A stretch of 64,000 nucleotides of DNA from Hufsiella ginkgonis (GTDB lineage Bacteria > Bacteroidota > Bacteroidia > Sphingobacteriales > Sphingobacteriaceae), in assembly GCF_009834915.1 (NCBI RefSeq), contig NZ_WVHS01000007.1, forward strand, positions 62,001 to 126,000, given 5' to 3'. The notes beneath the pieces were generated by a model. That model had not been told where the DNA came from. It searched no databases and worked only from the letters and a program-made list of their open reading frames with translations. Position numbers and translations under genes: made by a program. Below, piece by piece: positions 1 to 64,000 of this stretch (the first letter of the stretch is position 1; the number at the start of each line of letters is the position of its first letter).

Positions 1-945
1 CTGGTGCTGCAGGCGGGCAAGATCAGTACAGTGATCTTTTTTCTCGTGTCGGGGTTTTTAATCCGGCCAAAACTGCAGAGATATACGCTCAAAAGCTATT
101 TCAGGGAACGATCGCCACGGGTGTACTTTCCGTGGTTATCTTTTATCGTACTTTTTATGCTCATCCAGGTAGTACAGCTGCTTCCGCTAAAGGAGCTCTG
201 GGAAACGCGCGACCTTGAAAGATTCATCCAGCTAAACTACAGCATCCTTGACGGACTGCTTATTTACAGCGCTTACTGGTTCATTACCACCTATGCGCTC
301 AGCATGGCGCTGTTCGTAGTACTTCGTAAACATGCGGATTCGTGGTGGCTCGGTGCTGCGCTTGGACTGATCACGCTGTTTTACTGCCTCAACCTGCATT
401 TCCAGTGGACAGATACCAAGCATTCGAAGGCGATCCTCGGCTATGCCGCATTTGTCTGGACAGGGATGAAAATGAACAAGCACTTCACCCGCCTGCAATA
501 TCACCTCGCCAATGTGCCATGGGCTGCGGCCATCGGGCTCCTGCTTGCATTGCTGCTCATTGCCAGTTACGAGGGCATCAAGCTCACGGAAACGGGCTGC
601 CTGGACCCTTTCGCATCTAACCGGTTTAGTAACATCATATTATCGGTCACGTTTTTCCTGGCACTGCTTAAATTCGGAAAGATCGACCTGGTAAACAAGC
701 TGAACCCGAGGAAAACAGTTTACGGGATCTACCTGGTACATAACATCCTGATCTTCGAGCTAACGGCCGTTATTACGAGTTGGGTTTCTGGCGACGTATT
801 TGTATCGGCAAGTGTATGGACGCTGCTGATCTACCAGTTCAGTTTTTTCGTGGTGATACTTTGCTTTACTTATCTTGTGGTAAACCGGCTTTCACGGTCG
901 CGTCTCTGCTGGATAATCGGCATAAAACCGGGTTTAAAAGCGTAA
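1..945 (+). CDS. Acyltransferase family 3 membrane protein, 5' end missing
   Basis: The reading frame is open from the first base of the window, so the N-terminus lies outside. The first visible residues (FFLVSGFLI, then YFRERSPRVYFPWL) match the FFxxSGFLI and basic YFRxRxxRIxPP stretch found near the start of OafA/YrhL-type acyltransferase-3 proteins. Probably only some tens of residues are lost, including the expected catalytic His. About eight hydrophobic segments follow. The family moves acyl groups onto sugars of envelope polysaccharides at the inner membrane. A late segment, GIYLVHNILIFEL, matches the family's C-terminal helix pattern. The acceptor cannot be read from the sequence. Nothing downstream looks co-transcribed. 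Confidence 0.75.
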   Translation: MVLQAGKISTVIFFLVSGFLIRPKLQRYTLKSYFRERSPRVYFPWLSFIVLFMLIQVVQLLPLKELWETRDLERFIQLNYSILDGLLIYSAYWFITTYALSMALFVVLRKHADSWWLGAALGLITLFYCLNLHFQWTDTKHSKAILGYAAFVWTGMKMNKHFTRLQYHLANVPWAAAIGLLLALLLIASYEGIKLTETGCLDPFASNRFSNIILSVTFFLALLKFGKIDLVNKLNPRKTVYGIYLVHNILIFELTAVITSWVSGDVFVSASVWTLLIYQFSFFVVILCFTYLVVNRLSRSRLCWIIGIKPGLKA

Positions 946-1024
946 GTTAACGCCGCTGCACCGATTGTAAGCCCAATTACTGTTTACAATTGCTATTTTA
1001 GCCATATTAATTACTATCAACAGA

Positions 1025-2287
1025 TTGACATTTAAAGATTTCGGCTTTAACGATCACCTTCAGGAGGGATTGGACAGCATGGGGTTCGTTAAACCAACCC
1101 CGATACAACAGCAGGCGATCCCTGTTATTTTAGAACATCACGACCTTATCGCATGTGCGCAAACCGGGACCGGCAAAACGGCCTCCTACCTGCTTCCATT
1201 GCTCCAGCTCATCCACCAGGGCGAGCGAAAGCACGTTAGCGGGCTTATCCTTTCCCCTACGCGGGAATTGGCCGTGCAGATCGATCAGCAAGCGGAGGGA
1301 CTCGCTTATTTTACCGGGATCAGCTCCATTGCGGTGTATGGCGGTGGCGACGGTATCGCGTACGAACAGCAAAAGCGGGCCATTATGGCAGGGGTCGACA
1401 TCATCATCGCCACCCCCGGAAGACTTATCGCCCACCTTACCAGTGGCGTGATCAAGCTGGATCATATCCAGTTCCTGGTGCTGGACGAGGCGGACCGCAT
1501 GCTCGACATGGGCTTTTACGAAGATATCCTCCGCATTAGCAGTTACCTGCCCGCCAAAAGACAAACCCTGCTGTTCTCGGCCACCATGCCGCCCAAGATA
1601 CGTACCCTGGCCAATAAACTGCTGCATAACCCCCAGTCGATCAACATCGCCATTTCGCAGCCGGCGGCAGGCATCTCGCAGCAGGCCTATTTAACTTACG
1701 ATGAACAAAAACTAGCCCTGATCGATAAGCTGTTAAAAGACGTGGCTTATACCAGCGTGCTGATCTTTGCTTCCCGCAAGGATAAGGTACGTGAGGTCGA
1801 CAAGCTGCTGCGCAAATCGGGCATCAAGGTAAAAGCCTTTCACTCAGACCTTGAACAGCCTGAACGTGAGGCAATCCTGCAGGATTTCCGCAACCGGAAG
1901 CTGCCCGTGATCATCGGCACCGACGTCCTCTCGCGCGGGATAGACATTACCGGCATCAGCCTTGTGATCAATTTCGACGTCCCCCCCGACCCTGAAGACT
2001 ATATACACCGCATAGGAAGAACCGCACGCGCGGAAACAACAGGTACGGCAATTACGTTTATCAATGAGAAAGATCAGAAGAAGTTCGCTTCGATAGAAGA
2101 ACTGATCGGCAAAGAGGTGGAGAAGATCCCCTTACCTGACGGGCTAGGCGAAGGCCCGGTTTACAACCCCAAAGCAAAAAGGGAAGGCGGCGACCGAAGC
2201 AACTTCAGGAACAAAAAGAAGGGCAGCTGGAAAGGCAAAGGGAGCAGTAAACCCGGATCCGGTAAACCAGGCCCCGCTCAATCCTGA
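1025..2287 (+). CDS. DEAD-box ATP-dependent RNA helicase (RhlE-like)
   Basis: This 420-residue protein carries the full DEAD-box helicase set: a Q motif near residues 20-30, Walker A AQTGTGKT at 45-52, PTRELA at 78-83, TPGR, DEAD at 154-157, SAT at 186-188, SRGID and HRIGRTAR near 330. The last 35 or so residues are Lys/Gly/Ser-rich and disordered, as in RhlE-type helicases of Bacteroidota that use a basic tail to hold RNA. Such enzymes unwind short RNA duplexes in ribosome assembly and RNA decay. The start is TTG; no ATG lies nearby in frame and the family N-terminus (TFKDFGF) begins right there. A weak -7-like box, TATTTTAG, lies at 994-1001. The gene appears to be a single-gene transcript. 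Confidence 0.93.
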   Translation: MTFKDFGFNDHLQEGLDSMGFVKPTPIQQQAIPVILEHHDLIACAQTGTGKTASYLLPLLQLIHQGERKHVSGLILSPTRELAVQIDQQAEGLAYFTGISSIAVYGGGDGIAYEQQKRAIMAGVDIIIATPGRLIAHLTSGVIKLDHIQFLVLDEADRMLDMGFYEDILRISSYLPAKRQTLLFSATMPPKIRTLANKLLHNPQSINIAISQPAAGISQQAYLTYDEQKLALIDKLLKDVAYTSVLIFASRKDKVREVDKLLRKSGIKVKAFHSDLEQPEREAILQDFRNRKLPVIIGTDVLSRGIDITGISLVINFDVPPDPEDYIHRIGRTARAETTGTAITFINEKDQKKFASIEELIGKEVEKIPLPDGLGEGPVYNPKAKREGGDRSNFRNKKKGSWKGKGSSKPGSGKPGPAQS

Positions 2288-2301
2288 ACTGATCACCGAA
2301 A

Positions 2302-2336
2302 CTGATAACTAATTACTGAACCCGACAACTCACCTC
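2302..2336. repeat. Heptad tandem repeat E1 (CTGATAA theme)
   Basis: Five imperfect 7-base units start at 2302, 2309, 2316, 2323 and 2330. The first is CTGATAA and the second CTAATTA. A partly similar ACTGATC lies just before at 2288. The run ends two bases before the ATG of the next gene and there is no visible complementary arm. It belongs to the 7-base-period family seen in many gaps of this window. Confidence 0.6.
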
Positions 2337-2338
2337 CC

Positions 2339-3208
2339 ATGATTACCCTAGAAAATGATTCGCTGAAAGTGAGCATTTCGCCAGAAGGAGCACAACTCAC
2401 CTCGATCTTTAATAAGAAAGACGAAACCGAGCATCTTTGGCAAGCCGACCCCGCAGTGTGGGGCTGGCACGCACCGAACCTTTTCCCGTTAGTAGGTGAA
2501 AGTATGGATCAGAAAATCCTGGTTGACGGCGCCGAATATAAGATGAACAGGCATGGTTTTGCGCGAAATGCCATGTTCGGATTGGTGGACGCTACGTCAG
2601 TCCACGCCAAATTTTCGCTCCCTTTTTCGGAGGAAACACTGGCCGTTTACCCATACCGGTTCGAGTTCCAGGTATTATACGATCTTATTGATAATAAGCT
2701 GCGCGTATCGTACAAAGTGATCAATATGGACCAGGACACTATCTACTTCGGGGTCGGCGCTCATCCTGCGTTCAGCGTGCCCTTTGATGAAGGCGCCTCC
2801 TACGAGGATTATTTCATCGAATTTGAACATGCTGAGGAGCTTAACACAGCCGGCATCACGAACGAGGGATATTTCTCCGGCGAAACGAAACCGGTGTCCC
2901 TGGATGGCAACAAGCTTCACTTAACCCGCGACCTGTTTGCAGACGATGCCCTGGTGTTTAAAAATATCCGTTCGCGCAAAGCGACGATCAAAAGTAAGGT
3001 AAGCGATAAACAGGTTTCCGTTTCGTTCCCGCATTTTAATTACCTGGGATTGTGGGCCAAACCTGGGGCGCCGTTCGTTTGCATCGAGCCGTGGTTGGGT
3101 TGTGCGGATACCGCAGGCGAACGGAAGGAACTGCGCGACAGGGAGTGTATCCAGCAGGTGGCGCACGGACACGTGTTCGAAACGGATTTCACTATCGGGA
3201 TCAGCTGA
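2339..3208 (+). CDS. Aldose 1-epimerase family protein (LacX-like)
   Basis: The 289-residue protein begins at its ATG with ITLENDSLKVSISPEGAQL, the opening of the galactose-mutarotase-like superfamily, LacX/YeaD-type subgroup. WGWHAPNLFPLVG near 40-52 and GVGAHPAFSVP near 139-149 hold the conserved substrate-pocket His residues. The fold is a single beta-sandwich that interconverts sugar anomers in the cytoplasm; no signal peptide is present. The natural sugar is unknown. The upstream gap is filled by heptad repeat E1, which nearly touches the start codon. The gene ends 19 bases from the convergent GIN-domain gene. Confidence 0.85.
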   Translation: MITLENDSLKVSISPEGAQLTSIFNKKDETEHLWQADPAVWGWHAPNLFPLVGESMDQKILVDGAEYKMNRHGFARNAMFGLVDATSVHAKFSLPFSEETLAVYPYRFEFQVLYDLIDNKLRVSYKVINMDQDTIYFGVGAHPAFSVPFDEGASYEDYFIEFEHAEELNTAGITNEGYFSGETKPVSLDGNKLHLTRDLFADDALVFKNIRSRKATIKSKVSDKQVSVSFPHFNYLGLWAKPGAPFVCIEPWLGCADTAGERKELRDRECIQQVAHGHVFETDFTIGIS

Positions 3209-3227
3209 CCGTGTAGCGGGAGGCCTG

Positions 3228-4010
3228 TCACATCTGCTGGTTTGTTTTAGATAAAAGCTTACCGATTTTTTCCGCTTTACCGCGAATAGTGATACTCGAA
3301 AGACTGTCCACCCGCCCCTCGGTGACGGTTCCGGCGGTAAAGTCGCTAAATTCTATCCTGCTTTTACCAGTTAAGGAATAGGAAAGCTTATTGATATTTG
3401 AATTAGCGCCGTGCAGGCTGATGCTTGACGAATCCTTCGCCAAAACCGATAACCGGTCAACTTTATTCATCACAGCAACAACAGAAGCCGTTCTTTCAGC
3501 GGCGATATCCAGCTTATTTGAATTCAGGTCCCCGGATAATTCAAACCTGCCTCGTGCACCGGAGAAGGATTCCAGGTTGCTGACATGGATCTTTAAAAAA
3601 TACGGGCTCCTGGTGGTCACTGCAAAACTTTTCACGAGGCGCTTGCTGTGTAACGATATATATAAAGTATCGTTAGATAACCGCGTGGTAAAAAATTCAT
3701 TTATTCCGTGTGCTGCTTCCGCATAGTTTTTTCCGCCCGTGTGATCTACACTGATTATAAATTGATCTTGCTTGATCACGAAAGTAGCGCCACGCTCGTC
3801 GGGCCCCGATTGGATGGCGCCATCTATTGCCAGGTGCTTAGCGGCAGGAAGATCGCGGCGACTATAATTGCCAGCCTCCTGTTGTTGCGTTGTTCCGGCC
3901 TCATTGACATGACCGGCCCGAAACCTGCTTTTTAATACCAGGTTAAAACTGAGCAGGGAGAGTACCAGGCCTGCCAGTAACACAATCGTAAGTATATTGC
4001 TTATTTTCAT
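3228..4010 (-). CDS. GIN-domain (DUF2807) exported protein
   Basis: This 260-residue protein has one N-terminal hydrophobic segment (about residues 7-27) serving as signal or anchor, then a beta-rich region of repeating short strands (LSVLAKDSSSISLHGA, RVDSLSSITIRG) typical of the putative auto-transporter adhesin head GIN domain. Such proteins are common in Bacteroidota and have no proven role; an envelope location is inferred. It is the last gene of a minus-strand set: ABC ATPase, permease, GntR regulator, then this gene 20 bases after the regulator. The link suggests control by the same GntR protein. Confidence 0.72.
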   Translation of the reverse strand: MKISNILTIVLLAGLVLSLLSFNLVLKSRFRAGHVNEAGTTQQQEAGNYSRRDLPAAKHLAIDGAIQSGPDERGATFVIKQDQFIISVDHTGGKNYAEAAHGINEFFTTRLSNDTLYISLHSKRLVKSFAVTTRSPYFLKIHVSNLESFSGARGRFELSGDLNSNKLDIAAERTASVVAVMNKVDRLSVLAKDSSSISLHGANSNINKLSYSLTGKSRIEFSDFTAGTVTEGRVDSLSSITIRGKAEKIGKLLSKTNQQM

Positions 4011-4030
4011 TTGATTAAGGTAAAGAATCG

Positions 4031-4396
4031 TTAAACTTCGCGTGTAAATAGTTCAAAACGTTGTTGCACTTCGCCAACGCTCACTTCATAAAGCCGCATC
4101 TTGGCGAACACTGCTGGCAGCTCCTCTTCCAGGAAGATCTTTTTCCGTGCATCCGTTATCTTTTCACGCGCAGCGGAGCCTACGTAATAGCCCAGCCCGC
4201 GCTTAATGTAAATGACGTCCTGTTGCTGGAGATGGTCATACGAACGCATTACCGTATTAGGGTTCACTTCGAGGGTTACGGCCAGCTCGCGTACCGACGG
4301 GATTTTTTCATCGGGGAGCCACTTCCCCAGTTGTATATTGTCGCTCACATATTCAGCGATCTGCCGATAAATGGCTTGCGATTGATTAAAGTCCAT
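4031..4396 (-). CDS. GntR-family transcriptional regulator (YtrA-like)
   Basis: At 121 residues this is the short YtrA-type GntR regulator: an N-terminal winged helix (YRQIAEYVSDNIQLG, then IPSRELA-like IPSVRELAVTLEVNPNTVMRS, residues about 10-55) and only a small helical C-terminal part rather than a ligand domain. YtrA-type proteins repress linked ABC transporter operons by binding inverted repeats of the TGTACTA type, and exactly such a site lies at 6059-6078 before the first gene of this operon. The gene follows the permease by 22 bases. The signal it senses is unknown. Confidence 0.9.
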   Translation of the reverse strand: MDFNQSQAIYRQIAEYVSDNIQLGKWLPDEKIPSVRELAVTLEVNPNTVMRSYDHLQQQDVIYIKRGLGYYVGSAAREKITDARKKIFLEEELPAVFAKMRLYEVSVGEVQQRFELFTREV

Positions 4397-4418
4397 TTTT
4401 GGTGTTTTCTTGGTTTGG

Positions 4419-5207
4419 TTAGATCTGTTTCTCTTTCAGGCGGAAGAAAACGGTGATCCATATAACCGGGAGCGCCAGGTAATAGCCTGCCAGGAAGAGC
4501 GTTTGCTGGTACACGGAAGGCTTTATATGCGCAGACTGGTGCTGATCGTACAGGTAAACACTGGTGAAGGGCGTGCTCGATAAATGCTCGAATCCCGGCT
4601 TTCCGGCAATACCTGATATATCGAATACTACTTTCGTTATCAACTCATTCAAATAAAGTGTTCCAAAAAAGAGGCAGCAAACAACCACGATCGTTTTCAG
4701 GATCACCTGCCGCTTAAAAGTTACCGAACACAGCAGGATGATCGACTGGAACACGAAATAGAAACAAATAAAACCCGGCTGGCGGAACATGTCCCACAGC
4801 ACAAATATATTGTTATAAAAGCCCATCACGCGGTCGATATAACAAAGCAGGAGGGTTACCGGGTAAATAACGAAGATATAAAGCAGCGGATAAAGCACCA
4901 TACCCGAAATCACTGCCGCACAAGTCTTCTCCGCAACGGTGCAGGGCAGCATCAATTCATGAATAGAACTGGTTTTATCTCTATGCCTGTTGAGGATGAA
5001 GAGGCTATGCAATCCCGACGAAAGGAAAATGCCGCACACAAACAAGTCTTCGAGGTACCTGTTGGTGAGCCCCTCGCCGCCTGAATTATAAATAAGCCAA
5101 ACCAGCCCGATGGCGATCAGCGCCGGGAAGCCAAGCAAGTAAATCTTTTTATATTCCCTGGATTGCTTACGAAGCAGCAGCCACAACCTGTTGATGGAGA
5201 TTTCCAT
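4419..5207 (-). CDS. ABC-2 type transporter permease
   Basis: The 262-residue protein has an N-terminal cytoplasmic stretch, then about six hydrophobic segments (for example IYLLGFPALIAIGLVWLIY and ICFYFVFQSIILLCSVTF), consistent with an ABC-2 membrane subunit. I chose the ATG at 5207, four bases after the ATPase stop codon. A second ATG at 5219 would overlap the ATPase by eight bases, and further upstream codons lie deep inside that gene. Working with the upstream ATPase it likely moves a lipid-like compound or peptide, since YtrA-linked transporters often respond to cell-wall antibiotics. The substrate is not readable. Confidence 0.78.
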   Translation of the reverse strand: MEISINRLWLLLRKQSREYKKIYLLGFPALIAIGLVWLIYNSGGEGLTNRYLEDLFVCGIFLSSGLHSLFILNRHRDKTSSIHELMLPCTVAEKTCAAVISGMVLYPLLYIFVIYPVTLLLCYIDRVMGFYNNIFVLWDMFRQPGFICFYFVFQSIILLCSVTFKRQVILKTIVVVCCLFFGTLYLNELITKVVFDISGIAGKPGFEHLSSTPFTSVYLYDQHQSAHIKPSVYQQTLFLAGYYLALPVIWITVFFRLKEKQI

Positions 5208-5211
5208 AGAA

Positions 5212-6048
5212 TTATGCATTAAAAAGTGGAACGATCTGTTGTTTCTCCGAAAGCACCGCGTTGAAGAATATTTCCATATCAAGCCGCGACTCTTCCTCAT
5301 CGTGGTTAACACCTACCACGGCATAGCCTTTTAAACCGCCTTCATAGTAGATCGGCGCGATCAGCTCGGTAGGCTGATTTACCTGTTTGAATACCAGCTT
5401 CTGAGTGATGCGCTCAACCGGCTCGCGGATGATGATCCGTTTATCCTCCAAAATGAGTACATGATCGATGAGGCTGTCGAGGTCTCTCACCTGGTGCGTG
5501 CTGATTATGATCACCTGGTCTTCGGCGGCGGTACCGGCAATCACCTTGCGAAATTGCCGCTTCGACGGAATGTCCAGTCCATTCGTGGGCTCATCCATTA
5601 ACAGCACTTTAGCGCGGGTGGCAAGCACAAAACTGATCATCATCTTCTTCTTTTGCCCGTAGCTCATTTTTTGCAGGTCGCTATCTGCCGGCACCTCGAA
5701 CTCTGCAAGCATCCGGCTAAAAAGTGCACGGTCAAAAGTCGGGTAAAACGGCGCGTAGTTGTCCACGTAGGTGTGCACTGAACCATTGGGCACATAAAAC
5801 TCTTCAGGCAATAACACCGTTTGCTGCAGGAGTTTTGCGCTTCTTCTGGCGGGCTCTTCACCGGTTACGCGGACTGTCCCTTTACCGGGAAACAATAACC
5901 CGCAAATGGTATGCAGCAAACTGCTCTTCCCTGCGCCGTTCTTGCCAAGCAACCCATAAATGTGCCCGGGCTTTAATTCAAGACTGAGATCCTCTAGTAC
6001 AGGCCTGGATTTTTTGTACCCAAACGTTAGATGCTGAATTGATATCAT
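5212..6048 (-). CDS. ABC transporter ATP-binding protein
   Basis: A 278-residue nucleotide-binding subunit, first gene of the GntR-regulated operon. It shows Walker A GLLGKNGAGKSS near residue 33, a signature motif reading SYGQKKK instead of LSGGQ (a common form in ABC-2 exporters), Walker B VLLMDEPTNGLD, and the H-loop STHQ. The C-terminal 70 residues form an extra domain of the type often seen on YtrB-like ATPases. It energises the permease encoded 4 bases downstream. The start codon lies only about 10 bases from the operator, so a bound repressor would cover the 5' end of the transcript. Confidence 0.9.
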   Translation of the reverse strand: MISIQHLTFGYKKSRPVLEDLSLELKPGHIYGLLGKNGAGKSSLLHTICGLLFPGKGTVRVTGEEPARRSAKLLQQTVLLPEEFYVPNGSVHTYVDNYAPFYPTFDRALFSRMLAEFEVPADSDLQKMSYGQKKKMMISFVLATRAKVLLMDEPTNGLDIPSKRQFRKVIAGTAAEDQVIIISTHQVRDLDSLIDHVLILEDKRIIIREPVERITQKLVFKQVNQPTELIAPIYYEGGLKGYAVVGVNHDEEESRLDMEIFFNAVLSEKQQIVPLFNA

Positions 6049-6058
6049 ATCGTTCTAG

Positions 6059-6078
6059 TGTACTACTTAAATAGTACA
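6059..6078. promoter_or_regulatory. GntR/YtrA-type operator
   Basis: A perfect inverted repeat: TGTACTA at 6059-6065, six bases CTTAAA, then TAGTACA at 6072-6078. It lies between the candidate promoter at 6082-6113 and the ATPase start. YtrA-type regulators are known to bind repeats of this form, and the operon encodes one, so autoregulation is the natural reading. Confidence 0.82.
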
Positions 6079-6081
6079 GTA

Positions 6082-6113
6082 CAATAGTAAGGGATTGTTT
6101 TATTACTTGCAAG
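6082..6113 (-). promoter_or_regulatory. Candidate promoter of the ABC/GntR operon
   Basis: On the minus strand CTTG (6113-6110) is followed after 20 bases by TACTATTG (6089-6082), one base off the Bacteroidota -7 consensus TAnnTTTG with a normal -33/-7 spacing. The operator lies directly downstream, where RNA polymerase would start. Confidence 0.55.
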
Positions 6114-6172
6114 TTATTCTGAAAAAAACTTAAGAAGGGGCGATCTGTTAATAACAAAACAACCGATGAACC

Positions 6173-6379
6173 ATGAAAAAATTCTCTGACGAAACCATCA
6201 TTGCCAAGGCAAGGGTCAATTTGGTCGATGTAAAGCAGGCCGGCGCCAACCAGGTAGACGTGGCGGTCGATTTGAAGGATGAAAAGTTAATTACGCATAA
6301 CTACGCGGTCACTTTCAGGCGGGACGGTATGGGATCGCCATGGGTACCGGCGGATATTACGGAGATTAGTTCTATGTGA
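6173..6379 (+). CDS. Small conserved-looking hypothetical protein, 68 residues
   Basis: The product is soluble and charged, without signal peptide or membrane segment. It has an even spread of Asp, Lys and Val (KARVNLVDVKQAGANQVDV) and a closing MGSPWVPADI. I do not recognise a family. It reads divergently from the ABC operon and ends 15 bases before the convergent rlmN gene. ATG start, regular codon use and a stop in a tight gap favour a real gene, but the evidence is modest. Confidence 0.55.
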   Translation: MKKFSDETIIAKARVNLVDVKQAGANQVDVAVDLKDEKLITHNYAVTFRRDGMGSPWVPADITEISSM

Positions 6380-6394
6380 TATGTTAAACGTTTC

Positions 6395-7444
6395 CTACTC
6401 TTGTTTAACCGCCAATTGCCCGCATGCCGCATCGATATCTTTTCCCCGGCTCCGGCGCACGTTGGTATTTACGCCTTGTTTACGGAGGTAATTGGCAAAC
6501 GCCTCGGTTTTATCCTCGGTGGTATTTTCGAAAGCCGCAAAGCTGATGGGGTTGTACTCGATAATATTCACCTTACAGGGCAGGTGTTTACAGAACCTGG
6601 CCAGTTCCATGGCGTCCTGGATCTCGTCATTAAAGTTATCGAAAATGATGTACTCGTAAGTTACCGGGTTCTTGGTTTTGGCATAGTAATACTTCAGGGC
6701 TTCGGCCAGTGCCTTTAGGGAATTTTGCTCATTAATGGGCATGATCTCATTGCGCTTCGCATCGTTTGCCGCATGTAATGATAAGGCAAGGTTAAACTTC
6801 ACCTGGTCGTCCCCCAGTTTTTTAATCATCTTAGCGATGCCGGCGGTAGACACCGTAATGCGTTTCGCCGACATGTTCAGGCCGTCTTCGGAGGTGATGC
6901 GTTCGATGGATTTCATCACGTTCGCGTAGTTGAGCAAAGGTTCGCCCATGCCCATGTAAACGATATTGGAGAGCGGAATGCCATAATTTTCCCGGGCTTG
7001 CTGGTCTATCAGCACTACCTGGTCGTAGATCTCGGCAGGGTCGAGATTCCGTTTTCGGTCCATATAACCTGTGGCGCAAAACTTACAGGTGAGACTGCAC
7101 CCCACTTGCGAGCTTACGCAGGCTGTCATGCGTTCGGTGGTTGGGATTAATACGCCCTCGATAATATGCGTATCGTACAAACGGAAGGTATTTTTGATGG
7201 TTTTATCGGCGCTGAATTGCGAGAAACTAATATTTACGGGATTAATTGTAAAGCGCTCTTCGAGATTTTCACGTAATTTTTTCGATAGGTTGCTCATTTC
7301 CCCGAAACTCCGCGCAGACTTTTTCCAGAGCCATTCCCAGATCTGTGCTGCCCTAAAAGGTTGTTCACCAAGCTCAACGAGCGATTTTCTCAAATCCTCA
7401 AAACAAATGTTCCTGATATCAATTCTTTTAACGGTCGCTTCCAC
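6395..7444 (-). CDS. rlmN: Dual-specificity 23S rRNA/tRNA adenine C2-methyltransferase RlmN
   Basis: This 349-residue radical SAM enzyme methylates C2 of A2503 in 23S rRNA and of A37 in some tRNAs. The CxxxCxxC iron-sulfur ligands are Cys116, Cys120 and Cys123 (CSLTCKFC). The upstream Cys109 and the C-terminal Cys341 (AACGQL) occupy the places of the two other conserved RlmN cysteines, one of which carries the transferred methyl. MGMGEPLLNY, ISTAG-like VSTAG and SLHAAN are family signatures. The start is GTG at 7444, fitting family length; no ATG is in frame just upstream. Confidence 0.96.
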   Translation of the reverse strand: MEATVKRIDIRNICFEDLRKSLVELGEQPFRAAQIWEWLWKKSARSFGEMSNLSKKLRENLEERFTINPVNISFSQFSADKTIKNTFRLYDTHIIEGVLIPTTERMTACVSSQVGCSLTCKFCATGYMDRKRNLDPAEIYDQVVLIDQQARENYGIPLSNIVYMGMGEPLLNYANVMKSIERITSEDGLNMSAKRITVSTAGIAKMIKKLGDDQVKFNLALSLHAANDAKRNEIMPINEQNSLKALAEALKYYYAKTKNPVTYEYIIFDNFNDEIQDAMELARFCKHLPCKVNIIEYNPISFAAFENTTEDKTEAFANYLRKQGVNTNVRRSRGKDIDAACGQLAVKQE

Positions 7445-7570
7445 GTTGCAAAGTTACCGATTTAGTGCGTAACGTACTAGACGCTATTTTCGATAGTATT
7501 TTGTTGTTGTAACAGCAAAACTCTATCTTGTCCAGGTTTTAAAAAAACGGTCCGCTGTTAATATCGGAAA

Positions 7571-8746
7571 ATGGTTAAAAGTTACTCTGCCGACTTCATT
7601 TTACCCGTTTCATCTGATCCTGTTAAGGATGGCGTGATAAGCGTAGACGAAACTGGGCAAATAACAGGTATTTACCACGCAAACGATCCTGCCTGCAACG
7701 CGCTCGATATCGAAAAACTGGAGGGCGTGATCGTTCCGGGGTTTGTAAATTCGCATTGCCACCTCGAGCTTTCGCATCACCGGGGGAGATTCCAAAAGGA
7801 ACAGGGCCTTATTCCATTTATTAAAGAAGTGATCAGCAACCGCAATGGCAGCGACGAAGCGATCGGCGTTGCCATGAAAGAAGCTGACCGTCAAATGCTT
7901 GCTAACGGAATAGTGGCCGTAGGCGATATCTGCAACACGATATCGTCTAAGTTAATTAAGGAAACCAGCGCCATTTATTATCATAATTATGTCGAGGTTT
8001 TTTGCTTCAAGCCATCGGAGGTAAAAGATATTTTCCGCGCAGGGCTCGACCTCCGGGAAAATTTCAGTCCCTTGCCTTCATCGATCGTTCCGCACGCGCC
8101 TTACTCGGTTTGCAAAGAACTTTTCCGGTATCTTACGCGGTTTTGCGACGATTACGGCAACATCATTACCATCCACAACCAGGAGAGCGAAGAGGAGAAC
8201 CGTTTCTTCCGGTATAAAACCGGGGGATTCGTGGATTTTTACCGCGACATGGGCTTCGATATCGACTTCTTTAAGCCGCAGGCGCGTAATTCCATTCAAA
8301 CGGTGCTGCCGCTCCTGCCCTCGCACCAGCGCATTCTTTTTGTCCACAACACCTATACCAGCCTTAAGGACCTGTATTTTGTGCGGCGGTTCGGTCATGA
8401 TACCAACTGGTGCTTTTGCCCTAATGCCAACCTGTACATCGAAGGACGTTTGCCTAAGATCGATATGTTCCTGTTTAACGACTTCAACATCACGGTGGGC
8501 ACCGATAGTCTGGCTTCAAACGACCAGCTTTGCATTCTCTCTGAACTTAAAACCATTGCCAGCCATTATCCTGGTATCCCGTTCACACGTACGCTTTCGT
8601 GGGCGACCTTAAACGGCGCGAAACTCCTCGGCATCAACCAGCAGCTAGGCAGCCTGGATGTAGGAAAAAAGCCAGGCCTGAACCTGATCTCCGGTATGGA
8701 GAAATTAAACCTTACGGCAGATTCGAAGGTCAGGAAACTGGTTTGA
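7571..8746 (+). CDS. Amidohydrolase-superfamily deaminase-like protein
   Basis: The 391-residue protein has the layout of the cytosine/guanine/S-adenosylhomocysteine deaminase branch: the metal pair in NSHCHLELSH near residue 61, VPHAPYSV near 178, TIHNQES near 200, LFVHNTY near 257, and the catalytic Asp in GTDSLASN near 315. It is cytoplasmic. Likely reactions are deamination of a purine- or adenosine-type ring. Aminodeoxyfutalosine deaminase of the futalosine menaquinone route belongs to the same branch, but no other gene of that route is present, so I do not assign it. It is divergent from rlmN; the 126-base gap shows no clear promoter to me. Confidence 0.82.
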   Translation: MVKSYSADFILPVSSDPVKDGVISVDETGQITGIYHANDPACNALDIEKLEGVIVPGFVNSHCHLELSHHRGRFQKEQGLIPFIKEVISNRNGSDEAIGVAMKEADRQMLANGIVAVGDICNTISSKLIKETSAIYYHNYVEVFCFKPSEVKDIFRAGLDLRENFSPLPSSIVPHAPYSVCKELFRYLTRFCDDYGNIITIHNQESEEENRFFRYKTGGFVDFYRDMGFDIDFFKPQARNSIQTVLPLLPSHQRILFVHNTYTSLKDLYFVRRFGHDTNWCFCPNANLYIEGRLPKIDMFLFNDFNITVGTDSLASNDQLCILSELKTIASHYPGIPFTRTLSWATLNGAKLLGINQQLGSLDVGKKPGLNLISGMEKLNLTADSKVRKLV

Positions 8747-8784
8747 CGTACGCCGCGAACCCCAAAAATCACTACCTTTAAAAC

Positions 8785-9744
8785 ATGCCGATCACCTCCT
8801 TATTTAACGTGCGGTACCCTATTGTCCAGGCAGGTATGGTTTGGTGCAGTGGCTGGAAACTTGCCTCGGCCGTATCGAATGCAGGCGGTTTGGGCCTCAT
8901 CGGCGCCGGTTCCATGTACCCGGATAACCTGCGAAACCATATTCGCAAGTGCGCAGCCGCTACCGCGAAGCCCTTTGGGGTAAATGTGCCGCTGTTGTAT
9001 CCTGATGTGAAACAGCTGATCGACATCATCGTGGAAGAGTCCGTACGGATCGTTTTTACGTCTGCCGGCAACCCCGCTGCATGGACAGGATACTTAAAAG
9101 ACCGGGGCATTACCGTAGTACACGTAGTGGCCAGCCAGAAATACGCCAAACGTGCGGAAGCGGCAGGGGCCGACGCCGTCGTTGCCGAAGGGTTCGAAGC
9201 CGGCGGGCACAACGGCCGCGAGGAAACTACCACGCTCTGCCTCATCCCCATGGTAACAGACGTGGTATCGGTACCGGTTATCGCTGCCGGCGGAATCGCT
9301 TCCGGCAAAGCCATGCTCGCCGCCTTTGCTTTAGGGGCGGAGGGCGTACAGGTGGGATCTCTCTTCGCCGCCGCGGAAGAATCCTCTGCGCATCCGCTCT
9401 TTAAAGAAGCCGTTGTTCGTTCCGGCGAAGGTGATACCCGCCTCAGCATGAAAGGATTGATGCCCGTAAGGTTGCTACGGAACGATTTCTCCCGAGAGGT
9501 AGACCAGGCCGACCGCCGCGGGGCCTCCGCCGAAGAATTACGCGCTTTATTAGGTACCGGTCGCGCAAAACTGGGTATGTTTGAAGGCGACCTCCAAAAC
9601 GGCGAGCTCGAAATAGGCCAGGCAGCTGCCCTGGTAAACCAGGTAAAACCCGCCGCAACTATCGTTAACGACCTCTGGAACGGCTTCCTGCACGAAAAAA
9701 CCCGCATCGCCAGCCTGCCTGCCGAACTGATCACTGACAATTGA
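8785..9744 (+). CDS. Nitronate monooxygenase / FabK-like FMN enzyme
   Basis: A 319-residue TIM-barrel flavoprotein. IVQAGMVWCSGWKLASAVSNAGG at the start, FEAGGHNGRE near 140 and IAAGGIASGKAML...GAEGVQVGSLF near 170-195 are the FMN and active-site segments of the 2-nitropropane dioxygenase family, which includes nitronate monooxygenase and the enoyl-ACP reductase FabK. The conserved His of GGHNGR is present. Length suits either, and context does not separate them. The last codons lie inside heptad repeat E2, which leads into the acylphosphatase gene 7 bases further on. The two genes are probably co-transcribed. Confidence 0.85.
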   Translation: MPITSLFNVRYPIVQAGMVWCSGWKLASAVSNAGGLGLIGAGSMYPDNLRNHIRKCAAATAKPFGVNVPLLYPDVKQLIDIIVEESVRIVFTSAGNPAAWTGYLKDRGITVVHVVASQKYAKRAEAAGADAVVAEGFEAGGHNGREETTTLCLIPMVTDVVSVPVIAAGGIASGKAMLAAFALGAEGVQVGSLFAAAEESSAHPLFKEAVVRSGEGDTRLSMKGLMPVRLLRNDFSREVDQADRRGASAEELRALLGTGRAKLGMFEGDLQNGELEIGQAAALVNQVKPAATIVNDLWNGFLHEKTRIASLPAELITDN

Positions 9745-9751
9745 TAACTGC
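9727..9751. repeat. Heptad tandem repeat E2 (CTGATCA theme), overlapping a gene end
   Basis: Units CTGATCA (9727), CTGACAA (9734) and TTGATAA (9741), then CTGC, directly before the ATG at 9752. The first two and a half units are also the last codons of the nitronate monooxygenase gene, and its TGA stop lies inside the third. It shares the theme of E1, E7, E10 and E12. Confidence 0.55.
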
Positions 9752-10027
9752 ATGAAACACCTCAACCTCACCGTCTATGGCCGCGTACAGCGCGTTTTCT
9801 TCCGGGCATCTACCAAAGCGGTAGCCGACCAGCTTGGCGTGAAAGGCCTGGTGACCAATCGGCCCGATGGTACCGTGTATATCGAAGCCGAGGGCGACGA
9901 TTTCGCTATGGAAAATTTCCTGGAGTGGTGTCACGAAGGCCCGATCAACGCAAAAGTCGAAAAAGTGGAAACCTCAGAAGGCGAACTCAAAAACTATCGT
10001 AATTTTGAGGTCGTTAAAAAAGCCTAG
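9752..10027 (+). CDS. acyP: Acylphosphatase
   Basis: A 91-residue single-domain protein of exactly family length. It opens LNLTVYGRVQRVFFR, the phosphate-binding loop with the catalytic Arg (residue 18), and has LVTNRPDGTVYIEAEG with the catalytic Asn near 36. Family members hydrolyse carboxyl-phosphate bonds such as those of acetyl- or 1,3-bisphosphoglycerate. One oddity is an Arg at residue 13 where the loop normally has Gly (VQGVxFR). This could tighten the phosphate loop or lower activity. It starts 7 bases after the nitronate monooxygenase stop. Confidence 0.92.
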   Translation: MKHLNLTVYGRVQRVFFRASTKAVADQLGVKGLVTNRPDGTVYIEAEGDDFAMENFLEWCHEGPINAKVEKVETSEGELKNYRNFEVVKKA

Positions 10028-10045
10028 GTTTAAGCGTTCGGCAGG

Positions 10046-10080
10046 AGCTGACAGCTGATAGCTGATAGCTGGTAGCTATA
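10046..10080. repeat. Heptad tandem repeat E3 (AGCTGAT theme)
   Basis: Five consecutive 7-base units start at 10046, 10053, 10060, 10067 and 10074: AGCTGAC, AGCTGAT (twice), AGCTGGT, AGCTATA. The array ends five bases before the GTG start of the next gene. It is the cleanest array of the set, with a constant AGCT in every unit. Confidence 0.75.
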
Positions 10081-10085
10081 CAAGA

Positions 10086-11582
10086 GTGTCAACAATCAAG
10101 AAATTCGCGGGACAGACCGCCGTGTACGGGATCAGCACGATCGTCTCCAGGCTGCTCTATTCCATTCTCACGCCCGTTTTTACCACTGCTTATTCGGCAG
10201 GAGTGTATGCCATTTTCACCAACCTGTACAGCTGGGCTTCCCTCATCGGACCGCTGCTCGCATTCGGGATGGAAACCACTTTTTTCAGGTTCCTGAACAA
10301 ACAGGAGAGCGAAAAACAACAGGTATACAACAATACCTTCATCAGTGTTGCCTCGCTGGTGTTCCTGTTCTTTATCTCCACCATTTTCTTTGCGCGCGAT
10401 ATCGCCGCTTTCCTGCAGTCGGGGGTGAACCTGGATGATTACACCAACTACGTCCGCTATTTTATCGTGATACTTTGCACCGACTCTTTGGCCGTAATCC
10501 CTTTCGCAAAACTGCGGGCAGACGGCCGGCCCTTCCGTTACTCGCTCATCAAGTTCACTAACATCCTGCTGCAATTCCTGCTTAACCTGGTATTCATTTT
10601 TGTGATCCCGTTCATCATCGACCACCATTGGGCCGGCGGCGGGTTCCTGGCTTCGTGGTACCGCCATGGCTGGATCGGCTACGTATTTATCGCAAACCTG
10701 GCTGCGAGCGTGCTTACGCTGCTCATGCTGCTGCCCGAAGTAATGCAGGTAAAACCTGATTTCAGCCGGTCGCTCTCCCTGAAGATGCTTTCTTATAGTT
10801 TCCCCGTACTGGTAGCCAATCTTTCCTTCATTGTGAACGAAACGTTCGATAAGATCATGATGACGAAATTGTTACCGGTACAGCAACAGGTGGATGTTGG
10901 GATCTACGGTGCGTGCGCCAAGATCTCGATCTTTCTCAGCATTTTTATCAACGCTTTCCGGCTGGGGGCCGAACCATTCTTTTTCAGCCATGCGAAGAAT
11001 AAAAACTCCGGCGAAACCTATTCGCGCATCATGGATTATTTCATTATCGTAGTTTGTGTGATCTATGTCGGTATAGTTGGCAATATCGAAATTCTCAAGC
11101 ATTTTATCCACGCCAGGAATGCGGCCGAACAGGCGGTTTACTGGTCGGGTTTACCAGTGGTTCCCATCCTGTTATTCGGTTATGTAAGCCTTGGGATCTA
11201 TATTAACCTGTCGATCTGGTATAAACTGTCGGACCAGACGCGCTACGGCCTTTATATTTCGGGGACCGGTGCCATTCTTACCATCATCCTCAACTTTATT
11301 TTCATCCCCAAACACTCCTACATGGCCGCAGCCTGGGTGTCCGTTACGGCGTACACTACCATGATGGTGCTTTCGTACCTGCTTGGTCAGAAAAACTATC
11401 CCATCCCCTACCGCACCGGCAAAAATATTATCTATCTTGTGTCTTCGATCGTGCTGGCTTACCTGTCGTTCGTGGTGCTTAAACAGAACATTTTCGCAGG
11501 CAATGCCCTAACGGTAGCGTACCTGGCGGCAATCTGGTTTGCGGAACGCAAAGAGCTCAAAAAATTATGGAAAACAATCTGA
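10086..11582 (+). CDS. Polysaccharide flippase-type membrane protein (MATE/MOP superfamily)
   Basis: The 498-residue protein has about 14 hydrophobic segments in the layout of Wzx/MurJ-like MOP exporters. The N-terminus [23 protein letters not shown] is the basic amphipathic opening followed by the first helix seen in polysaccharide biosynthesis proteins of Bacteroidota. It likely flips a lipid-linked sugar across the inner membrane. The start is GTG at 10086, immediately after heptad array E3. Its 3' end overlaps dut by 16 bases, so the two are translationally coupled. This flippase-dut-TPR-DUF4292 order recurs in Bacteroidota as far as I recall. Confidence 0.83.
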
Positions 11583-12010
11583 AGATCAGGGTCGTTAATA
11601 ATTCCCTGAATACGTTACCTGCTTATGAAACCGTTTCTTCTGCGGGAATGGACCTCCGCGCAGATCTCCGTGAGGCCTGCACCATCCGTCCGCTGCAGCG
11701 CTGCCTGATCCCTACGGGGCTACACATCGAGCTGCCGGATGGCCACGAAGCGCAGATACGACCGAGGAGTGGTTTAGCGTTAAAGCATGGGATCACCATC
11801 GTGAATTCGCCCGGAACTGTAGATGCCGATTACCGCGGCGAGATCAAGGTGCTGCTGGTGAACCTCTCGGATACCGACTTCGTGGTAAACAATGGCGACC
11901 GGATCGCGCAAATGATTGTAGCCAAACACGAAAGGGTTTCCTGGAGCCTTGCCGAATCGTTAACAGAAACGGTGCGTGGCGCAGGCGGCTACGGACATAC
12001 GGGCGTATAA
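11567..12010 (+). CDS. dut: Deoxyuridine 5'-triphosphate nucleotidohydrolase
   Basis: A 147-residue trimeric dUTPase that converts dUTP to dUMP and pyrophosphate, keeping uracil out of DNA. All five motifs are visible: AGMDLRA (1), [11 protein letters not shown] (2), [16 protein letters not shown] (3, with the catalytic Asp and the uracil-excluding Tyr), GDRIAQMI (4) and [10 protein letters not shown] (5, where GFGSTG is usual). It begins inside the upstream flippase gene and ends 17 bases before the TPR gene. Confidence 0.96.
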
Positions 12011-12027
12011 TCGCTCAAAAGAATAAT

Positions 12028-13761
12028 ATGCATAAAAAACTCGTTTTCCTTGTTTTTTTTGGCGGCCCGCTGATTGGCCTGGCACAGAAAAACACGCGTC
12101 CTGTACAAGTGCCTGCCGGCGAATCCAAGGGATTTATGCTGCAGGACAGCCTGATGATGAAGGATTGGTTCTTTTCCGGCCTGCGTGAAAAAACCATCCA
12201 GAATTACCAGCTGGCTGCCGAGTTTTTTAAGCGGATAACAGACATGGACGCGAAAAATGATGCGGCCCAGTATGAGCTGGCTAACATCTATCATTCGCAA
12301 AACCGCGACCAGGAAGCCGAAGCGCTGATCCGCAAAGCCACCGCCTTAAAGCCAGCCAACGAATGGTATTGGCTGCTGCTGGCCGATATTTATAAAAGGG
12401 GTAACAAGCTGGCAGACCTCAACGGGGTTTTCGACGAGCTGATCAAAATTTCTCCCGACAAAGAAGATTATTATTACGACAAAGCGAACGCATTACTCTT
12501 GCAGGGCAAGCCCGACGACGCAATGGTCGTTTATACCGTCATCGAGAAACGGTTTGGAGCGAGCGACGACCTGGTGACCTCCCGGCAGCGCGTTTACCAG
12601 AAACAAGGTAAAACCGGGCAAGCGGCCACCGAGCTGGAAAAGCTAGTGACCGACAATCCCGCCGAGGTAAGGAATTACCTCGAACTGGGCCAGCTTTATA
12701 TCAATTCGGGCAACAAAGAAAAAGCCATGCAGGTCCTCTTGAAAGCGAAAACACTGGATGCGGCCAACCCCTACATCAGTCTCTCGCTGGCCGACCTGTA
12801 CCGGGCTCAAGGCAAAACAGACGATGCGTTCGTGGAGCTGAAAAGCGCTTTTGCAAGCCCGGAGATGAACATCGATTCAAAGATCCGTATCATCCTCTCG
12901 TTTTTCCCGCAATTGGGCGACGCAAAGATGCGTGCACAGGCGGATGAGCTCGGCGCGATCCTGGTTAAAGCCAACCCGGGCGACCCGAAGTCGTTCTCGG
13001 TATATGGAGACCTGCTCTTCCAGGAACAGAAATTCACCGAAGCGCGGCAATCTTATAAAAAAGCGCTCGCCCTTAATAACCAGGTTTACCAGATATGGGA
13101 ACAACTGATCCGCATCGAGCTAGACCAGGCCGACCCGGATGCAGCGATCGCGGATGGCGAGGAGGCGCTTTCCATCTTCCCGAACCAGGCGGCACTGTAC
13201 CTCCTCACCGGAATTGCCAGCGCGCAGAAAAAAAACCACGAGAAGGCCGTCAGCTACCTGAAAAATGCAGCGTCGCTGGAAACAGAAGACAAAGCGATGA
13301 TCGCACAGGTCTACGCCTTACTGGGAGATTCGTATAACGCGCTTAAAAAGTTCTCCGAGTCCGACCAGTCGTACGAAAAATCGCTCCTGGCGGACCCCGT
13401 TAATACCTATACCCTGAACAATTACGCTTACTATTTGTCGTTAAGAGGCGTGAACCTCGAAAAAGCCGAGGCCCTGTCCCGTAAATCGAACGAACTTTCG
13501 AAAAACAATGCCTCTTTCGAAGATACCTATGCCTGGGTGCTCTTCCGGCAGAAAAAGTATAAAGAAGCAAAGATGTGGATCGAAAAATCGATGAACTCGG
13601 AAAAAGGAGCCAGCGCCACCCAAACTGAACATTATGGAGACATTTTGTTCCAGCTCGGTGAAAAAGAGCTTGCGCTGAAGCAGTGGCTGCTCGCTAAAGA
13701 GCGTGGCGCAAAATCTGAGAAACTTGAGCAGAAGATCAATGAAAAGAGATATATCGACTAA
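12028..13761 (+). CDS. Exported tetratricopeptide-repeat protein
   Basis: The 577-residue protein opens with a signal peptide (KLVFLVFFGGPLIGLAQ, cleavage near residue 20). The rest is a solenoid of about a dozen TPR units, such as AAEFFKRITDMDAKNDAAQYELANI and NNYAYYLSLRGVNLEKAEALSRK. It probably acts as a periplasmic or outer-membrane scaffold. Its stop overlaps the start of the following DUF4292 lipoprotein by 23 bases, so the pair is coupled. The nearby DUF4292 and EnvC-like genes point to the envelope or cell division, but that is inference. Confidence 0.85.
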   Translation: MHKKLVFLVFFGGPLIGLAQKNTRPVQVPAGESKGFMLQDSLMMKDWFFSGLREKTIQNYQLAAEFFKRITDMDAKNDAAQYELANIYHSQNRDQEAEALIRKATALKPANEWYWLLLADIYKRGNKLADLNGVFDELIKISPDKEDYYYDKANALLLQGKPDDAMVVYTVIEKRFGASDDLVTSRQRVYQKQGKTGQAATELEKLVTDNPAEVRNYLELGQLYINSGNKEKAMQVLLKAKTLDAANPYISLSLADLYRAQGKTDDAFVELKSAFASPEMNIDSKIRIILSFFPQLGDAKMRAQADELGAILVKANPGDPKSFSVYGDLLFQEQKFTEARQSYKKALALNNQVYQIWEQLIRIELDQADPDAAIADGEEALSIFPNQAALYLLTGIASAQKKNHEKAVSYLKNAASLETEDKAMIAQVYALLGDSYNALKKFSESDQSYEKSLLADPVNTYTLNNYAYYLSLRGVNLEKAEALSRKSNELSKNNASFEDTYAWVLFRQKKYKEAKMWIEKSMNSEKGASATQTEHYGDILFQLGEKELALKQWLLAKERGAKSEKLEQKINEKRYID

Positions 13762-14575
13762 GTTATTCCTGTGTTTACTGGCAATTGCCCTCTCCGGCTG
13801 TAAAGCGAAGCAAGCTGCGCTGCCGCCGCACATACCGGACAAACCGGTAGTGACCGACCCGCCGCTCGTAGAATCAGCTTCCCGACCCGACAGCAGCCAG
13901 GCGGATAAAAACGCCCTGTTCCGCGAAACTGTTCAGAAAAGCCAGCTTTCTTTTAACACGCTGAGCTTTAAAGCGAAAGGCAGCCTTTCTGTAGACGGTA
14001 AAGAGAATGATGTAACCATGAATATCCGTATCCGGAACGAAAAAGCGATCTGGGTTTCGGTGACCGCCGTTGCCGGTTTAACGGAGATCGCCCGGGTAAT
14101 GGTAACACCGGACAGTGTGCTGCTCATAAACCGCTACGCGAAGGAATACCTGGCAAAACCGTTTTCGTACCTGCACCGGTTTGCAGGCCGGGAGATCACT
14201 TTCGGGCGTGTACAGGCAATTATGGCGGGCAACATTCTCCCGGGATTACCTGATACGGAAAGCAAAGTAACGAAATACGAAACTTCTACCCTGCTGGCAG
14301 GCTTATTTACTCAGGTGATCTACACTGTTTCGCTGGACAATGCCTTCAAGGTGACGCGCACAGAACTGAAAGATCCTAACGCACGCCAGTCGCTGCTAAC
14401 CACCTACGCCGATTTTTCGCCGGAAAGCGGCCAGCGGCTTCACCATGCCATGACGCTGCAATCTTCTTCGGGCGCAACCCAGATCAGGCTCGATGTGAAA
14501 TACAGCAAGGTAAACATCAACGAACCGGTAGAAATGCCGTTCAGTATTCCGAAGCGTTTTACTATAGTGGATTAA
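13739..14575 (+). CDS. DUF4292 lipoprotein
   Basis: A 278-residue lipoprotein: the signal segment STKLFLCLLAIALSGC puts the lipidated Cys near residue 20. The mature part is beta-rich with the features of DUF4292 (LSFKAKGSLSVDGKENDVT, IWVSVTAVAGLTEIARVMVTPDSV), a LolA/LolB-like fold widespread in Bacteroidota. A role in lipoprotein or lipid handling at the outer membrane is inferred. The ATG at 13739, inside the TPR gene, is chosen because the signal peptide begins there. The stop codon overlaps that of the convergent phosphorylase gene. Confidence 0.86.
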   Translation: MKRDISTKLFLCLLAIALSGCKAKQAALPPHIPDKPVVTDPPLVESASRPDSSQADKNALFRETVQKSQLSFNTLSFKAKGSLSVDGKENDVTMNIRIRNEKAIWVSVTAVAGLTEIARVMVTPDSVLLINRYAKEYLAKPFSYLHRFAGREITFGRVQAIMAGNILPGLPDTESKVTKYETSTLLAGLFTQVIYTVSLDNAFKVTRTELKDPNARQSLLTTYADFSPESGQRLHHAMTLQSSSGATQIRLDVKYSKVNINEPVEMPFSIPKRFTIVD

Positions 14576-15444
14576 TTACCCGAAACGATTTCCAGCGTTT
14601 CCCTGATCAGCCGGTCTACGATCGCTTTGGCATCTGCCGTAAACTCCCCGGTGATCCGGTTAGCCAGAATGGCATTGAGGCTGATGGCCTGGTGACCTAA
14701 CAGGTTGCTTAACCCATAGATCCCCGCCGTTTCCATCTCGAAATTGGTGATCCGGCGCCCCTTCCACGCGAACGCGGTGAACCGGTCGATCATGCCGGGA
14801 TCGCGCAGCGCGGCCCGCACCACCCTTCCCTGTGGCGCATAAAATCCCGGGCAGGTAACGGTGATGCCGTGCTGATACCCGCCAAACAACGCTAGTAAAG
14901 CTGAACTCCCCGCACTGATGTAGGGAATGGCCAATGTACCGCCGGCTGCCAGGTTCGCCGAAAACTCCCGGAGCAGCTCCATCTCAGCTTCGGTGTTAGC
15001 GGCTTTGTAAAAATTAAGCAGGTTATCAATCCCCAGACCGTGGGTCGACGCCAGGAGGCTGTCTACCGGGACATCCTTTTGCAGCGACCCGGAAGTGCCT
15101 ACCCTAAAAAACCGGAGACTGGTGAGCTGCTCTTTTACCGTACCCGTTTCGAAGTCGACGTTAAAAAGCGCGTCCAGCTCGTTTAATACGATATCGATAT
15201 TATCTGTACCGATACCGGTTGACACTACCGAGATCCTTTTATGCCCGATATAGCCTGTATGCGTAATAAACTCCCGGTTATTCAGTTGAAACTCGATATG
15301 GTCGAAATGTTTGCTGATGGCCGGCACACGGTCTGGGTCGCCCGCCAGGATAATGGAGGGAGCGATCTCTTCGGGACGGACGTCCAGGTGGTAGATCGCT
15401 CCACGGTTGTTAATGATCAGTTCCGAACGGGCGATACCTGCCAT
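14572..15444 (-). CDS. Nucleoside phosphorylase (uridine phosphorylase-like)
   Basis: The 290-residue protein belongs to the NP-I family: IILAGDPDRVPAISKHFD near residue 30 is the phosphate-binding region, VVSTGIGTDNIDIVLNEL near 75, FRVGTSGSLQ near 110 and NFEMETAGIYGLSNLLGH near 235 carry ribose-binding residues. It cleaves nucleosides with phosphate in salvage. The exact base is uncertain; the closest feel is uridine phosphorylase. It sits alone on the minus strand, separating the DUF4292 and EnvC-like genes, and shares a TTAA stop overlap with the former. Confidence 0.87.
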   Translation of the reverse strand: MAGIARSELIINNRGAIYHLDVRPEEIAPSIILAGDPDRVPAISKHFDHIEFQLNNREFITHTGYIGHKRISVVSTGIGTDNIDIVLNELDALFNVDFETGTVKEQLTSLRFFRVGTSGSLQKDVPVDSLLASTHGLGIDNLLNFYKAANTEAEMELLREFSANLAAGGTLAIPYISAGSSALLALFGGYQHGITVTCPGFYAPQGRVVRAALRDPGMIDRFTAFAWKGRRITNFEMETAGIYGLSNLLGHQAISLNAILANRITGEFTADAKAIVDRLIRETLEIVSGN

Positions 15445-15514
15445 AGGCTTTTCAGTTTAGTAACGAGTTTAAAATAATCATACTTTGGAGCACAAAATTA
15501 ATAGATTTGTTTGC

Positions 15515-16756
15515 ATGAGATACGCGAGGCTGCTGCTTCTTATTACCGGGTGCCTGTTTTTGGCAGGCGCTGCGCAGGCACAAACCAGTGCCGAGCTTAA
15601 ACGCCGCAAAGATGCCCTGTCGCGCGAAATCGAACAACTGAACAGCACACTCAACGAAACCTCGAGCAGCAAACGCCTTTCGCTGAAGCAGATCAGCACG
15701 CTGAATGCCCAGATAAGGCTGCGCGAGCGAAAGATCAATACCATGAACTCGGAGATCAGGCTGCTCGACAACCAGATCTCCGACAATACCAGTACCGTTC
15801 GCGCCCTGCAGACCCAGCTTACCCGTTTAAAAAAGGAGTATGCGGGCATGGTGTTATTCGCGTTCCGCAACCAGAGCGCATACAGCAAGATCATGTTCCT
15901 ATTTGCCTCGAAAGACTTTAACCAGGGATATAAACGGCTAAAATACCTCCAGGAGTTTGCCGCGTACCGGCAAAAACAAGCAAGGTATATCGAGGAGACG
16001 CGCGGCGATCTGAACGAAAAGATCATCGAGCTCGGTCACAATAAAGACGAAAAGAGCCATATCCTGAGCGACCAGGAACAAGAGCGGCAAACGCTCGGAA
16101 AACAAAAATCTACGCAGGCGAAAGTTCTGAAGAGCCTCACTAAACAAGAGAAAGAGTATAAACAGGAGCTCGCACAAAAGCAGCGGGAATCTGCCAGGCT
16201 GAACAGGGCGGTAATGGACGCCATCAGGCGCGAAATTGAAGAGGCCCAGCGCGCAGCAGACGCCAATGCGGTAAAAAATGGTAATGCCCCCGCACCGCGT
16301 ACCAGCACCAAAACCAGTATCCTGGCCGCAACACCCGAATCTGCCAAGTTATCTTCCGATTTCCTGGGAAGCCGCGGCAACCTGCCATGGCCGGTCGAAA
16401 AAGGAGCCATCGCCGAGGGTTTCGGGATCCATAAGTACGGGGTGAACGTAAATGTTGAAAACCTGGGGATCGATATCGAAACCGGCGCAGGCTCTACCGT
16501 AAGGGCCGTATTTTCCGGCACCGTGGGCCGCATCACCAACCTGAACGGGTCGCAAACGGTGATCATCCGCCACGGCGAGTATTTCAGCGTCTACTCAAAC
16601 CTGCGCGGCGTAACCGTAACCAGCGGGCAAAAAATAAATACCAAACAACCGATCGGTACCGTGGCCACCAATTCGGAAGACGGGACCATCAGGCTGCATT
16701 TCGAGATCTATAAAGGGCTCAGCCCGCAAAACCCGGAGAATTGGTTGGCGAATTAG
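15515..16756 (+). CDS. EnvC-like murein hydrolase activator with degenerate M23 domain
   Basis: The 413-residue protein has a signal peptide (LLLLITGCLFLAGAAQAQ), a long coiled coil (about residues 25-255) and a C-terminal LytM/M23 domain (about 295-413). The zinc site looks broken: LGIDIE keeps the Asp but the preceding His is absent, YSNL replaces YxHL, and RLHFEI replaces HLHFEI. That is the pattern of EnvC/NlpD proteins, which switch on amidases at the septum instead of cutting peptidoglycan themselves. I start it at the ATG at 15515, where the signal peptide begins, rather than the TTG 30 bases upstream. Confidence 0.87.
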   Translation: MRYARLLLLITGCLFLAGAAQAQTSAELKRRKDALSREIEQLNSTLNETSSSKRLSLKQISTLNAQIRLRERKINTMNSEIRLLDNQISDNTSTVRALQTQLTRLKKEYAGMVLFAFRNQSAYSKIMFLFASKDFNQGYKRLKYLQEFAAYRQKQARYIEETRGDLNEKIIELGHNKDEKSHILSDQEQERQTLGKQKSTQAKVLKSLTKQEKEYKQELAQKQRESARLNRAVMDAIRREIEEAQRAADANAVKNGNAPAPRTSTKTSILAATPESAKLSSDFLGSRGNLPWPVEKGAIAEGFGIHKYGVNVNVENLGIDIETGAGSTVRAVFSGTVGRITNLNGSQTVIIRHGEYFSVYSNLRGVTVTSGQKINTKQPIGTVATNSEDGTIRLHFEIYKGLSPQNPENWLAN

Positions 16757-16757
16757 A

Positions 16758-16867
16758 TTTTCAGTAATCAGCGGCCAGCCTGATTTGAGTGGCTAAAGGC
16801 AATTTCTCACATGATATTCAGGCAGCAACAAGCTGATTGCTGACCGCTGATAGCTGATTACTAAAAA
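16758..16867. repeat. Two-armed heptad element E4 (ATCAGC/GCTGAT theme)
   Basis: The left arm at 16758-16772 (TTTTCAGTAATCAGC) is matched by its reverse complement at 16853-16867 with 14 of 15 positions equal. Before the right end, four in-phase 7-base units start at 16832, 16839, 16846 and 16853 (AGCTGAT, TGCTGAC, CGCTGAT, AGCTGAT). The element begins directly after the EnvC-like stop codon. Here the next start (tatA) is about 100 bases downstream with its own promoter box, so this copy is tied to the upstream gene end. Confidence 0.72.
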
Positions 16868-16939
16868 TAACAAAACCGTAACAAATTCGTTCTCGTACAT
16901 AAGGTAGTACCAAATAAATCATTTCCTTTTAAAAATCTT

Positions 16940-16947
16940 TATATTTG
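16940..16947 (+). promoter_or_regulatory. -7 promoter box of tatA
   Basis: TATATTTG fits TAnnTTTG exactly. It lies 23 bases before the tatA ATG, giving a leader of about 20 bases. No clear -33 TTG is seen at the expected distance. Confidence 0.6.
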
Positions 16948-16970
16948 CACACTGCACCATACTAATTAAA

Positions 16971-17399
16971 ATGCAATCTTCTGTCCTGTTATTTATCAAT
17001 GTTGGCGGCCCGGAAATGATGATGATCATGTTCGTGGCATTGCTGCTTTTCGGTGGAAAAAAGCTCCCGGAACTTGCCCGCGGGCTTGGGAAAGGGATAC
17101 GTGAGTTTAAGGATGCTTCCGATGGCGTAAAACGCGAGATCCAGCGCAACATTAATGCGGCAGCTGACGAGATCGACCTCGAAAAAGAACGCGAAAGCGC
17201 TTACAATAAGCCTGAACAATCGCCTTATCATAGCGACGAATCGCAACCCGATCACCTACCAGCGAACAACGTACCGGATGAAAACCCTGTCGCAAACGCT
17301 ACTCCCGCTTATACCGGCTACAACGACGCAGGGATTAATTTAGAAAAGAAAAAAACTGAGCCAGCTACTGGCGACCAAACACATTTAAATTCAAATTAA
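16971..17399 (+). CDS. tatA: Twin-arginine translocase subunit TatA/TatE, long form
   Basis: 142 residues: a short N-terminus, one membrane helix ([16 protein letters not shown]), then the amphipathic helix [17 protein letters not shown], the hallmark of TatA. The last 90 residues are an acidic, Pro/Asn-rich tail not found in minimal TatA. TatA forms the pore that lets folded, cofactor-bearing proteins cross the inner membrane. A second, short tatA begins two bases after the stop. The Tat-tagged TldD encoded at 24299 would be a client. No tatC is in the window. Confidence 0.92.
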
Positions 17400-17400
17400 C

Positions 17401-17592
17401 ATGTACAATACACTTTTAATCGCCGGATTAGGCGGCCCAGAAATTATCGTTATCGTGCTGATCGTCCTGCTTCTGTTCGGAGGTAAAAAGATTCCTGAGC
17501 TGATGCGCGGCTTAGGTCGTGGCGTAAAAGAGTTCAAAGACGCTAAAGACAGCGATGCGCCGGTATCAGAAGAGCCGCGCAAGAACGTATAA
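17401..17592 (+). CDS. tatA: Twin-arginine translocase subunit TatA, short form
   Basis: 63 residues with the same plan as its neighbour: [20 protein letters not shown] membrane helix, then [19 protein letters not shown]. The tail is only some 15 residues. The sequence similarity to the upstream gene in the first 45 residues and the two-base gap suggest tandem duplication followed by loss or gain of the tail. The two may act as TatA and TatE/TatB-like partners. A rho-independent terminator follows at 17612. Confidence 0.92.
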
Positions 17593-17611
17593 ATGAATAA
17601 CGTTTTCGGAT

Positions 17612-17645
17612 AAGGGTCGTGCTTAATTGGTACGACCCTTTTTTG
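17612..17645 (+). terminator. Rho-independent terminator after tatA pair
   Basis: AAGGGTCGT at 17612-17620 pairs with ACGACCCTT at 17632-17640 around an 11-base loop, followed by a T run to 17645. Confidence 0.85.
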
Positions 17646-17854
17646 TTTACATGCGTTTAGGCTGAACGTTCGGCTTTCGTTCCTGTTTCATATTCCGGTT
17701 CCTGTTTTTAACAGAACCCGATGTATTTGGTCCAACGTAAACGTCCAATCCTATTAAGATTTCTTCAAAAATCCCTCATTTTTTATGTGTTATTTTAAAA
17801 TTCATTAAAAATATATTGCATATTCGCTAAATTGCTGTTCATTTTTAACGCACT

Positions 17855-19303
17855 ATGGAAGGGTCATCTTTTTTTTCATCTTATTCTGTTTCCCCGAATA
17901 CCTGGGACGAAATGTTCGACGGTGAAAAAAAGATCAGGCCCCAATACCAAAAGGTAATTAACTACCTTTCACGCGAATCGGCAGACGATCTCACCAAAAA
18001 AGAGGAACTCGCCAAGCGCCTGTTCATGAGCCAGGGGATCACGTTCACCGTGTACAACAGCGGCGAAGGCATCGAAAAGATCTTTCCTTTCGACATTATT
18101 CCGCGCATCATCACCGCCTCCGAGTGGACATTCATCGAAACCGGGATCAAACAGCGCCTTAAAGCGTTGAACCTGTTCATCAAAGACGTTTACCACAACC
18201 AGTTTATCATTAAGGATGGCATCGTGCCTATTGACATGATCTACTCCTGTCCGCATTTTATCCGCGAGATGATGCAGGTACATGTACCTTATGATATTTA
18301 TGTACATATTGCCGGCATCGACCTGATCCGCGACAGCGACGGTACTTTCTACGTACTGGAGGATAACCTCCGCACACCGTCGGGCGTGAGCTATATGCTC
18401 GAAAACCGCGAGATCACCAAAAGGCTGTTCCCCGACCTCCTGCCAAAATGTAAGGTGCGTAGTGTGACGGATTACCCGCGCATTCTCCATAAGAACCTGA
18501 TGTCTCTTTCGCACCGCCCGGTTGCCAACCCTACCGTAGTACTGCTGTCGCCAGGCATTTATAACTCCGCTTATTTCGAGCATACCACCCTTGCAAGGCT
18601 GATGGGCATCGAATTGGTAGAAGGACGTGACCTGGTGGTGAACAACCACACGGTATATATGAAAACCACCACCGGGCTGCAGCAGGTAGACGTAATCTAT
18701 CGCCGTGTAGACGACGAGTTCCTCGATCCGCTGGTTTTTAACCCGAACAGCATTCTCGGCATTGCCGGGATCATGAGCGCATACCGGAAAGGCAATGTGG
18801 CTATCGTAAATGCACCGGGAAATGGCGTGGCCGACGATAAAGCGGTATACATGTACGTGCCCGAAATGATCCGCTATTACCTGAACGAAGAGCCCATTCT
18901 CAAAAATGTGCCCACCTACCAGATGAATAACCCGGATGAAAAGAAATATGTGTTTGATAACATCCACAAAATGGTGATCAAAAAAACCAATGAAAGCGGA
19001 GGTTACGGCATGCTGATGGGATTCGCTTCTACCGAAGAGGAGATCGAGAATTATAAAAAAGAGATCCTGAAAGATACCCGTCAATTTATCGCACAACCCA
19101 CCATCAGTCTTTCATCCGCACCGTGCTATATGCAAAACACGCTGCAGCCGCGGCGCATCGACCTTCGTCCGTATGCATTGGTAGGCCCGGACGGCATCGA
19201 GATCGTGCCCGGCGGATTAACACGCGTTGCGCTGCGCGAAGGCTCCCTGGTGGTGAACAGCTCGCAGGGCGGGGGAAGTAAGGATACGTGGGTGTTGGCG
19301 TAA
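17855..19303 (+). CDS. Circularly permuted ATP-grasp protein
   Basis: The 482-residue protein is the DUF404/DUF407 type circularly permuted ATP-grasp. Visible family segments are WTFIETGIKQRLKALNLFIKDVYHNQ near 90-115, FYVLEDNLRTPSGVSYMLENR near 163-183, DVIYRRVDDEFLDPL near 280 and NESGGYGMLMG near 380, with the ATP and Mg ligands. ATP-grasp enzymes of this group are predicted to join an amino group to a carboxylate, making small peptides or tagging proteins. It starts the three-gene set with the alpha-E and transglutaminase genes. The 262-base gap upstream holds the tatA terminator and an imperfect TATATTGC box. Confidence 0.88.
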   Translation: MEGSSFFSSYSVSPNTWDEMFDGEKKIRPQYQKVINYLSRESADDLTKKEELAKRLFMSQGITFTVYNSGEGIEKIFPFDIIPRIITASEWTFIETGIKQRLKALNLFIKDVYHNQFIIKDGIVPIDMIYSCPHFIREMMQVHVPYDIYVHIAGIDLIRDSDGTFYVLEDNLRTPSGVSYMLENREITKRLFPDLLPKCKVRSVTDYPRILHKNLMSLSHRPVANPTVVLLSPGIYNSAYFEHTTLARLMGIELVEGRDLVVNNHTVYMKTTTGLQQVDVIYRRVDDEFLDPLVFNPNSILGIAGIMSAYRKGNVAIVNAPGNGVADDKAVYMYVPEMIRYYLNEEPILKNVPTYQMNNPDEKKYVFDNIHKMVIKKTNESGGYGMLMGFASTEEEIENYKKEILKDTRQFIAQPTISLSSAPCYMQNTLQPRRIDLRPYALVGPDGIEIVPGGLTRVALREGSLVVNSSQGGGSKDTWVLA

Positions 19304-19312
19304 CGACATCAC

Positions 19313-19435
19313 TGGCTGCCGGCTGTTGGCCGATGCTTGAAAAAATTAACGAAAAAGAGCCTGATCAAGAGATGAAACATATATTACACCACCCGGCAAA
19401 GCTATCAGCCACCAGCCACCAGCTATCAGCCCGCC
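19313..19435. repeat. Two-armed heptad element E5 (GGCTG/CAGCC theme)
   Basis: Left arm: 7-base units start at 19313, 19320, 19327 and 19334 (TGGCTGC, CGGCTGT, and so on). Right arm: units start at 19401, 19408, 19415, 19422 and 19429 (GCTATCA, GCCACCA, GCCACCA, GCTATCA, GCCCGCC) and touch the ATG at 19436 with no gap. 19314-19334 and 19404-19424 are complementary at 16 of 21 positions. The spacer holds TACACCACCC (19385-19394), also present at the same place in E11. Confidence 0.75.
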
Positions 19436-20371
19436 ATGCTTAGCCGCGTCGCAGACAGTTTGTACTGGCTTAGTCGCTATGTAGAGCGCAGCGACGGCAT
19501 TCTTCGGATGCTGAAGATCAACTACGCCACTTCCCAGGATTCGCTCCAGGGATTTACCTGGCGCCCGGTAATGAAGATCTTCTCGGGGTTAGATGAAGAC
19601 CAGATAAAGGCGATCGACATGGACAGCCGCGCGGTATTACTGTCGATGGTTACCGATAAAGAAAACCCGGGTTCGGTACTGAACATCATTACCCATGCCC
19701 GCGAAAATGCAAGGAGCGTACAGGACCACATCACCAAGGATCTCTGGCAGTGCCTGAACGAATACTACCACACCATCAAAGATCCGGCGATCCAGACTTC
19801 GTTAATGAAAGACGACCCGATTTCGGTGCTGGATGTGCTGATCCGCCAGGTAATGCTCTATTACGGCACGGCCGAGATTACCATGGCGCGCGGCGAAGGC
19901 AGCAGCTTCATACGGATCGGAAAATACCTGGAACGGGCGATCCAGTCGGTCGATATTCTCGACGTAAAATTCGGATCGCTCAGCAAAAACCCCGACTTAC
20001 TTACGGACACCACGTACTGGAAGCACCTGCTCCTGTCTATCGGCGGGTACGAGCTGTACCTTAAAACGTACCGGCAGGGCTTCGATGCCGAAAATGTGCT
20101 CGAGCAGGTAGTACTTAACAATGACTTTCCGCGCTCGGTACTTTATTCTATCAACCAACTGCAGCGTTATTTCGAGCGGCTTAGCAGCGATCTCAATGCC
20201 GATAGCCACCGGCAAGTGCTTTTCCTGATCGGCAGGCTCCAAAGCCGGGTAAAGTACAGCTCGGTGCAAAGCATCCGCCAGGAAGGCCTCCATGACTATC
20301 TCACCGAATTGAAAACAGAAGTTTTTGGCATAGGGAATGCCCTCAACCGTCATTATTTTGCATATTCGTAG
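19436..20371 (+). CDS. Alpha-E domain protein (DUF403)
   Basis: This 311-residue all-helical protein opens MLSRVADSLYWLSRYVERSD, the signature of the alpha-E family, in which the conserved Arg and Glu residues recur at regular helical spacing. The family is found almost only beside circularly permuted ATP-grasp and transglutaminase genes, as here. Its biochemical role is unproven; a part in the same peptide-forming pathway is the common prediction. The ATG is directly preceded by the heptad units of E5 with no room for a Shine-Dalgarno sequence. Confidence 0.9.
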   Translation: MLSRVADSLYWLSRYVERSDGILRMLKINYATSQDSLQGFTWRPVMKIFSGLDEDQIKAIDMDSRAVLLSMVTDKENPGSVLNIITHARENARSVQDHITKDLWQCLNEYYHTIKDPAIQTSLMKDDPISVLDVLIRQVMLYYGTAEITMARGEGSSFIRIGKYLERAIQSVDILDVKFGSLSKNPDLLTDTTYWKHLLLSIGGYELYLKTYRQGFDAENVLEQVVLNNDFPRSVLYSINQLQRYFERLSSDLNADSHRQVLFLIGRLQSRVKYSSVQSIRQEGLHDYLTELKTEVFGIGNALNRHYFAYS

Positions 20372-20390
20372 CTTCCTTTTTTAATGTGTT

Positions 20391-21359
20391 ATGCCAAAAT
20401 TTAAAATACAGCATCTTACCACTTACTCTTATCAAGGCACCGTTCGCGATAGCGCCAATAAGATTATGCTATACCCGGTAGCAGATGCCCACCAGGATAT
20501 TCTGAACCAGGAGCTGCTCATCACCGGCGATCCCATGATCGATATTTACACCGATTACTACGGGAACCAGGTTGGAAGCTTCACGCATTCAGAGCCGCAT
20601 AGCGAAATGCGTATCGATTCGAGGCTGCTGGTAACCACTGCACCCATACCCCTTCCGGTAGATGATATGTTTGCCGGCCAGCAATGGCAGGACCTCGACA
20701 ATCTTCGCTGGCAGGTGCCTTATATCGATTACCTGAAACAGGAATACTTCACCGGTCTGCAGGAACTGAAAGAAATTGTGCTGGCCGAGCGGCAGTTTAA
20801 CCATACGCCTTACCAGGCGGCCATGCACTACTGCAAATATGTGTACGAAAATTTCAGGTACATCCAGGGGGTTACAAGCGTAGAAAGCACGCTCGACGAC
20901 ATCTGGCAGCTTAAAGCGGGCGTATGCCAGGATTTCGCGCACATCCTGCTGGTGATGCTGAGGCTGGTGAACATTCCGTCGCGCTATGTGAGCGGCTACA
21001 TCTGCCCGAACAAGAACGGCATGCGCGGCGAGGGCGCTACCCACGCATGGGCGGAAGCTTACATCCCGAATTACGGCTGGCTGGGACTCGACCCTACCAA
21101 TAACTGCGCCGCCGGCGAAACACACGTGAAACTTGCGGTAGGACGCAATTTCTCCGATTGCTCGCCCATAAAAGGCGTATATAAAGGTGCGCTTGACCAT
21201 ACGCTGCATGTGTCCGTGATCGTATCTTACGAAGATGGTACGTCGACCGAAGAATTGCCTGCCGAAACGATTATTGCCCGCCCTGTCAGTGAATTTGCTA
21301 AGAACAGTTATATGCGCCACATGGCAGTTTTGCAACAACAACAGCAGCAACAACAATAA
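20391..21359 (+). CDS. Transglutaminase-like protein with glutamine-rich tail
   Basis: A 322-residue transglutaminase-family protein. The triad is readable as Cys179 (GVCQDFAH), His218 (THAWAEAY) and Asp234 (GLDPTNN). An N-terminal beta domain (residues 1-90) precedes it, as in other bacterial members. Such proteins may act as isopeptidases or amide-forming enzymes. It lies 19 bases after the alpha-E gene. The C-terminus ends in a run of about eight Gln encoded by a CAA/CAG tract (about 21333-21357), which may vary in length between strains. No signal peptide, so the set seems cytoplasmic. Confidence 0.9.
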   Translation: MPKFKIQHLTTYSYQGTVRDSANKIMLYPVADAHQDILNQELLITGDPMIDIYTDYYGNQVGSFTHSEPHSEMRIDSRLLVTTAPIPLPVDDMFAGQQWQDLDNLRWQVPYIDYLKQEYFTGLQELKEIVLAERQFNHTPYQAAMHYCKYVYENFRYIQGVTSVESTLDDIWQLKAGVCQDFAHILLVMLRLVNIPSRYVSGYICPNKNGMRGEGATHAWAEAYIPNYGWLGLDPTNNCAAGETHVKLAVGRNFSDCSPIKGVYKGALDHTLHVSVIVSYEDGTSTEELPAETIIARPVSEFAKNSYMRHMAVLQQQQQQQQ

Positions 21360-21368
21360 CGGTTTTAT

Positions 21369-21376
21369 TACCTTTG
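21369..21376 (+). promoter_or_regulatory. -7 promoter box of gatA
   Basis: TACCTTTG matches TAnnTTTG. It is 9 bases before the gatA ATG, implying a leader of only about 6 bases. It overlaps the alternative TTG start codon, which argues against that start. Confidence 0.55.
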
Positions 21377-21385
21377 CCCGCTAAA

Positions 21386-22840
21386 ATGAGTGCTGTAAAA
21401 ACATACAATTCCTTATCGGAGGTAAAAAGCGACCTCCTCAACGGAACATTAACCCTCCCGGAGCTCGTTGGCCATTATCTTGACCGTATCGCCGAAGAGC
21501 GACACCTTAACGCTTTCCTGGAAGTTTTCGGCGACGAGGCCGAAGCGCAGGCGAAAACCGTGCAGGAAAAGATCATGCATGGCAAAGCCGGCAAGCTGGC
21601 AGGCATGGTGATCGGCATCAAAGACATCATCTGCTATAAAGATCACCGCATAACCGTTGGTTCCAGGATCCTGGAAAATTACACTTCTATCTATTCATCT
21701 ACCGTAGTGGAAAGGATACTGGCAGAAGACGCCATCATTATCGGCCGCCTCAACTGCGACGAATTCGCGATGGGCGGATCGAACGAGAATTCTTATTACG
21801 GGCATGTAAAAAACTATGCGGATAATACCAAAGTTCCGGGCGGCTCGTCTGGCGGTTCAGCCGTTGCCGTGCAGGCCGGCCTCTGTCTCGCTTCCCTCGG
21901 AACAGACACCGGCGGCTCGGTAAGGCAGCCTGCCGCATTTTGCGGAGTAGTGGGCCTTAAACCTACTTACGGTCGTGTTTCGCGGTACGGCGTCGTAGCG
22001 TATGCTTCGTCGCTGGACCAGGTCGGCCCCATCACACGAAGTGTAGAAGATGCAGCCCTGATCCTCGAAGTGATCGCAGGCGCGGACGAATATGACAGTA
22101 CCGCCTCATCGAAACCCGTCCCGGCTTACTCCCGCGGGCTGGCATCCGGCGGAAAGAAAAAATTGGCTTACCTGGTAGAAGCTCTTTCCTCGGGAGGTAT
22201 CGACCCGGAGGTGAAAACGATGACAGAACAGGCCATTCAACAGTTAAAAGAGGAGGGACATACGGTTGAACCGGTTTCGTTCCCTTACCTCGAATATGTG
22301 GTGCCTACCTATTATATCCTTACCATGGCAGAGGCTTCCTCTAACCTGGCGAGGTATGACGGTGTCCATTATGGCTACCGCAGCCCCAATGCCACCGACC
22401 TGGAATCGACTTATAAAAAATCCCGCTCAGAAGGCTTCGGAAACGAAGTAAAACGCCGGATCATGCTGGGAACCTTTATCCTGAGCGCCGGTTATTACGA
22501 CGCTTATTATGCCAAGGCACAAAAAGTACGCAAGCTGATCAGGCAGAAAACAGAAGAGATCCTTAACACATACGACTTTATCCTGATGCCTACCACCCCC
22601 ACCCCCGCATTCGGCATCGGTGAAAAAATCGATGACCCGGTGACCATGTACCTTGCCGATATTTTTACGGTCCAGGCATCACTCGCAGGAATTCCGGCAA
22701 TTTCTGTACCCGCGGGCAATAATTCATCCGGGCTGCCGTTAGGGTTACAGTTTATGGGCAGACGGTTCGGAGAGGGGGAACTGTTAGCCTTTTCTGAACA
22801 TTTCCTGGAGCTCACAAAGCAAAAAGTAATACATCACTAG
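21386..22840 (+). CDS. gatA: Asp-tRNA(Asn)/Glu-tRNA(Gln) amidotransferase subunit A
   Basis: 484 residues of the amidase-signature family. Lys79 (GIKD), Ser154 (PGGSSGGS) and Ser178 (DTGGSVRQP) form the Ser-cisSer-Lys triad at the spacing usual for GatA. The subunit releases ammonia from glutamine and passes it to GatB to turn mischarged Glu-tRNA(Gln) or Asp-tRNA(Asn) into the correct aminoacyl-tRNA. gatB and gatC are not in the window. I start at the ATG at 21386; the TTG 12 bases upstream overlaps a promoter box. Confidence 0.95.
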   Translation: MSAVKTYNSLSEVKSDLLNGTLTLPELVGHYLDRIAEERHLNAFLEVFGDEAEAQAKTVQEKIMHGKAGKLAGMVIGIKDIICYKDHRITVGSRILENYTSIYSSTVVERILAEDAIIIGRLNCDEFAMGGSNENSYYGHVKNYADNTKVPGGSSGGSAVAVQAGLCLASLGTDTGGSVRQPAAFCGVVGLKPTYGRVSRYGVVAYASSLDQVGPITRSVEDAALILEVIAGADEYDSTASSKPVPAYSRGLASGGKKKLAYLVEALSSGGIDPEVKTMTEQAIQQLKEEGHTVEPVSFPYLEYVVPTYYILTMAEASSNLARYDGVHYGYRSPNATDLESTYKKSRSEGFGNEVKRRIMLGTFILSAGYYDAYYAKAQKVRKLIRQKTEEILNTYDFILMPTTPTPAFGIGEKIDDPVTMYLADIFTVQASLAGIPAISVPAGNNSSGLPLGLQFMGRRFGEGELLAFSEHFLELTKQKVIHH

Positions 22841-22893
22841 CGAAAGGCATTTCAGCCCGGAAGCTATAAAAGGCATTCCTGCCACAAAAATGT

Positions 22894-24075
22894 ATGATGA
22901 GAAAAATATGGGGGGCCGCTATTACCCTGCTGGTTCCTTTTACGGTGTTGGCCCAGGCTAACCAGGGTCGCGACACGCTCGCACTTTCGCCATTGCTGAA
23001 TGGCCTGACGGTTCCGATGGTCCCGTACCAATACATGGTGTATAAGAACCGCCTGGATTCTATCCAGAAAACTGTGCCGTTAACTTACAACGAATACGTT
23101 CAGAAGTACATCGACATCTATACTTCCCGCAAAGGACAGATCGGTAAGGTACTTGGATTGTCTACTTACTATTTCCCCATATTCGAGAAATCGCTGAAAG
23201 AGTTTGACATCCCCGACGAAATAAAATATGTTTCTATCGTAGAGTCTTCGCTCGACCCGCACGCCGTTTCGAAAACAGGCGCCACCGGCCCCTGGCAGTT
23301 CATGTCGCAAACCGCGAAAGGATACGGCCTCAAGATGGACCGTTTTGTAGACGAGCGTAAAGACCCGGTATCAGCCAGCCATGCCGCCGCTGCATATTTC
23401 CGCGATGCCTACAACGAGCTTGGTGACTGGCTATTGGCCATCGCCGCGTATAATTGCGGTAAAGGAGCGGTTACCCGCGCCATCGCCAAATCCGGCGGGA
23501 AAGCGGATTTCTGGTCCATCCGCAATTTCCTCCCACAGGAAACACGCAATTATGTGCCCGCTTTTATCGCCACTACCTACATCATGAACTGCTATAACAA
23601 GCACGACATCACCTCGCAGCAGTCTGAGTTCTCGCTGCTCAACGATGTGATAGAGGTTAATTCGCCGGTGTCGCTCGAAGCGATCGCAAAAGCGGCAAAC
23701 GTCGACATTAAGCTCCTGTCGCTGCTTAATCCCTCGTATAAAAAGCTTTTTGTAAACGGCAGCAGCGGGTCGCCCAAGCGCATCGTAATCCCCGAAAATA
23801 AAAACCAGGAAACGTATGCTTCGCTCTACGAAACCCTAAATAACTCCACTTCGGCCCTGCCGGAAATGATTGCGGCGCCAAGGAATACGTCCGCACCCAC
23901 GGCTGTCCGCCAGCCGGCAAAAAAATACATCAGCTACAAAGTGAAGGCCGGCGATACGCTTTCCGAAATTGCCTCTAAGTTCACCGGCTCAAACGTATCA
24001 GAGATCAAGTCTAAAAATCGCCTCAAATCGTCCGTTCTCCAGCCCGGGATGATCCTTAAGATCAACAAAGGGTAA
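22894..24075 (+). CDS. Membrane-bound lytic transglycosylase with LysM domain (MltD-like)
   Basis: The 393-residue protein has a signal peptide (IWGAAITLLVPFTVLAQA), an SLT lysozyme-like domain with catalytic Glu117 (SIVESSLDP), the family segments GATGPWQFM and AIAAYNCGKG, and one LysM module at about 345-393 (YKVKAGDTLSEIASKF). It cleaves peptidoglycan strands with 1,6-anhydro ends, the LysM holding the sugar chain. A second ATG follows immediately at 22897, so the start is uncertain by one codon. The short gap upstream holds a direct repeat, AAAGGCATT, at 22843 and 22868. Confidence 0.92.
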   Translation: MMRKIWGAAITLLVPFTVLAQANQGRDTLALSPLLNGLTVPMVPYQYMVYKNRLDSIQKTVPLTYNEYVQKYIDIYTSRKGQIGKVLGLSTYYFPIFEKSLKEFDIPDEIKYVSIVESSLDPHAVSKTGATGPWQFMSQTAKGYGLKMDRFVDERKDPVSASHAAAAYFRDAYNELGDWLLAIAAYNCGKGAVTRAIAKSGGKADFWSIRNFLPQETRNYVPAFIATTYIMNCYNKHDITSQQSEFSLLNDVIEVNSPVSLEAIAKAANVDIKLLSLLNPSYKKLFVNGSSGSPKRIVIPENKNQETYASLYETLNNSTSALPEMIAAPRNTSAPTAVRQPAKKYISYKVKAGDTLSEIASKFTGSNVSEIKSKNRLKSSVLQPGMILKINKG

Positions 24076-24140
24076 GAAACCGTAAACGGCGCCGGGAAGC
24101 TCAAAAAGTGGATAGTAAACCAACATGTGCAAGAATCAAC

Positions 24141-24160
24141 ATACGTAAGCGCTTACGCAT
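24141..24160. promoter_or_regulatory. 20-base near-perfect palindrome upstream of tldD
   Basis: CGTAAGCGCTTACG at 24144-24157 is a perfect 14-base palindrome; the flanks extend it to 20 bases with one mismatched pair. It looks like a dimeric-regulator operator, but lies some 140 bases before the tldD start and no candidate regulator gene is adjacent. Confidence 0.5.
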
Positions 24161-24198
24161 ATAAGGCCAAATCACATGTTAAAGTTATAGAATATGGG

Positions 24199-24231
24199 GA
24201 AAGCACCTTACCTGGGCTTTCACTTATTTTT
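24199..24231 (+). terminator. Possible weak terminator after the lytic transglycosylase
   Basis: GAAAGC at 24199-24204 pairs with GCTTTC at 24216-24221 over an 11-base loop, followed by a T-rich stretch. The stem is short. Confidence 0.35.
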
Positions 24232-24272
24232 CCGTAGACATAACTACAACCAATACAAAAAAATCTTATTTT

Positions 24273-24280
24273 TAAGTTTG
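24273..24280 (+). promoter_or_regulatory. -7 promoter box of tldD
   Basis: TAAGTTTG matches TAnnTTTG and lies 18 bases before the ATG. A -33 TTG is not evident. Confidence 0.55.
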
Positions 24281-24298
24281 AATCGTAAATAAGTCACA

Positions 24299-25939
24299 AT
24301 GAAAAGAAGAAACTTCCTTTACCTCTCAGGCATCGGGGCAGCTTCGGCCATGCTGCCGGGCGTGCCGGTTTGGGGTAATCCTATACATCCTGATGAATTG
24401 CTGAGCCCGGTAGACGTAGCGTTAAAAAAGCAGCTTGCAGATGTTGCCTTAAATGCGGCCCGTTCTAAAGGCGCCACATACACGGATGTACGGATCGGCC
24501 GCTACCTTAACCAGTACGTGGTGACGAGGGAAGAGAAAGTGCAGAACATTGTGAATACCGAGTCGTACGGCATGGGCATCCGGGTGATCGCCAACGGAAG
24601 CTGGGGATTTGCAGCCACCGATAAGCTCGACAAGGACAGCATCGCCCAGGCGGCGGCGTTGGCTGTTTCTATTGCAAAAGAAAACTCGAGGCTGCTCACA
24701 GAACCCGTAAGGCTTGCGCCTCAAAAGGGTTATGGCGAGGTTTCGTGGAAAGCCCCCATTGAAAAAAACGCTTTCGAAGTACCGATCAAAGAAAAAGTAG
24801 ACCTGTTGCTTTCGGTCAACGATGCGGCTATGAAAGGCGGCGCTGATTACATCAACTCGATCCTCTTCCTGGTGAATGAGCAAAAATACTTTGCTTCTAC
24901 GGACGGCTCGTACATCGACCAGGATATCCACCGCATCTGGCCGACGTTTACGGTAACCAAGATCGACCAGAAAACAAGTAAGTTCGAAACACGCGATTCG
25001 TTAAGCGCCCCCACCGGGATGGGCTACGAGTACCTGCTGCCACGTCCCCAGGACCGCATCAGCGGAGGCATGACGCCGCTGTACAAAAATCGCTACGACA
25101 TGCTTGAGGACGCAAAATCTGCCGTGAAGCAGGTACAGGAAAAGATCGTGGCGAAGTCTGTAGAGCCGGGCAAATATGACCTGGTGCTCGACCCGTCGCA
25201 TCTCTGGCTCACGATCCACGAATCGGTGGGACACCCTTCAGAGCTCGACCGTGTATTGGGATATGAAGCTAATTATGCGGGAACGAGCTTTCTCACCCTC
25301 GATAAGTGGGAATCGAAAAAATTCAATTTCGGCAGTAAGCTGGTCAATATTGTGGCCGACAAAACGCAGGTAGGCTCACTCGGCGCCGTTGGATACGACG
25401 ACGAAGGGGTAAAAACCAAGAAGTGGGACATCATTAAAGATGGGATCCTCGTTAACTACCAGGCCATCCGTGACCAGGCGCACATCATCGGGCTGAACGA
25501 GTCGCAGGGCTGTTGCTACGCCGACAACTGGAGCAGCGTACAATTCCAGCGCATGGCGAACATATCCCTCCAACCCGGAAAAGAAAAGAAAAGCATCGAC
25601 GACCTCATCAGGGGCGTAAAGAAAGGGATCTATATAATTGGCAACGGCTCGTTCTCGATCGACCAGCAGCGCTACAACTTCCAGTTCGGGGGGCAGCTGT
25701 ACTACGAGATCAGGGATGGAAAAATCGCCGGCATGCTGAAAGATGTGGCCTATCAGTCCAACACCCAGGAATTTTGGAACGCCTGCTCGGCGATCGCCGA
25801 CGAAAGCGATTACCGCCTGGGCGGCTCCTTCTTTGATGGGAAAGGGCAGCCGGGGCAGGTAAGCTCCGTATCACACGGTTCTTCTACCGCACGGTTCGAC
25901 GGCGTAAACGTAATTAACACGGCGAGGAAGATCGGGTAG
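24299..25939 (+). CDS. tldD: TldD-type metalloprotease with Tat signal
   Basis: The 546-residue protein is a TldD-family zinc metallopeptidase with HESVGH (HExxxH) at residues 307-312 followed by PSELDRVLGYEANYAG. Unlike Escherichia coli TldD it starts with KRRNFLYLSGIGAASAMLPG, a twin-arginine signal with a hydrophobic stretch and a cleavage region near residue 27. It is therefore expected to be folded, zinc-loaded and exported by Tat. TldD/TldE heterodimers clip unfolded or modified peptides in known cases. The TldE partner is encoded 80 bases downstream. Confidence 0.92.
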   Translation: MKRRNFLYLSGIGAASAMLPGVPVWGNPIHPDELLSPVDVALKKQLADVALNAARSKGATYTDVRIGRYLNQYVVTREEKVQNIVNTESYGMGIRVIANGSWGFAATDKLDKDSIAQAAALAVSIAKENSRLLTEPVRLAPQKGYGEVSWKAPIEKNAFEVPIKEKVDLLLSVNDAAMKGGADYINSILFLVNEQKYFASTDGSYIDQDIHRIWPTFTVTKIDQKTSKFETRDSLSAPTGMGYEYLLPRPQDRISGGMTPLYKNRYDMLEDAKSAVKQVQEKIVAKSVEPGKYDLVLDPSHLWLTIHESVGHPSELDRVLGYEANYAGTSFLTLDKWESKKFNFGSKLVNIVADKTQVGSLGAVGYDDEGVKTKKWDIIKDGILVNYQAIRDQAHIIGLNESQGCCYADNWSSVQFQRMANISLQPGKEKKSIDDLIRGVKKGIYIIGNGSFSIDQQRYNFQFGGQLYYEIRDGKIAGMLKDVAYQSNTQEFWNACSAIADESDYRLGGSFFDGKGQPGQVSSVSHGSSTARFDGVNVINTARKIG

Positions 25940-25988
25940 AAAAGTTGGAACAAATAAATAGCGATTAAGAAGTTAGTAAAATCACCAA

Positions 25989-26016
25989 ACGTATAACGTA
26001 TAACGTAAAACGTCAC
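25989..26016. repeat. Heptad tandem repeat E6 (ACGTATA theme)
   Basis: Four 7-base units start at 25989, 25996, 26003 and 26010: ACGTATA twice, ACGTAAA, ACGTCAC. The array ends three bases before the tldE ATG. No left arm is found. The ACGT core is shared with E9. Confidence 0.72.
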
Positions 26017-26019
26017 AAC

Positions 26020-27357
26020 ATGGCAATCTTAACCAAAGAAGAGGCTCGGGCCCTGATGCAAAAAGTATTAAGCTATTCGAAAGCCGACGAATGCGAAGTT
26101 AACCTTTCCGGATCTGACGGCGGGAACATTCGTTACGCCCGTAACTCCGTGTCGACCAGCGGCGGCACCAGCTCGGGCAGCCTGGTGGTACAATCGTCGT
26201 TCGGGAAGAAAGTCGGCGTAGCAACCATTAACGAGTTCGATGACGCCTCCCTGGAAAAGGTGGTCCGCAGGGCGGAAGAGCTGGCAAGGCTTGCCCCCGA
26301 GAATCCTGAGTTCATGAAGAACCTGGGCGCGCAAACCTACGATCCGCCACCGGCTACTTTTGTGACCTCCACGGCCAATATCACGCCCAAACAAAGAACG
26401 GATATGGTGGCGCAGAGCCTCCGGATCGCGAAAGAAAACAAGCTTACGGCCGCCGGGTTCCTGGAAAACAGCGCCGGGTACTCCGCAATGATGAATACCA
26501 GCGGTGTTTTCGCTTATAATACGTCAACCAATGTAAATTTCAACGTTACCCTCCGTACCGAAGACGGGAAAGGTTCGGGGTATGCTTCCAAGGGATATAA
26601 CGACGTAACCAAGCTCGACGTAGCTTCCGCGACCCGGATCGCAGCGCAAAAAGCCGCCGGTTCTTCGGCAGCCAAAGCGATTGAACCCGGAAAATATACC
26701 GTGATCCTGGAACCCGCGGCGGGCATCGTGCTGCTGGAAAACCTCTACTTTGGCCTGGATGCCCGCAGCGCCGATGAGGGACGCAGCTTCCTGAGCGCAC
26801 CGGGAGGCAAGACCAAACTCGGTCAGAAACTAGTAGATGAGCGGATCACTATTTATTCAGACCCTAACGATCCGGACCTGCCAACCAGCTCCTGGAACGG
26901 CGATGGGCGCCCGATGAAAAAGACCACCTGGATAGACAAGGGTGTGATCAAAAACCTGAGCTACTCGCGCTACTGGGCGGAGAAAAAGGGCGTTCCTGCA
27001 TTGCCCGGCCCGGATGGTATCACCATGGTGGGCGGGAACGCCTCCCTCGAAGACCTGATCAAAAGCACCGAAAAAGGGATCCTGGTAACGCGGTTATGGT
27101 ACATAAGGCCGGTAGATCCACAGACGCTGCTGTTCACCGGCCTCACCCGCGATGGTACTTTTTACATCGAAAACGGCAAGATTGCCTTCCCGGTGAAGAA
27201 TTTCCGCTTCAATGAAAGCCCCATTATCATGCTGAACAACCTGGATGCCCTGGGCAAACCGGAAAGGACCGTGAGCGGCGAATCCGGCGTGCACGCTATG
27301 ATCCCGCCAATGAAGATCAGAGACTTTACTTTCACCTCACTTTCTGATGCCGTTTAA
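26020..27357 (+). CDS. TldE/PmbA-family protein, partner of TldD
   Basis: The 445-residue protein is a TldD/PmbA-family member without the HExxxH metal motif, as expected for the non-catalytic TldE half. Conserved segments include KADECEVNLSGSDGGNIRYARN near 20-45, GFLENSAGY near 147 and GDGRPMKKTTWIDKGVIKNL near 295-315. It has no signal peptide of any kind, in contrast to the Tat-tagged TldD before it. If the pair is a heterodimer, TldE would have to ride along with TldD, or the two work in different compartments. Confidence 0.88.
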   Translation: MAILTKEEARALMQKVLSYSKADECEVNLSGSDGGNIRYARNSVSTSGGTSSGSLVVQSSFGKKVGVATINEFDDASLEKVVRRAEELARLAPENPEFMKNLGAQTYDPPPATFVTSTANITPKQRTDMVAQSLRIAKENKLTAAGFLENSAGYSAMMNTSGVFAYNTSTNVNFNVTLRTEDGKGSGYASKGYNDVTKLDVASATRIAAQKAAGSSAAKAIEPGKYTVILEPAAGIVLLENLYFGLDARSADEGRSFLSAPGGKTKLGQKLVDERITIYSDPNDPDLPTSSWNGDGRPMKKTTWIDKGVIKNLSYSRYWAEKKGVPALPGPDGITMVGGNASLEDLIKSTEKGILVTRLWYIRPVDPQTLLFTGLTRDGTFYIENGKIAFPVKNFRFNESPIIMLNNLDALGKPERTVSGESGVHAMIPPMKIRDFTFTSLSDAV

Positions 27358-27375
27358 CATTTACGAGTTAATAAT

Positions 27376-28068
27376 ATGGGACTTTACAGGAGATTAAAAC
27401 AACTGCGGCGGGTCGAGCTCACCATCCACCTCGCGTTGATGTCTGTTTTTAGTTTCGGTCTGTCTATCTTAAGGTGGCAGGTCACCGGGACAACCAGTTA
27501 CCTTTTCCTCAATTTTAACTTGTTCCTGGCTTTTATCCCCTGGGCGATCAGTTCACTGGTATTGCTGTACCCTAGGTTACAGCATAAATTGCTGTTAACG
27601 TTTTCGTTTTTTGTCTGGGTGCTGTTCTTTCCGAACGCGCCCTATATTTTGACGGACCTTTTTCACTTACGCGAAAGGATAAATGCGCCTGTTTGGTTCG
27701 ACCTTGCGCTGATCCTCTCGTTTGCCTGGACCGGCCTGCTGTTTGGGTTCAGCAGCCTGGTTGATATTGAATCATTGTTATCCCGGTATTTCCGCCGCAG
27801 CGTGGTAACCGGCATGATCGTGGTCCTGTTATTCTCTGCCGGCTTCGGCGTGTATCTTGGGCGCTTCCTTCGCTGGAACAGCTGGGACGTGATCAGTGCG
27901 CCGGACGTATTGTTCTTGGGGATCACCGACAGGTTCATTAATCCATTCGATCATTCCCGTACCTGGGGACTGACCATCGTTATAGGCATCCTGCTTAATT
28001 CGATGTTCTTTTCAGTCAGGCATTTTAAAGGCCGGCGCCCCGGAACCGCGGATCAGGCAATATCATAA
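27376..28068 (+). CDS. DUF1361 membrane protein
   Basis: 230 residues with about six membrane helices. FFPNAPYILTDLFHL near residue 82 and the GLYLG-like GVYLGRFLRWNSWD near 155 are the DUF1361 hallmarks. The function of the family is unknown. It follows tldE by 18 bases and may share its transcript. The 109-base gap to the convergent RDD gene holds no terminator or repeat that I can see. Confidence 0.85.
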   Translation: MGLYRRLKQLRRVELTIHLALMSVFSFGLSILRWQVTGTTSYLFLNFNLFLAFIPWAISSLVLLYPRLQHKLLLTFSFFVWVLFFPNAPYILTDLFHLRERINAPVWFDLALILSFAWTGLLFGFSSLVDIESLLSRYFRRSVVTGMIVVLLFSAGFGVYLGRFLRWNSWDVISAPDVLFLGITDRFINPFDHSRTWGLTIVIGILLNSMFFSVRHFKGRRPGTADQAIS

Positions 28069-28177
28069 AAGTTTCAGGCAAAGGGCGTAAAGGGGCCTAA
28101 TACATGGTTGTTCCGCTCACTTGTCCGCTTCTGGCGCTACTGCCCTTCCGTTTCCACCGAAGGTAATAACGGAAAAA

Positions 28178-28783
28178 CTATACCAGGCGCTCCTTAACGA
28201 CAAGCGTTCCGGCCATTTTATCGTGGAGGCATTGTTGCCTGCGATCAAAAAAACCGGTCAGGTACCCGATGCCAAGCAGAAGCCCAGAGAGCAGCTTTGC
28301 CAGGTTCCGTGCAAATGCCCTCCCGGTACTGATCGGCAAGCCTGTCTCATCACAGACCTTCAGCCCCAGCCAGCTCTTTCCAAAAGTGCCCTGGCGCTGG
28401 GAGCCCTCCATAACGGCGGCGTAAACGATCTTTACAGGTAGCAGCAGCAACGGCAAGCTGATGGAGATGAGCGCTTTCATGATCTTTCCGTCGGTTAAGA
28501 TCACCAATAATAAGGCAACCGCTACGCTAACGGTGGCTACCACGAAATAATCGATGGCTACCGCCAGCAACCTGACGTCGAGCGTAGCGAAATATTGAGG
28601 AGTGACGGCTATTTTTTTGAAACCCAGCAGCTTCCGGAGCTCGGGGATTTCATGGGCTTCTTTATAATCATCCATCCCGGTCGTTTTCATGAACGTACCG
28701 GGACGGATGTTTAATGTTTGCAGTTCAGCGAGATCATGCGGACCAGTGGGTTTTCCATCTACTACGATATACCAGTCCTTCAT
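28178..28783 (-). CDS. GYF_2 plus RDD-family membrane protein
   Basis: 201 residues. The first 50 (WYIVVDGKPTGPHDLAELQTL) form a GYF_2-type module; the rest is an RDD domain with the Arg-Asp pattern VRLLAVAIDYF near 70 and GTFGKSWLGLKVCDETG near 145, plus three membrane helices. RDD proteins are membrane proteins of largely unknown role, some linked to ion or osmotic homeostasis. It is the last gene of the minus-strand group SDR, PspC, LiaF-like, RDD. Confidence 0.85.
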   Translation of the reverse strand: MKDWYIVVDGKPTGPHDLAELQTLNIRPGTFMKTTGMDDYKEAHEIPELRKLLGFKKIAVTPQYFATLDVRLLAVAIDYFVVATVSVAVALLLVILTDGKIMKALISISLPLLLLPVKIVYAAVMEGSQRQGTFGKSWLGLKVCDETGLPISTGRAFARNLAKLLSGLLLGIGYLTGFFDRRQQCLHDKMAGTLVVKERLV

Positions 28784-28792
28784 GCAATGCGG

Positions 28793-29761
28793 TTAGTATC
28801 TTGATACGTTAAAGTCAGAGAGGCCACCCTTCAGGTCGATGATGATCGTTTTGGCGGCGGTCTTAAAGTTCGAAGTTACAAAAGTTCCATCAGGTTGTTT
28901 GGTAAAGCCTTCGAAATCTGACGAAGAAAGACCCGACTTGACCCTTACCTGGCATCCCACGGAAGCCGGCACCTTTAACTTCACTTCTGCCATACCTGTA
29001 TTTGCAGTTACGCGGGTGATCGTTTCCGGCGGCACGCCAAGTTTCGCTTCGAAAGAAGCGGCACCGCCGTGAAGGTCAAGGCTCCCTACTCTAAATGCAC
29101 TGAGGTCGAATTTACTTTCGCCTGCGCCAACATTTACGTTAATATCCCAGATAGGGCGGGTATTAAGCCTGAGGCGTGCTTCGTTACCCTCGTTATCGCC
29201 ATGAAAAAAGCGTTTCGAGCCGGAGGTCATGTTAAAGTTAACGATCTGCAGGCTGTCTTTGGGGGTGTTTGTGAGCGTGTAACCGTTTTTCGAGCCTTTA
29301 AAGCTGGCATCTACCAGGTCCGAAGTGGTATCGCTGATGCGGTAGCTGGTGGCGCCTCCCCGGATGTTGAGCTCGGCATGTGTAATACCGGCGTTTAAAG
29401 GAGCGATCATGTTATCACCTTCCCATTTGCTGTTGCGGCGGTCGTTATCGTCGTCATGGTCATCGTCATGGTCTTCGTACTGGTAATTGAACCACCGGTT
29501 GGCACTACGGTCGGGCGGCATACTTCCCTGGTAAGCGATAAAACCAAGCACCAGTACAGTGATCACCACGGCGACATAAGGGCTTGCCGCCGCATCCGAA
29601 CGGGAGAACAACATATTTACACCGAAGAGGATGAGTATCACCGGCCAAAACATCCTGATACTTCTCCACCAGTAAAAGTCAATTACATCAAAGCTTTCGA
29701 GCAGGAATACCCCGCCTATAAAAATGAGGATCAGACCCCATACTAATTTTTCGGTTTTCAT
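28793..29761 (-). CDS. LiaF-like envelope protein (DUF5668 plus toast-rack domain)
   Basis: 322 residues: paired membrane helices in LVWGLILIFIGGVFLLESFDVIDFYWW and WPVILILFGVNMLF (residues 6-50), a third near 62-80, a striking Asp/His-rich linker (EDHDDDHDDDNDRR, about 98-111), then a beta-solenoid toast-rack domain (about 125-320) as in LiaF/DUF2154 proteins. Together with the adjacent PspC gene, two bases upstream in transcription order, it resembles the Lia/Psp envelope-stress modules of other phyla. The linker could bind divalent metal. Confidence 0.82.
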   Translation of the reverse strand: MKTEKLVWGLILIFIGGVFLLESFDVIDFYWWRSIRMFWPVILILFGVNMLFSRSDAAASPYVAVVITVLVLGFIAYQGSMPPDRSANRWFNYQYEDHDDDHDDDNDRRNSKWEGDNMIAPLNAGITHAELNIRGGATSYRISDTTSDLVDASFKGSKNGYTLTNTPKDSLQIVNFNMTSGSKRFFHGDNEGNEARLRLNTRPIWDINVNVGAGESKFDLSAFRVGSLDLHGGAASFEAKLGVPPETITRVTANTGMAEVKLKVPASVGCQVRVKSGLSSSDFEGFTKQPDGTFVTSNFKTAAKTIIIDLKGGLSDFNVSRY

Positions 29762-29763
29762 GG

Positions 29764-30336
29764 TTAAATATTTTGGGAGGGGTCAGTAGTGTTTGGGTTG
29801 GCAGTTGGTTCCTCTTCAGGAAGGTCGATCGGTTGCTTGGGAGCCACTACAGGTGATTCAGGCGTCCTGGCAGCTTTTGTAAGCAGCATGATACCGGGAA
29901 TAATCAGCGCGAGCGGCCAAAGTTTCCAGAAAGCAAACCACAAAGGCAGGATGTTAAGCTGGTTAATCAGGAAGCAGACACCCACGCCAATTAAAATAAA
30001 GCCGGCAACTAATTTTCCGCTGTCGTCTTTTTTCTTGCCGGCATACTGGCTACTAAAATCAGGCTGTGGTGTGGCACCGGGGTACGGGCGGTCGCTATTA
30101 TAAACCCGGTAGTCGGGAGCGGCACCAGGATTTGGGTTGCCAAAAGGCATAAACGGCTTTTTAGGCACTGCGATCCAAAGAATGATGTAGGCCGGGAACC
30201 CGGCGCCGCCAGACACCAGTGCAACCAGGAAAGCGATTCTGACCCAGGTTACTTCCCAGTCAAAATACGCTGCGAGACCGGCGCACACGCCGCCGATCAT
30301 TTTGTTATTTTCGTCACGTTGTAGTTTCTTTTCCAT
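29764..30336 (-). CDS. PspC domain membrane protein
   Basis: 190 residues from the ATG at 30336. The N-terminus KLQRDENNKMIGGVCAGLAAYFDWEVTWVRIAF is a textbook PspC domain, with the following helix ending AYIILWIAVPKK. A DUF5668-like helix pair (about 115-160) and a Pro/Glu-rich tail follow. PspC is the membrane sensor of phage-shock systems. An ATG 30 bases upstream (30366) is possible but would overlap the SDR stop codon, and PspC homology starts right at the chosen codon. Confidence 0.88.
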   Translation of the reverse strand: MEKKLQRDENNKMIGGVCAGLAAYFDWEVTWVRIAFLVALVSGGAGFPAYIILWIAVPKKPFMPFGNPNPGAAPDYRVYNSDRPYPGATPQPDFSSQYAGKKKDDSGKLVAGFILIGVGVCFLINQLNILPLWFAFWKLWPLALIIPGIMLLTKAARTPESPVVAPKQPIDLPEEEPTANPNTTDPSQNI

Positions 30337-30362
30337 TGTTGTTCGTTTTAAATGTTGCGGGT

Positions 30363-31064
30363 TCATAACTCCCCTTTTACGGGCCGGATCAGCAGCTCGT
30401 CCACATTACAGCCATGGCTCATTTGCAAACAGTTTAACACTGCCGAGGCGATATCTGCCGCCGCTACGAAACGCGACTCGTCTTCTATCACCTCTCCCCA
30501 GGATTCCGTTAATGTCGATCCCGGGAGAATGGCCGTAACTTTCACGTGGTAAGGCATTAACTCTTCACGCAATACTCTTGTTAGACCCAGCAGGGCAAAT
30601 TTTGTTACAGTATAAGACCCCGCCGTAATCACTGGCTTTATGGCGGCGACAGAGCATATATTGATAATATGACCGGAACGGTTTTGACGCATTTGCCGCC
30701 CGAATATTTTGCATAACCGGTACGGCGCCCCGAGGTTTAGCGGAAGCTGGAGCGACAAAAGGTCGTCTTCTTCATCAAGAATGCGTGAGGGAATGAACAC
30801 ACCCGCGTTATTGACCAAAACATCTATTGATTTAAAGTGTTCATGTACAAAGTCTGCAAAACGTATCAGCTCCCCTTTGTCGGAGCAATCGGTCTGCAGG
30901 CCATGTATCTGTAAAGCAGGATGTGCTAATCGGAGTTCGGCCAGCAATCGTTCCAGGTCGTCCTGGTTCCTCGAACAAAGGGCCAGGTGATAACCCGCCG
31001 ACGCCAGTTTCAGCGCGATTGCTCTTCCGATACCTTTGGTGGCGCCTGTGATAACAGCATTCAT
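30363..31064 (-). CDS. Short-chain dehydrogenase/reductase
   Basis: 233 residues of classical SDR type: TGATKGIG at 6-13 for NAD(P) binding, NNAG at 85-88, catalytic Ser138, Tyr151 and Lys155 (YTVTK). Closest in feel to 3-oxoacyl-ACP reductase-like FabG relatives, but the substrate is unknown. It is the first gene of the minus-strand group ending with the RDD gene, and is divergent from mlaE with 58 bases between. Confidence 0.9.
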   Translation of the reverse strand: MNAVITGATKGIGRAIALKLASAGYHLALCSRNQDDLERLLAELRLAHPALQIHGLQTDCSDKGELIRFADFVHEHFKSIDVLVNNAGVFIPSRILDEEDDLLSLQLPLNLGAPYRLCKIFGRQMRQNRSGHIINICSVAAIKPVITAGSYTVTKFALLGLTRVLREELMPYHVKVTAILPGSTLTESWGEVIEDESRFVAAADIASAVLNCLQMSHGCNVDELLIRPVKGEL

Positions 31065-31122
31065 GTGGTTAAAATATGCAATCGTGTGTTCAAAATCTTA
31101 ATTTAGAAAAAAATATACTTAA

Positions 31123-31857
31123 ATGTTCTTTCACCCATTCGGTAAATATATACTCTTGCTAAAAGCTGTTTTCCGCAAACCCGAGAAATGGAACATTTAC
31201 AGGAAAGAGATCTTCAGGGAAATGGATTCGATCGGGGTAGGCTCCCTGGGAATTATCTCTATTATTTCGGTCTTCCTGGGTGCTGTTACCACGGTGCAAA
31301 CGGCTTTCCAGCTGGTGAGCGACCTGGTCCCGAAATCTGTGATCGGCGGCATCGTTCGTGACTCTACCATCCTCGAGCTCAGCCCTACTATTTCGGCCAT
31401 CGTACTTGCCGGCAAGGTCGGTTCAAGCGTCGCTTCGCAAATTGGTACCATGCGCGTTACCGAACAGATCGACGCCCTGGAGATCATGGGTATTAACTCG
31501 CCCGGCTACCTCATTCTGCCTAAAATACTAGGCGCTGTTTTTACCATCCCATTGCTCGTGATCATCTCCATCTCACTCAGTATCCTTGGAGGTTATCTTG
31601 CAGGTGTAGCCTCAGGCGCTGTTACCGCGCAGGATTTTATCAACGGGTTAAATACCGGCTTTATCCCGTTCACATTTACGGTTTCGATGGTTAAATCGAT
31701 CATTTTTGCGTTCATTATCACTTCCGTTTCTGCTTACCAGGGATTCTATACCAATGGCGGCGCACTTGAAGTAGGCCAATCGAGCACCAAGGCCGTAGTG
31801 ATCAGCTGTATCGCCATCCTTTGCGCAGATTATATCGTTGCCCAGTTACTCCTATGA
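31123..31857 (+). CDS. mlaE: MlaE-family ABC permease
   Basis: 244 residues. The family helix IGVGSLGIISIISVFLGAVTTVQTAFQL near 37-63 and ELSPTISAIVLAGKVGSSVASQIGTMRVTEQIDAL near 90-124 identify MlaE, the inner-membrane permease of the phospholipid transport system that keeps the outer membrane asymmetric. Its stop codon overlaps the mlaF start by 4 bases (ATGA). No MlaD, MlaB or MlaC gene is adjacent. A TAATTTAG box just upstream (about 31098) resembles the -7 element. Confidence 0.9.
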   Translation: MFFHPFGKYILLLKAVFRKPEKWNIYRKEIFREMDSIGVGSLGIISIISVFLGAVTTVQTAFQLVSDLVPKSVIGGIVRDSTILELSPTISAIVLAGKVGSSVASQIGTMRVTEQIDALEIMGINSPGYLILPKILGAVFTIPLLVIISISLSILGGYLAGVASGAVTAQDFINGLNTGFIPFTFTVSMVKSIIFAFIITSVSAYQGFYTNGGALEVGQSSTKAVVISCIAILCADYIVAQLLL

Positions 31858-32606
31858 TCGAGATTAAAAACATCAATAAAACCTTTGGCGAAAACCATGT
31901 CCTCCGCGGGATCTCGGCCGAATTTAACGAAGGCATGTGCAACCTGATCATCGGCGGGTCGGGCTCAGGGAAAACCACCCTGCTTAAATGTATGGTAGGT
32001 TTACACGAACCGGAAACGGGCTCGGTAAGCTATGATGGCCGCGATTTTACCCGGCTCAATTTCGAAGCCCGCATTGATGTCCGCAAAGAGATCGGCATGC
32101 TTTTCCAGAGCTCCGCACTTTTCGACTCGATGACGGTGGAGGAAAACATCATGTTCCCGCTCAACATGTTTACCGACCAAAACCGGAAAGAAAAACTCGA
32201 AAGGGTAAACTTCTGCCTCGACCGCGTGAACCTCGAAGGAAAAAATAAGCTGTTCCCGTCCGAGCTATCCGGCGGGATGAAAAAACGCGTCGGCATCGCG
32301 AGGGCTATTTCTATGCAGCCGAAATACCTGTTCGTGGATGAGCCAAACTCGGGCCTCGACCCTAAAACATCTATCGTAATTGACGAGCTGATCAAAGAGA
32401 TCACAGAAGAATATACCATCACCACGGTAGTAGTTACGCACGATATGAACTCCGTAATGGGGATTGGAGATAACATTATTTTCCTTGCAAACGGCCAAAA
32501 GGAATGGCAGGGATCTAACAAGGAAATTGCCCATACCGACAACAAGGAGCTAAACGATTTCGTATTCGCCAGCAAATTTATGCAGGCAGCGAAAGATAAA
32601 TTATAG
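31854..32606 (+). CDS. mlaF: MlaF-family ABC ATPase
   Basis: 250 residues from the ATG at 31854, which overlaps the mlaE stop. Walker A GGSGSGKTTLLK near residue 35, the Q-loop LFQSSALFDSMTV, signature LSGGMKKRVGIARA and Walker B YLFVDEPNSGLDP are all intact. LSGGMKKR rather than LSGGQ is typical of MlaF. It powers MlaE. The gene is followed at once by the partial heptad element E7. Confidence 0.93.
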   Translation: MIEIKNINKTFGENHVLRGISAEFNEGMCNLIIGGSGSGKTTLLKCMVGLHEPETGSVSYDGRDFTRLNFEARIDVRKEIGMLFQSSALFDSMTVEENIMFPLNMFTDQNRKEKLERVNFCLDRVNLEGKNKLFPSELSGGMKKRVGIARAISMQPKYLFVDEPNSGLDPKTSIVIDELIKEITEEYTITTVVVTHDMNSVMGIGDNIIFLANGQKEWQGSNKEIAHTDNKELNDFVFASKFMQAAKDKL

Positions 32607-32607
32607 G

Positions 32608-32637
32608 TTGTCAGTGATCAGCCGGGGTTCGCCCGGC
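32608..32637. repeat. Heptad remnant E7 with GC-rich hairpin
   Basis: TTGTCAG (32608) and TGATCAG (32615) are two in-phase units of the CTGATCA theme in reverse sense, beginning one base after the mlaF stop codon. They run into a hairpin, GCCGGG at 32621-32626 and CCCGGC at 32632-32637 with a 5-base loop. No right arm is found before the next gene, so this looks like a half element. The hairpin lacks a T run. Confidence 0.5.
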
Positions 32638-32699
32638 GGGGAGTTAATCAATTTATGGAGCGGGTGCCCGTTGCAGGCATTATTTTGACTAATTAGTGA

Positions 32700-32707
32700 T
32701 ATGTTTG
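32700..32707 (+). promoter_or_regulatory. -7 promoter box of the methyltransferase gene
   Basis: TATGTTTG matches TAnnTTTG and lies 20 bases before the ATG at 32728. Confidence 0.5.
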
Positions 32708-32727
32708 CGCAGCCTGTCATTTAACCT

Positions 32728-33618
32728 ATGATTCAACTGCTCACGCCCTCGTATTGGAAAGACTATGAACTGATCGATTGCGGCAACTTCGAAAAACTGG
32801 AACGCTTTGGCGAAATGATCCTGATCAGGCCCGAGCCACAGGCCGTATGGAACAAGGGGTTGCCGGAATCTGAGTGGACGAAGCTACATCACATCCGGTT
32901 TAAGGGCCGCTCGGCAACCTCCGGCGAGTGGATCAAAAAAAATCCCGGATCGCCCGACCGGTGGCATGTCACTTACCAGAATAACGAAGCCACTATCAGT
33001 TTCCGGCTGGCGCTTACTTCCTTCAAACATGTGGGGATCTTCCCGGAACAGGCCGTAAACTGGGATTATATTTCCGATACCATTAAACGCTTCAGTACTC
33101 CCCGGCCAAAAGTCCTCAACCTGTTTGCTTACACCGGCGGCGCATCGCTGATGGCGCAAGCGGCAGGCGCAGACACCTCGCACGTTGATTCTATTAAGCA
33201 GGTAGTTACCTGGGCCAATGAGAACATGGAGCTTTCCCGGCTAACGGATATCCGTTGGGTGGTAGAAGACGCCCTCAAGTTTGTAAAACGCGAGCTGAAA
33301 CGGGGAAAAAAATACAACGGGATCATTCTCGACCCCCCGGCGTACGGGCATGGGCCCAACGGCGAAAAATGGAAACTGGAGGATCATATCATGGAAATGA
33401 TGAACGATGTGACCAAACTACTTGATCCTGAAGAACATTTCCTGGTTCTCAACACTTATTCACTGGGGTTTTCGTCGGTAATTGTGGAAAACTTGATCCG
33501 GTCGTCGATACCAAATCCAATGAATCTTGAAACCGGCGAGTTATATTTACAAGCAACCGCGGGCAGCAAACTACCGCTCGGCGTATTTGGAAAAACGAGA
33601 AAGATCAGGGAAGCATAA
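32728..33618 (+). CDS. Class I SAM-dependent methyltransferase (RlmI/RlmK-like)
   Basis: 296 residues. VLNLFAYTGGASLMAQAAGADTSHVDSIKQVVTWANEN near 132-168 is the SAM-binding region as in the RlmI/RlmK rRNA methyltransferases, and IILDPPAYGHGP near 200 is the catalytic DPP(A/Y) motif. EDALKFVKRELKRGKKY precedes it. The likely target is a base in 23S rRNA, but these enzymes differ in target and I do not assign one. The usual N-terminal PUA domain is replaced by a small beta domain of about 100 residues. Confidence 0.85.
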   Translation: MIQLLTPSYWKDYELIDCGNFEKLERFGEMILIRPEPQAVWNKGLPESEWTKLHHIRFKGRSATSGEWIKKNPGSPDRWHVTYQNNEATISFRLALTSFKHVGIFPEQAVNWDYISDTIKRFSTPRPKVLNLFAYTGGASLMAQAAGADTSHVDSIKQVVTWANENMELSRLTDIRWVVEDALKFVKRELKRGKKYNGIILDPPAYGHGPNGEKWKLEDHIMEMMNDVTKLLDPEEHFLVLNTYSLGFSSVIVENLIRSSIPNPMNLETGELYLQATAGSKLPLGVFGKTRKIREA

Positions 33619-33648
33619 CTGCATCCCACACGCGGCAGCCATCACCCA

Positions 33649-35220
33649 ATGAAAAAGAACTTCTTCCTGATCCTGTTAATTGTTCCTTTTGCCGCTTCTG
33701 GCCAGCGTGCGGATATCCTGGTAAAGAACGGACGGATCGCAGACGGTACGGGGAACTCCTGGTTCTATGGCGATATCGCTATTAAAAAAGACAAGATCTT
33801 TGCCATCGGGAACCTGGGCGGGATGAAAGCGAAAACCGTGATCGATGCAGGAAAGAAAGTGATCGCCCCGGGTTTTATCGACGTACACACGCACATAGAG
33901 GGCGACGAAAAGGTCACGCCAACCGCCGACAATTTTATTTATGATGGCGTAACCACTGTCATTACGGGGAACTGCGGCGGATCCGAGGTAGATATCCGCC
34001 GCTATTTTCAGATGCTCGACAGCATTCACCTTTCTGTGAATACGGCAACATTTATTGGTCACAATGATGTACGCCGCGCCGTGATGGGCACAGAGAACCG
34101 CGAACCCACTGCGCCGGAACTGCGGAAAATGGAGGCGCTTGTTGAAAAAGCGATGCGCGACGGCGCCGTCGGCCTTTCTACCGGGCTTATTTATATACCG
34201 GGGACCTACGCCAAAACCGGCGAGGTGGTGGCGTTGGCAAAAACGGCATCCCGGTACCATGGCATCTATACCTCGCATATCCGTAGCGAGAGCCAGGAAG
34301 TATTTGCCGCTATAGATGAAGCGCTGAATATAGGACGACAAGCGAATATGCCGGTCCAGATCTCTCATTTTAAGATCGGCAAGCCCTGGTGGGGACGGTC
34401 TGACAGCACCCTCGGTATGATCATAAAAGCCCGGAATGAAGGTTTTGACGTTACCATCGATCAATACCCCTATACGGCCAGCAGCACTTCGCTGAATTCG
34501 ATCATACCGTCGTGGGCCCTGGAGAACGGCCGGGAGGAGATCCGCAAACGGCTGAACGACTCTCAAACCCGCCAGCTGATCGCGGCGGAAATGCTCGAAG
34601 ATATGGTAAAACGGCAGCGTCCCGATTTCAGCTATGCGGTGGTCGCCTATTTTGAGGCCGACCCGGCATTAAACGGAAAGAACATTTCGGAGATCAACGT
34701 GTTACAGGGTAGAAAAAAAACCATACCCGACGAAATTGAAACGATCCTGGGCCTTGTTGCCAGGGGCGGTGCGTCGATGGTGTTTCACAGTATGGACGAA
34801 GCCGATGTACAAAACATTATGAAATACCCGTTTACCATGATCGCCTCCGATTCCGGGATACGCCAGTTCGGCAAAGGCGTGCCCCATCCGCGCGGATACG
34901 GAAGTAACGCAAGGGTACTTTCAAAATATGTGCGCGAGAAAAATACGATCGGGCTGGAAGACGCCATCAGGCGGATGACCTCGCTGCCCGCGCAAAAGTT
35001 CGGGTTTACCGATCGCGGACTGCTGCGAAAAGGCATGAAGGCCGACCTGGTGATCTTTGACCCGGCGGCCGTTAATGACGAATCTACTTACGAAAAGCCC
35101 CACGCGTTTTCCAAAGGCTTCCAATATGTACTGGTGAACGGAAAAGTTACTGTTGATAACTTTATCCACACACAAGTGCGTAATGGACGTGTTTTGTACG
35201 GCCCGGGGCACCATAACTAA
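33649..35220 (+). CDS. Exported D-aminoacylase-like amidohydrolase
   Basis: 523 residues with a signal peptide (FFLILLIVPFAASGQ). The amidohydrolase core shows APGFIDVHTHIEGDE near 75-89, TGNCGGSEVD near 107 (the metal-binding Cys typical of D-aminoacylases), STGLIYIPGTYAKTGEVVALAK near 180-202, SHIRSESQEV near 206 and SDSGI near 400. The family hydrolyses N-acyl-D-amino acids or D-amino-acid dipeptides, so a role in salvage of peptidoglycan or D-peptides outside the cytoplasm is likely. The unknown lipoprotein gene starts 6 bases later. Confidence 0.88.
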   Translation: MKKNFFLILLIVPFAASGQRADILVKNGRIADGTGNSWFYGDIAIKKDKIFAIGNLGGMKAKTVIDAGKKVIAPGFIDVHTHIEGDEKVTPTADNFIYDGVTTVITGNCGGSEVDIRRYFQMLDSIHLSVNTATFIGHNDVRRAVMGTENREPTAPELRKMEALVEKAMRDGAVGLSTGLIYIPGTYAKTGEVVALAKTASRYHGIYTSHIRSESQEVFAAIDEALNIGRQANMPVQISHFKIGKPWWGRSDSTLGMIIKARNEGFDVTIDQYPYTASSTSLNSIIPSWALENGREEIRKRLNDSQTRQLIAAEMLEDMVKRQRPDFSYAVVAYFEADPALNGKNISEINVLQGRKKTIPDEIETILGLVARGGASMVFHSMDEADVQNIMKYPFTMIASDSGIRQFGKGVPHPRGYGSNARVLSKYVREKNTIGLEDAIRRMTSLPAQKFGFTDRGLLRKGMKADLVIFDPAAVNDESTYEKPHAFSKGFQYVLVNGKVTVDNFIHTQVRNGRVLYGPGHHN

Positions 35221-35226
35221 CAAAAA

Positions 35227-36282
35227 ATGATCAGGAAAACCCAGTTATTAAAGATTTCCGCGGTAGCGGCAAGTGCGCTCGTTCTATTCACCAATTGTGG
35301 AAACACCACGGTAACCGGAAAGGACGGCAAAAAGAAGACAGATAGCGGTACCGTGGAAACTGCCGACAGCATTAAGCCATATGTTACCAACCTGAACCCC
35401 ATTGATACCGCCGCCTATAACAAGAAGATCCTTTCGCTGGCCAATGGCGATACCACGGGCAGGTGGCCGGTAAAAAACCAGCCTTATCCCCTTCCGGGAG
35501 CCATATTGCCGTTTAAACGGATCGTGGTCTATTATGGCAACATGCACTCGAAAAAAATGGGGGCGCTGGGCGAATATGCACCCAAAGAAATGTGGTCGCG
35601 CCTGAATGCGGAGATCAAACACTGGGAAAAAGCAGATCCCGCCACCCCTGTACAGGCCGGGATCCACTACATCGCCGTAGTAGCAAGCGGAACCCCGGGC
35701 AAAGACGGCTATTATGTGAACCGGATGCCCGACAAGCAAATTGATTCGGCGCTGGCTATCGCGAAAATGCACAATGCCATCGTGTTCCTCGACCTGCAGG
35801 TGGGGCTAAGCACCATTCAAAAAGAACTGCCGCGGATAGAGAAATACCTGAAACTCCCCAATGTGAACCTGGGCGTCGACCCGGAATTCTCCATGAAAAG
35901 CGGCGATAAACCCGGCAAACGCATAGGTACCTATGATGCCGCCGACATCAATTATTGCTCAGCGTACCTGGTTAAATTGATCCGCGAGAATAACCTGCCG
36001 CCAAAGGTCTTTACCGTGCACCGTTTTACAAAAAAAATGGTGACTAATTATAAACAGATCAAGTTACATCCCGAGGTACAGATGGTGATGCATATGGACG
36101 GCTGGGGCGAACCCGAGCTCAAGATGGGCACCTATCGCTATTTTATCCAGGGAGAACCTGTCCAGTTCACCGGGTTCAAGCTGTTCTATAAAAACGACCT
36201 GAAAAAGAAACCAAACAGGATGATGACACCGGAAGAGCTCCTGAAATTGAAACCGCAGCCGATTTATATCCAGTATCAGTAG
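35227..36282 (+). CDS. Lipoprotein of unknown function
   Basis: 351 residues. A signal with ALVLFTNC suggests a lipidated Cys near residue 24 (FTNC is a loose lipobox of the sort Bacteroidota tolerate). The body has a beta-alpha rhythm: RIVVYYGNMHSKKMGALGE, IVFLDLQVGLSTIQKELP, NVNLGVDPEFSMKSG, KVFTVHRFTKKM, VQMVMHMDGWG. The evenly spaced strand ends carrying Asp, His and Glu look like a TIM-barrel, possibly a sugar- or glycan-active one. I do not recognise a named family. Tight linkage to the D-aminoacylase gene suggests a shared task at the envelope. Confidence 0.7.
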   Translation: MIRKTQLLKISAVAASALVLFTNCGNTTVTGKDGKKKTDSGTVETADSIKPYVTNLNPIDTAAYNKKILSLANGDTTGRWPVKNQPYPLPGAILPFKRIVVYYGNMHSKKMGALGEYAPKEMWSRLNAEIKHWEKADPATPVQAGIHYIAVVASGTPGKDGYYVNRMPDKQIDSALAIAKMHNAIVFLDLQVGLSTIQKELPRIEKYLKLPNVNLGVDPEFSMKSGDKPGKRIGTYDAADINYCSAYLVKLIRENNLPPKVFTVHRFTKKMVTNYKQIKLHPEVQMVMHMDGWGEPELKMGTYRYFIQGEPVQFTGFKLFYKNDLKKKPNRMMTPEELLKLKPQPIYIQYQ

Positions 36283-36349
36283 CATAAATATGCGAAAGTC
36301 ACCACGCATTGTAAAAATAAGGTAACAACAGCCCGATTTCATTTAAAAA

Positions 36350-36376
36350 ATCACATTTTTAGAATTAAAATGTGAT
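36350..36376. promoter_or_regulatory. 10-bp perfect inverted repeat before the S9 peptidase
   Basis: ATCACATTTT at 36350-36359 and AAAATGTGAT at 36367-36376 are exact reverse complements with 7 bases between. The right half ends three bases before the ATG at 36380. It may be an operator, or an mRNA hairpin next to the start codon. Confidence 0.6.
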
Positions 36377-36379
36377 GAA

Positions 36380-39307
36380 ATGAAAAGATTTTTACTTCTT
36401 ACTGTAGGAATTCTTGGATGTTGCGCCCTGGGAAGAGCACAGTCCAAAAAACCGCTGGACCATTCTGTATACGATGGCTGGCAGGACCTGGCCTCGCAGG
36501 CGGTAACGAACGACGGCAAATGGGTATTGTATACGGTGGTACCGCAGGAGGGCGACGCAAACCTGTACATCAGGGACCTGAAAACTTCAAAAGTTTCCAC
36601 GTATCCGAGAGCCAGCGCCCCCGCGTTTACCGAAGATTCGAAATATGCGGCTTTCATGATCAAGCCTTTTTTTAAAGACACCCGGGAAGCAAAGATCAAG
36701 AAAAAAACCCCCGACCAGATGCCAAAAGACACGCTTGGCATTGTGACCCTGGGCGGTGAGCTAAAAAAAATCCCTGCGGTGAAGTCCTTTAAACTTCCTG
36801 AAGAAGGCTTTGGCGTGATCGCCTACCTGGTAGAAAAAGCACCGGCACCTGGCGACAGCACCCGCAGGAATGCCGGGGGAGCCCCGGGCGGTGCACGCGG
36901 CGGTCGTCCCGCAGGAGGAGCACCCGCAGGACGCGGTGGTGCGGCCGGTGGCAGGGGCGCTTCCGCCGAAGGCGATGACCTTTGGCTGGTGTACCTGGGC
37001 GCAAACAAGTCGGTTACGTTTAAATACGTTACCGACTACCTGTTTAACAAGGACGGGAAAACCCTCATGTACGTATGTGCCGGCAGCAAAGGCGACACGG
37101 TAAATACACCGGGCGTGTTCCTTTACAACACGGTTTCCGGTGTTAAAAAGAAGATCAGCTCTGGCAAAGGGTCTTATAAAAACCTCGCTTTCGACGAAAC
37201 CGGCACGCTGGTGATCTTTACCGCGGAGAAAGACCCGGAAAAAACGCCCGTTAAGATCGCTAAACTTTATTCATACTCCCCAAAACAGGATAGCGCGATC
37301 GTGTTCATCGACCAGAATACGCCCGGGATGCCGGCTAAATGGGCGGTTAACAGCGATGCCCGTATCCAGTTTAGCGATAATGGCAAGAAAGTGTTTTTCG
37401 GCACAGCTCCCATCCCTGCACCGGTTGACACTACGATCGTAGATTTCGAAGTGGCCAAAGTGGATATCTGGAACTATAAAGACGACTATATCCAGCCTAT
37501 GCAGCTTAAAACCGTAGACCGCGACCTGAAACGCAGCTTCATGGCCGTGGCCGATCTCGCCTCTCCGGGGAAAATGATCCAGCTGGCCGACGAAAAATTA
37601 ACGGACCTCTCGCTGGGACAAAAAGGCAACGGCGAACTGGCCCTGGGATCTACCGATTTTGGTAACCGCATCGAGATGCAATGGACCGGCTCTACTGCCC
37701 GCGACCTCTACCTGGTGTCGACCAAAGACGGCAGCCGCAAAAAGATCGCTTCCGGGTTCCGTGGCAACGCTTCCATCTCCCCCGGCGGACGCTATGTAGT
37801 TTGGTATAACCGGAAAGATAAAAACTGGTATTCGTATGCCATCGCCTCCGGCAAAGAGATCGCGCTGAACAAAGACCTGGCAGAAAAATTCTACGACGAA
37901 GACAACGATGTTCCTGATGACCCGTCTCCTTACGGCATTGCAGGATACATCGAAGGCGATAAAAGCGTACTGATCAACGACCGGTACGACATCTGGCAGT
38001 TTGACCTTGCCACAGGCGCGGGCAAGAACATCACCAACGGATTTGGCCGGAAGAACCTGCTCACCTTAAGATATAGCAGCTTTAAAAAACGTACCGGCGG
38101 ATTTGGCGGCCGCGGCGGTGGTGCAGGTGGCGACGACCCGCTGAAAGAAAAACAGCTGGTGTATCTCCAGGCATTTAATACCGTTACAAAAGAGAACGGC
38201 TTCTACAAAAAGGTACTCGGCACTGCCGGAGATCCCACCCTGCTTACCATGGGACAGGTGACCTATGGAAGCCCGATCGCCGCGAAATCAGTTCCGTCGG
38301 TGATCATCTTCGAGAAATCCAGCTATGTGCAATCGCCCGATCTGTATGTAACTTCCGATTTTAAAAAGGAAACCAAACTGAGCGCAACCAACCCGCAGCA
38401 AAGCGGCTATAACTGGGGCACGGCCGAACTGGTTAAATGGACCACCCCGAAGGGTTACAAATCTGAAGGCATTCTATATAAACCCGAAGACTTCGATCCG
38501 GCAAAAAAATACCCGATGATTGTTTACTTCTACGAAAAACTCTCTGACGGGCTTTATAGCTATATCCCCCCTTCTCCAACTCCCTCCAGGATCAATATTT
38601 CCTATTTCGTGAGCAACGGCTACCTGGTTTTTGCACCTGATATTTCGTACGAAACCGGGCATCCGGGACCATCTGCTATCGAGTTTATTAATTCCGGTGT
38701 CGAGTCGCTCAAAAAAAATGCGTGGGTCGACGGAAGTAAGATCGGCATCCAGGGACAAAGCTGGGGAGGTTACCAGGTGGCCTACCTGATCACTAAAACC
38801 GATATGTATGCGGCGGCCTGGGCCGGCGCCCCGGTAGCCAACATGACCTCTGCTTACGGCGGTATCCGCTGGGAAACCGGGATGAACCGCCAGTTCCAGT
38901 ACGAGAAAACACAAAGCCGCATCGGTGCCACCCTGTGGGAAAAACCGGAGTTGTACATCGAGAATTCACCCCTCTTCTCGTTACCGAACGTAAAAACGCC
39001 AGTAGCGATCATGTCTAACGACGCCGATGGCGCAGTTCCATGGTACCAGGGCATCGAGATGTTCACCGCCCTGCGAAGGCTGAACAAGCCTGTATGGCTG
39101 CTGAACTACAACGGCGAGGCCCACAACCTCGTACTTCGCCAGAACCGCAAGGATATCCAGCGCCGCGAGCAGCAGTTTTTCGATCACTTCCTGAAAGGAA
39201 AACCGGCGCCAGCCTGGATGGAAAAAGGCGTTCCGGCAACGGAAAAGGGCCGTAACTGGGGTTTTGAAGAGATCCAGCCGACGGTAACTGCCGAAACGGG
39301 GAAATAA
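36380..39307 (+). CDS. Exported S9-family prolyl oligopeptidase-like peptidase
   Basis: 975 residues. A signal peptide (FLLLTVGILGCCALGRAQ) leads to a beta-propeller half and a C-terminal alpha/beta hydrolase. The nucleophile is Ser794 (GQSWGG), the acid likely Asp881 or Asp883 (SNDADGAVPW) and the base His915 (GEAHNL). The family cleaves small peptides. A Gly/Ala/Arg-rich low-complexity insert lies at about residues 163-198 in the propeller, and a second short one (GGFGGRGGGAGG) near 573-585. They look like exposed loops between blades. A strong terminator follows at 39339. Confidence 0.92.
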   Translation: MKRFLLLTVGILGCCALGRAQSKKPLDHSVYDGWQDLASQAVTNDGKWVLYTVVPQEGDANLYIRDLKTSKVSTYPRASAPAFTEDSKYAAFMIKPFFKDTREAKIKKKTPDQMPKDTLGIVTLGGELKKIPAVKSFKLPEEGFGVIAYLVEKAPAPGDSTRRNAGGAPGGARGGRPAGGAPAGRGGAAGGRGASAEGDDLWLVYLGANKSVTFKYVTDYLFNKDGKTLMYVCAGSKGDTVNTPGVFLYNTVSGVKKKISSGKGSYKNLAFDETGTLVIFTAEKDPEKTPVKIAKLYSYSPKQDSAIVFIDQNTPGMPAKWAVNSDARIQFSDNGKKVFFGTAPIPAPVDTTIVDFEVAKVDIWNYKDDYIQPMQLKTVDRDLKRSFMAVADLASPGKMIQLADEKLTDLSLGQKGNGELALGSTDFGNRIEMQWTGSTARDLYLVSTKDGSRKKIASGFRGNASISPGGRYVVWYNRKDKNWYSYAIASGKEIALNKDLAEKFYDEDNDVPDDPSPYGIAGYIEGDKSVLINDRYDIWQFDLATGAGKNITNGFGRKNLLTLRYSSFKKRTGGFGGRGGGAGGDDPLKEKQLVYLQAFNTVTKENGFYKKVLGTAGDPTLLTMGQVTYGSPIAAKSVPSVIIFEKSSYVQSPDLYVTSDFKKETKLSATNPQQSGYNWGTAELVKWTTPKGYKSEGILYKPEDFDPAKKYPMIVYFYEKLSDGLYSYIPPSPTPSRINISYFVSNGYLVFAPDISYETGHPGPSAIEFINSGVESLKKNAWVDGSKIGIQGQSWGGYQVAYLITKTDMYAAAWAGAPVANMTSAYGGIRWETGMNRQFQYEKTQSRIGATLWEKPELYIENSPLFSLPNVKTPVAIMSNDADGAVPWYQGIEMFTALRRLNKPVWLLNYNGEAHNLVLRQNRKDIQRREQQFFDHFLKGKPAPAWMEKGVPATEKGRNWGFEEIQPTVTAETGK

Positions 39308-39338
39308 TCCCCGGTTGGCGTTGAAAGTTTAAGGTTAG

Positions 39339-39374
39339 AGGTTGGGCGCATAAACTATGCGTCCAACCTTTTTT
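39339..39374 (+). terminator. Rho-independent terminator after the S9 peptidase
   Basis: A 13-bp stem with one G-T pair, arms 39339-39351 and 39357-39369, loop of 5 bases, followed by a T run. Confidence 0.88.
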
Positions 39375-39394
39375 ATTGCACATATGCTCCGGTT

Positions 39395-39427
39395 ATACCG
39401 CTTCCATTTTACATGGGACAGCGGTAT
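39395..39427. other. Second hairpin between S9 peptidase and transketolase
   Basis: ATACCGCT at 39395-39402 pairs with AGCGGTAT at 39420-39427; inside, CCAT and ATGG add four pairs around a 5-base loop. No T run follows, so it is unlikely to be a terminator. It lies about 100 bases before the transketolase start. Nearby GCGTTAAACGC (39431-39441) is another dyad. Confidence 0.5.
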
Positions 39428-39527
39428 CAAGCGTTAAACGCCAAGCCTCCGGCACGACAATGCAATCGTTTGCACTATGTGAATACTCTGAATTAATTAC
39501 TACCTTAGCCGCTCAGTTTTTTAAACA

Positions 39528-40373
39528 ATGAGCGTAGATATACAAAAATTAGAGAACGTTGCCGTCCAGGTACGGCGCGACATCGTCAGGATGGTTCATG
39601 CCTGCCAGTCGGGTCACCCGGGGGGATCACTTGGCTGCACGGATTTTTTCGTCGCACTGTATTTTCATGTATTAAATCATAAAGCAGCGTTTAATATGGA
39701 CGGTAAAGGCGAAGATCTTTTCTTCCTGTCGAACGGTCACATTTCTCCTGTTTGGTACAGTGTTCTGGCGCGCTCGGGGTACTTCGAAACCAGCGAGCTG
39801 GCCACCTTCCGCAAGATCAACTCGCGCGTGCAGGGCCATCCTGCAACACACGAACATCTTCCGGGAATCCGCATCGCTTCCGGGTCTCTCGGCCAGGGCC
39901 TTTCCGTGGGGATCGGCGCGGCGCTCTCTAAAAAATTAAACCTCGATACCAGCCTGGTGTTCACCCTGCATGGGGATGGCGAACTACAGGAAGGCCAGAT
40001 CTGGGAAGCGGCAATGTTTGCCCCGCATAACAAGGTGGACAATCTCATCGCCACTATTGATGTAAACGGTCAGCAAATTGACGGTTCTACTGAAAGAGTA
40101 CTTTCTCTCGGAAATCTCAAAGCGAAATGGGAAGCGTTCGGCTGGGACGTGCTCGAGATGAACGGCAACGACATGCAGGATATTATCCGTGTGCTCGAGC
40201 TTGCAAAGTCGAAAGCGCATAAAGGCCGCCCGATCGCCATCCTGATGCAAACCAACATGGGCCATGGCGTAGACTTTATGATGGGCTCACATAAATGGCA
40301 CGGCGTTGCACCAAATGACGACCAGCTTGCGGCAGCCCTTTTACAACTGGAATCAACACTCGAAGACTACTAA
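39528..40373 (+). CDS. Transketolase, N-terminal (thiamine-diphosphate) subunit
   Basis: 281 residues covering the first half of transketolase: GHPGGSLGCTDF near 27-38, GHISPVWYS, GSLGQGLSVGIGAAL near 119, and GDGELQEGQIWEAAMFAPHNKVDNL near 150-175 with the Mg/thiamine diphosphate ligands. With the next gene it forms the split two-subunit transketolase common in Bacteroidota and archaea, transferring two-carbon units between sugar phosphates in the pentose phosphate pathway. A TACCTTAG box at 39501-39508 is close to the -7 consensus. Confidence 0.94.
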   Translation: MSVDIQKLENVAVQVRRDIVRMVHACQSGHPGGSLGCTDFFVALYFHVLNHKAAFNMDGKGEDLFFLSNGHISPVWYSVLARSGYFETSELATFRKINSRVQGHPATHEHLPGIRIASGSLGQGLSVGIGAALSKKLNLDTSLVFTLHGDGELQEGQIWEAAMFAPHNKVDNLIATIDVNGQQIDGSTERVLSLGNLKAKWEAFGWDVLEMNGNDMQDIIRVLELAKSKAHKGRPIAILMQTNMGHGVDFMMGSHKWHGVAPNDDQLAAALLQLESTLEDY

Positions 40374-40460
40374 TCGATGCAACCCCGATAGGCTGCGGTT
40401 TACAACCGGATAAATAAAAGCTTATCGGAGCTTCATTGCCATTAAAACCAAATTATTCTG

Positions 40461-41423
40461 ATGAAACAATATACCTACACCGAAAAGAAGGATACGCGCT
40501 CGGGTTTTGGAGTTGGCCTGCTCGAAGCCGGAAAACGCAATCCAAACGTAGTAGCACTTTGTGCCGACCTGGTTGGCTCGCTAAAAATGGACGCCTTCAT
40601 CAAGGAATTTCCTGAAAGATTCTTCCAGATCGGCATCGCCGAGGCGAACATGATCGGCATCGCTGCCGGGATGACCATTGGCGAGAAAATCCCGTTCACC
40701 GGTACTTTCGCCAACTTCTCAACAGGAAGGGTTTATGACCAGATCCGTCAGTCAGTAGCTTACTCTGGCAAAAATGTAAAGATCTGTGCATCGCATGCCG
40801 GCCTCACGTTGGGCGAAGACGGTGCAACACACCAGATCCTGGAAGATATCGGCATGATGAAGATGCTGCCGGGAATGACGGTGATCAATACCTGCGATTT
40901 CAACCAGACCAAAGCCGCTACCATTGCGATAGCGGAGTATGACGGTCCTGTTTACCTCCGTTTCGGGCGCCCCGTGATCCCGGTATTTACCGACCCCGAC
41001 CAAAAATTCGAGATCGGGAAAGCTTGGATGGTAAATGAAGGCAAGGATGTCAGCATATTCGCCACCGGCCATATGGTATGGAAAGCCATCGAAGCAGGCG
41101 AAAAACTGGCGGAAATGGGCATCGACGCGGAGATCATTAATATCCATACCATCAAACCGCTGGACGAAGAAGCCGTACTTCGTTCCGTAGCCAAAACAGG
41201 ATGCGTGGTTTCTGCAGAAGAACACAATCGCCTTGGCGGATTAGGCGACAGTATTGCCCAGCTCCTCGTAAAAAACACACCAGTACCCCAGGAATATATC
41301 GCGGTAGACGACTCCTTCGGCGAAAGCGGAACCCCCGACCAACTGATGAAGAAATACGGGCTCGACAGCGAAAATATTGTGGCTGCCGTGCAGCGGGTCA
41401 TCGCCCGGAAGCAGAAAGCTTAA
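40461..41423 (+). CDS. Transketolase, C-terminal subunit
   Basis: 320 residues with the pyrimidine-binding half: RSGFGVGLLEAGKRNPNVVALCADL near 14-38, IGIAEANMIGIAAGM near 59 (catalytic Glu), FTGTFANFSTGRVYDQIRQSVAYS near 83, ASHAGLTLGEDGATHQ near 113, plus the C-terminal domain. It lies 87 bases after its partner. The gap has a nested dyad (CCGATA at 40385 with TATCGG at 40423, and CGGTT at 40396 with AACCG at 40404). Confidence 0.94.
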   Translation: MKQYTYTEKKDTRSGFGVGLLEAGKRNPNVVALCADLVGSLKMDAFIKEFPERFFQIGIAEANMIGIAAGMTIGEKIPFTGTFANFSTGRVYDQIRQSVAYSGKNVKICASHAGLTLGEDGATHQILEDIGMMKMLPGMTVINTCDFNQTKAATIAIAEYDGPVYLRFGRPVIPVFTDPDQKFEIGKAWMVNEGKDVSIFATGHMVWKAIEAGEKLAEMGIDAEIINIHTIKPLDEEAVLRSVAKTGCVVSAEEHNRLGGLGDSIAQLLVKNTPVPQEYIAVDDSFGESGTPDQLMKKYGLDSENIVAAVQRVIARKQKA

Positions 41424-41430
41424 CATACAG

Positions 41431-41524
41431 AACACGAAGCCTAAAACAGGAAGCCCGTTAGTTAAAAGACATTTTTAAAACTAAACCCGGGCTTTTAGCT
41501 TTAAGCTTTGTGTTTTAAGCCCAA
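41431..41524. repeat. Two-armed heptad element E8 (AAGCTTT theme)
   Basis: 41431-41457 and 41488-41514 are reverse complements at 21 of 27 positions; some mismatches are G-U compatible in RNA. Right-arm 7-base units start at 41490, 41497, 41504, 41511 and 41518 (GGCTTTT, AGCTTTA, AGCTTTG, TGTTTTA, AGCCCAA), ending one base before the ATG at 41526. The left arm has AAGC-bearing units in the same period. It is the longest paired element in the window, with a 30-base loop. Confidence 0.78.
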
Positions 41525-41525
41525 A

Positions 41526-42074
41526 ATGGAAGTTCCTGACTCAGAAATACTCGAAAAGTTTGCTTCAGAACGGACACGTAATGATGCCTTTAACCTGTTG
41601 CTGAAAAAGTACCAGCAAAAAATTTACTGGCATGTACGCCGCATGGTGATCGATCATGACGATACGGACGACCTGGTGCAGGAAGTATTTATCAAGGTTT
41701 GGAAGAGCCTCGCTAATTTCAGGAATGACTCACAGCTGTACACCTGGCTGTACCGCATCGCTACCAATGAGGCCATCACTTTCCTGAATCGCAAAAAGCA
41801 GAAGAATAACATTTCGCTTGACGATGTTTCGCCAGACTTGTCGGCTTCGTTAACAGAAGGCGCGTATTTTAACGGGAACACCGCCCAGTTAAAATTACAG
41901 CAGGCATTGTTAACGCTTCCCGAAAAACAACGTCTCGTTTTTAACATGAAATACTACGACGACCTGAAGTATGAAGAGATCTCCGACATCCTCGGAACAA
42001 GTGTAGGCGCGCTTAAAGCTTCTTACCACCTGGCGGTAAAGAAAATAGAGCGACATTTATTGAGCCACGATTAA
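41526..42074 (+). CDS. ECF-type RNA polymerase sigma factor
   Basis: 182 residues: sigma region 2 (YQQKIYWHVRRMVIDHDDTDDLVQEVFIKVWKSL, about 25-58; YTWLYRIATNEAI) and region 4 (LPEKQRLVFNMKYYDDLKYEEISDILGTSVGALKASYH). It should direct RNA polymerase to a small regulon. The linked downstream genes encode a one-helix membrane protein and a small exported protein, the usual ECF sigma, anti-sigma and periplasmic-sensor arrangement. I start at the ATG at 41526; an upstream TTG lies within the heptad arm of E8. Confidence 0.9.
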   Translation: MEVPDSEILEKFASERTRNDAFNLLLKKYQQKIYWHVRRMVIDHDDTDDLVQEVFIKVWKSLANFRNDSQLYTWLYRIATNEAITFLNRKKQKNNISLDDVSPDLSASLTEGAYFNGNTAQLKLQQALLTLPEKQRLVFNMKYYDDLKYEEISDILGTSVGALKASYHLAVKKIERHLLSHD

Positions 42075-42105
42075 ACCTTTCAGCACAACCCAACTCTAAC
42101 CTCAA

Positions 42106-42615
42106 ATGGATCAGGAAGGAAAAAAAGAAGAAAATATAGAAGCGGTGCTGCTGGAATCGGCGGGAAAAGAAAATCCATTTACCGTTCCGGGGGGCTATTT
42201 CGCGGCGCTCGAAAGCAGCATTACCGGCCAGGTGCGCCTCGAAGCGTTAAAAGCAGGAATGCCGGCGCCGTTTTTAGTGCCCGAGGGATATTTTAACGAC
42301 CTTCAGCTCCGTATCAACAGCCAGTTACCGGTAACGAAAGTGCGCCGGATGCGGCCATGGATCAATTATGCGGCGGCAGCTTGTGTAACTTTGGTGATCG
42401 GAACTACGTTATACATGAATTTTTCGAAACCAAGTTTCGAGCGACAATTGGAGGCGATCCCTGATGAAGAGATCATTAGCTACCTGGAAAACAACAGCGA
42501 CACCGGCGACACCGACCTGATCCTGGATAACCTGGCCGCCAACTCCGGAACAACAGACAATGCCGCCGGTCTTACCGATAAGGAAGTGGAAGCTTATCTC
42601 GAGGCTACCCGGTAA
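42106..42615 (+). CDS. One-helix membrane protein, likely anti-sigma factor
   Basis: 169 residues with one membrane helix at about 86-104. The cytoplasmic half holds two copies of a PFxVPxGYFxxLxxxI motif, at about residues 24-40 and 54-70. The far side is acidic (Asp/Asn-rich). Position directly after an ECF sigma gene and one-helix topology suggest an anti-sigma factor, although I see no classical zinc anti-sigma motif. The duplicated motif may be the part that binds the sigma factor. Confidence 0.7.
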   Translation: MDQEGKKEENIEAVLLESAGKENPFTVPGGYFAALESSITGQVRLEALKAGMPAPFLVPEGYFNDLQLRINSQLPVTKVRRMRPWINYAAAACVTLVIGTTLYMNFSKPSFERQLEAIPDEEIISYLENNSDTGDTDLILDNLAANSGTTDNAAGLTDKEVEAYLEATR

Positions 42616-42624
42616 TTTTGAAAG

Positions 42625-43044
42625 ATGAAGAAACTAATAATCATATCGTACATCAGCATCCTGTGCGGCAGCGTGGCCTTTGCCCAGCGTCCGCTGCAAA
42701 ATGCCAGGAAAAATGTGGAAGCCGCCCACATCGGCTGGATCACCCGCCAGCTTGATCTTACCGCGGAAGAGGCAACAGCCTTCTGGCCGGTATACAACAG
42801 CTATCAAAAAGAGCTTGAAGCCCTTAACCGCCAGAAAAGACAGGAACGCCTCAATGGCAAAAAGGAGTCCGCCGCCGGCCCCGATGACGAACTCGAGTTC
42901 GATACCCAGATCCTTGACCTGAAAAAACGTTACCGCAAAGAGTTCGCCCGCGTATTGCCGGAGCAAAAAGTTTCGCTGTTCTTTAAGGCCGAACGCGAAT
43001 TCAGGGAACAACTGATCAAACAACTGCGCAATAGAAAACCTTAA
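42625..43044 (+). CDS. Small exported Spy/CpxP-like helical protein
   Basis: 139 residues: a signal peptide (IIISYISILCGSVAFAQ), then long charged helices with WITRQLDLTAEEATAFWPVYNSYQKELEALNR near 38-70 and a KRYRKEFARVLPEQK segment near 105. The LTxEEAxxFWPVYNxY pattern is the common Bacteroidota version of LTxxQ-containing periplasmic chaperones or sensors related to Spy/CpxP. As the third gene after sigma and the membrane protein, it may sense envelope damage for that sigma factor. It starts 9 bases after the membrane-protein stop. Confidence 0.78.
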   Translation: MKKLIIISYISILCGSVAFAQRPLQNARKNVEAAHIGWITRQLDLTAEEATAFWPVYNSYQKELEALNRQKRQERLNGKKESAAGPDDELEFDTQILDLKKRYRKEFARVLPEQKVSLFFKAEREFREQLIKQLRNRKP

Positions 43045-43144
43045 CGTCAGACGTTCCTGAAAAATGCATAAGGGCACCGGCACTTGTGCCGGTATGCTTA
43101 AAATTGATGGAATCAAACGTCATATGTCTCACGTCATACGTCAA
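43043..43144. repeat. Two-armed heptad element E9 (ACGTCAT theme) with inner hairpin
   Basis: Left units AACGTCA (43043) and GACGTTC (43050) overlap the last two bases of the upstream stop codon. Right units start at 43117, 43124, 43131 and 43138 (ACGTCAT, ATGTCTC, ACGTCAT, ACGTCAA), ending five bases before the ATG at 43150. Arms 43041-43054 and 43131-43144 match at 11 of 14. Between them ACCGGCAC and GTGCCGGT form a perfect compact dyad (43076-43093). Confidence 0.72.
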
Positions 43145-43149
43145 CCCCA

Positions 43150-44328
43150 ATGAACCGGCAGCTCTTTCTCTTAAATAACGCACAAACTTCATCGTCGCCA
43201 AGACTGCTGGAAATCGACCGGGCGGAGGGGAATTACCTGTATGATCCCCAGGGAAAAGCGTATCTCGACCTCGTATCAGGTTTTGCGGTGAGCAACATCG
43301 GTCATCGCCACCCAAAAGTGGTAAACGCCATTAAAGATCAGGCAGATAAATACATGCATCTTACCGTGTATGGCGAGTTCGTTCAATCTCCGCAGGTGCG
43401 GTTTGCACAAAAGCTGGTGTCGGTGCTGCCGGGTGCACTTAATTCCGTGTACTTTGTAAATTCGGGTGCCGAAGCTACGGAAGGCGCCCTGAAGCTGGCC
43501 AAGCGCTATACGGGCAGAGGCGGGATAATTTCCTGCCACCATGCATACCACGGCAGCACGCAAGGCGCACTTAGCGTAATGGGAAATTCCTATTACAAGG
43601 ATGCCTACCGTCCGCTCCTTCCGGGAATCGGATTTATCACCTTCAACGAAATCGCTGACCTGGAGCACATTACCCAGGAAACAGCTTGTGTGATCATCGA
43701 AACCATCCAGGGCGAGGCCGGTATCCGCGTACCTGATAAAGCCTACTTCTCGGCCCTGAGGAAAAGATGTGATGAAACGGGCACGCTGCTGATCATGGAC
43801 GAGATCCAGACCGGGTTTGGGCGCACCGGGAAGCTCTTTGCCTTCGAACACTTCGGCATTGTGCCGGATATCCTGCTGCTCGCCAAAGGCATGGGCGGCG
43901 GAATGCCCATTGGCGCATTTGTAGCCTCCCGCGAAAAAATGGACGTTTTGAAAGATAATCCCATCCTGGGGCATATCACCACATTCGGCGGACACCCGGT
44001 ATGCTGCGCCGCGGGACTGGCATCGCTGGAAGCGATCCTGGAAGAAGACCTGGTAAAAGACGTTGATAAAAAAGAAGCGCTTTTCCGCGAGTTACTGGTG
44101 CATCCCGCTATCAGGAAAGTACGCGGCATGGGCCTGATGCTCGCCGTCCAGGTGGATGCGTTTCAGCAGGTGGAAAGGATCAGCAAGCAATGCCTGGAGG
44201 GTGCGTATCCCCTCATCATCGATTGGTTTCTCCACTGCGAAACCGCTTTACGCATTGCGCCGCCCCTAACTATCACTGAATCCGAAATTCGCATGGCCTG
44301 CAACGCCATCCTGGCCGCGCTGGATTAA
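43150..44328 (+). CDS. Class III PLP-dependent aminotransferase
   Basis: 392 residues of the acetylornithine/4-aminobutyrate aminotransferase fold. VNSGAEATEGALKLAKRYTGR near 98-118, IIETIQGEAGI near 180, IMDEIQTGFGRTGKLFAFEH near 215-234 (PLP-binding Asp) and LLAKGMGGGMPIGA near 244-257 with the Schiff-base Lys are intact. The enzyme moves an amino group from an amine or amino acid to 2-oxoglutarate. Substrate (ornithine, lysine, 4-aminobutyrate or other) is not settled by the sequence, and no arginine or lysine pathway genes adjoin. Its stop overlaps that of the cupin gene. Confidence 0.9.
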   Translation: MNRQLFLLNNAQTSSSPRLLEIDRAEGNYLYDPQGKAYLDLVSGFAVSNIGHRHPKVVNAIKDQADKYMHLTVYGEFVQSPQVRFAQKLVSVLPGALNSVYFVNSGAEATEGALKLAKRYTGRGGIISCHHAYHGSTQGALSVMGNSYYKDAYRPLLPGIGFITFNEIADLEHITQETACVIIETIQGEAGIRVPDKAYFSALRKRCDETGTLLIMDEIQTGFGRTGKLFAFEHFGIVPDILLLAKGMGGGMPIGAFVASREKMDVLKDNPILGHITTFGGHPVCCAAGLASLEAILEEDLVKDVDKKEALFRELLVHPAIRKVRGMGLMLAVQVDAFQQVERISKQCLEGAYPLIIDWFLHCETALRIAPPLTITESEIRMACNAILAALD

Positions 44329-44864
44329 GTATCCTGTTTCCAGTATTGATTAGTTCCGGCGTCTTTTCCATACACCGGGTCGCACTCGGGCACGTCCACT
44401 TTTGCGATGGTCTCGTCTGCTGCGGGGCGTTCCCCGTCTTTTCCGTACTTTATATCGTATTCCGCACCGGCGGGATACGCGCCAACTACGGTAAAATCAT
44501 CACTTCCCTGCGTCTTTTTATGCGCAACGCCTGCCGGGATCAGGATCACATCTCCCCTGGTAAGCTCCACGCAGACGCCTTCCGGCCCTCCCAACTGCAG
44601 GTCGGCCTTGCCGCAAAAAACACCCAGCACTTCGTGGGTGTTGCTATGGTAATGATGGTAGTCGAATACGTCATCTACCCACGCGTTGGTCCACCCATTT
44701 TTCGCGAAAATATCTTTAATGGTTTCCGGCGTGCTGTCGGGATGCAGTAACAGCGCCCCTTTATATACCAGCAGTGGAAACTTTTGGTTGTTTGGAAACA
44801 GCTCATCGCCATCCAGGATATGGGTTACAACATAAGCATGTTGAATGATTTCTGACTTGTTCAT
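44325..44864 (-). CDS. Cupin-domain protein (YjlB-like)
   Basis: 179 residues with one cupin barrel: HYHSNTHEVLGVFCGKADLQLGG near 72-94 holds HxHxxxHE metal ligands, and GDVILIPAGVAHKKT near 105-119 the second motif with its His. The resemblance to Bacillus YjlB is by recall. No enzymatic role is known for that group. Stop codons of this and the convergent aminotransferase overlap in TTAA. Upstream lies the inverted repeat AACCAAA (44893-44899) with TTTGGTT (44906-44912), a possible operator. Confidence 0.84.
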   Translation of the reverse strand: MNKSEIIQHAYVVTHILDGDELFPNNQKFPLLVYKGALLLHPDSTPETIKDIFAKNGWTNAWVDDVFDYHHYHSNTHEVLGVFCGKADLQLGGPEGVCVELTRGDVILIPAGVAHKKTQGSDDFTVVGAYPAGAEYDIKYGKDGERPAADETIAKVDVPECDPVYGKDAGTNQYWKQDT

Positions 44865-44892
44865 CTTGCTAGGATCGGTTTAGCAGATTAAC

Positions 44893-44912
44893 AACCAAAA
44901 CCTGGTTTGGTT
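44893..44912. promoter_or_regulatory. Inverted repeat between cupin and glycosyltransferase genes
   Basis: AACCAAA and TTTGGTT are exact reverse complements separated by 6 bases, in the 171-base divergent gap. A regulator site is possible; no linked regulator gene is seen. A second weaker dyad, CCGGC at 44932 and GCCGG at 44952, follows. Confidence 0.4.
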
Positions 44913-45035
44913 AGTTATTATTTAAGATTAACCGGCTTAAAAAGCAATTATGCCGGCAATTAAACAAAAAACGCCGTTTCGCGTTATCCATTGCAATTAG
45001 CTGGATCCTACTATTCTATAAACATAACTGCCCGA

Positions 45036-47318
45036 ATGAAAATTGCCTATATCTCCTCTTATCCGCCCCGCGAATGCGGTATCGCCACTTTTAATAACAA
45101 CCTGGTCAAAGCCATTTCCTCGAACTTTAAAGGCAAATCAGTGGAAGACAGCGGATTCGTTGTTGCATTAAATGATTCCGAGAACCTGGATGAATACGAA
45201 TACCCGTCGGAAGTAAAATACATTATCCGCCAGGAGAACCAGAAGGACTACATACGGGCGGCAAGCTTCATCAACACCAGCGATGCCGATGCCTGCATAC
45301 TCGAACATGAGTTTGGTATTTACGGCGGCGAAAGCGGGATCTACATCCTTCCATTGCTTAACCGGCTCGATAAGCCGTTGATCTCCATTTTACATACAGT
45401 TCTCCGCGAACCGTCTTTCATCCAGCGTGTCATCATACGCGAAATTGCCAGCCAGTCGGCAAAACTGGTTGTAATGAGCAAGAAAGCGGTCGATTTCCTG
45501 TTGAATATTTACCGCATACCGGCCGAAAAGATCCAGCTGATAGAGCACGGTGTTCCCGACCTGGAGGCTCCTGCCGTAAACCCGGTAAAAAATATCGCTT
45601 CTTTCCGCAACAAGCGGGTATTATTCACCTTCGGGCTGATCAGTCGCGGGAAAGGGCTCGAAACCGTCGTTCGCGCACTTCCGGCCATCGTAGCAAAACA
45701 CCCCGACGTGATGTACGTGGTGCTGGGCAATACCCACCCGGGAGTGATCAAGAACTCGGGCGAAGAATACCGCGATCACCTGAAGCGCCTCGCAGCACAA
45801 CTGGGCGTGGAGAATCACCTGGCGTTCATCAACAAGTTCGTAAACGAGGAGGAGTTATTTAACTACCTGAGTGCCATCGATATTTATATCACGCCGTACC
45901 TGAACGAGGCGCAGATCACCAGCGGAACGCTTTCGTATGCCGTAGGCGCCGGCGCCGCCGTGATATCTACCCCGTATTGGCATGCGCAGGAACTGCTTGA
46001 CGATAACCGCGGCCGCCTCTTCAATTTTAAAGATGCAGATACGCTGGCCGAAACCGCCATCGAGCTGCTCAGCTCACCCGTTAAGCTGGCTAAATTAAAA
46101 AATAATGCCTACCAGTACGGGTTGAAGCTTCGCTGGCCAAAAATAGGGGGAGAATATATCGGGGTGCTGCAAAAGGCCATCGTAAACGCCGAACGCGGTG
46201 TAAAGATCATGCGGCAAATCGTGGATCCCGAAATCCTGCCCAAATTTACCCTCGCGCATGTGCGCCGCCTTACAGACGATACCGGGATCGTACAGCACGC
46301 CAAATACGGCATTCCTAACCTCAAAGAAGGTTATTGCCTCGACGACAACGCGCGGGCACTGATCATGGCACTGATGGCCTACCAGCAAAATAAAAATAAA
46401 GAAGCGCTGGAGCTGCTGCCGATTTACCTCAGCTATATCCATTATATGCAAACGGAGGACGGCAATTTCAGGAACTTCCTGAGCTTTAGCCGCCAGTATC
46501 TCGACGAGGTAGGCTCAGAAGATTCTTTCGGAAGAACGATCTGGTCCCTTGGCTTTATGATCAGCGCCGCACCAAATAACTCCTACCGGGAATTTGCACA
46601 GGAACTTTTCCAGCGTTCGGTGCAACATTTCGGCGCCCTTAAATACCTGCGTGGCGTTATCAACACCATTATCGGTATTTCCTATTACCTGAGGGTACAC
46701 TCCGGCGACGATGGCATGCTGCGCAAACTGGTGGAACTGACAGATATCGTAGTGAAAAGCTACGAAGAAAATCGCTCAGAAGAGTGGCATTGGTTTGAAA
46801 ACCAGCTTACTTATGATAATGCGATCTTCCCGCTTGCACTTCTGCACTCCTGCGAAGTAACGGGAAACGAATACGTGAAAAATATCGCGATCGAGTCTAT
46901 GGCGTTCCTCGACAGGCTTACGCTGGATAACGGCTACCTAAGCCCTGTCGGAAACGATGGCTGGTGTCACCGGGGCGGCGAGATGCCTGTCTTCGACCAG
47001 CAAGCCATCGAAACCATGGCCATGGTGATGATGCACCTGCAGGCCTATAAAGTAACTCAGAAACCGGTGTACATCCGCAAAATGTTCATGTGCTACATGT
47101 GGTTCCTGGGTGAAAATACGTTACGCGTACCGTTATACGACCACGAGACCAACGGCTGCTGCGATGGTCTGCAGCCCGGCGGCATCAACCGTAACCAGGG
47201 CGCCGAAAGTACGCTGGCATACCTCATCTCGCACTTGTCTGTATTAAAAGCCTTCGAGTTGGAATACCAGTACGATAACGCAGGAGCTCCGCTGGAAACA
47301 ACGGCGTTGGTGAAATAG
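45036..47318 (+). CDS. GT4-type glycosyltransferase fused to a C-terminal alpha/alpha domain
   Basis: 760 residues. The first 400 or so form a GT-B glycosyltransferase (KIAYISSYPPRECGIATFNNNL at the start, VLFTFGLISRGKGLETVVRAL near 203, AIDIYITPYLNEAQITSGTLSYAVGAGAAVIST near 285-318). The remaining 350 are helical with LDDNARALIMALMAYQ near 445 and GWCHRGGEMPVFDQQAIETMAM near 645, resembling an alpha/alpha toroid of glycoside-processing proteins. I start at the ATG at 45036, where the nucleotide-sugar fold begins. It leads a set with a second glycosyltransferase and a facing GH130 gene. Confidence 0.86.
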   Translation: MKIAYISSYPPRECGIATFNNNLVKAISSNFKGKSVEDSGFVVALNDSENLDEYEYPSEVKYIIRQENQKDYIRAASFINTSDADACILEHEFGIYGGESGIYILPLLNRLDKPLISILHTVLREPSFIQRVIIREIASQSAKLVVMSKKAVDFLLNIYRIPAEKIQLIEHGVPDLEAPAVNPVKNIASFRNKRVLFTFGLISRGKGLETVVRALPAIVAKHPDVMYVVLGNTHPGVIKNSGEEYRDHLKRLAAQLGVENHLAFINKFVNEEELFNYLSAIDIYITPYLNEAQITSGTLSYAVGAGAAVISTPYWHAQELLDDNRGRLFNFKDADTLAETAIELLSSPVKLAKLKNNAYQYGLKLRWPKIGGEYIGVLQKAIVNAERGVKIMRQIVDPEILPKFTLAHVRRLTDDTGIVQHAKYGIPNLKEGYCLDDNARALIMALMAYQQNKNKEALELLPIYLSYIHYMQTEDGNFRNFLSFSRQYLDEVGSEDSFGRTIWSLGFMISAAPNNSYREFAQELFQRSVQHFGALKYLRGVINTIIGISYYLRVHSGDDGMLRKLVELTDIVVKSYEENRSEEWHWFENQLTYDNAIFPLALLHSCEVTGNEYVKNIAIESMAFLDRLTLDNGYLSPVGNDGWCHRGGEMPVFDQQAIETMAMVMMHLQAYKVTQKPVYIRKMFMCYMWFLGENTLRVPLYDHETNGCCDGLQPGGINRNQGAESTLAYLISHLSVLKAFELEYQYDNAGAPLETTALVK

Positions 47319-47430
47319 TTAGTAATTAGTTTTCGGTCACCAGTTGGATCCGTATTAATTGCAAGTATTACCACCAGGCCTTACATCTTATTAGACCACA
47401 TCGACTGATCACTGACAACTGATCATTTGC
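47319..47430. repeat. Two-armed heptad element E10 (AACTGAT theme)
   Basis: Left units start at 47319, 47326, 47333 and 47340 (TTAGTAA, TTAGTTT, TCGGTCA, CCAGTTG) directly after the stop codon. Right units start at 47403, 47410, 47417 and 47424 (GACTGAT, CACTGAC, AACTGAT, CATTTGC), ending six bases before the next ATG. 47328-47346 and 47402-47420 are complementary at 14 of 19 positions. The right arm shares its theme with E1, E2 and E12. Confidence 0.72.
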
Positions 47431-47436
47431 AATCCT

Positions 47437-48444
47437 ATGAAAATAGCTGTATTGTCGCCTATCGCCTGGCGCACTCCGCCCCGCCACTACGGTCCCTGGG
47501 AACAAGTCGCGTCAAATATCGCCGAAGGACTGGTGGCGGCTGGTCATGATGTTACTTTATTTGCCTCCGGCGATTCCGTTACTTCCGGAAAACTGGATGC
47601 GGTGATCGCCGAAGGCTATGAAGAAGACCGTACCCAGGACGCCAAGGTGTGCGAATGCCTGCACATCAGCAACCTGATGGAAAAGGCGCACCAGTTCGAC
47701 CTCGTACACAATAACTTCGATTTCCTGCCCCTTACCTGGTCGCGGATGGTGAAAACGCCGTTTATTACCACCATACACGGGTTTTCTTCACCCAGGATCA
47801 TTCCTGTGTACAAGAAATACAACGACACCAGCGATTACGTTTCCATCAGTCATGCAGACCGCAGCGAGGAATTACGCTACCTGGCCACGATCTATAACGG
47901 GCTAAATACTTCCGACTTCGAATTTAATGCCAACCCCGGCGATTACCTGCTCTATTTCGGCCGCATCCACCACGATAAAGGCACCGCCGAAGCGATCGAT
48001 ATCGCCAAAAAGACCTGCAAGCGGCTGATTATCGCCGGGATCATACAGGATACCGCCTATTTCAACGAGAAGGTAAAGCCGTTCCTTGGTGGGGACATCG
48101 GGTTTATCGGCCACGCCGGACCGGAAAAACGAAACGAATTACTGGGAAATGCGGCCGCCCTGCTCCACCCGATCAACTTCAACGAGCCGTTCGGTATGAG
48201 CGTGGCGGAAGCGATGCTTTGCGGAACGCCCGTGATCGCTTTCAACAAAGGATCGATGCCCGAACTGATCGAGCATGAAAAAACAGGCTTCCTGGTGACC
48301 ACCCCCACGGAAGCCGCGGAAGCTGTTACACGACTGGCATCCATAGACCGCAGTTATACCCGCGAACGGGCAACGGCAAGATTCTCGCAGGAAACCATGG
48401 TGGCCGATTACCTGGAAGCTTACCGAAAAATCCTCAGCCGCTAA
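47437..48444 (+). CDS. Glycosyltransferase family 4 protein
   Basis: 335 residues of GT-B fold: SPIAWRTPPRHYGPWEQVASNIAEGLVAAGHDVTLFAS near 7-44, LLYFGRIHHDKGTAEAIDIAKK near 167-188, and the donor-site EPFGMSVAEAMLCGTPVIAFNKGSMPELI near 250 with the paired Glu of retaining GT4 enzymes. Its partner is the larger glycosyltransferase upstream, and its stop codon overlaps that of the facing GH130 gene, so the three form a compact glycan module of unknown product. Confidence 0.9.
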   Translation: MKIAVLSPIAWRTPPRHYGPWEQVASNIAEGLVAAGHDVTLFASGDSVTSGKLDAVIAEGYEEDRTQDAKVCECLHISNLMEKAHQFDLVHNNFDFLPLTWSRMVKTPFITTIHGFSSPRIIPVYKKYNDTSDYVSISHADRSEELRYLATIYNGLNTSDFEFNANPGDYLLYFGRIHHDKGTAEAIDIAKKTCKRLIIAGIIQDTAYFNEKVKPFLGGDIGFIGHAGPEKRNELLGNAAALLHPINFNEPFGMSVAEAMLCGTPVIAFNKGSMPELIEHEKTGFLVTTPTEAAEAVTRLASIDRSYTRERATARFSQETMVADYLEAYRKILSR

Positions 48445-49943
48445 CTTGCGACGGCCACGGGTTCTTCTTTAACTTCTTGAGAGATCTTATCCGTTTTTAA
48501 TCTTTCCAGCAGGCTTTCCAGGTCTACGGACGCAAACGACGTGGAATAATCCGACAGGCCGTAAGGGATGATCAGCTTTCCATTGTTGATGATCGAGCCG
48601 CACGAATACACCACGTTGGGCACGTAACCTTCGCGCTCGTCGGGATTTGGGATCAGGATCGGCTCGGTTAAACGGCCGATCTCCACAGACGGATCATCTA
48701 GTTTCAGGAGACTGATACCCAGCACGTAACGCCGCATCGGCCCAACGCCGTGAGTAATCATCAACCACCCGTCCTTCGTTTCTATCGGCGAGCCGCAATT
48801 ACCGATCTGCACAAACTCCCAGGTAAATTTAGGCTCCTGCAGCTTGATCGGGTTTTCCCACACGTTGATGTTCTTCGAATACATGATGTAATTGTTCCAT
48901 CCGTCGATACGGGAGATCATTGCATACATGCCGTTGATCTTGCGCGGAAAAAGCGCGAGGTTTTTATTCTGTGCGCCGGCGCCGTAAAGCGGGCGGATCT
49001 TAAAATCATAAAAATCAGATGTTTGCAGCAGTTTCGGCATAATCAGCGAACCATCATACGCGGTATAAGTGGCGAAATAGCTCTTGGTGCCGTCATCATC
49101 CGTAAATTGCACGAAACGGGCGTCCTCGATTCCCTTACGCTCGAATTCAGAAATGGGGAAGATCACGCGATCGGAGATATCGGTATCCATGGAGAAAATG
49201 ATCTCGTAATAAGAATCCGAAAGCCAAAGCACCTTTTCGAGCTCCATATTGCGCATCATGTCTTCCGGCGCGCGCGAGTCGATAATGATCTTCCGCAGCG
49301 TGGTATAGTCAAAATGATCGCCCAGCTTGGTTTCCAATTCCTTGATCACGTTGATATCGACCATCGAAACAACCGCTTTTTCCAGGAAAAGCTTCTTGTT
49401 GTAAGTCGCATTGCGGATCACTTCCGCTTCGTCGATATAGTTCCCTGCCGGAATCACGTGGATGTTGTTGTGCGCATCTATCATCGCCCTGCGGAAAACG
49501 ATCGACGAGATATGTCCCTCTCCAACCGCCCGGAAGCTGATAATGAGGCGGGTCTCACCGTCCTCAAGCTCCGACTGGTCGGGATCTAACACGATCGACG
49601 GGTTAAAAAATGCCGCGGATTCGATCGAATATTCATGGGTAAAATACGAACCGATCAGCAAATGACGGTACGAATGCATGGTATCGAAATTAAAATCGAG
49701 CTCCTCGAACAGGTGCTTTAGCTTGTGGCAATGCCGGTAAAGCAACCGGGTAATATTGCGGTGCCGCTTGGAATACTCCTGCAGAATGGGCGAAATTACA
49801 CGGAAAACCTCTTCGTCACTTAACGTCATCACCCGCCTGATCACCTCCTTTGCCCGGTCCTCTCCGTTGAAAAAGAACCTGGCAATTACCCGTTTAGGGT
49901 CGGGATAAACCTTCACATGCTTGCGTTCAATTGGAATTCTCAT
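48441..49943 (-). CDS. GH130-family glycoside phosphorylase/hydrolase
   Basis: 500 residues. The five-bladed propeller of GH130 shows FFNPSIVLDPDQ near 107, KGIEDARFVQF near 268 (the GxEDxR motif with the catalytic Asp), NCGSPIETKDGWLMITHGVGPMRRYVLG near 383-410 and PNVVYSCGSIINNGKLIIPYGLSD near 440-463. GH130 enzymes split beta-mannosides, often by phosphorolysis. The 100-residue N-terminal helical extension is typical of the longer subgroup linked to glycosyltransferases. It could degrade or trim what the two facing glycosyltransferases build. Confidence 0.87.
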   Translation of the reverse strand: MRIPIERKHVKVYPDPKRVIARFFFNGEDRAKEVIRRVMTLSDEEVFRVISPILQEYSKRHRNITRLLYRHCHKLKHLFEELDFNFDTMHSYRHLLIGSYFTHEYSIESAAFFNPSIVLDPDQSELEDGETRLIISFRAVGEGHISSIVFRRAMIDAHNNIHVIPAGNYIDEAEVIRNATYNKKLFLEKAVVSMVDINVIKELETKLGDHFDYTTLRKIIIDSRAPEDMMRNMELEKVLWLSDSYYEIIFSMDTDISDRVIFPISEFERKGIEDARFVQFTDDDGTKSYFATYTAYDGSLIMPKLLQTSDFYDFKIRPLYGAGAQNKNLALFPRKINGMYAMISRIDGWNNYIMYSKNINVWENPIKLQEPKFTWEFVQIGNCGSPIETKDGWLMITHGVGPMRRYVLGISLLKLDDPSVEIGRLTEPILIPNPDEREGYVPNVVYSCGSIINNGKLIIPYGLSDYSTSFASVDLESLLERLKTDKISQEVKEEPVAVAS

Positions 49944-50065
49944 AGTAAATCTTGATGGTAACTAAAATAGGAGTTGAAACGGGTATTAAAAATAATGGTG
50001 CAACTCTACTTAAACGCGATTTAAAACCGATCGTTTTACATAATAATTCTTTTTTAATTTAGAGG

Positions 50066-50743
50066 ATGAATGTGCTGATCATTGAGGATGAACGAAGCCT
50101 TGGCCTGGAGATGGCCGGCTTCCTTGGCAAAGAAGGCTTTGTGGTGGAACACGCCTGGAAAAAACGGACCGCCGAAGAAAAGATCTTCGTCAACAACTTC
50201 GACTTCATCCTGCTCGACCTGGGATTACCCGATGGGAATGGTTTCGACCTGCTTAAGATCATCAGGGAGCTGCCGGGAAGAGACGATGCCATCATCGTGC
50301 TCACCGCATCGGGCGGGCTCGACGACCGCATCCGCGGGCTGGAAGGCGGTGCAGATGATTATCTTCCGAAACCATTCGCACTCACTGAGTTATTGGCCAG
50401 GATGCACGCCATTACCCGCAGGAAACATAAGCTCGAAATGAACAAGGTGAACGTGCACGGGTTTACCGTGGATATCGGCAACCGGACGGTCAACTTCGGC
50501 AGCGAGCGGGTGGCACTTACACGAAAGGAGTTTGACATCTTTAACTACCTGGTGCTGAATAAGAACCGGGTCATCCCGCGCGTAAGTCTCACCGAGCATG
50601 TATGGGGCGACATCCTCGAGATCAACTCCGATTCAAATTTCGTAGATGTACATGTGAAAAACCTCCGAAAAAAACTCTCCGCACACGCACCTGCCGATTG
50701 GTTTGAGACCGTAAGAAGCATCGGTTACCGGATCAATATTTGA
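50066..50743 (+). CDS. OmpR-family response regulator
   Basis: 225 residues: receiver domain with phosphoacceptor Asp51 (LLDLGLPDGNG), switch Thr in VLTASGG and Lys in LPKPF, then a winged-helix DNA-binding domain (about 125-223) ending VRSIGYRIN. It pairs with the histidine kinase encoded 99 bases downstream. The promoter may lie very close: TAATTTAG at 50055-50062, near the -7 consensus, is three bases before the ATG, so transcripts may have almost no leader. Confidence 0.94.
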   Translation: MNVLIIEDERSLGLEMAGFLGKEGFVVEHAWKKRTAEEKIFVNNFDFILLDLGLPDGNGFDLLKIIRELPGRDDAIIVLTASGGLDDRIRGLEGGADDYLPKPFALTELLARMHAITRRKHKLEMNKVNVHGFTVDIGNRTVNFGSERVALTRKEFDIFNYLVLNKNRVIPRVSLTEHVWGDILEINSDSNFVDVHVKNLRKKLSAHAPADWFETVRSIGYRINI

Positions 50744-50842
50744 TAGCTGTCGGCTGGTTACTGATAGTTCCCGGCCATGTTAAGAAATAAAACACGATAA
50801 CTACACCACCCAAGCCAACAGTCACAAGCTACCAGCTACCCC
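50744..50842. repeat. Two-armed heptad element E11 (AGCTGT/CAGCTA theme)
   Basis: Left units start at 50744, 50751, 50758 and 50765 (TAGCTGT, CGGCTGG, TTACTGA, TAGTTCC), directly after the response-regulator stop. Right units start at 50811, 50818, 50825 and 50832 (CAAGCCA, ACAGTCA, CAAGCTA, CCAGCTA), followed by CCCC and the ATG at 50843. 50744-50763 and 50819-50838 pair at 15 of 20. TACACCACCC at 50802-50811 is shared with E5. Confidence 0.75.
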
Positions 50843-52168
50843 ATGAAGCTCCAGCACAAGCTTACGTTATACAATACGGCCACTAAGATCGCTATCATTA
50901 CGATCCTGGGGTTGCTGATCATTTTCTTCACCAACCGGGTTTCCCTCAATCACCTGCAGCAGCGCCTCATCGATAAGCGCGATAAGCTGGTGGCCAACCT
51001 CTCTGATGAAGAGATCGAAGACCTGCTGAAAAAAGAAGCTTCGTTTACCGACTACAACATCCTGAAGGAGGAGTACATCATCCTCACGCTTACTGTCGAG
51101 CACCCGCGCGATGTGCCTGTTTTTACGCAGGAGCTCCGGGAGATCGATCAACAGCAACAGGAGTACCTTATCATTTCAGACGTTTTCGTATACCAGGGCC
51201 GGGTTTTTAAGCTCGAGATCGGCGAAACCATGGAAGCCGTAAAACAACTGGAAAGCACCATTCTTTATTTTATGCTGGTCGTACTCATCGCGGCTACCTG
51301 TATCAGCCTGTTCGCCGATCTGGCCTTTACGCGGCTGCTCCTTGCTCCTTTTTACTACATCATTGAGCAAAAGCTGAACCGCGTGGACGATCCCATCCAT
51401 TACAATTACACGCCAACGGCCACTAGCACGGACGATTTTAAGCTCCTCGACTCCAGCATCGGTACGTTGATGAAGAAGCTTTCGAACCTGTTTGCCACGC
51501 AAAAGCACTTTATATCGAATATCTCGCACGAGATGCTTACCCCCATCGCCGTACTGCGCACCCGGATGGAAAACCTGCTGAACGATCCCCGGGTTTCTGA
51601 GGAAAGCCAGAACAAGATCGCCGCATCGCTGAAAACGCTCGATCGCATGAAATCGGTGGTGAACAGCCTGCTGCTGATCTCGAAGGTGGAAAATAACCAG
51701 TTCAACCGCACAGACGAGGTGGCCATCGGGGCCACTATCCGTGAAATTTTCGAGGAGCTGGAAGACCGCATGGAAGTAAGAGCAATTACGCCCGACGTAA
51801 AGCTCGATCACCAGTTCCACTTTAGCGGTAACCATGCGCTTATGCATACGCTTTGCCTCAATGTGATAAGTAACGCGATAAAATACAACAAAACGGGCGG
51901 CAGTATTTTCGTCACAGATGAGATGACTGACCACGAATACCGCGTCACCATTGCCGATGAAGGCGCAGGCATGGCGCCCGAAGACATCGAAAAAGCGTTC
52001 AATCGCTTCGAAAAGCTCGGAACTTCCGGCAAAGACAGTCATGGCCTGGGGCTCGCCATCGCCAAAAGCATCGCCACTTTCCACCAGGCGGGCATCGCCA
52101 TTTCCTCCGAAAAAAGTATCGGAACAGCCGTTACCCTCTCTTTCCCTGTCGCCGTTTTAACTTCATGA
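50843..52168 (+). CDS. Sensor histidine kinase
   Basis: 441 residues: two membrane helices (about 16-33 and 137-157) flanking a periplasmic domain of about 100 residues, a dimerisation domain with His229 in NISHEMLTP, then the ATPase domain with NVISNAIKYN, DEGAGMAPED and SHGLGLAIAKS. It likely phosphorylates the response regulator Asp51. The signal is unknown. The start codon directly follows heptad element E11. A tiny exported Lys-rich peptide is encoded 48 bases downstream. Confidence 0.93.
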   Translation: MKLQHKLTLYNTATKIAIITILGLLIIFFTNRVSLNHLQQRLIDKRDKLVANLSDEEIEDLLKKEASFTDYNILKEEYIILTLTVEHPRDVPVFTQELREIDQQQQEYLIISDVFVYQGRVFKLEIGETMEAVKQLESTILYFMLVVLIAATCISLFADLAFTRLLLAPFYYIIEQKLNRVDDPIHYNYTPTATSTDDFKLLDSSIGTLMKKLSNLFATQKHFISNISHEMLTPIAVLRTRMENLLNDPRVSEESQNKIAASLKTLDRMKSVVNSLLLISKVENNQFNRTDEVAIGATIREIFEELEDRMEVRAITPDVKLDHQFHFSGNHALMHTLCLNVISNAIKYNKTGGSIFVTDEMTDHEYRVTIADEGAGMAPEDIEKAFNRFEKLGTSGKDSHGLGLAIAKSIATFHQAGIAISSEKSIGTAVTLSFPVAVLTS

Positions 52169-52195
52169 AATCTTCATATACGAGGTTCATATTTG
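52162..52195 (+). promoter_or_regulatory. Candidate response-regulator sites and promoter of the Lys-rich peptide gene
   Basis: TTCAT occurs three times in the same direction, at 52162, 52173 and 52186, with TTCATAT in the last two. Spacings of 11 and 13 bases are close to one helical turn, as in OmpR-family tandem sites. CATATTTG at 52188-52195 is one base off TAnnTTTG and lies 21 bases before the ATG at 52217. Confidence 0.4.
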
Positions 52196-52216
52196 TTAAA
52201 CAAAACAACAAGAGAT

Positions 52217-52393
52217 ATGAAAAAAGCAATTGTAGCGCTCGCATTAATCGGATTAAGTGTTGGAGCATTTGCACAAACCAAACCGGCTAAATCCAAAGCC
52301 AAAGCTGCCACCGAGACAAAAACCGCCAAAGCCGATACCACCGTTAAACACACGAAAACGGTAAAGAAAGCTCATACCAAGCCTAAGGCCTGA
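52217..52393 (+). CDS. Tiny exported lysine-rich peptide
   Basis: 58 residues. A clear signal peptide (KKAIVALALIGLSVGAFAQ, cleavage near residue 20) precedes a mature part of about 38 residues with 12 Lys and many Thr and Ala (KPAKSKAKAATETK at the start, KKAHTKPKA at the end). It is strongly basic, has no Cys and no aromatic residue, and is probably disordered. It could be periplasmic or secreted, binding DNA, lipopolysaccharide or acidic polymers. The two-component genes just upstream may control it. A terminator follows at 52453. Confidence 0.72.
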   Translation: MKKAIVALALIGLSVGAFAQTKPAKSKAKAATETKTAKADTTVKHTKTVKKAHTKPKA

Positions 52394-52452
52394 AACCCCA
52401 GCCTCTAATGGGGAGATAGCAAGTTTTAGTTTTTCTGTAGCTAGTTTTAGTG

Positions 52453-52482
52453 AAAAACCCCGGTGTTAGGTCGGGGTTTTTA
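52453..52482. terminator. Bidirectional terminator between the Lys-rich peptide gene and uvrA
   Basis: AAAAACCCCG at 52453-52462 pairs with CGGGGTTTTT at 52472-52481 over a 9-base loop. A/T runs on both sides suit termination from either direction, fitting the convergent genes. Confidence 0.88.
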
Positions 52483-52493
52483 CTTTTTTACGG

Positions 52494-55304
52494 CTATCGA
52501 AACCGGTCCCTTAAATATTCCCCGGTATACGATCCTTCCTGTTTAACCAGGTCCTCCGGCAACCCCTCGAATACCACGTGCCCGCCGCGGTCGCCGCCTT
52601 CCGGACCGATATCGATCACCCAATCCGCACATTTTACCACGTCCATATTATGCTCTATCACCAGGATGGTGTTACCTTGTATGATCAGCGCATCGAAAGA
52701 CTTCATGAGCTTCTTAATGTCGTGAAAATGAAGACCTGTAGTAGGCTCATCAAAAATGAAAAGCGTTTTACTGCTGTTATTCCCTTTGATAAGGAACGAA
52801 GCCAGCTTGATGCGCTGCGCCTCGCCGCCCGAAAGCGTATTTGACGATTGCCCCAGGTGCACATAACCCAACCCCACGTCTACCAGCGGCTGGATCTTGT
52901 TCACGATCTTCTGTTCTTTAGCGAAAAACCCCAGGGCTTCATCCACGGTGAGGTCGAGTACTTCCGAAACGTTCTTGTCCTTGTAGGTAATGTCGAGCAC
53001 ATGCTGCTTGAAACGCTTGCCGTCGCATCCCTCGCAAGGCAGGTAGATGTCTGCCATGAATTGCATTTCGATCTTCACTTCACCTTCTCCCTGGCAAACA
53101 TCGCAGCGGCCGCCTTCTACGTTAAACGAAAACGCGGCAGGCTTTAAGCCGGCGGCTTTGGCTTGCGGTTGCGAAGCGTAGAGGTTACGGATCTCGTCCC
53201 ACGCCTTCACATAGGTTACCGGGTTAGAGCGCGACGACCGCCCGATCGGGTTCTGGTCTACCAGTTCCACCGCGCTGATCAACTGCGTATCCACTTCCAG
53301 CGAATCATAGGCGCCGGTCTGCTCACCCGAGTAATTACCGAGCGCTTTTTGCAGCGCCGGTTGCAGGATACGTTTCACCAGGCTTGTTTTCCCCGAGCCG
53401 GAAACACCCGTTACACAGGTAAGCACATTTAGCGGGAACTTTACCGCTACGTTCTTCAGGTTGTTTTCCCGTGCTCCTTTCAGGGCGATAAAGTTCGTCC
53501 ATTTACGTCGCGATGCCGGGACGGCGATCTCCTCCCTTCCGCCGAGATATTTCCCCGTGAGGCTGTCTTTATCTGCAAGGATCTCGTCATAGGTTCCTGA
53601 AAATACCAGGTTTCCGCCATGCGTTCCGGCGGCCGGCCCGATGTCGATCAGGTGATCCGACGCTTTCATGATCTCCTCCTCGTGCTCTACCACCAATACG
53701 GTGTTACCCACATTCCGCAGGGATTTAAGCACCTCGATCAGCCGCTGGGTGTCACGCGGATGCAAACCGATACTCGGCTCGTCCAGCACATATACCGATC
53801 CCACCAGCGAGCTTCCCAGTGACGTGGCCAGGTTAATGCGTTGTGATTCACCGCCCGAAAGCGTATTGGATAAACGGTTGAGAGTAAGGTAGCTCAATCC
53901 TACGTTATTGAGAAAAAGAATGCGGTTGGAGATCTCCATCAGCAGCCTTTTTGCCACGGTGGTATCGTTTTGCGAAAGTTCCAGCCCGCTAAAGAACGCG
54001 AGTGCCTGGTCGAGCGGCATGAGCACCAGGTCTGTGATAGACTTGCCGCCTACTTTTACGTACGACGCATCCTGCCGGAGGCGGCTGCCTTTACATTCGG
54101 GGCAATTTGTTTTTCCGCGGTAACGCGAAAGCATTACCCGGTACTGGATCTTATAAGTTTGCTCTTCCAAATGTTTGAAGAACTCGTTAAGCCCCGAGAA
54201 ATATTGGTTCCCATTCCATAGCAGCGCCTTCTGGTCGCCGGTGAGCTGATTATACGCCCGGTGGATCGGGAAGTCGAACTTGACGGCATTTTTCACCATC
54301 CGGTCCAGCCATTCGCGCATTTTCTCGCCCCGCCAGGGGGCGATGGCGCCATCATATACAGATTTACTCTTATCGGGGATCACCAGGTCCTCATCGATAC
54401 CGATCACCTTGCCGTACCCCTCGCAGCGTTTACACGCACCATAGGGATTATTAAAGCTGAAAAAGTTAGGCGAGGGCTCCTCGAAACGCATTCCGTCCAG
54501 CTCGAACCGGTCGCAAAATACGTGTACCGCGCCTTCATGGTCGACCATACAGTCGCCCTTACCTTCAAAAAAAGCCGTTTGTACCGAGTCGGCGATCCGG
54601 CTGAGTGTTTCCTCCTCCTTATTCACCGAGATGCGGTCGATCACAATGCTCAGCGGGTTATCCGCACCGGTAAGTTTCTTATCCAGCGATTTATCTTCAA
54701 GAATATCTTCGATCTTTTTGATGCCGCCATCAATCACCACCCGGTGAAAACCTTTCTGGAGCAATACCGACAGCTCCTCTTTCATCGAGCGGTTATTATG
54801 CGGATGCAGCGGGCAAAGTACGGTAACCGCGGAATCCGCTTCCAGCGAAGCGATAAAATTAACGACGTCCGTTACAGTATCTTTTTTTACGATCTTCCCG
54901 GAAACGGGCGAAAACGTCTTCCCGATCCGGGAAAACAGTAGTTTCAGGTAATCATAGATCTCGGTAGACGTGCCCACGGTAGACCGCGGGTTACTGGTGA
55001 TCACTTTCTGCTCGATGGCGATGGCCGGCGCAATGCCCCGGATATAGTCTACATCGGGTTTATTCATGCGGCCCATAAACTGCCGGGCATAGGCCGACAA
55101 GCTCTCCACGTACCGCCGCTGGCCTTCGGCATATAACGTATCGAAAGCGATGGATGACTTGCCGGAACCCGACATCCCGGTGATCACTACAAGCTTATTT
55201 TTGGGGATCGCTACGTCGATGTTCTTTAGATTATGTACGCGTGCGCCTTTAATGATGATATACTTCGCGGGGTCCTTCTCAGCTTCTTGACTCATAAATG
55301 ACAA
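52494..55304 (-). CDS. uvrA: Excinuclease ABC subunit A
   Basis: 936 residues, normal length for UvrA, the damage-scanning ATPase of nucleotide excision repair. Two ATPase modules are seen: Walker [10 protein letters not shown] near 45 and [10 protein letters not shown] near 630, signatures [14 protein letters not shown] and [14 protein letters not shown], Walker [13 protein letters not shown] and [12 protein letters not shown]. Zinc-finger cysteines lie in [15 protein letters not shown] and DVCQGEGE with PCEGCDG. The start could be the first Met (55304) or the Met three codons later (55295). Confidence 0.97.
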
Positions 55305-55548
55305 ATCTTCTCAACAATTTTTTCGTATACTTGTGTAAAGCACTTTGCTAAATCAGGCACAAAAATACGGCGAATAAGAGTTTATTCAGAATTTTCAGAA
55401 TTTATTCTTGGTTTTCGGCAAAATATTTGTTTGATTTGAGAAGCACAAAACACACGAACGCTCACATAATTTAGGAGACTGCATATCGGTAAAACTCTAC
55501 TTTGAGAATTGGGTATTTATTTAAGGGGGAATTTAAAGTAGGAGTCCT

Positions 55549-56133
55549 ATGAAACTTCAAGAAAGAAACGACCAGGAGCTGGTACATTTGTACCTGGCGG
55601 GTCACGAGCAGGGTTTGGAAGAGTTGATTCAACGGCACAAATCCAAAATTTACACATCTATTTATTTGCTGGTGAAAGACCAGTACCTGGCAGAAGATAT
55701 TTTCCAGGATACCTTTATCAAGGTCATTAACACCCTGAAGGCAGGAAAATACAACGAAGAAGGCAAGTTTTTACCCTGGGTGATCCGCATTGCTCATAAC
55801 CTGGTGATCGACCATTTCCGAAAGGAAAAGCGTACGCCGGTAGTAACCACGGGCGACGGGTACGACATCTTCGAGGTACTGCATTTTTACGACGAAAGTA
55901 TGGAAGACCGCATGGTACGCGAGCAAACCCACAAGGAGCTTAAGGCCATGATCCACCTGCTTCCGCCTGAGCAAAAAGAGGTGCTGCTGATGCGCCATTA
56001 TGGCGACCTTAGCTTCAAAGAAATCGCCGACATCACGAATGTAAGCATCAACACCGCACTTGGCAGGATGCGCTACGCGCTGAACAATCTCCGGAAGATG
56101 ATGCAGACGAAGGAGTTGAGTTTGAAGAATTAA
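55549..56133 (+). CDS. RNA polymerase sigma-70 family (ECF-type) factor
   Basis: 194 residues: region 2 (LEELIQRHKSKIYTSIYLLVKDQYLAEDIFQDTFIKVINTL, about 19-60; FLPWVIRIAHNLVIDHFR) and region 4 (LPPEQKEVLLMRHYGDLSFKEIADITNVSINTALGRMRYAL). It sits divergently from uvrA across a 244-base gap, with a purine-rich GGAG six bases before the ATG, a rare Shine-Dalgarno-like site here. No anti-sigma gene is adjacent; a 65-residue protein gene follows. I recall this sigma factor next to uvrA in related Bacteroidota, suggesting a housekeeping role. Confidence 0.9.
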   Translation: MKLQERNDQELVHLYLAGHEQGLEELIQRHKSKIYTSIYLLVKDQYLAEDIFQDTFIKVINTLKAGKYNEEGKFLPWVIRIAHNLVIDHFRKEKRTPVVTTGDGYDIFEVLHFYDESMEDRMVREQTHKELKAMIHLLPPEQKEVLLMRHYGDLSFKEIADITNVSINTALGRMRYALNNLRKMMQTKELSLKN

Positions 56134-56266
56134 CATGAAATTTTAGGGGGTGACGTTATACGTTTACGTAGCACGTTACGCCCTAAAAGATTTTTTCAAA
56201 ATTTCATCTTCTTTTCACAATAATCATAATACAGCGGCGTTGATTATACAAAACTCTCCCGCGCTT

Positions 56267-56464
56267 ATGATTAAAACTTCTACTCCTGTCACCAATCTTC
56301 CTGCTCATGACAACTTTCATCCGGGCAATGCCACTGATGAAAGCCTTGGTGAAGCAGACCAGCAATTCTTCCAGCTTTTAAAGAAAGACCTGAACGAAAT
56401 TGCAACACAACCCGCAAACAGCACCATCGAGAAACTGCTCAGGTACTCCAGGTCCCTTAAATGA
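56267..56464 (+). CDS. Small soluble protein downstream of a sigma factor, 65 residues
   Basis: No signal peptide or membrane helix. The C-terminal half (EADQQFFQLLKKDLNEIAT, IEKLLRYSRSLK) is predicted helical and amphipathic, while the first 25 residues look extended. Placed between an ECF sigma gene and nth, it might be a small sigma-binding regulator, but this is a guess. The 133-base gap before it holds no clear promoter. I chose the ATG at 56267 because upstream codons translate to an unlikely Asn/His-rich segment. Confidence 0.6.
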   Translation: MIKTSTPVTNLPAHDNFHPGNATDESLGEADQQFFQLLKKDLNEIATQPANSTIEKLLRYSRSLK

Positions 56465-56479
56465 TAAGCGGATAAACGT

Positions 56480-56487
56480 TACTTTTG
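56480..56487 (+). promoter_or_regulatory. -7 promoter box of nth, very close to the start codon
   Basis: TACTTTTG fits TAnnTTTG and ends three bases before the ATG at 56491. If the box centres on -7, transcription begins at or beside the A of ATG, so the mRNA would be leaderless. Confidence 0.5.
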
Positions 56488-56490
56488 CAT

Positions 56491-57171
56491 ATGCAAAAAC
56501 GCGAACGTTTTAAAGCTTTCGTTGACTATTTCTCGGAGCATCAGCCAGATGCGGAAACAGAACTTCATTACAGCAACCCGTACGAACTATTGGTTGCTGT
56601 AATTCTTTCTGCCCAATGTACCGATAAACGGATCAACCTGGTAACTCCCCGCCTTTTCGAGCGTTTTCCAGATGCCTGGAGCCTCTCGGCGTCTTCGCCG
56701 GAAGAGGTTTTTCAATACATCCGCAGCGTAAGCTATCCGAATAACAAAGCCAAACACCTGGTGGGAATGGCCGTTAAACTGGTCGACGAGTTTAAAGGCA
56801 TAGTACCCTCTGATGTGGACGAACTGCAAAAACTGCCCGGTGTAGGGCGTAAAACGGCTAACGTGATCGCTTCCGTTATCTACGAAGCACCCGCCATGGC
56901 CGTAGATACGCATGTTTTCCGCGTAGCCAATCGCCTGGGTCTCACCATCAACGCCAAAACACCCCTGGCCGTGGAACAACAGCTGGTGAAGTACCTGCCC
57001 CAGGACACCATCCGCCATGCGCACCACTGGCTGATCCTCCATGGCCGCTATATCTGCCTCGCCAGGAGACCGAAATGCGAGATCTGCCCGATCACCTATA
57101 TGTGCAGGTATTATGAGAAGGTGGTAAAACCGGGAGTAACTGACCTGGAATTATCACCTGGTAAATATTGA
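56491..57171 (+). CDS. nth: Endonuclease III
   Basis: 226 residues. The helix-hairpin-helix LPGVGRKTANVIASV near 115 with the catalytic Lys (GRKTAN), the catalytic Asp in AVDTHVFRVANRLGL near 138, and the iron-sulfur Cys cluster CxxxxxxCxxCxxxxxC near 190-207 (CLARRPKCEICPITYMC) are all present. The enzyme removes oxidised pyrimidines and nicks the strand in base excision repair. I start at the ATG at 56491 rather than the TTG two codons before, since the TTG overlaps a perfect -7 box. Confidence 0.96.
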   Translation: MQKRERFKAFVDYFSEHQPDAETELHYSNPYELLVAVILSAQCTDKRINLVTPRLFERFPDAWSLSASSPEEVFQYIRSVSYPNNKAKHLVGMAVKLVDEFKGIVPSDVDELQKLPGVGRKTANVIASVIYEAPAMAVDTHVFRVANRLGLTINAKTPLAVEQQLVKYLPQDTIRHAHHWLILHGRYICLARRPKCEICPITYMCRYYEKVVKPGVTDLELSPGKY

Positions 57172-57223
57172 ATGGTATTGTTACCGTAAATAAGATTACT
57201 TCTCGCTTATTGTTCAGCATACA

Positions 57224-57255
57224 TTGGTCATTATTCATCGTATTTCTTATTTTTG
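57224..57255 (+). promoter_or_regulatory. Promoter of icd
   Basis: TTG at 57224-57226... is part of ATTG, followed after 21 bases by TATTTTTG at 57248-57255, a perfect TAnnTTTG. The leader to the ATG at 57292 would be about 33 bases. This is the best -33/-7 pair on the plus strand. Confidence 0.6.
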
Positions 57256-57291
57256 CGCCTCATTAACACGTTAACCCCTTCTTAAACAGAC

Positions 57292-58518
57292 ATGAAAAAA
57301 ATACACGTAGCAAACCCGGTGGTAGAATTGGATGGTGATGAGATGACCAGGATCATCTGGAAGTTTATTAAAGACAAATTGATCCTTCCTTACCTCGACC
57401 TCGATATTAAGTATTACGACCTGGGCGTAGAGTACCGCGACGAAACCAATGACCAGGTGACCATCGATGCGGCTAACGCGATCAAGGAATACGGCGTTGG
57501 GATCAAATGCGCTACCATCACCCCGGATGAAGAACGTGTAAAAGAATTCAACCTGAAACAAATGTGGAAATCGCCGAACGGCACCATCAGGAACATCCTG
57601 GACGGTACCGTTTTCCGCGAGCCCATTGTGATGAGCAACGTACCGCGCCTGGTGCCTAACTGGACTGCACCGATCTGCATCGGCCGTCACGCTTTCGGCG
57701 ACCAATACCGCGCCACCGATTTCGTAACCAAAGGCAAAGGAAAGCTCACTATTACGTTCACCCCTGAAGACGGCGGAGAAACACAGTCTTTCGAGGTGTT
57801 TAACTTCAAAGGCGACGGTGTTGCACTGGCTATGTACAATACCGACGAATCCATCAAAGGCTTTGCCCATGCCTGCTTTAACCAGGCGCTCATGAAAGGC
57901 TGGCCGCTTTACCTGTCGACTAAAAACACCATCCTGAAAAAATATGATGGCCGTTTTAAAGACATCTTCGAAGAAATTTACCAAAACGAATACAAAGCTC
58001 AATTTGATGCGGCCGGGCTCGTATATGAACACCGCCTGATCGATGACATGGTTGCCTCCGCCCTGAAATGGAACGGGAACTTTGTATGGGCTTGTAAAAA
58101 CTATGACGGCGACGTACAATCTGATACCGTTGCACAAGGATTCGGCTCCCTTGGCCTGATGACTTCGACCCTGGTTACGCCCGACGGAAAAACCATGGAG
58201 GCCGAAGCCGCACACGGAACCGTAACCCGCCACTACCGCGAACACCAGAAAGGCCGCCCGACATCCACCAACCCGATCGCTTCGATCTTTGCATGGACCA
58301 GGGGCCTCGAATTCCGCGGCAAGCTCGACGGCAACCAGGAACTGATCGATTTCTGCCATGCCCTCGAGCAGGTTTGTATCGAAACCGTTGAGAGCGGAAA
58401 AATGACCAAGGATCTTGCCATTTCCATCAAAGCCAACGTTGAACACGGAACAGATTACCTGTACACCGAAGAGTTCCTCGAAGCGATTGACGAGAACCTG
58501 AAAGCGAAACTGGGATAA
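57292..58518 (+). CDS. icd: NADP-dependent isocitrate dehydrogenase
   Basis: 408 residues of the eukaryote-like dimeric (type II) isocitrate dehydrogenase: [22 protein letters not shown] near 10-31, [20 protein letters not shown] near 93-112 with substrate Ser and Arg residues, [34 protein letters not shown] near 243-276 with the metal Asp residues, and [15 protein letters not shown] near 303. It oxidises isocitrate to 2-oxoglutarate in the TCA cycle in the cytoplasm. A good promoter precedes it, and heptad element E12 follows directly. Confidence 0.97.
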
Positions 58519-58634
58519 GCTGCCGGTAGTCAGTGATCAGTTGCCGGGGGATTTTGGAGATTAAAGGATAAGTCCTATATTGAGATCGGCTTAATAATTA
58601 ACGAGCATCAAACTGATAACTGACCACTGATAAC
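58519..58634. repeat. Two-armed heptad element E12 (ATCAGT/ACTGAT theme)
   Basis: Left units start at 58519, 58526, 58533 and 58540 (GCTGCCG, GTAGTCA, GTGATCA, GTTGCCG) right after the icd stop. Right units start at 58611, 58618 and 58625 (AACTGAT, AACTGAC, CACTGAT), nine bases before the next ATG plus AAC. 58526-58542 and 58618-58634 are complementary at 14 of 17 positions. Same theme as E10. Confidence 0.75.
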
Positions 58635-58643
58635 AAAAAAATC

Positions 58644-59003
58644 ATGAAAAAGATCATTCTCTCCATCTCCTTTATCTTCACGTTTGTCATCTGCTTCGCA
58701 GCGATCGTTGCGGACCTCACCGGTACCTGGAAAGGTCTCATTAAGTTCGGCGATCAGAAACTTGAGTTAACCTACAAGCTGAAAGCGGAGGGCGAAAAAC
58801 TGACCGGTTCGATCGTTTCCTCTTACGGCGAGATCCCGCTTACCGATGGTAAAATAGCCGGCAGCGACTTCTCGTATAAGATCGATATCGGCGGTGGCCC
58901 GCAAGAGTCGAAAGGAAAATTCATGGGCGATTCTATCCAGATCACCTCCACCTTTGGTGGAAACTCTGTGACCAATACATTTAAAAGAGTGGCAGAAAAA
59001 TAA
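58644..59003 (+). CDS. Small exported beta-barrel-like protein
   Basis: 119 residues: a signal peptide (IILSISFIFTFVICFAA) and a small beta domain, DLTGTWKGLIKFGDQKLELTYKLKAEGEKLTGSI near 28-62, DGKIAGSDFSYKID, GDSIQITSTFGGNS. The alternating strands and the GTWxG opening resemble lipocalin-like or DUF-type small barrels seen in Bacteroidota secreted proteins. The function is unknown. It stands alone between icd and manA, with heptad element E12 before it and a terminator after it. Confidence 0.75.
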   Translation: MKKIILSISFIFTFVICFAAIVADLTGTWKGLIKFGDQKLELTYKLKAEGEKLTGSIVSSYGEIPLTDGKIAGSDFSYKIDIGGGPQESKGKFMGDSIQITSTFGGNSVTNTFKRVAEK

Positions 59004-59026
59004 TGACCGCTACCTGATTATACTTA

Positions 59027-59053
59027 AAATGCCGGCATCGTCCGGCATTTTTT
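59027..59053 (+). terminator. Rho-independent terminator after the small exported protein
   Basis: AAATGCCGG at 59027-59035 pairs with CCGGCATTT at 59042-59050 around a 6-base loop, followed by further T residues. Confidence 0.88.
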
Positions 59054-59099
59054 GTTCCATGAAGGTTTAAATTCTTAATATTGCAACATACTTTTAACC

Positions 59100-60080
59100 A
59101 TGGCAGCATTATACCCGTTTAAATTTAAAACGATTTTCAAAGACAAGATCTGGGGCGGCAGTAAGATCAGCACCTACCTGGATAAAGATTTCTCCCCTCT
59201 TCCCAACTGTGGCGAAACCTGGGAGATATCGGGTGTAAAGAGTAATGTTTCTGTGATCGCAAACGGAGAGCTTGAAGGCGAATCGCTGGCCGCCGCGCTC
59301 GAAAAATACCAGGGTGAACTGGTTGGCGAAAAAGTATATGCACGCTTTGGGAACGAGTTTCCCCTGCTCGTTAAGTTCATCGATGCAAACGATGATCTCT
59401 CTATACAGGTACACCCTGATGACGAGCTGGCGAAAAAACGTCACAATAGCTTCGGTAAGACCGAAATGTGGTACGTGATCCAGGCCGACCCGGGCTCAAC
59501 TCTTATCGCGGGTTTTAACCAGGAAGTGAACGAAGGGATCTACCTGGAAAAACTTAACAGCGGTCACCTCACCGACATCCTGAATAAAGAGGACGTAACC
59601 GCCGGCGACGTATTTTTCCTTCCGGCCGGACGTGTCCATACCATCGGGAAAGGCCTGCTGATCGCCGAGATCCAGCAAACCTCGGATATCACTTACCGCA
59701 TCTATGATTTCGACCGTGTAGACGATAAAGGCAACAAACGCGAGCTCCATACCGAAGAGGCGCTGGCAGCCATCGATTACAAGCTTTACCCCGAGTATAA
59801 AACGAACTACTCGCATCGCAAAAATGAAGCGGTACAGGCCGTTACCTGTCAATATTTTACTACCAATGTGCTTGAGTTCGACCGGCCGGCCGAACGTGAT
59901 TATTCGGCCATCGACTCGTTCGTGATACATGTTTGTGTTGCCGGCGCCTGTACACTGGTGTATGAGGACCATAGCCTGGAAGTAAAGATGGGCGACTGCA
60001 TCCTCATTCCGGCAACTATCGGGCAGGTAAAGCTCGAAACAACCGCCGGTTTCAAGCTGCTTGAAAGTTATGTGGAATAG
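59100..60080 (+). CDS. manA: Mannose-6-phosphate isomerase, class I
   Basis: 326 residues of type I phosphomannose isomerase, short Bacteroidota/Bacillus form. FKDKIWGGSKI near 14-24, SIQVHPDDELAKK near 100-112 (zinc-binding Gln and His), GKTEMWYVI near 120 (zinc Glu) and FFLPAGRVHTIGKGLLIAEIQQTSDITYRIYDFDR near 175-209 (zinc His and catalytic Arg) are present. It interconverts fructose-6-phosphate and mannose-6-phosphate, feeding mannose-bearing glycans. That could serve the nearby glycosyltransferase and GH130 module, but linkage is loose. Confidence 0.93.
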   Translation: MAALYPFKFKTIFKDKIWGGSKISTYLDKDFSPLPNCGETWEISGVKSNVSVIANGELEGESLAAALEKYQGELVGEKVYARFGNEFPLLVKFIDANDDLSIQVHPDDELAKKRHNSFGKTEMWYVIQADPGSTLIAGFNQEVNEGIYLEKLNSGHLTDILNKEDVTAGDVFFLPAGRVHTIGKGLLIAEIQQTSDITYRIYDFDRVDDKGNKRELHTEEALAAIDYKLYPEYKTNYSHRKNEAVQAVTCQYFTTNVLEFDRPAERDYSAIDSFVIHVCVAGACTLVYEDHSLEVKMGDCILIPATIGQVKLETTAGFKLLESYVE

Positions 60081-60110
60081 CGGCGATGCAGATATAAGAG
60101 CGATCAGCTT

Positions 60111-61031
60111 ATGCAGGGGCTGGTAACCAAATCCACAGGAAGCTGGTACCAGGTGCTCACCCGGAACGGCGGCAGGTTCGATTGCCGGATCAAGGGTAAA
60201 TTCCGGATAAAAGGTATTACCACCACCAACCCGGTTGCGGTGGGCGACGAGGTAGATTTCGAACTCGAGCCCGGACAGCAAACGGGAGTGATCACCCGCC
60301 TGCACGACCGCAAGAACTACATCATCCGCAAATCCATCAATCTCTCCAAACAGGGACAGATCATCGCATCGAACCTCGACCAGGCATTCCTCGTGGTTAC
60401 GCTGGCTTCGCCCCGCACCTCGCTCGGTTTCATCGATCGTTTTTTGGTGACGGCCGAAGCGTATGGAATTCCCGCTTCACTGGTCTTTAACAAGCTGGAC
60501 CTTTTCAGCGACGAAGGGTTGGAAATCCTGCAGGAATACCAGTTTATCTATGAGCATATTGGTTACTCCTGCTTTTCGGTGTCCGCCCTCGAGGGCACGA
60601 ATGTAGACCAGGTCCAGGACGCCCTTAAGGACAAGGTCACCCTGTTCTCAGGTCATTCCGGGGTAGGAAAATCCAGCCTTATCAACCAGCTGATGCCCGG
60701 TCTCGCACTGCGTACCACCGAGATATCGGAATGGCACGATAAGGGAATGCACACCACCACTTTCGCGGAAATGTACGAGCTTCCCGCCGGCGGCTTCCTG
60801 ATCGATACGCCCGGGATCCGCGAGCTGGGTATCGTCGACATCAGCCCGCAGGAGCTTGGTCACTTCTTCCCGGAGATGCGCAACCGCATGTCAGGCTGTC
60901 GTTTCCATAATTGCCGCCATATTAATGAGCCCGGGTGCGCGATCCTTCAGTCGGTAGAAAGCGGTGAAATAACCTTATCAAGGTACGAAAGCTATTTAAG
61001 TATTTATCATGGACAGGATACAAGGGCGTAA
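60111..61031 (+). CDS. rsgA: Ribosome small-subunit-dependent GTPase A
   Basis: 306 residues. An N-terminal OB fold is followed by a circularly permuted GTPase: NKLDLF (G4) comes before GHSGVGKSSLINQL (G1, near residue 181) and DTPGIREL (G3). The C-terminal zinc finger is CRFHNCRHINEPGC near 263. RsgA checks maturation of the 30S ribosomal subunit. It starts 30 bases after manA and is followed 37 bases later by dtd, so the three may share a transcript. Confidence 0.96.
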   Translation: MQGLVTKSTGSWYQVLTRNGGRFDCRIKGKFRIKGITTTNPVAVGDEVDFELEPGQQTGVITRLHDRKNYIIRKSINLSKQGQIIASNLDQAFLVVTLASPRTSLGFIDRFLVTAEAYGIPASLVFNKLDLFSDEGLEILQEYQFIYEHIGYSCFSVSALEGTNVDQVQDALKDKVTLFSGHSGVGKSSLINQLMPGLALRTTEISEWHDKGMHTTTFAEMYELPAGGFLIDTPGIRELGIVDISPQELGHFFPEMRNRMSGCRFHNCRHINEPGCAILQSVESGEITLSRYESYLSIYHGQDTRA

Positions 61032-61068
61032 CGCATTGCGCTGGGCGTATAATATAATGTAACGAAAC

Positions 61069-61521
61069 GTGCGTGCAGTCATTCAACGTGTTAGCGAGGC
61101 TTCCGTTATTGTGAACGGACTTGCGACGGGCTCCGTAAAAACAGGCCTGCTTATTTTATTGGGAATTGAAGATGCGGATACCGGAGAGGATGTTTCTTGG
61201 CTCGCCCAGAAAATAGTGAACATGCGCATTTTCGGTGACGAAAACGGGCTCATGAACCGCTCGTTAATAGATGTAGAAGGTAACATCCTCCTGGTCTCGC
61301 AGTTTACCCTGTTTGCGCAAACAAAAAAGGGAAACCGGCCGTCGTTCATCCGCGCGGCTAAACCGCCGGTAGCGGTCCCCCTTTACGAGGCGATGATACA
61401 ATCGCTTGAAAGCCTCTCGGGGAAAAAAATCTCAACAGGGATTTTTGGTGCTGATATGAAGGTTAGCCTGGTCAATGACGGGCCGGTAACCATCACCATC
61501 GATTCTAAAGCGAAGGAATAG
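61069..61521 (+). CDS. dtd: D-aminoacyl-tRNA deacylase
   Basis: 150 residues, exactly family length. RAVIQRVSEASVIVNG at the start, SQFTLFAQTKKGNRPSF near 76-92 (the active-site SQFTL) and NDGPVTI near 139 (the cross-subunit GPVT motif) are the DTD hallmarks. It frees tRNAs charged with D-amino acids or glycine. The start codon is GTG; no nearer ATG exists and the conserved Met-Arg-Ala-Val opening supports it. Confidence 0.96.
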   Translation: MRAVIQRVSEASVIVNGLATGSVKTGLLILLGIEDADTGEDVSWLAQKIVNMRIFGDENGLMNRSLIDVEGNILLVSQFTLFAQTKKGNRPSFIRAAKPPVAVPLYEAMIQSLESLSGKKISTGIFGADMKVSLVNDGPVTITIDSKAKE

Positions 61522-61551
61522 GCCTTTCACGCCTTTAGCCGCAGGAGCGGG

Positions 61552-61842
61552 TTACATAATTATCACCTCATCAATCACCTTCGATCCCGCAAACTCGTTC
61601 ATCTTCTCTACGATCTGCGTACGCATCATCAGCAACTCATTTTTTATCACGGATGATTCTACCCGTATGTACAATTTCCGGTCGCGGATGTAGATCAGCT
61701 TAGTGCGGTTCGCAATTGCTTTACCGATCATTTCCGGCCATGCGGCGATCAGCGAGGTTTCATCAAACCGGCGTTTTAGCTTATAAACCTGCAGCATCTG
61801 GTCGATGGCATCTTTCAGCGACTTATCATTTACACGGCTCAT
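61552..61842 (-). CDS. DUF721/DciA-like protein
   Basis: 96 residues of the DUF721 family: LKDAIDQMLQVYKLKRRFDETSLIAAWPEMIGKAIANRTKLIYIRDRKLYIRV, with the AWPEMIG core typical of DciA-like proteins. DciA helps load the replicative helicase in bacteria lacking DnaC. In this short Bacteroidota form the role is not proven. It follows recF on the minus strand with only two bases between, in line with a replication/recombination operon. It faces dtd across a 30-base gap. Confidence 0.85.
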   Translation of the reverse strand: MSRVNDKSLKDAIDQMLQVYKLKRRFDETSLIAAWPEMIGKAIANRTKLIYIRDRKLYIRVESSVIKNELLMMRTQIVEKMNEFAGSKVIDEVIIM

Positions 61843-61844
61843 CT

Positions 61845-62960
61845 TTATCGGGGTTCATCGTGGGAGATACAGCTACCGGCGGCGATGTCGAAAACGGTGA
61901 CCGGCACATTAATCTCGTCAAAGATACGTTCAATCCGCTGGCGGCTGGTATCTGTGATAAAAATTTGTCCGAAATCGTCCGCCGAAACCATTTGCATAAG
62001 CTTGCGGGTCCGCTTATCGTCCAGTTTATCGAAAATATCATCCAGGAGCAGCAGCGGCTTAAATCCTTTCTGGTCGAGCAGGTAACTGTATTGCGCCAGC
62101 TTTAATGCGATCAGGAACGACTTCTGCTGTCCCTGCGAACCAAACTTCTTCATGGGCATGCCATGAATGAGGAAAGTAAGGTCATCCCGGTGAATTCCCG
62201 CAGTAGTCCTTTCCAAGGCACGGTCGCGTTCTGCGGATCTCTTCAGGAGACCGGCGAAATCCTCGTGCAGCAGCGCCGAATCATAGGTGAGGCCGGCATC
62301 TTCCGCTTTCCCGGTAATGTATTCGTAGTGTTTGCGGAACACCGGCCCGAAGGTTTCCATAAATTTCTTGCGCTTTCCGAAGATCCGCTGCCCGGTTTCC
62401 ACCAACTGGTCATCGTAGATCTCCAGCAGCGAAGGGTCGTAACGGCCGGTTTCTGAGATCTGTTTCAGCAAACTGTTCCGGTTGGCGAGCACTTTATTGT
62501 AAAGAATAAGGCCATCGAGGTACCGGTTGTCCGTTTGCGAAATGATGGTATCGATAAACCGCCGCCGCTCCTCGCTGCCTTCCATAATGATGCTGGTATC
62601 GTACGGCGAGATCATTACCAGCGGAAACAACCCGATGTGGTCTGCCAACCGCTCGTACTCCTTCTTATTGCGCTTAAACTGCTTCTTCTGGTTCTTTTTC
62701 AGCGAGCAGGAGATCTGTTCTTCCTTCTCCGCGCGTTCAAAAATACCCTGTACCATAAAGAACTCTGTTCCTTGCATAATTTGCTGGGTATCTACCGGGT
62801 TAAAATAACTTTTGCACAATGCCAGGTAATGGATGGCATCTAGCAGGTTAGTTTTGCCGGCCCCATTATCGCCTGTAAAGGCATTTACCGTAGGCGAAAG
62901 CGTAATTTCCGCCTCTGCACAGTTCTTAAAATTAAGGAGAGATAACTTCCGGAGATACAT
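61845..62960 (-). CDS. recF: DNA replication and repair protein RecF
   Basis: 371 residues. RKLSLLNFKNCAEAEITLSPTVNAFTGDNGAGKTNLLDAIHYLA at the start holds Walker A (GDNGAGKTN), FGSQGQQKSFLIALKLA near 285 is the signature, and LLLLDDIFDKLDDKR near 318 Walker B. RecF is an SMC-like ATPase that helps load RecA on gapped DNA with RecO and RecR. It is divergent from the M14-like gene, with heptad element E13 lying between the two starts. Confidence 0.95.
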   Translation of the reverse strand: MYLRKLSLLNFKNCAEAEITLSPTVNAFTGDNGAGKTNLLDAIHYLALCKSYFNPVDTQQIMQGTEFFMVQGIFERAEKEEQISCSLKKNQKKQFKRNKKEYERLADHIGLFPLVMISPYDTSIIMEGSEERRRFIDTIISQTDNRYLDGLILYNKVLANRNSLLKQISETGRYDPSLLEIYDDQLVETGQRIFGKRKKFMETFGPVFRKHYEYITGKAEDAGLTYDSALLHEDFAGLLKRSAERDRALERTTAGIHRDDLTFLIHGMPMKKFGSQGQQKSFLIALKLAQYSYLLDQKGFKPLLLLDDIFDKLDDKRTRKLMQMVSADDFGQIFITDTSRQRIERIFDEINVPVTVFDIAAGSCISHDEPR

Positions 62961-62979
62961 AGGAACACCAAAGTTAACT

Positions 62980-63062
62980 AATAATGGACAATGAGCGGTG
63001 CAATAATTTAAGCACGGAGGCTATTGTTTATTGATCCTTGTCCATTGTTCATTATCTTGTAA
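62980..63062. repeat. Two-armed heptad element E13 (CCATTGT/ACAATGG theme) in a divergent gap
   Basis: Left units start at 62980, 62987, 62994 and 63001 (AATAATG, GACAATG, AGCGGTG, CAATAAT). Right units start at 63021, 63028, 63035, 63042, 63049 and 63056 (CTATTGT, TTATTGA, TCCTTGT, CCATTGT, TCATTAT, CTTGTAA). 62981-62993 and 63043-63055 are complementary at 12 of 13. Unlike the others it lies between divergent genes (recF and the M14-like gene), so it cannot only be a terminator. Confidence 0.78.
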
Positions 63063-63078
63063 CCGAAAACCTTACCAC

Positions 63079-64000
63079 ATGACATTAAAATTCAACCTGT
63101 TTACGCTAGGTATTGGAATCTGCATGGGCTCATCAGCCTTAGCGCAGGATTATAGTACCTATTCGCAATTCAATCAGCGTGTTACCAGTCTCGCAGCCGC
63201 GAACTCCTCCATGGTGAACATACAATCGCTCACAAAGACAACCGGTGGCAAAGATATCTGGATGATTACCATCGGAACCGGTAATACCGGCCAGAAGCCA
63301 GGCATTGCGATAGTAGGCGGAGTTGAAGGCTCTCATTTGCTCGGCGCTGAGCTTGCGCTGGGATTTGCCGAAAAGCTCGTAAAAGGCGCCGCCACCGATA
63401 GTATCAGGGCGCTCCTTGCAAAAACCACCTTCTACGTGTTTCCCAATATGAGCCCCGATGCCGGCGAGCAATATTTCGCCAAACTTCGCTATGCGCGGAA
63501 CGGCAACGCCCGCAGCACGGATGATGACCGTGACGGGAAAGTGAACGAAGACGGCTTCGAAGACCTCGACGGCGATGGCAGGATCACCTGGATGCGCGTG
63601 GAGGACCCTACCGGGAAATACCGGGTGAACCCAGAAGACCCGCGATCGCTGGTCCTGGCAAATCCCGCCAAAGGCGAAACCGGGAAATACCTGCTTTTCA
63701 GCGAAGGCATCGACAATGATAAGGATGGCCAGTTTAACGAAGATGGCGAGGGGGGGATCCAGTTCAATAAGAACATGAGCTTCAACTACCCTAACTTTCA
63801 ACCCGGAGCGGGAGAATTTGCTGTTTCTGAAAACGAGAACAGGGCGCTGCTCGATCGTTTATTTGAGCTATCGAACGTTTTTGCCGTGGTAACCTTTGGT
63901 CCGAATAACAACCTGTCGGCACCCGTTGTATTTAGTCCTGCCGGGATCTCGAAAAGGATCATTACCGGGTATTTTGAGCCTGATACAAAGATCAACGCAC
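63079..64000 (+). CDS. M14-like zinc carboxypeptidase homologue, probably inactive, 3' end missing
   Basis: 307 residues are visible; the frame runs off the window. A signal peptide (FNLFTLGIGICMGSSALAQ) leads to an M14 carboxypeptidase fold. Where active members have HxxE, this one has Glu83-Gly-Ser-His86, the ligands in swapped order. FNYPNF stands where an Asn-Arg pair is usual, and VVTFGPNN where the third zinc His is expected, though SENENRAL is kept. Two Asp-rich stretches (DDDRDGKVNEDG near 148-159, DNDKDGQFNEDG near 212-223) look like calcium-binding loops. A divergent metal site or a pseudoenzyme is likely. Confidence 0.78.
   Translation, partial: MTLKFNLFTLGIGICMGSSALAQDYSTYSQFNQRVTSLAAANSSMVNIQSLTKTTGGKDIWMITIGTGNTGQKPGIAIVGGVEGSHLLGAELALGFAEKLVKGAATDSIRALLAKTTFYVFPNMSPDAGEQYFAKLRYARNGNARSTDDDRDGKVNEDGFEDLDGDGRITWMRVEDPTGKYRVNPEDPRSLVLANPAKGETGKYLLFSEGIDNDKDGQFNEDGEGGIQFNKNMSFNYPNFQPGAGEFAVSENENRALLDRLFELSNVFAVVTFGPNNNLSAPVVFSPAGISKRIITGYFEPDTKINA

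Follow-up and report, generated by a model that had tools for sequence, protein, structure and literature searches.

Seven-base repeat arrays and stop-anchored hairpins at gene boundaries in Hufsiella ginkgonis

Several genes of Hufsiella ginkgonis are preceded by tandem arrays of seven-base units, and we lean towards the view that these start-side arrays are part of a spreading, lineage-specific class of DNA hairpin elements, which are built of seven-base units and tolerated at gene boundaries. The elements share an anatomy, a period of 7 and an anchor at the upstream stop codon, their presence is lineage-specific, they swap at one junction and one of their types is dispersed. As the units differ yet share the period of 7, relatives lack them, one type is dispersed and types swap, we infer that they arise and spread as DNA, by copying, and that they are tolerated rather than used. 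The full element would be an inverted repeat, in which a left array starts at the upstream gene's stop codon and is followed by a spacer and by a right array in the opposite orientation. The right array would run towards the next start codon and become the leader of the next cistron, and lone start-side arrays would represent incomplete or decayed forms. Judging from the placement, the non-coding nature of the junction would let the elements be tolerated, and the next gene would be translated in the usual Shine-Dalgarno (SD)-independent way from a repeat-derived leader, the last bases of which are kept outside the stem. The likeliest engine, we speculate, would be copying at the DNA level with template switching between the arms.

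The genome comprises 5.2 Mb in 25 contigs, and its nearest named relatives are Sphingobacteriaceae (Bacteroidota). Using Tandem Repeats Finder (TRF) and a lag-7 scan, we located 92 period-7 arrays in 1.92 Mb, compared with 0-27 arrays for each of the other periods from 4 to 13 (6, 4, 27, 3, 14, 0, 4, 24 and 2 for periods 4, 5, 6, 8, 9, 10, 11, 12 and 13, respectively). Only 6 of the 92 lie inside called genes, and the tandem seven-base units are thus found in intergenic DNA. A lag-7 score of at least 10 within positions -60 to -1 was obtained for 45 of 1526 starts, versus 3, 4, 2 and 1 starts for lags 5, 6, 8 and 9. Genes were called with a codon-score script, and some called starts are therefore wrong, such as the TTG start of MatE in several relatives. 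The ARCTG-type pattern ARCTGNNARCTGNNARCTG has 87 matches in the genome and the reversed control has none. Several unit families coexist in this one genome, including AGCTGAT, AACGTAT, AATAGRR and AGCTATC; within one array locus the unit sequence is homogeneous, and it differs between loci. We also observed near-perfect (AGCTATC)n arrays of approximately 15-18 units at C12 810015-810124 (L126) and C1 852730-852861 (L124), each starting within the TAG stop of the preceding gene.

Many arrays are one half of an inverted pair. Among the 46 arrays of an initial 1.12-Mb sample, 25 have an inverted-complement partner that lies no more than 200 nt away and outscores 95% of random flanks, and when at least 90% of the flanks of other arrays had to be beaten, inverted partners were found for 24 and direct partners for 7 of the 46 arrays. 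Folding of all intergenic regions of 40-600 nt yielded 47 heptad hairpins in 1.92 Mb, compared with 1, 1, 0, 0, 0 and 1 hairpins for periods 5, 6, 8, 9, 10 and 11; 10 of 166 hairpins, being of intermediate periodicity, were placed in neither the heptad nor the other class. Heptad hairpins occur in 36 of 494 tandem, 8 of 107 convergent and 3 of 197 divergent regions (tandem versus divergent, P 0.0017). In the tandem regions, 31 of 36 heptad stems start within 13 nt of the upstream stop codon (null 14.3) and only 5 end as close to the start codon (null 14.4), and for the 52 non-heptad tandem hairpins the corresponding numbers are 11 (null 11.5) and 16 (null 11.4). The order of the units is not clearly kept between the arms (P ≤0.05 in 4 of 42; mean match 19.9 versus 16.9 when permuted), a match which was not used as evidence because arms are selected by their own match and an own-versus-cross comparison is equally biased. 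Candidates for a common loop motif were too weak (CAGTTCC in 5 and GCGCC in 7 of 46 loops), and the promoter motif TAnnTTTG showed no clear difference between heptad (5/31) and other tandem regions (77/322). By eye, some arms start with GTAG, which, like CGTC, is a tag at the foot of REP palindromes.

The sequence-only reading had placed the arrays directly in front of start codons and had described the start regions of these mRNAs as built of repeats with no SD sequence. The leaders of several mRNAs do consist of repeats, and when 62 arrays in tandem intergenic regions were compared with random placement (4000 shuffles), array ends within 15 nt of the start codon were more frequent than expected (22/62, null 13.9, P 0.007). 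Within 6 nt of the start, 9 of 62 were counted (null 7.3, P 0.27). On the other side, 23 of 62 arrays lie within 15 nt of the upstream stop codon (null 13.9, P 0.001) and 18 within 6 nt (null 7.3), a number reached in none of the 4000 shuffles (P below 0.0003). We therefore rejected the start codon as the main anchor, as anchoring at the stop is stronger and the stems tend to keep clear of the 13 nt upstream of the start. The orientation of the arrays follows the same geometry: forward ARCTGA arrays of the tandem regions are nearer to the start in 15 of 22 cases, with 10 forward arrays within 15 nt of it (null 5.0), and reverse TCAGYT arrays are nearer to the stop in 17 of 19, the remaining 21 tandem-region arrays belonging to other families or being undecided. 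The lack of an SD sequence at repeat-led genes is real but reflects a genome-wide rule and is no special feature of these genes, because SD-like motifs are near the shuffle level throughout the genome (101 of 1526 starts versus 87 in shuffles).

The window, that is the whole stretch of 64,000 nt that was analysed, contains four heptad hairpins, at 16757-16868, 19313-19418, 41431-41514 and 58526-58627; all features in it are given for the forward (+) strand. The left arm of the first (16757..16779) lies directly 3' of the stop codon of an M23 peptidase gene, which ends at 16756, and is 83% complementary to the right arm (16846..16868) within the array 16832-16858 (fold z -2.8). In the second, the left arm at 19313..19330, downstream of the CP_ATPgrasp stop codon (19303), is 78% complementary to 19401-19418 in the right-arm array AGCTATC/AGCCACC (19400..19430; lag-7 score 16), which leaves a gap of 5 nt to the Alpha-E start at 19436. 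The third has its left arm (41431..41457) downstream of the transketolase stop codon, 78% complementary to a right arm (41488..41514) with a GCTTTAA array (41491-41516; lag-7 score 11, fold z -4.2), with a gap of 9 nt to a sigma-factor start at 41526. In the fourth, the left arm at 58526..58542, downstream of the stop codon of an isocitrate/isopropylmalate dehydrogenase gene, is 88% complementary to 58611-58627 in the right-arm array AACTGAT (58611..58630; lag-7 score 9), which precedes a start at 58644 that was missing from the earlier list.

That list had named seven starts, with arrays ending 0-9 bases before them. Period-7 arrays are present at all seven, two of them weak, but the strict lag-7 ends lie 5-21 nt away, and the shorter range includes decayed partial units. 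Besides the arrays before 19436 and 41526, they are an (AGCTGAT)n array at 10046..10077 (lag-7 score 21, TRF score 50), 8 nt from the GTG start of the MatE flippase gene at 10086, for which a search for an inverted partner found none; an (AACGTAT)n array at 25988..26013 (lag-7 score 17), 6 nt from the second PmbA/TldD gene at 26020, with no inverted partner above random; an ACGTCAT heptad array at 43113..43143 (lag-7 score 10), 6 nt from an aminotransferase start at 43150, with no heptad inverted partner; and the two weak arrays. One of these, at 2300..2317, is decayed and lacks a heptad inverted partner (lag-7 score 7, gap of 21 nt to the aldose epimerase start at 2339, fold z 0.26), and the other, at 47404..47422, has a lag-7 score of 8 and a gap of 14 nt to the glycosyltransferase start at 47437; scores of this height are also reached by many starts, 8 by 4.6% and 7 by 6.3% of 1526. 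A clear heptad partner was thus found for only 2 of the 7 listed arrays and for none of the 5 before 2339, 10086, 26020, 43150 and 47437. A further degenerate period-7 array at 63022-63053 lies 25 nt upstream of the called start at 63079.

One array extends into the preceding gene, as had been proposed. The heptad array at 9726..9750 (lag-7 score 8) overlaps the nitronate monooxygenase stop codon (9742-9744), encodes the terminal residues LITDN before this stop and ends 1 nt before the acylphosphatase start at 9752. The 80 homologues align no further than residues 297-316 of 319. In silico, removal of one unit lets the frame run to 366 amino acids and removal of two gives LITA; addition of one, two or three units alters the last residue alone, from LITDN to LITDH.

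The distribution among other genomes is patchy. The ARCTG pattern is present in 22 of 60 genomes (counting our own), in many cases with different wobble bases; the 59 relatives in this set include no other member of the genus. In five species of one related genus the matches number 20, 1, 3, 0 and 0 (3 of 5 positive). In 200 kb each of G037 and G113 we found 7 and 6 heptad hairpins with differing units (other periods, 0-1 and 0-2). Two in each genome are divergent, and those in tandem regions are anchored at the stop in 1 of 3 cases (G037) and in all 4 (G113); the pattern is weaker in these genomes than in our own. The 80 named loci of relatives contain 14 heptad hairpins versus 0-6 at other periods, 12 of them tandem and 2 convergent. 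Ten of the 12 tandem hairpins start at the stop codon; they are not independent, because 9 of the 12 sit at one orthologous junction. For two gene pairs of the window, we compared the junction with that of the best 29 of 37 and the best 29 of 55 matching relatives. The TldD-TldD junction measures 80 nt here and 2-34 nt in 22 of 29 relatives, the CP_ATPgrasp-Alpha-E junction 132 nt here and 9-31 nt in 17 of 29, so that both pooled are short (2-34 nt) in 39 of 58 relatives. Long junctions carry other period-7 arrays in L234, L237, L247, L251 and L255, and an insert of the AATTAACAGGAT kind in L243, L244 and L246; before the Alpha-E start, at the same stop-start junction, L252, L253, L258, L259 and L267 have a different hairpin insert with CCCCCTAAAGGGGG arms.

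We followed the junction between the acylphosphatase and MatE genes across Pedobacter-type relatives. Of the 80 named loci, 62 have the gene order monooxygenase, acylphosphatase, MatE. In these 62 the acylphosphatase and MatE genes are separated by 0-31 nt (13 loci), by 40-145 nt (48 loci) or, once, by 480 nt. By eye, we assigned three main junction types: A, (AATCTAA)n, in 18 rows; B, GATACTT-like, in 10; and C, ATTG/TCAAATC-like, in 13. These hairpin types replace one another. The three genes of L011 and L015 have identities of 0.933, 0.927 and 0.962, but their junctions, of types C and B, reach 0.535. Type labels are mixed among one another on the gene trees: the 10 rows of type B need 10, 7 and 9 changes on the monooxygenase, acylphosphatase and MatE trees, with at least 7, 3 and 8 of these changes forced by well-supported branches. 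Type B is also dispersed: 13 genomes have 1-17 matches each (E 0.01), and at least 5 of the 13 contain near-full-length second copies. In 13 genomes, type C matched at full length once per genome, with arm-sized matches elsewhere, and dispersal is therefore not general to all types. The flippase gene is a mosaic between Pedobacter species: L011 and L029 are 0.945-0.987 identical in the monooxygenase, the acylphosphatase and the junction, but only 0.70 in MatE, where the identity drops beyond base 60.

Within each type, the identity of the junction exceeds that of four-fold sites in all 105, 45 and 78 pairs of types A, B and C (228 in total), at 0.61 versus 0.36, 0.72 versus 0.40 and 0.89 versus 0.45, and in each of the three types the arms are better kept than the loops (0.83-0.96 versus 0.60-0.84). 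The excess of arms over loops and of the junction over four-fold sites may indicate a function. Among 5-7 neighbouring regions the junction ranks first or second in conservation, and nearby intergenic regions are about equally conserved; these controls and the swapping of types weaken the case for strong purifying selection.

A rather unlikely alternative, to our mind, is that the pairs are functional intercistronic RNA hairpins, the arms of which would fold downstream of the stop codon and thereby govern termination, the stability of the message or the uncoupling of the gene that follows. This would agree with the location of heptad hairpins at stops and their rarity in divergent regions, and with the kept arms and variable loops of the three Pedobacter types. 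Consensus folding gave 15 pairs for type B, with 92.4% of cells pairing, a value reached by 4 of 500 shuffles; however, it gave 21 pairs for type C, where pairing is at shuffle level (181 of 500 reach it), and no consensus structure for type A. Two window folds are strong (z -4.2 and -2.8), but 8 of 10 have z above -2. Mismatches in tandem heptad stems show no G-U bias (G-U:A-C 52:52), in contrast to other tandem hairpins (56:27, P 0.002); the ratio is 22:15 for convergent and 8:2 for divergent heptad hairpins, and in the named relatives' loci 2:9 for heptad and 100:68 for other hairpins. In tandem regions, the right arm is followed by TTTT in 3 of 36 heptad hairpins versus 19 of 52 others (convergent, 2/8 versus 3/28), and intrinsic terminators were rejected for the tandem cases on this ground. 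The heptad hairpins resemble such terminators in lying 3' of the stop codon in tandem and convergent regions, and differ from them in usually lacking a T-run, in a stem that begins at the stop codon and in the absence of a G-U bias. An Rfam search of the window and three loci returned no described family, with tRNA as the only match, in the loci. Because of the missing G-U bias and the mixed consensus and shuffle pairing across types, we favour an origin at the DNA level and claim no function for the stem.

Plain slippage microsatellites in unconstrained DNA, with inverted partners made by local template switching and no spreading, would account for the long perfect arrays (14-16 units at C1 852747-852860 and C12 810021-810123) and for the local homogeneity of units. 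This is an unlikely explanation overall, as the same few unit families recur genome-wide (87 ARCTG-type matches), type B copies are dispersed and length changes between species amount to 1-2 bases, never 7.

Seven-base repeats before start codons have been described previously. MacGregor (2015, PMC4679880) reports TAACTGA direct repeats from Beggiatoaceae, some Cyanobacteria and five Bacteroidetes and proposes that they are binding sites of a translational regulator. As in our genome, these heptamers are mostly intergenic, in forward orientation and a few nucleotides before starts, they overlap the end of the upstream gene with LITDN followed by the stop, recognisable ribosome-binding sites are few, and close relatives of Aequorivita and Gramella have shorter intergenic regions free of repeats; start-side heptamers, forward orientation, the LITDN overlap and repeat-free relatives are thus already described in that paper. 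A single heptamer predominates in that data set (PMC4679880), its relatives seldom occur as repeats, and one inverted repeat is listed among 170 sets, whereas here several unit families and many stop-anchored inverted pairs are found. A regulator of this kind, a proposal near the view of the sequence-only reading, would fit the excess of arrays within 15 nt of starts and the type A array, whose end lies 2-4 nt upstream of the MatE start in 14 of 18 relatives. We nevertheless consider it improbable, since the unit sequence varies from locus to locus within a genome and from species to species at a single junction, so that a single site-specific protein could not read all arrays, and since stop-side arrays and convergent regions are left unexplained. 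Contingency loci, in which a change in unit number would switch expression or alter the C-terminus of the monooxygenase, deserve hardly any credence: 7-nt-step indels are reported to separate two Cyanothece strains (PMC4679880), but extra units leave the C-terminus nearly unchanged in silico, the genes downstream have ordinary housekeeping or envelope roles, and the predicted change in steps of 7 bases is absent between species, the right type A array differing by 1-2 bases among 15 aligned rows.

REP, BIME and REPIN sequences are dispersed intergenic palindromes, mainly near gene ends. The heptad hairpins resemble them in these respects and differ in arms made of heptads, an overall length often of 60-130 nt and a variable unit sequence. 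We found no transposase or copying enzyme for the elements, and RAYT/REP membership was rejected because the PF01797 (Y1/RAYT transposase) profile has no match in this genome; as a control, it matched 5 of 14 genomes. In horizontal regulatory transfer and switched intergenic regions, different intergenic alleles likewise lie between near-identical flanking genes; the alleles here differ in being hairpin types, and one of these types is dispersed through the genomes as well. Titles and opening lines of abstracts in the open-access literature, subscription papers lying outside this search, gave no description of stop-anchored heptad hairpins.

More tentatively, spreading DNA hairpins might point to something wider. 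Bacteroidota may possess a self-spreading, stop-anchored hairpin class that is set by the period of 7, enters tight operon junctions and supplies the next leader, with whole alleles exchanged between species and neighbouring genes repeatedly given new intercistronic hairpins. If many start-side repeats are one arm of an inserted and swapped stop-anchored pair, the start-codon rule would in part be a by-product of element geometry. Operon junctions in Bacteroidota would then be rebuilt by a repeat with a fixed period rather than a fixed sequence, which raises the question of which process copies DNA in seven-base steps.

Elsewhere in the genome, C12 762250-762850 (within L186) and C19 464956-465350 (within L154) share both the heptad arms and the spacer sequence, which makes them copies of a single dispersed element some hundreds of bases long. 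At C1 474741-482526 (L134, L135), a run of adjacent genes has ATAG-type heptad hairpins between them, unlike most of the genome.
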